10,245 nt of DNA from Bacteroidota bacterium. GTDB lineage: Bacteria > Bacteroidota > Bacteroidia > Bacteroidales > Marinifilaceae. Below, one piece after another: positions 1 through 10,245 of this stretch. The first letter of the stretch is position 1, and each line of letters starts with the position of its first letter. The notes under the pieces are model-generated. The model searched no databases. It was not told the origin of the DNA and saw only the letters and a list, made by a program, of their open reading frames with translations. The stretch lies in NCBI GenBank assembly GCA_023400335.1, contig JAEXFF010000415.1, positions 1-10,245 on the forward strand. The letters run 5' to 3'. A program made the position numbers and the translations under genes.

Positions 1-64
1 TTATATGAGGTGACACATGTTCAATTTTACGTAATTCTACTATATCAATACATTTATTTTCTCA

Positions 65-72
65 CAAAGATA
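65..72 (-). promoter_or_regulatory. Candidate Bacteroidetes -7 box firing left out of the window
   Basis: On the minus strand these bases read TATCTTTG, an exact match to the Bacteroidetes sigma-ABfr -7 consensus TAnnTTTG. No clear -33 TTTG is seen at the usual 19-21 nt spacing, so this rests on the -7 box alone. A transcript would start near position 58 and leave the window. The only ORF seen on that strand before the edge is a 5-codon one, so the gene served, if any, lies further left. Confidence 0.35.
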
Positions 73-212
73 TGCCTATTTATGAGATGATTAAGTGTAA
101 AAGTGAATCAAAATTCATCGAATTGCATTTTTGCACTTAAAATTTTAGCACGATAGCGTATTTTACAAAGAAAGAAATATTTTATTCAGCAACACAATTA
201 GATTATTATTTA

Positions 213-220
213 TATCTTTG
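213..220 (+). promoter_or_regulatory. Candidate Bacteroidetes -7 box upstream of the leader-like ORF
   Basis: TATCTTTG matches the TAnnTTTG -7 consensus exactly, 20 nt before an ATG at 241. A -33 TTTG is not evident. With the opposite-facing box at 65-72 it brackets an AT-rich region (73-212) that contains a near-perfect inverted repeat (94-103 against 129-138, AAGTG-T/C-AAAA). This resembles the operator zone of a divergent promoter pair. The function is inferred from position only. Confidence 0.4.
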
Positions 221-240
221 TAATAGAGTTATTTGAAGCG

Positions 241-267
241 ATGGAAAAACACAGCAGACCAAAGTAG
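241..267 (+). CDS. Possible 8-codon leader peptide or frameshifted small ORF (MEKHSRPK)
   Basis: An ATG 20 nt downstream of a good -7 box opens an 8-codon frame ending in TAG at 265-267. Beyond it, another frame stays open from 263 to a TAA at 401-403, so a single-base frameshift could explain a longer original product of about 54 codons. Alternatively it is a true short leader, because several RNA hairpins follow (374-563). That layout recalls translationally attenuated Bacteroides leaders such as the one reported for tetQ. No resistance or regulatory gene follows on this strand: a readthrough transcript would run antisense into the decayed gene at 570. Translation is not demonstrated. Confidence 0.25.
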   Translation: MEKHSRPK

Positions 268-363
268 TTCGCTCATTTCTATATCGTTACCTATTGTTAT
301 ACTCTTCTTCTTCAAAAATCTATTATTCAATAGATTACAATCACATTTCTTGTTTCTTAGAAC

Positions 364-563
364 ACACCTTGCCGTGTTCGGGCGAACACATTTTCGGGAG
401 TAACCCGAAACCCTTTGAGTTACTAAAAGGACACCTTGCTGTTAGCCGACGCTAACAAAATCGGAGAGCCGACGCTCTCTGATGATTAAAGTAGATTTCC
501 GCTTTGTCTGCTATACTCGCTATACCGAGTGTGCATACTGTATTATCCTATGAAAAAAGGATA
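364..563. repeat. Non-coding cluster of six small hairpins with a repeated lead-in motif
   Basis: This stretch has no gene but holds successive perfect inverted repeats: GTGTTCG/CGAACAC (374-389), TTTCGGG/CCCGAAA (392-410), GTTAGC-CGAC-GCTAAC (441-456), GAGAGC-CGAC-GCTCTC (464-479), ACTCG/CGAGT (515-530) and TATCC/GGATA (544-563). The third and fourth have different stems but the same loop, CGAC. The first and third are each introduced by ACACCTTGC(C/T)GT (364-375 and 431-442). From memory, similar stretches occur near transfer or regulatory regions of Bacteroidales conjugative elements; this was not verified. The function could be attenuation, transcript processing or protein binding. The hairpins are directly visible. 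Confidence 0.6.
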
Positions 564-569
564 GTCGGG

Positions 570-794
570 TTATAATTTCCACCACCGTTCGATGTCCTCA
601 CTGTAGGTTTCCAGAGGATGCCGGGCGAGGTTTTCGATCAGTCCCGAAACGCTCATCCGTCGTCCTCCTAACCTGCGCACGACCTCGTCCAATCGGTCGC
701 AACGAACGAATGTTGTACGTAACAAACCGATGGATTGCCGGACAATCTGTCCGACAAATATACATTGTGACCGTCTGCCCCATGTTGCAACCAA
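570..794 (-). pseudogene. Remnant of a DUF3408-like mobile-element protein (C-terminal part)
   Basis: The last 45 or so residues resemble the conserved C-terminus of DUF3408 proteins, which are accessory proteins of Bacteroides conjugative and mobilizable elements. Visible features are a V-V-R-R-L-G-G-R-R segment, then S-V-S-G-L-I-E-N, then H-P-L-E-x-Y-x-x-D-I-E at the end, stopping at TAA 570-572. The frame has no convincing ATG: its leftmost possible start is a TTG near 794. A different minus frame (up to 945, around 700-900) carries a proline-rich stretch and a segment like the usual N-terminal part of such proteins (M-Y-I-C-R-T-D), so an upstream frameshift is likely. It lies downstream of the integrase and the RhuM-like ORF on the same strand, as accessory genes of such elements often do. 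Family assignment is from memory of the motif and is moderate. It is most likely non-functional. Confidence 0.45.
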
Positions 795-820
795 CCGACA
801 TTGGGCTGTTGGGCGGTATA

Positions 821-866
821 TTTGTTTGTACCTTTGGCTTTACATCGGGCTGACGGTACAAACAAA
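821..866. repeat. Perfect 12-bp inverted repeat, 22-nt spacer
   Basis: TTTGTTTGTACC at 821-832 is exactly mirrored by GGTACAAACAAA at 855-866. It lies inside the decayed DUF3408-like region, about 27 bp beyond the leftmost possible start of the preserved C-terminal frame. Such a repeat could be a remnant of an origin-of-transfer hairpin, a protein-binding site or a regulatory stem. Nothing else here decides among these. Confidence 0.6.
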
Positions 867-1039
867 CCGACTTATGCAGCTTTCTCCGCACAGAAACAAA
901 GAGCCGGGAAAAGCTGTCACGGTATTGGGTGCAGGTTATCTGCATTACGTTAATAGGAAAACCTCATCGCTGCCGTCGGTTACGATTTTCCGCAGTAAAA
1001 TATCCATAATATGCACAGGCACGAAAGGGAAGGATGAGA

Positions 1040-1360
1040 CTATACTACAAGACAATTTCTTGAAAACGACAACGGGCAGGTGTTTAGTCGGAAGACAAGG
1101 GCGACAACCACCTCCATATTATACACATCCGCACCGTTTCCGTTTTCCAGACGAACGTATTTGCTGACTTCGTAATTGTGCAGGATGTTTTCTTTGAAGA
1201 TGGCTTTAATGCTGCCATGTACCGCTCCGGTAGTCGTGCCGAACAGTTCGACCAATTCCGCTTCACTCATCCATATGTCGGCGACCGCTCCGTTCTTATC
1301 GCTCGGCATTTTCAATTTGCCGTACTCGTCTATCGTGATGATGTTTCTTTCTTCTTTCAT
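1040..1360 (-). CDS. RhuM-like DNA-binding domain protein, possibly truncated
   Basis: This is a 106-residue protein. Residues 28-90 (I-W-M-S-E-A-E-L-V-E-L-F-G ... I-K-A-I-F-K-E ... Y-N-M-E-V-V-V-A-L-V-F-R-L-N) follow the order of the N-terminal domain of the virulence RhuM family: an 'IWLTQ..LAELF' helix-turn-helix-like part, an 'IF+E' helix, and a '+YYNLD.I...GYRVN' end. Small proteins of this kind occur near integrases on Bacteroidales mobile elements. After 'FRLN' the sequence diverges and stops within about 14 residues, so the C-terminus may be lost. The start at 1360 is the second of two nearby ATGs; the first (10 nt upstream) is in another frame. It begins 24 nt after the integrase stop, so it was probably cotranscribed with the integrase. 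The biochemical function is unknown. Confidence 0.55.
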   Translation of the reverse strand: MKEERNIITIDEYGKLKMPSDKNGAVADIWMSEAELVELFGTTTGAVHGSIKAIFKENILHNYEVSKYVRLENGNGADVYNMEVVVALVFRLNTCPLSFSRNCLVV

Positions 1361-1473
1361 CGCTTTTCATTTTAGGGGATTGGATTATATGGCCTGACAA
1401 ATGAAGTTCTCCATCCGCTCGATACGCTGCAAGAGTTTCTCCATGTCGCGGCTCACTTTCTCCGCTGTAATCT

Positions 1474-1534
1474 GTAGGCTCGGCAGATAACGCCTTGCCG
1501 CCTTGCGACGGTAGGTTTTTATCAGCCTGCCCCC
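1474..1534 (-). ncRNA. Group II intron domain VI with branch-point A at 1480
   Basis: Directly after domain V, GGCAG (1531-1527) pairs with CTGCC (1486-1482), enclosing a long apical region. After the 3' arm come G, A (1480), then GCCTAC to the splice site. The A at -7 is at the spacing expected for the lariat branch point. The basal helix is imperfect, so the exact fold is uncertain. Confidence 0.7.
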
Positions 1535-1568
1535 GAACCGTACTTATACGTTTCCATGTATACGGCTC
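1535..1568 (-). ncRNA. Group II intron domain V (catalytic hairpin)
   Basis: The minus strand has the canonical 34-nt shape: a 9-bp lower stem starting GAGCCG and ending CGGTTC, a 2-nt bulge (AA) on the 3' side, a 5-pair upper stem with one C-A mismatch, and a GAAA tetraloop. The catalytic triad AGC occupies positions 2-4. This is the most conserved part of group II introns and it sits 61 nt before the 3' splice site. Confidence 0.9.
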
Positions 1569-1598
1569 TCCATCTATAACATCATTTTTTTGATCACA

Positions 1599-1863
1599 GC
1601 TTTGAATGTTGGCATTGCACTCCATGCATACGACTAAAGTCTTTCTGTGCATTCGGAGCATCTTATCCTCCCATTCATATTTACCTTTTAACCCTTTTGC
1701 CATCAGAGCCCGGTGTCATATTGCCGGGTTTCGCATAAATGCGTTGATAAGCCACGTAAAACATTTGCTCATTGAATAGAATTCGGTAGAGCCTTTCATA
1801 TTTGTAATCAGACTCTTTGCTGTGTTCAGCTAAAATGTTTAATACTTGCTCTGGATTTCTCAT
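1599..1863 (-). pseudogene. ltrA: Group II intron reverse transcriptase/maturase, internally deleted remnant
   Basis: Residues 1-57 from the ATG at 1863 (M-R-N-P-E-Q-V-L-N ... R-I-Y-A-K-P-G-N-M-T-P-G-S-D-G-K) are the typical N-terminus of a group II intron-encoded protein. Immediately after, around 1692-1700, the sequence jumps to the C-terminal part in another frame: K-G-L-K-G-K-Y-E-W ... R-K-T-L-V-V-C-M-E-C. This matches the end of the HNH/zinc region of these proteins. The reverse-transcriptase fingers and palm with the YADD motif, the maturase domain and most of the endonuclease domain are absent, an estimated loss of roughly 500 codons relative to family length. The short junction resembles a deletion at A-rich microhomology (GGCAAAA/GGTTAAAA). 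The usual C-x-x-C-H-x-x-I-H ending is degenerate here (C-M-E-C-N-A-N-I-Q). It cannot encode a working protein. Confidence 0.88.
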
Positions 1864-2075
1864 ACGTCTCTCACGTTTCCCCTTGTTTGTATTAAAGTTA
1901 TAGACTACTTCCCTTCGCCATGTACAAGGCTTTCCCTTGCTCGGACTACTATGGAAGTTCCGTTACCATATCGGATATTCAAAAGCTAACTTTATAGCTG
2001 ATTGTTTTTCAGCGTTCCGACTTAGGCAATCCCCAGTTAGTTTGCTTAATAACCAGTAGCGCGACATACTGTCGG

Positions 2076-2081
2076 ATGCGA
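2076..2081 (-). other. Candidate EBS1 of the group II intron
   Basis: TCGCAT on the minus strand is fully complementary to the last six bases of the 5' exon (ATGCGA, 2443-2438, IBS1). It lies within the ribozyme domain I region, about 360 nt from the intron start, and supports the insertion point independently of the reading frame. Confidence 0.65.
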
Positions 2082-2768
2082 CTTTCGTTCTTATACGCTT
2101 ATTGCGGCTGTGTCATAGTCGGTTCTTTATGCCTTACTCTAACGCGCAAAATAGGTAAAGTACTATGAAACAACGTATATATAATAGTCTTCCGTTGTTG
2201 CAAGATGTGGTACCACCGAACTATCGTTCAACCAATACAGGCTTCCTCCTTATGTATGTCTTTTCGTCTTGCCCCTCAGTCGCTACTTGACTATTAGTAG
2301 ACTTGGAGCTTTAATCAGTATGCTACACTCCCATTAGGTTTCCCCTTTGGATAAACTGATTGACAATAGGATTATATCGAACCCAATCCTAACTTCTTGC
2401 TATATAAGTATTTATTAAGCAGCCAATCTGGGCGCACTCGCATAGATTGGCGTGGTGCGGATGCTGCGGTGTCCCAACATCTTCGAGAGCGTTTCGATAA
2501 GTACGTCGTTCGACAAGCAGACTGTCGTGGCGTAAGTATGCCGGCTCATGTGCCATGTTACGTTTTTCTCGATACCGCATTTCTTCGCTATTACTTTGAT
2601 ACCGTTTTTACAATTATCGTAACACGGAACAGACAGCAGTTTTCCATTCTCGGCCACGCCCTCGTACTTCTCGATGATATGTTTGGCTACATCCAGCAGT
2701 CGGATATTTGTTTTGACATCCGTTTTCTGAGGGTTGGTATTCAACCACAAATGCCCGTCAAAAGCGGT

Positions 2769-2771
2769 TTA
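2769..2771 (-). other. In-frame TAA nonsense codon in the integrase (codon 271)
   Basis: The reading frame is open for 270 codons before and 111 codons after this TAA. The sequence on both sides is good integrase with no shift of frame, so a single base substitution is the simplest cause. It lies between the S258 region and the H344-x-x-R347 motif, so the truncated product would lack all the catalytic residues recognised here. Confidence 0.9.
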
Positions 2772-3581
2772 CAGGTTCGCTCTGGTCAGGTTCGCCATAT
2801 CCGTCCAGCTCAACCCCGTAAAAGTGCAGAAGATAAACAGGTCGCGGATCAACGTGTAACTCGGCTTCTTGAACGTCCTGTCGATCAGGAGCCTGATTTC
2901 GTCTTTAGCCAGAAACCCTCGTTTCGTCTCCTCTTTCGTGATGCTGTACGCGAAAAACGGATCGCGCTGCAACAAGCCGTTATTGATGGCCATATAGATA
3001 ATTTTCCGGAACGGCATCATATACGACCAGACCGTATTGTTACAGTGGTTCTTTTCCACTTTGAGGAACAGCTCGAAATCGGTGATGAAAGCCGGAGTAA
3101 GCTCTTTCAGGGCAATGTCGCTGACCTTGTACCGCTTTTCAATAAACTCCGCGAGGTGCTTGTAAACAATGTAGTATTTCCAATAGCTGCGCAGGCTTTT
3201 AAGTTTACCTACCTGCTTTTCGTAGTCCTCATTGTGCTGGCGGAATACGGCAAGCAGCGTTTCGTGGTTCATACCCAATCCTAAATAGGCACTGCGGACT
3301 TTCTCGGCGGTGACATAGTTGTCGCGGTTGCTGATCTGCTGATAGGCTCGATTGATTCCCACACGAATCTTATCCAACATACGGTTCGCCTCCTGTGCAA
3401 CGGTACTCCGACCGGACACGCGGCCTAACTCTACGTTCCACGATTTTTCCTCCACGTCTAATTTGCCACTGAATTGGGCAATTTTGCCGTTTACGGTAAT
3501 ATGGCACATGATCGGAATAAGCCCGTTCTTTTTCGGGGCATTGCGTTTCAGATAGAATAATACTTTGAAAGTCGATCTCAT

Positions 3582-3624
3582 AACTCTACAATTTTAAGTG
3601 TTTAAAAATACTTGTTGTAGAGTT
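3582..3624. repeat. 10-bp inverted repeat directly upstream of the integrase start
   Basis: AACTCTACAA (3582-3591) and TTGTAGAGTT (3615-3624) are perfect inverted copies separated by 23 nt. The first arm touches the integrase start codon. The spacer holds TATTTTTA on the minus strand, a near match to the -7 consensus. The position suits an autoregulatory operator, integrase binding sites or part of the attachment region; no second att copy can be seen in the window. Confidence 0.5.
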
Positions 3625-3722
3625 GTTCTTCGATACGCAAATCACAGCCAATCAGCGCAATCGCACCCGAAATATACCTTTTTTACCAAAAAGAGCGCTC
3701 GGTTTAGACAGGCGGCGTCTCA

Positions 3723-3755
3723 GCAAAGCTCGAATAAATGCGGCTTTGCATTCGA
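3723..3755 (+). repeat. Two interlocked perfect inverted repeats (H-type pseudoknot topology)
   Basis: GCAAAGC (3723-3729) pairs with GCTTTGC (3743-3749), and TCGAAT (3730-3735) pairs with ATTCGA (3750-3755). The order stem1a-stem2a-loop-stem1b-stem2b is that of an H-type pseudoknot if transcribed. It lies in the gene-free region just before the first copy of the tandem repeat. From memory, similar sequences recur upstream of genes in Bacteroidetes genomes; this was not checked. Confidence 0.5.
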
Positions 3756-3760
3756 CTTGC

Positions 3761-4039
3761 ACTGTCTTTCGCCTCCCTCTGCCCGAATATCGGAGATTCG
3801 GCTATATTTGCGGCCGGAACAAGACGAATAGAGCTTGTATTTCAGCGCTTTGAAATTCTGCTGAAACCGCCTTTGCCATTCGGAACAGAGTAATGGGATA
3901 GTAACGTAACTCCGGTTTCAATTGGCTTTTCGAGGGTTTTACTTGGCATCGCTCCGGCGGCTCATTTTCCGCTAAATTCCTTGTTTACAACCTTCTTGCT
4001 CCAATCCGCTCCCTTTCTCGTTTTTTATCCTTATCTTTA
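3761..4039 (+). repeat. Diverged tandem repeat, copy A (gene-free region)
   Basis: This unit is repeated at 4055-4308 with many substitutions and small indels. Shared blocks include ACTGT..TTCGCC (3761 and 4055), GAATAGAGCTTGTA (3826 and 4117), CCGGTTTC, and a 40-bp block at 3961-4000 against 4231-4270 with 33 identical bases. Copy A ends in TATCTTTA where copy B has the promoter box TATCTTTG. No gene is seen in it, so it is most likely a duplicated upstream region with a decayed promoter. Confidence 0.6.
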
Positions 4040-4054
4040 CCTCAAACGGAAATG

Positions 4055-4308
4055 ACTGTTTTCGCCGCTTTATACCAATACCGGAAATTCGGATCGGTTT
4101 GTAGCCTGAACAAAATGAATAGAGCTTGTAATTCCGCATTCTGAAAACTTTCCCTGTCGTTTAGAGTAACGGAATATAAACTAACGCCGGTTTCGGTTGG
4201 TTTTCCAGCAGCTTCGTTTCGCTTTTGCATCTCATTTTTCTCTGAACTCCTTGTTTGCAACTTTCTTGCGCTTATCTGCACACATTTTTATTTTTATCTT
4301 TATCTTTG
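4055..4308 (+). repeat. Diverged tandem repeat, copy B, ending in the lipoprotein promoter
   Basis: This is the second copy of the unit at 3761-4039, offset by about 270-294 bp. It runs directly up to the lipoprotein gene and its last eight bases are the -7 box. No convincing gene lies inside it. Confidence 0.6.
4301..4308 (+). promoter_or_regulatory. -7 box of the LruC-domain lipoprotein gene
   Basis: TATCTTTG fits TAnnTTTG exactly. A transcript starting near 4315 would leave a leader of about 20 nt before the ATG at 4335, which argues against the upstream ATG at 4311. The -33 region has no good TTTG at the usual spacing. Confidence 0.55.
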
Positions 4309-4334
4309 TGATGGAATTTGAAATAAACGAAAAA

Positions 4335-6284
4335 ATGGGAAAGAAAATAGGAATTTATTTTTTGTTTGGTTTTGTTAGTCTGATGATTATAGGTTTGAGC
4401 GGATGCGAAAAAAAGGATGTGTTCCGTGCTCCGGAGGAGAAACCAAAGGAAGATTTTTTTGACTTTGCGACGACTAAACCGGTAACTGTAAATATAGATT
4501 ATAATTTAAGCAGGCTGAAGAATTATCAGGTATTATTTGAAATTTACGGGGAGAATCCCTTTGAAACCGGTACGGACGGAAGTTTGACCCGGAAAGGAAT
4601 AGAGCCTCTTTTCCGGGGAGCAACAGATACCCAGGGAAAATATTCGGATGAGATTACACTTCCGATCTGGGCAGATGAAGTATACATATGTTCCGATTAT
4701 CCCGGAGCAATTCCGGTTGTCAAATCTGAAGTGACAGGAAATACGATTCGGGTGACAGTTCCTGCTGCCGTAAATTCTCTGATTTCCTCACAGGCTGTCA
4801 CATCAGGAGGGAAGGAATATCCGGACGATATAATGGTGCTGGGAGATTGGGATGAATGGGGATTGCCGGATTATTTACTGGCAGAACGGGCTACGCCTCC
4901 TGCTGACCTGTTATATGGAATTAAAAATGTACTTTGCGGTTGGATAGATATTCGTAAGAATTACCCGGATTTGGTACAACAGGGAGTACGCGTGGAAACT
5001 TCTATCAAAAAGGCAACCAAGATTAAACTCGTTTTCCTGAACAGTACTGCTACGAAGAAAAATGTAGTGGGTTATTACACTTACCCTACGGGAAATCCGC
5101 CAGCCTCTGTGGATGAAATTTCTCAGAAGATCCTGGCATTTCCCCATACTTCTGCTTATTACGGACGGGACGGGGTGAGCCAGGCAGGAGCCTTGAACTT
5201 CGGAGACCAGATTCAGCTGAAGTATTGGGACGGAACAAAATTGGTGGAGGAGTTTCCGGCAGGAGTGAGTATCGGATGGTTTTTAATAGAATCCGGATTT
5301 GAAGTTCGCACAGGAAAAATTAATGGGAAAAAGAATTTCCGTTATTCCGATCCTTTTTTGAATACAGATCATTATCAAAGAACCATTGCTTTATATGATG
5401 ATCAGGCAGAAGGGGATATGATCGCTTTAGGATTTGAAGATGCCTGGTCGGAAAACGGAGGCGGAAATTTTGGGGATGCTCTTTTCTATTTAGAGATGGA
5501 TAAAGAATCCGTAGATTCAGATAAATTGCCTCCCGTAATTGACGGGGAAGGACCAAAGGATGAAGAAAATTATACTACTTATAGGGGAATCTTGGCTTTT
5601 GAGGATATGTGGCCCAAGCAGGGGGATTACGATATGAATGATGTTGTTGTCTCTTATGAAAGTAAGGTTTATAAGCATGTATTGGGAAACCGGGTTTACA
5701 AAATAGTAGACTGCTTTACCCCTTATCATGACGGAGCTTTATTCCAAAATGCATTTGGTTATCAGTTACATCTGGTAGATAAATCAGAAGTCAAAAGTGT
5801 AACAATAGAAGGAAAATCTACTTCTGTTTTTATGAATGGGCAAACCATGGAGCCCCACCAGGAACATCCGACATTTATTTTATATGATAATGCAAGGCAA
5901 GCTGTTAATCAAGGGAGTTTTACAGTTACGACGGAATTCAGGAACGATATAGATTTAAAGAGGTTGGTGCCTCCTTATAATCCTTTTATTATTGTTCAGT
6001 CCGGTGATGGAAGGGGGAGAGAAGTCCACCCGGTAAATTATCCGCCTACGGACTTGGCAGATTTGTCGTTGTTCGGGACTCATGACGATAAAAGCCGCCT
6101 GGAAGATGAACTTTATTATGTATCCGATAATTCCTTTCCGTTTGCTTTGAATTTATCGGGGGTAAGTTCATTTGATTGTCCTACCGAAGGAGTGAGGATT
6201 GATGCGGAATATCCGGAATTTTCAGGCTGGGTTTCTTCCGGTGGGAAACAGGATTCAAAATGGTATTTAAATAAAAATAAATAG
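4335..6284 (+). CDS. LruC-domain-containing lipoprotein (with DUF4114-like region)
   Basis: This is a 649-residue predicted outer-membrane lipoprotein. The N-terminus has K3-K4, a hydrophobic stretch (I5-I19) and the lipobox L-S-G-C with the lipidated Cys at 24. The charged residues after it (E-K-K-D) are compatible with export to the surface, which is inference. The region around 290-390 resembles DUF4114, with a G-F-E-D-A-W motif (366-371) followed by G-D. Residues about 415-640 form a LruC/DUF4842-type domain with A-F-E-D-M-W-P-K-Q-G-D-Y-D-M-N-D (421-436). This acidic motif is typical of the family and plausibly binds calcium. The LruC name comes from a Leptospira lipoprotein; the family is common in Bacteroidales and its role is unknown. 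The start at 4335 was chosen because it gives a clean signal peptide and follows the -7 box. An in-frame ATG at 4311 would add 8 polar residues. It appears monocistronic. Confidence 0.85.
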   Translation: MGKKIGIYFLFGFVSLMIIGLSGCEKKDVFRAPEEKPKEDFFDFATTKPVTVNIDYNLSRLKNYQVLFEIYGENPFETGTDGSLTRKGIEPLFRGATDTQGKYSDEITLPIWADEVYICSDYPGAIPVVKSEVTGNTIRVTVPAAVNSLISSQAVTSGGKEYPDDIMVLGDWDEWGLPDYLLAERATPPADLLYGIKNVLCGWIDIRKNYPDLVQQGVRVETSIKKATKIKLVFLNSTATKKNVVGYYTYPTGNPPASVDEISQKILAFPHTSAYYGRDGVSQAGALNFGDQIQLKYWDGTKLVEEFPAGVSIGWFLIESGFEVRTGKINGKKNFRYSDPFLNTDHYQRTIALYDDQAEGDMIALGFEDAWSENGGGNFGDALFYLEMDKESVDSDKLPPVIDGEGPKDEENYTTYRGILAFEDMWPKQGDYDMNDVVVSYESKVYKHVLGNRVYKIVDCFTPYHDGALFQNAFGYQLHLVDKSEVKSVTIEGKSTSVFMNGQTMEPHQEHPTFILYDNARQAVNQGSFTVTTEFRNDIDLKRLVPPYNPFIIVQSGDGRGREVHPVNYPPTDLADLSLFGTHDDKSRLEDELYYVSDNSFPFALNLSGVSSFDCPTEGVRIDAEYPEFSGWVSSGGKQDSKWYLNKNK

Positions 6285-6292
6285 AGATAAAC

Positions 6293-6425
6293 AAAATATC
6301 CGGATAATTATTTCAGGAGGTAAAAGGCAATTCGAATCGAAGGAAGAAAAGGAATCGGGAAACAAATTCCGTTAATCCGTTTTCAAATAAGTACTCAAAT
6401 TCCTGAAAAATTTTCCGGATATTTT
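6293..6425. terminator. Long imperfect inverted repeat between convergent genes (possible bidirectional terminator or MITE-like element)
   Basis: AAAATATCCGGA (6293-6304) mirrors TCCGGATATTTT (6414-6425) perfectly. After a short mismatch, TTTCAGGA (6311-6318) mirrors TCCTGAAA (6401-6408). The arms of about 26 bp enclose an 82-nt loop. It sits exactly between the lipoprotein stop (6284) and the zinc-ribbon stop (6442), so it could end both transcripts. The long loop is unlike a normal intrinsic terminator, and terminal inverted repeats of this kind are also seen in small non-autonomous elements. No target duplication is obvious. Confidence 0.45.
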
Positions 6426-6441
6426 ATTACATTTATTCCTG

Positions 6442-6720
6442 TTAAGCCTGTTGTTTCCAGCGTTTTAATTGCGGAAAGAATTTTTTCATTTCTTCCATTG
6501 CTTCGGCTTTTGTATAAGTTGTGCCGTTTCCTTTATTGAATTCTTCTGTAAATTGGGCGCAATGTTCGATCATTTCGTCCAGGGTGTAATTCTGAGTGAA
6601 TTTCCCGTCTTGAAAACAATAACAGCAATAGTCTTCATTTCTGCTGCCGTTTTCATTTTTCCCGAATTCTTCTGTAACTGTCATGGGCATACCACAACTC
6701 TGACAAAATTTTGTTTCCAT
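6442..6720 (-). CDS. Small zinc-ribbon protein (Zn_ribbon_2 type)
   Basis: This is a 92-residue protein. F-C-Q-S-C-G-M-P-M near the start and N-E-D-Y-C-C-Y-C-F-Q-D-G-K-F (about 28-41) are the paired cysteine knuckles of the 'putative zinc ribbon' family. They are followed by the usual helical D-E-M-I-E-H-C and a lysine-rich end. The family is widespread and its role is not defined; it probably binds one zinc ion through two CxxC-like pairs. The ATG at 6720 directly precedes the first motif. A -7 box lies about 107 nt upstream (6827-6834). The gene runs toward the lipoprotein gene and has the aldo/keto reductase upstream on the same strand, 183 nt away. Confidence 0.85.
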   Translation of the reverse strand: METKFCQSCGMPMTVTEEFGKNENGSRNEDYCCYCFQDGKFTQNYTLDEMIEHCAQFTEEFNKGNGTTYTKAEAMEEMKKFFPQLKRWKQQA

Positions 6721-6826
6721 ATTTTATTTATTTTAAGGATTCGTTTTTCCCTTTCTTAAGGTTTTTTAGCTTATACACAATGTATCTTTTCGCTTTTGCT
6801 GATGTTATCTAATGTAAATATGGAAA

Positions 6827-6834
6827 CAAAGATA
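6827..6834 (-). promoter_or_regulatory. Candidate -7 box for the zinc-ribbon gene
   Basis: The minus strand reads TATCTTTG (TAnnTTTG). It would give a leader of roughly 100 nt before the ATG at 6720. No -33 TTTG is evident. Its position between the reductase stop and the zinc-ribbon start supports separate transcription of the two genes. Confidence 0.4.
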
Positions 6835-6903
6835 GTTTTTCTCCTTCCTTTTTCTCGTTTTTTATTCTATTTTGGAAAAGGAAAAATTAAATTTAGATAT
6901 TCA

Positions 6904-7740
6904 TCAGATCATTTGCAAGCGTATTTTTTGTGTAGGTGCCGGAAAATAGCGGTTTAGTTCTGAAAGATCTTGTTCCGTTAACCGGATAGAAAGACTTTTA
7001 GCGTTTTCTTCCAGATGCTCCAAAGACGAAGTTTGGGGAATTGCCATGACGTCCGGCTGACGGCATACCCAGGCCAGGGCAATCTGGGAAGGAGTGGCAG
7101 AATGCCGGTCGGCTATGGCTTTTAAGCCGCTGTGATTGAGCAAACGGCCCTGTTCTATAGGAGAATATGCAATGAGTGGTAATTGGTTTTTCTGACACCA
7201 GGGAAGTAAATCGTATTCGATACCTCTGCGGGTTAAATTGTACAAAATTTCGTTGGTGGCGCAGTTATTCCCCTCCGGAAGGGCATAAATTTCTTCCATA
7301 TCTGCTATATCCATATTGCTAACCCCCCATTGCTTAATTTTTCCTTCTTTTTGTAATTCCTGTAAAGCGCAGATTGTTTCTTCCAGCGGAACACGTCCCC
7401 GCCAATGCAAAAGATACAGGTCCAGGTAATCGGTCTTTAATCGTTTTAAACTGTTTTCGCAGGCTGTATGTGTTCCTCTTTGGGTGGCGTGGGAAGGAGC
7501 AACTTTACTGATCAAAAACACGTCTTCCCGCATACCTTTAACGGCTTCACCGACTAGTATTTCTGATCTCCCTTCCCCGTATATTTCTGCAGTGTCGATA
7601 ACAGTCAGTCCCAATTCAATACCTCTTCTTATTACTTTCAGTTCTTCGGCTTTTTTGGAAGCTTTTTCCCCCATGTTCCAGGTACCTTGTCCCAGAACCG
7701 GCACTTTTACTTTATTTCGGAAAGTTATTTCTTTTTTCAT
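6904..7740 (-). CDS. Aldo/keto reductase family oxidoreductase
   Basis: This is a 278-residue cytosolic NAD(P)H-dependent reductase with a (beta/alpha)8 barrel. The AKR catalytic tetrad is complete: D49 and Y54 in V-I-D-T-A-E-I-Y-G, K79 in I-S-K-V, and H112 in L-L-H-W. Other family motifs are V-L-G-Q-G-T-W near the start, G-V-S-N after the middle, and a cofactor-side A-I-P-Q-T-S near the C-terminus (many relatives have IPGT). It resembles the YeaE/DkgA-like bacterial AKRs that act on small aldehydes and keto sugars; the substrate cannot be read from the sequence. The ATG at 7740 is used because the frame upstream offers only a TTG (7755). It is divergent from the MFS exporter across 308 nt, and no clear promoter box was found for it there. 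Confidence 0.9.
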   Translation of the reverse strand: MKKEITFRNKVKVPVLGQGTWNMGEKASKKAEELKVIRRGIELGLTVIDTAEIYGEGRSEILVGEAVKGMREDVFLISKVAPSHATQRGTHTACENSLKRLKTDYLDLYLLHWRGRVPLEETICALQELQKEGKIKQWGVSNMDIADMEEIYALPEGNNCATNEILYNLTRRGIEYDLLPWCQKNQLPLIAYSPIEQGRLLNHSGLKAIADRHSATPSQIALAWVCRQPDVMAIPQTSSLEHLEENAKSLSIRLTEQDLSELNRYFPAPTQKIRLQMI

Positions 7741-8048
7741 CTGGATTCGGATCAATTTTATTTAAATAGAAGTTGATATTCTCTGTATGTCTGGAAAGAC
7801 ATTTCTATACGAATGAAGTGATTTTATAAGGGATTCTACGGAATTTCCACGGGGACGGTTTCAATAAGAGCTTTCCGGAATAAAAGGAGGAAAGGAGAAA
7901 AAAATGAAAATGAAAATCGTTTGTTGAGAGACTTCATCTGAGTTTTAAAATTAAGTTAAATTCACCAAAAGGGCAGAGAAATGCTTTTCTTAAGGGTACC
8001 GGTTTACAAATCAAAATTGTATTTTTGTCCGGATTGTTTTAAAACGGC
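7741..8048. other. Divergent intergenic region (308 bp), no gene
   Basis: This separates the aldo/keto reductase and the exporter. It contains the exporter's -7 box (8020-8027) and a purine-rich AAAAGGAGG tract (7883-7891) before a 7-codon ORF at 7904-7927, which I do not consider a real gene. No repeat or operator pair is clear. Confidence 0.5.
8020..8027 (+). promoter_or_regulatory. -7 box of the MFS exporter gene
   Basis: TATTTTTG matches TAnnTTTG and lies 21 nt before the start codon at 8049, giving a short leader. A possible weak -33 (TTTA at 8003) is closer than usual. Confidence 0.45.
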
Positions 8049-9455
8049 ATGAAAGGATTACAAACTCCAGTCATCACTTCGGATGAGACGGACGGTTTAC
8101 CAAATCCCCGGCGGATTTGGGCGGTTATTGCTGCTTCTTTAGCCTTGGTAATGTCCGTATTGGATGCAAATATTGTCAATATTGTATTGCCGACACTTTC
8201 CCGGGAATTCGGAACCACTCCTTCTACAACAATATGGGTGATGAATGCCTATCAGTTGGCTATAACGGTCTCTCTGCTTTCTTTTTCTTCTTTAGGAGAC
8301 ATTTATGGTTATCGCCGGGTATTCCTTTCCGGAGTAGCGGTGTTTTGTGTGACTTCTTTTATTTGTGCCCTTTCCGGTTCTTTTTGGATGCTGACGACGG
8401 CCCGTGTATTGCAAGGTTTCGGAGCAGCGGCTATTACGAGTGTAAATACGGCTCAGTTGCGGACGATTTATCCCCGGAAGTATCTGGGGCGGGGCATGGG
8501 TATCAATGCTATGGTGGTGGCCGTTTCGGCTGTAGCCGGACCTTCCGTTGCCAGCGCCATTCTTTCTTTAGGGAGCTGGCAATGGCTGTTTGCTATCAAT
8601 ATTCCGCTGGGTATTTTTGCCTGGAGCATGGGCATACGGTTTTTGCCCAAACGGAAAGTACGTCAAAACCATAAATTCGATAAAATCAGCGCTGTCGCCA
8701 ATGCTTTTACTTTTGGTTTGCTGATTTATTCCATGGAAGGGTTTGCTCACCATGAACGTATGGATTTCTTAATTATTCAATTGCTTTTACTGGTGATTGT
8801 CGGTACGTTTTTTCTCCGGCGGCAGTTAAAGCAGAAAGCTCCTTTACTTCCCGTAGATTTGATGCGGATCCCTATTTTTGCCCTTTCGGTAGGAACGTCT
8901 ATATGCTCTTTTACGGCTCAGATGCTAGCTTTGGTTTCTTTGCCTTTTTTATTACAGAATACTTTGGGACGAAGTGAGATTGCTACAGGATTATTGCTAA
9001 CCCCTTGGCCGGTAGCAACTCTTTTTACAGCTCCTTTAGCCGGTTATCTGGTAGAAAAGGTGCATGCCGGTTTACTGGGATGCCTGGGAATGTTGGTTTT
9101 TGCGGCAGGACTATATGCCCTGACGGCTTTACCGCCCGAGCCTGCGGATGCTGATATTGTCTGGCGTATGTTGATATGCGGGGCAGGCTTTGGTTTATTC
9201 CAGACCCCGAATAATAGTACGATTATTTCTTCCGCCCCTACAAACCGGAGCGGAGGGGCCAGTGGCATGATCGGGACAGCACGGTTGCTGGGACAGACTT
9301 TAGGGGCGACTTTAGTAGCTCTTTTATTCAGTCTGTCAAATCAGCAGCATAATACTTTCTCCAGTTTATTTGTCGGAATCGGATTCGCATTAGTGGCGGC
9401 AGCTGTGAGTTGTTTGCGTTTATCCCAACAGATGCCTTTAAAACGGGGACAATAA
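8049..9455 (+). CDS. MFS exporter, DHA2 (EmrB/QacA-type, 14 TM) family
   Basis: This is a 468-residue inner-membrane proton-coupled drug/metabolite exporter. Hydrophobic segments can be counted as 14 helices, the DHA2 arrangement. Family motifs are L-D-A-N-I-V-N-I-V-L-P (38-48, the DHA2 motif in helix 1), G-D-I-Y-G-Y-R-R (83-90, motif A between helices 2 and 3), A-R-V-L-Q-G-F-G (118-125, motif B), A-V-A-G-P-S-V (161-167, motif C, typical of antiporters) and W-Q-W-L-F-A-I-N-I-P (177-186). There is no EmrA-like membrane-fusion gene beside it, so it probably works alone across the inner membrane. The substrate is unknown. The start ATG follows a -7 box by 21 nt. No regulator is adjacent. Confidence 0.92.
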   Translation: MKGLQTPVITSDETDGLPNPRRIWAVIAASLALVMSVLDANIVNIVLPTLSREFGTTPSTTIWVMNAYQLAITVSLLSFSSLGDIYGYRRVFLSGVAVFCVTSFICALSGSFWMLTTARVLQGFGAAAITSVNTAQLRTIYPRKYLGRGMGINAMVVAVSAVAGPSVASAILSLGSWQWLFAINIPLGIFAWSMGIRFLPKRKVRQNHKFDKISAVANAFTFGLLIYSMEGFAHHERMDFLIIQLLLLVIVGTFFLRRQLKQKAPLLPVDLMRIPIFALSVGTSICSFTAQMLALVSLPFLLQNTLGRSEIATGLLLTPWPVATLFTAPLAGYLVEKVHAGLLGCLGMLVFAAGLYALTALPPEPADADIVWRMLICGAGFGLFQTPNNSTIISSAPTNRSGGASGMIGTARLLGQTLGATLVALLFSLSNQQHNTFSSLFVGIGFALVAAAVSCLRLSQQMPLKRGQ

Positions 9456-9618
9456 AAGATAAGGGCGAGAGAGGAATTATTTCGGGGAAAGGGAGGGATG
9501 TTTAGTTGTTCGGCTGTTCCGATGTTTGAATATTCATTAGTTGGGAAGGGAGAAGCTTAGGTCATTTAGCGGAATGAAGAAGGGAGGCGGGAACAAAATG
9601 CCATTCTTTAGAAAGAAA
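9456..9618. other. Convergent intergenic region (163 bp), nothing recognised
   Basis: This purine-rich spacer lies between the exporter and methyltransferase stops. I found no strong hairpin, repeat or ORF. Confidence 0.5.
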
Positions 9619-10098
9619 TCAGAACTTTAAAAGGATGCCTTCTGTTTGTAAAAGTTTTATTTTTATATCCAGACCTCCTGTATAGCCTGTCAGTTTATTC
9701 CCGCTTCCAATGACCCTGTGGCAGGGAATGAAGATCGGTAACGGATTGCGTCCGTTTGTCCTGCCGACAGCCCGGCAGGCTTGCGGAGCACCGGCAAGCG
9801 TTGCTATTTCTCCGTAAGTGGTGGTCTGTCCGTAAGGAATTTGCTGAAGCAGTTCCCAGACTTTTAATTGGAAATCTGTTCCCTGAGGGGCTAAGGGTAA
9901 ACTGAATTTTTGCAGTTTTTTTCCGAAATAAGCATCCAATTGTGCCTTTGCTTCTATAAGTAAAGGAGTTTCTTTTATTTCCGGTTCTGAGGGGGCAAAA
10001 GCAATACGGTCTCCTAACCACAAGCGGATCAGTTGTCCGTTTGTTTCCTGTATGCCGTAACGGCCGATAGCTCCTTCATAAAAATAAATAGCCTGCAT
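9619..10098 (-). CDS. ogt: Methylated-DNA--[protein]-cysteine S-methyltransferase
   Basis: This is a 159-residue DNA repair protein that removes O6-alkyl groups from guanine by irreversible transfer to its own cysteine. The active site is I-P-C-H-R-V-I with Cys126. Upstream is the helix-turn-helix recognition part, with Y-G-E-I-A (95-99) and R-A-V-G-R-T-N-G-R-N-P (109-119). Downstream are G-Y-T-G-G-L (138-143) and the K-x-x-L-L-x-x-E-G tail. The N-terminal 70 or so residues form the variable Ogt/AGT N-domain. The length is that of a stand-alone Ogt-type enzyme with no AraC or Ada zinc domain. The ATG at 10098 gives a normal N-terminus, although the frame stays open to the window edge. TACCTTTC on the minus strand (10121-10114) is a weak -7 candidate. 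Confidence 0.93.
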   Translation of the reverse strand: MQAIYFYEGAIGRYGIQETNGQLIRLWLGDRIAFAPSEPEIKETPLLIEAKAQLDAYFGKKLQKFSLPLAPQGTDFQLKVWELLQQIPYGQTTTYGEIATLAGAPQACRAVGRTNGRNPLPIFIPCHRVIGSGNKLTGYTGGLDIKIKLLQTEGILLKF

Positions 10099-10245
10099 AT
10101 TGCTGATTTTTGCGAAAGGTAAAAAAAAGAAATAATATTTGAGTGTTTTATCGGTCCAATCTGTGGATCTTATCGTATTTTTAGCTGCTGTTCCGGTCGG
10201 ATTATATCCTTTTCCTAAATAAAATCGGTACAGGAAGTAGAGAAA
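10099..10245. other. Upstream region of the methyltransferase, no gene recognised
   Basis: The minus-strand frame of the methyltransferase is open through this region to the window edge (49 codons). The predicted residues are rich in F, Y and K and match no known N-terminal extension, so it is read as AT-rich non-coding DNA. The end of another gene beyond the edge cannot be excluded. Confidence 0.35.

What the first reader, a model, noticed from the sequence alone, without database searches (positions are those of the whole stretch)
1474..2437. Group II intron inserted one codon past the catalytic tyrosine of an integrase; splicing restores the gene exactly
Seen directly: GTGCG 5' end, CCTAC 3' end, A at -7, 34-nt domain V, and EBS1/IBS1 6/6. 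Joining base 2438 to 1473 gives I-Y-A-K-I-T-A-E-K-V-S-R-D-M-E, a normal integrase end. An intron in the active-site end of its carrier's own mobility gene would make element integration depend on splicing.
Basis: partly seen in the sequence, partly recalled or inferred. Interest (0 to 1): 0.75.

Follow-up and report, generated by a model that had tools for sequence, protein, structure and literature searches.

The report
Decayed intron inside a dead integrase
A self-splicing RNA element has inserted just after the active-site codon of a gut bacterium's DNA-integration gene; this copy looks dead, but related elements have hit the same spot in other, quite different integration genes, as a known relative does with DNA-transfer genes.

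Summary
Confirmed: a group II intron lies at 1474-2437 (-) in a tyrosine-integrase gene, one nucleotide past the TAT-GCG (Tyr-Ala) codons. Intact relatives read through the site, and exon 2 is their normal C-terminus.

Not confirmed: (1) Splicing does not restore this gene; an in-frame TAA (2769-2771) lies upstream of the intron. (2) The intron is not autonomous; about 1.5 kb of its LtrA-type maturase gene is missing. (3) The 6/6 EBS1 (probably TCGCAT) is a conserved block shared by introns at unrelated sites; a covariation scan places EBS1 at intron nt 291-296, pairing 5 of 6.

New: the same site is occupied in other integrases: 15 of 240 retrieved proteins and six DNA loci in three Bacteroidaceae genomes (four genes, two gene fragments). 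Without the fragments, 15 representative sequences form 10 clusters at 70% identity; a tree needs 12 state changes (9 forced) and rejects a single occupied clade. One occupied and one empty integrase agree over 170 residues. This mirrors Ll.LtrB, which repeatedly enters the catalytic motif of relaxase genes.

Whether splicing gates integration anywhere is untested.

The parts
2772..3581 (-). Integrase exon 1, first part: arm-binding and SAM-like domains, open until the nonsense codon
   Evidence: PF17293 and PF13102; relatives L001-L006, L008 and L116 align colinearly
2769..2771 (-). In-frame TAA inside integrase exon 1
   Evidence: ORF list; intact relatives align across this position
2438..2768 (-). 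Integrase exon 1, second part: catalytic domain to Tyr-Ala plus one base; the Q of TTQIY is P here
   Evidence: PF00589; the other occupied integrases have TQIY
1474..2437 (-). Group II intron, 964 nt, ORF internally deleted
   Evidence: Rfam; 85% identical over nt 1-738 and 73% over 747-964 to the full-length 2491-nt intron L129
2142..2147 (-). Probable EBS1 (GCGCGT, intron nt 291-296), pairs 5 of 6 with ATGCGA
   Evidence: covariation scan over 12 introns
2076..2081 (-). TCGCAT, part of a conserved block that can be mistaken for EBS1
1701..1863 (-). Remnant of the start of the intron-encoded reverse transcriptase
   Evidence: same start as the L129 602-aa maturase
1617..1697 (-). Remnant of the HNH endonuclease end of the intron-encoded protein, in another frame
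   Evidence: PF21368, E 3.5e-8
1535..1568 (-). Domain V, 34 nt, with a C-A mismatch in the distal helix
   Evidence: Rfam alignment, fold
1474..1532 (-). Domain VI with A at -7 and the CCTAC 3' end
1385..1473 (-). Integrase exon 2 (29 residues with the split codon) and stop
1040..1360 (-). Truncated gene that follows the integrase in relatives (RhuM-like)
   Evidence: 62-67% to L002, L116 and L001 proteins over about 100 residues, ending early here; RhuM name from the record of L118
573..719 (-). C-terminal fragment of another element gene
   Evidence: 77% over 52 residues to a 150-aa L001 protein

Best explanation
This is a decayed, non-autonomous copy of an LtrA-type group II intron that retrohomed into a conserved target just 3' of the catalytic tyrosine codon of an integrative element's integrase. 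Retrohoming means the excised intron RNA, with its reverse transcriptase, base-pairs to the target DNA and inserts. The target lies in the codons for Q-I-Y-A, which most integrases of this family share, so one intron lineage can enter many different integrases. Repeated occupation of the site is shown by comparison. That it happens by ordinary retrohoming is inferred from a full-length relative's intact reverse transcriptase and the EBS1/IBS1 covariation. In this window the integrase has an upstream nonsense codon, the maturase gene is mostly deleted and the rest of the element is eroded. Splicing, if any, would need a maturase supplied in trans and would not yield an active integrase.
For: Rfam hit and ends. 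Empty sites: 34 of 49 related loci gave a tail by a motif scan, each uninterrupted past the tyrosine, including 7 of the 8 closest. Occupied sites elsewhere: 13 proteins with Y-A-S-A-P tails plus 2 with Y-A-G-A-P, of 240 retrieved, and six DNA loci in G543, G596 and G435. L129 has a full 2491-nt intron with a 602-aa maturase matching LtrA over 591 residues (455 bits); its exon 2 peptide equals the tail of empty protein P0084, 24 of 24. The G435 intron ends (120 and 125 nt) are 99-100% identical to L129, while the flanking peptides agree at 29 of 37 (exon 1) and 5 of 23 (exon 2) residues. P0121 (occupied) and P0162 (empty) agree at 170 of 170 residues. Tree of 137 rows without the two fragments: 12 changes, 9 forced, single occupied clade rejected; with them 14 changes, 9 forced.
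Against: The host genome is not held, so presence of a trans maturase is unknown. Occupied proteins come without DNA, so their intron is inferred from the tail. The trees have long branches and many open forks, and occupied rows cluster somewhat more than chance (8 of 500 shuffles as low; 19 of 500). EBS1 pairing at integrase sites is modest (5 of 6 and 4 of 6), and EBS2 pairing was not convincing. Occupied sites are rare: 0 of 393, 0 of 98 and 0 of 5 genomes in other samples.
Confidence: 0.85

Rival explanations
1. One reading: a working intron whose splicing restores a working integrase, so that this element's integration is gated by splicing.
For: Boundaries are exact and exon 2 is intact; the part before the ORF, and domains V and VI, are present.
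Against: Nonsense codon in exon 1; no maturase in the intron; C-A mismatch in domain V and weaker fold than L129 (-39 against -53.5 kcal/mol); downstream element genes eroded.
Confidence: 0.05
2. One ancient insertion inherited vertically, with many losses, instead of repeated homing.
For: Occupied rows cluster somewhat more than shuffled labels; precise loss of introns could mimic gains.
Against: Identical or near-identical occupied and empty integrases: P0121/P0162 170 of 170, P0126/L006 about 99% over 170. Near-identical intron ends in G543 and G435 sit in different integrase sequences. Three integrase genes and one fragment are occupied in one genome. Single clade rejected.
Confidence: 0.07
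3. The unspliced gene is the working form: translation ends seven residues after Tyr-Ala in an intron-coded tail (SAPRMVA), giving an integrase with all catalytic residues but no C-terminal segment.
For: The tail is short, in frame and nearly constant in occupied integrases; P0121-P0127 have complete upstream domains.
Against: The tail is just the conserved intron start read through, so its constancy needs no selection; the C-terminal segment is conserved in intact close relatives. Recalled knowledge, from no call: the segment after the tyrosine matters for assembly in tyrosine recombinases.
Confidence: 0.1

Closest known systems
Ll.LtrB / Ef.PcfG group II introns in relaxase genes (PMC5072309 passages; PMC6003770 abstract and section 15)
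   Same: LtrA-type maturase; host gene is the mobility gene of a conjugative element; the same conserved catalytic motif is invaded in several host genes; near-identical introns in diverged exons
   Different: Host gene here is a tyrosine integrase and the site adjoins the catalytic tyrosine; the window copy has lost its maturase; hosts are Bacteroidales
RmInt1 in the ISRm2011-2 transposase (PMC4238363 passages)
   Same: Intron in the transposition gene of a mobile element, with splicing proposed to limit its spread
   Different: RmInt1 is grouped there with class D introns and has a different host gene; that paper already says such introns interrupt transposases and integrases
ORF-less bacterial group II introns (PMC4424553 passages)
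   Same: Ribozyme kept, protein gene lost; such introns are said to lie nearly always in genomes with a related maturase
   Different: Presence of a related maturase cannot be checked here because the genome is not held

Membership tests
Group II intron | Domain V-VI matching the group II model | tested here: met
   RF00029 52.5 bits against a gathering score of 40
Group II intron | GUGYG 5' end and AY 3' end at an exact exon junction | tested here: met
Group II intron | EBS1-IBS1 pairing | tested here: inconclusive
   covarying loop found; window pairs 5 of 6, L129 4 of 6
Group II intron | Splicing in vivo or in vitro | not testable with these tools
   needs RNA
LtrA-type mobile group II intron | Intact intron-encoded RT-maturase-endonuclease | tested here: not met
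   only RT start and HNH end remain in the window; met by the relative L129
LtrA-type mobile group II intron | Homology of full-length relatives to LtrA-type introns | tested here: met
   L129 maturase to LtrA 455 bits over 591 residues; 85% DNA identity of window to L129 over nt 1-738. The IIA/ML class label itself is recalled, not tested
Ll.LtrB-like retrohoming to a conserved mobility-gene motif | Same site occupied in several diverged host genes | tested here: met
Ll.LtrB-like retrohoming to a conserved mobility-gene motif | Mobility shown by experiment | not testable with these tools
   needs a homing assay
Functional spliced integrase | Open reading frame after exon joining | tested here: not met
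   TAA at 2769-2771 lies in exon 1; exons were not joined

The most novel reading that the evidence does not exclude
A lineage of LtrA-type group II introns has specialised on tyrosine integrases of Bacteroidales mobile elements. Its EBS1 core (GCGT) pairs with the invariant A-Y-G-C of the Tyr-Ala codons, with G opposite the synonymous base, so it tolerates codon change and can enter almost any such integrase. In carriers with open frames, element integration then depends on, or is throttled by, splicing.
Probability: 0.35. Interest if true: 0.7.

Novelty: new variant of a known kind. Interest (0 to 1): 0.5.

Why it matters
It is known that such introns home to a conserved catalytic motif of relaxases, the transfer enzyme of conjugative elements. 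Here the same type of intron repeatedly occupies the other key enzyme of integrative elements, next to its catalytic tyrosine. Occupied and empty alleles with identical integrase sequence (170 residues compared) exist, so the effect of an intron on element integration can be tested directly. The window copy shows a likely end of the story, with both intron and integrase decayed.

Tried and rejected
Domain I-IV Rfam models: none matched the window or four relatives, so their absence says nothing. The 3-mismatch junction pattern was noise: 208 of 393 genomes, and the backwards control also matched in many genomes. A junction pattern in viral contigs gave 4 contigs, none with an integrase frame. 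Six plasmid and phage records were fetched because the tblastn match ran to or near the tail (of 63 and 34 records with a match); all six read on past the site, one only to its contig end, as do two IMG/VR loci (L109, L111). One of the 7 pattern matches (G505, L135) is not in an integrase. EBS2 in the window gave no convincing pairing. Recombinant origin: the 3' part is less like L129 (73%) than the 5' part (85%), but no donor was found. Broken genes among occupied loci: an excess that depends on how two short fragments and L129 are scored (p between 0.003 and 0.34), so it is not claimed. A first count of 12 clusters and 38% identity between L129 and L134 included non-homologous residues of the fragments L131 and L134; one search replaces it.

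Full report
What is in the window. The minus strand from 3581 carries a tyrosine integrase of the Bacteroidales type (arm-binding, SAM-like and catalytic domains), interrupted at 2437/1474 by 964 nt that end in a group II domain V-VI (Rfam RF00029, 52.5 bits, 1570-1474). Domains V-VI fold as expected (z -4.1). The other genes are an LruC-domain protein, a zinc ribbon protein, an aldo/keto reductase, an EmrB-like (DHA2) transporter just under the family cut-off (221 against 230 bits) and a methylated-DNA repair protein. Among the 120 best transporter relatives listed, the first with an organism name is from Coprobacter tertius (78%); an unnamed one is 99% identical. The host is therefore probably an uncultured Coprobacter-like member of the Bacteroidales. 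No genome is held for it.

The boundaries are right. Of 49 loci related to the catalytic piece, 34 gave a tail by a motif scan, each uninterrupted past the tyrosine. Of the other 15, six were looked at by eye: one of the eight closest, L007, has a frameshift exactly at the site. The other seven of the eight closest have C-terminal tails 62-86% identical to exon 2. By tblastn, L001's 410 residues fall on the window as 1-381 (90%) and 382-410 (86%), with the intron between. The 5' and 3' ends match full-length relatives in other genes.

The gene is not restored. An in-frame TAA at 2769-2771 leaves only 110 open codons before the intron. The Q of the T-T-Q-I-Y-A motif is P here, unlike the 16 other occupied sequences. 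The gene after the integrase is truncated, and only a fragment of a further element gene was recognised beyond it. Intact copies of the gene exist elsewhere.

The intron is not autonomous. Its ORF keeps the start of a reverse transcriptase and, in another frame, the end of an HNH domain (PF21368). Against the full-length L129 intron (2491 nt) the alignment jumps from nt 738 to 747 while the relative jumps from 733 to 2274. The stretch before the ORF aligns throughout, and domains V and VI remain. Domain V has a C-A mismatch, and domains V-VI are less stable than in L129 (-39 against -53.5 kcal/mol).

EBS1. The exon ends in ATGCGA. It belongs to a block present, with small changes, in all 13 aligned introns, including those in topB-like, ardC-like and transfer genes with unrelated exons. 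A scan of 302 alignment windows over 12 distinct introns, asking where intron and own exon match better than intron and others' exons, puts IBS1's partner in a different loop (0 of 2000 permutations reach its score). The TCGCAT windows rank between 69 and 299. In the covarying loop the window has GCGCGT (5 of 6 pairs) and L129 has GTGCGT (4 of 6). The core GCGT faces A-Y-G-C, with G opposite the synonymous base of the Tyr codon; this is a suggestion from two sequences.

The same site is occupied elsewhere. A search with the catalytic piece listed 120 of 299 hits; five end in Y-A-S-A-P tails, which is what the intron's first bases encode. A second search aimed at that tail listed 120 of 393 hits; ten are integrases of 370-394 aa with such tails, eight Y-A-S-A-P and two Y-A-G-A-P. 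At DNA level, a junction pattern matched 4 of 206 Bacteroidaceae genomes. Six of the seven matches lie in integrase frames at the same nucleotide: one in G543, four in G596 and one in G435. Four of the six are integrase genes (L129, L130, L132, L133) and two are short C-terminal fragments (L131, L134). The G596 contigs end about 30 nt into the intron, as expected for a repeat. Other samples gave 0 of 393, 0 of 5 and 0 of 98, so occupation is rare.

L129 (G543) shows the complete form: exon 1 (itself frameshifted near residue 84), a 2491-nt intron with a 602-aa maturase (RVT_1, maturase and HNH domains; LtrA is the closest solved structure by sequence, 455 bits over 591 residues), then an exon 2 whose peptide is identical to the tail of the empty integrase P0084, 24 of 24. 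G435 carries intron ends of 120 and 125 nt that are 99-100% identical to it, in an integrase fragment that agrees at 29 of 37 residues before the intron and 5 of 23 after it.

Repeated entry. For comparison I used 10 of the 15 occupied proteins (the near-copies P0122-P0125 and P0127 were dropped), the six loci and the window: 17 sequences. Without the two fragments, whose upstream residues are not homologous, 15 sequences form 10 clusters at 70% identity. On a 137-row tree of integrase pieces cut after Tyr-Ala, the occupied state needs 12 changes, 9 of them forced by well-supported branches, and one occupied clade is rejected (p 6.7e-65). With the fragments the figures are 139 rows, 14 changes, 9 forced, p 5.1e-7. 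Long branches and many open forks (58 and 56) limit both trees, and occupied rows cluster more than shuffled labels (8 and 19 of 500 shuffles as low). The strongest single fact is P0121 against P0162: 170 of 170 residues identical, one occupied and one empty.

Does occupation harm the integrase? Of 7 occupied DNA loci, 3 have a full open exon 1 (L130, L132, L133), two are broken (the window, L129) and two are fragments. Of 47 scorable empty loci, 44 are open upstream; two more were contig-edge cases and left out, and L007, frameshifted at the site, counts as open. Fisher p is 0.003, but 0.02 if L129, whose last 313 codons are open, is scored by the control's own looser rule, and 0.07 or 0.34 without the fragments. 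This is not evidence either way.

Literature. Ll.LtrB and Ef.PcfG invade the same conserved catalytic motif of several relaxase genes and share 99.7% identity in diverged exons (PMC5072309, passages). Ll.LtrB lowers relaxase mRNA and conjugation (PMC6003770, abstract and section 15). RmInt1 splicing is proposed to limit its host insertion sequence, and that paper notes other introns in transposases and integrases (PMC4238363, passages). Bacterial ORF-less introns are rare and nearly always have a related maturase in the genome (PMC4424553, passages). PMC6907783 was seen in passages. Eight searches of the open library listed, by title and start of abstract, nothing on introns at the catalytic tyrosine of integrases; two of these lists were capped (20 of 48, 10 of 11), and subscription papers are mostly not in that library.

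Verdict. The wider pattern, a conserved integrase target for LtrA-type introns, is well supported by comparison and is a new variant of the relaxase case. Splicing, homing and any gating of integration remain to be tested.

Noticed in passing
L131 (G596 C29) and L134 (G435 C36): The intron sits in a C-terminal integrase fragment of about 40 residues on the strand opposite to, and beside, a full-length integrase; an inverted partial integrase copy.
   Followed up: partly
L077 (G008 C181, 22506 bases, apparently the same contig as intact integrase L008, by equal length): A 75% identical sister intron lies in a topoisomerase III-like gene right after the REGELIFR motif, so related introns also use other conserved motifs of such elements (gene name is my reading of the peptide).
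   Followed up: partly
L050, L151, L152; L052; L078, L079: Related introns in an ArdC-like gene, beside an annotated traI gene and in a traN-like gene; ArdC and TraN are my reading of the flanking peptides.
   Followed up: partly
L007 near 5310: An otherwise open Bacteroides fragilis integrase has a frameshift exactly at the intron site, perhaps a scar or an error.
   Followed up: no
window 134-148 and 3586-3600: A 15-bp inverted repeat (93%) brackets the integrase remnant.
   Followed up: no
window 3786-4025 and 4077-4295: Two neighbouring stretches upstream of the LruC-domain gene hold repeated blocks (71-77% alike).
   Followed up: no
G543 C1:896294-898761, C1:1470023, C2:725629: The G543 genome holds three further introns of this family at other sites (65-79% identity to L129), two of them in ArdC-like genes.
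   Followed up: partly
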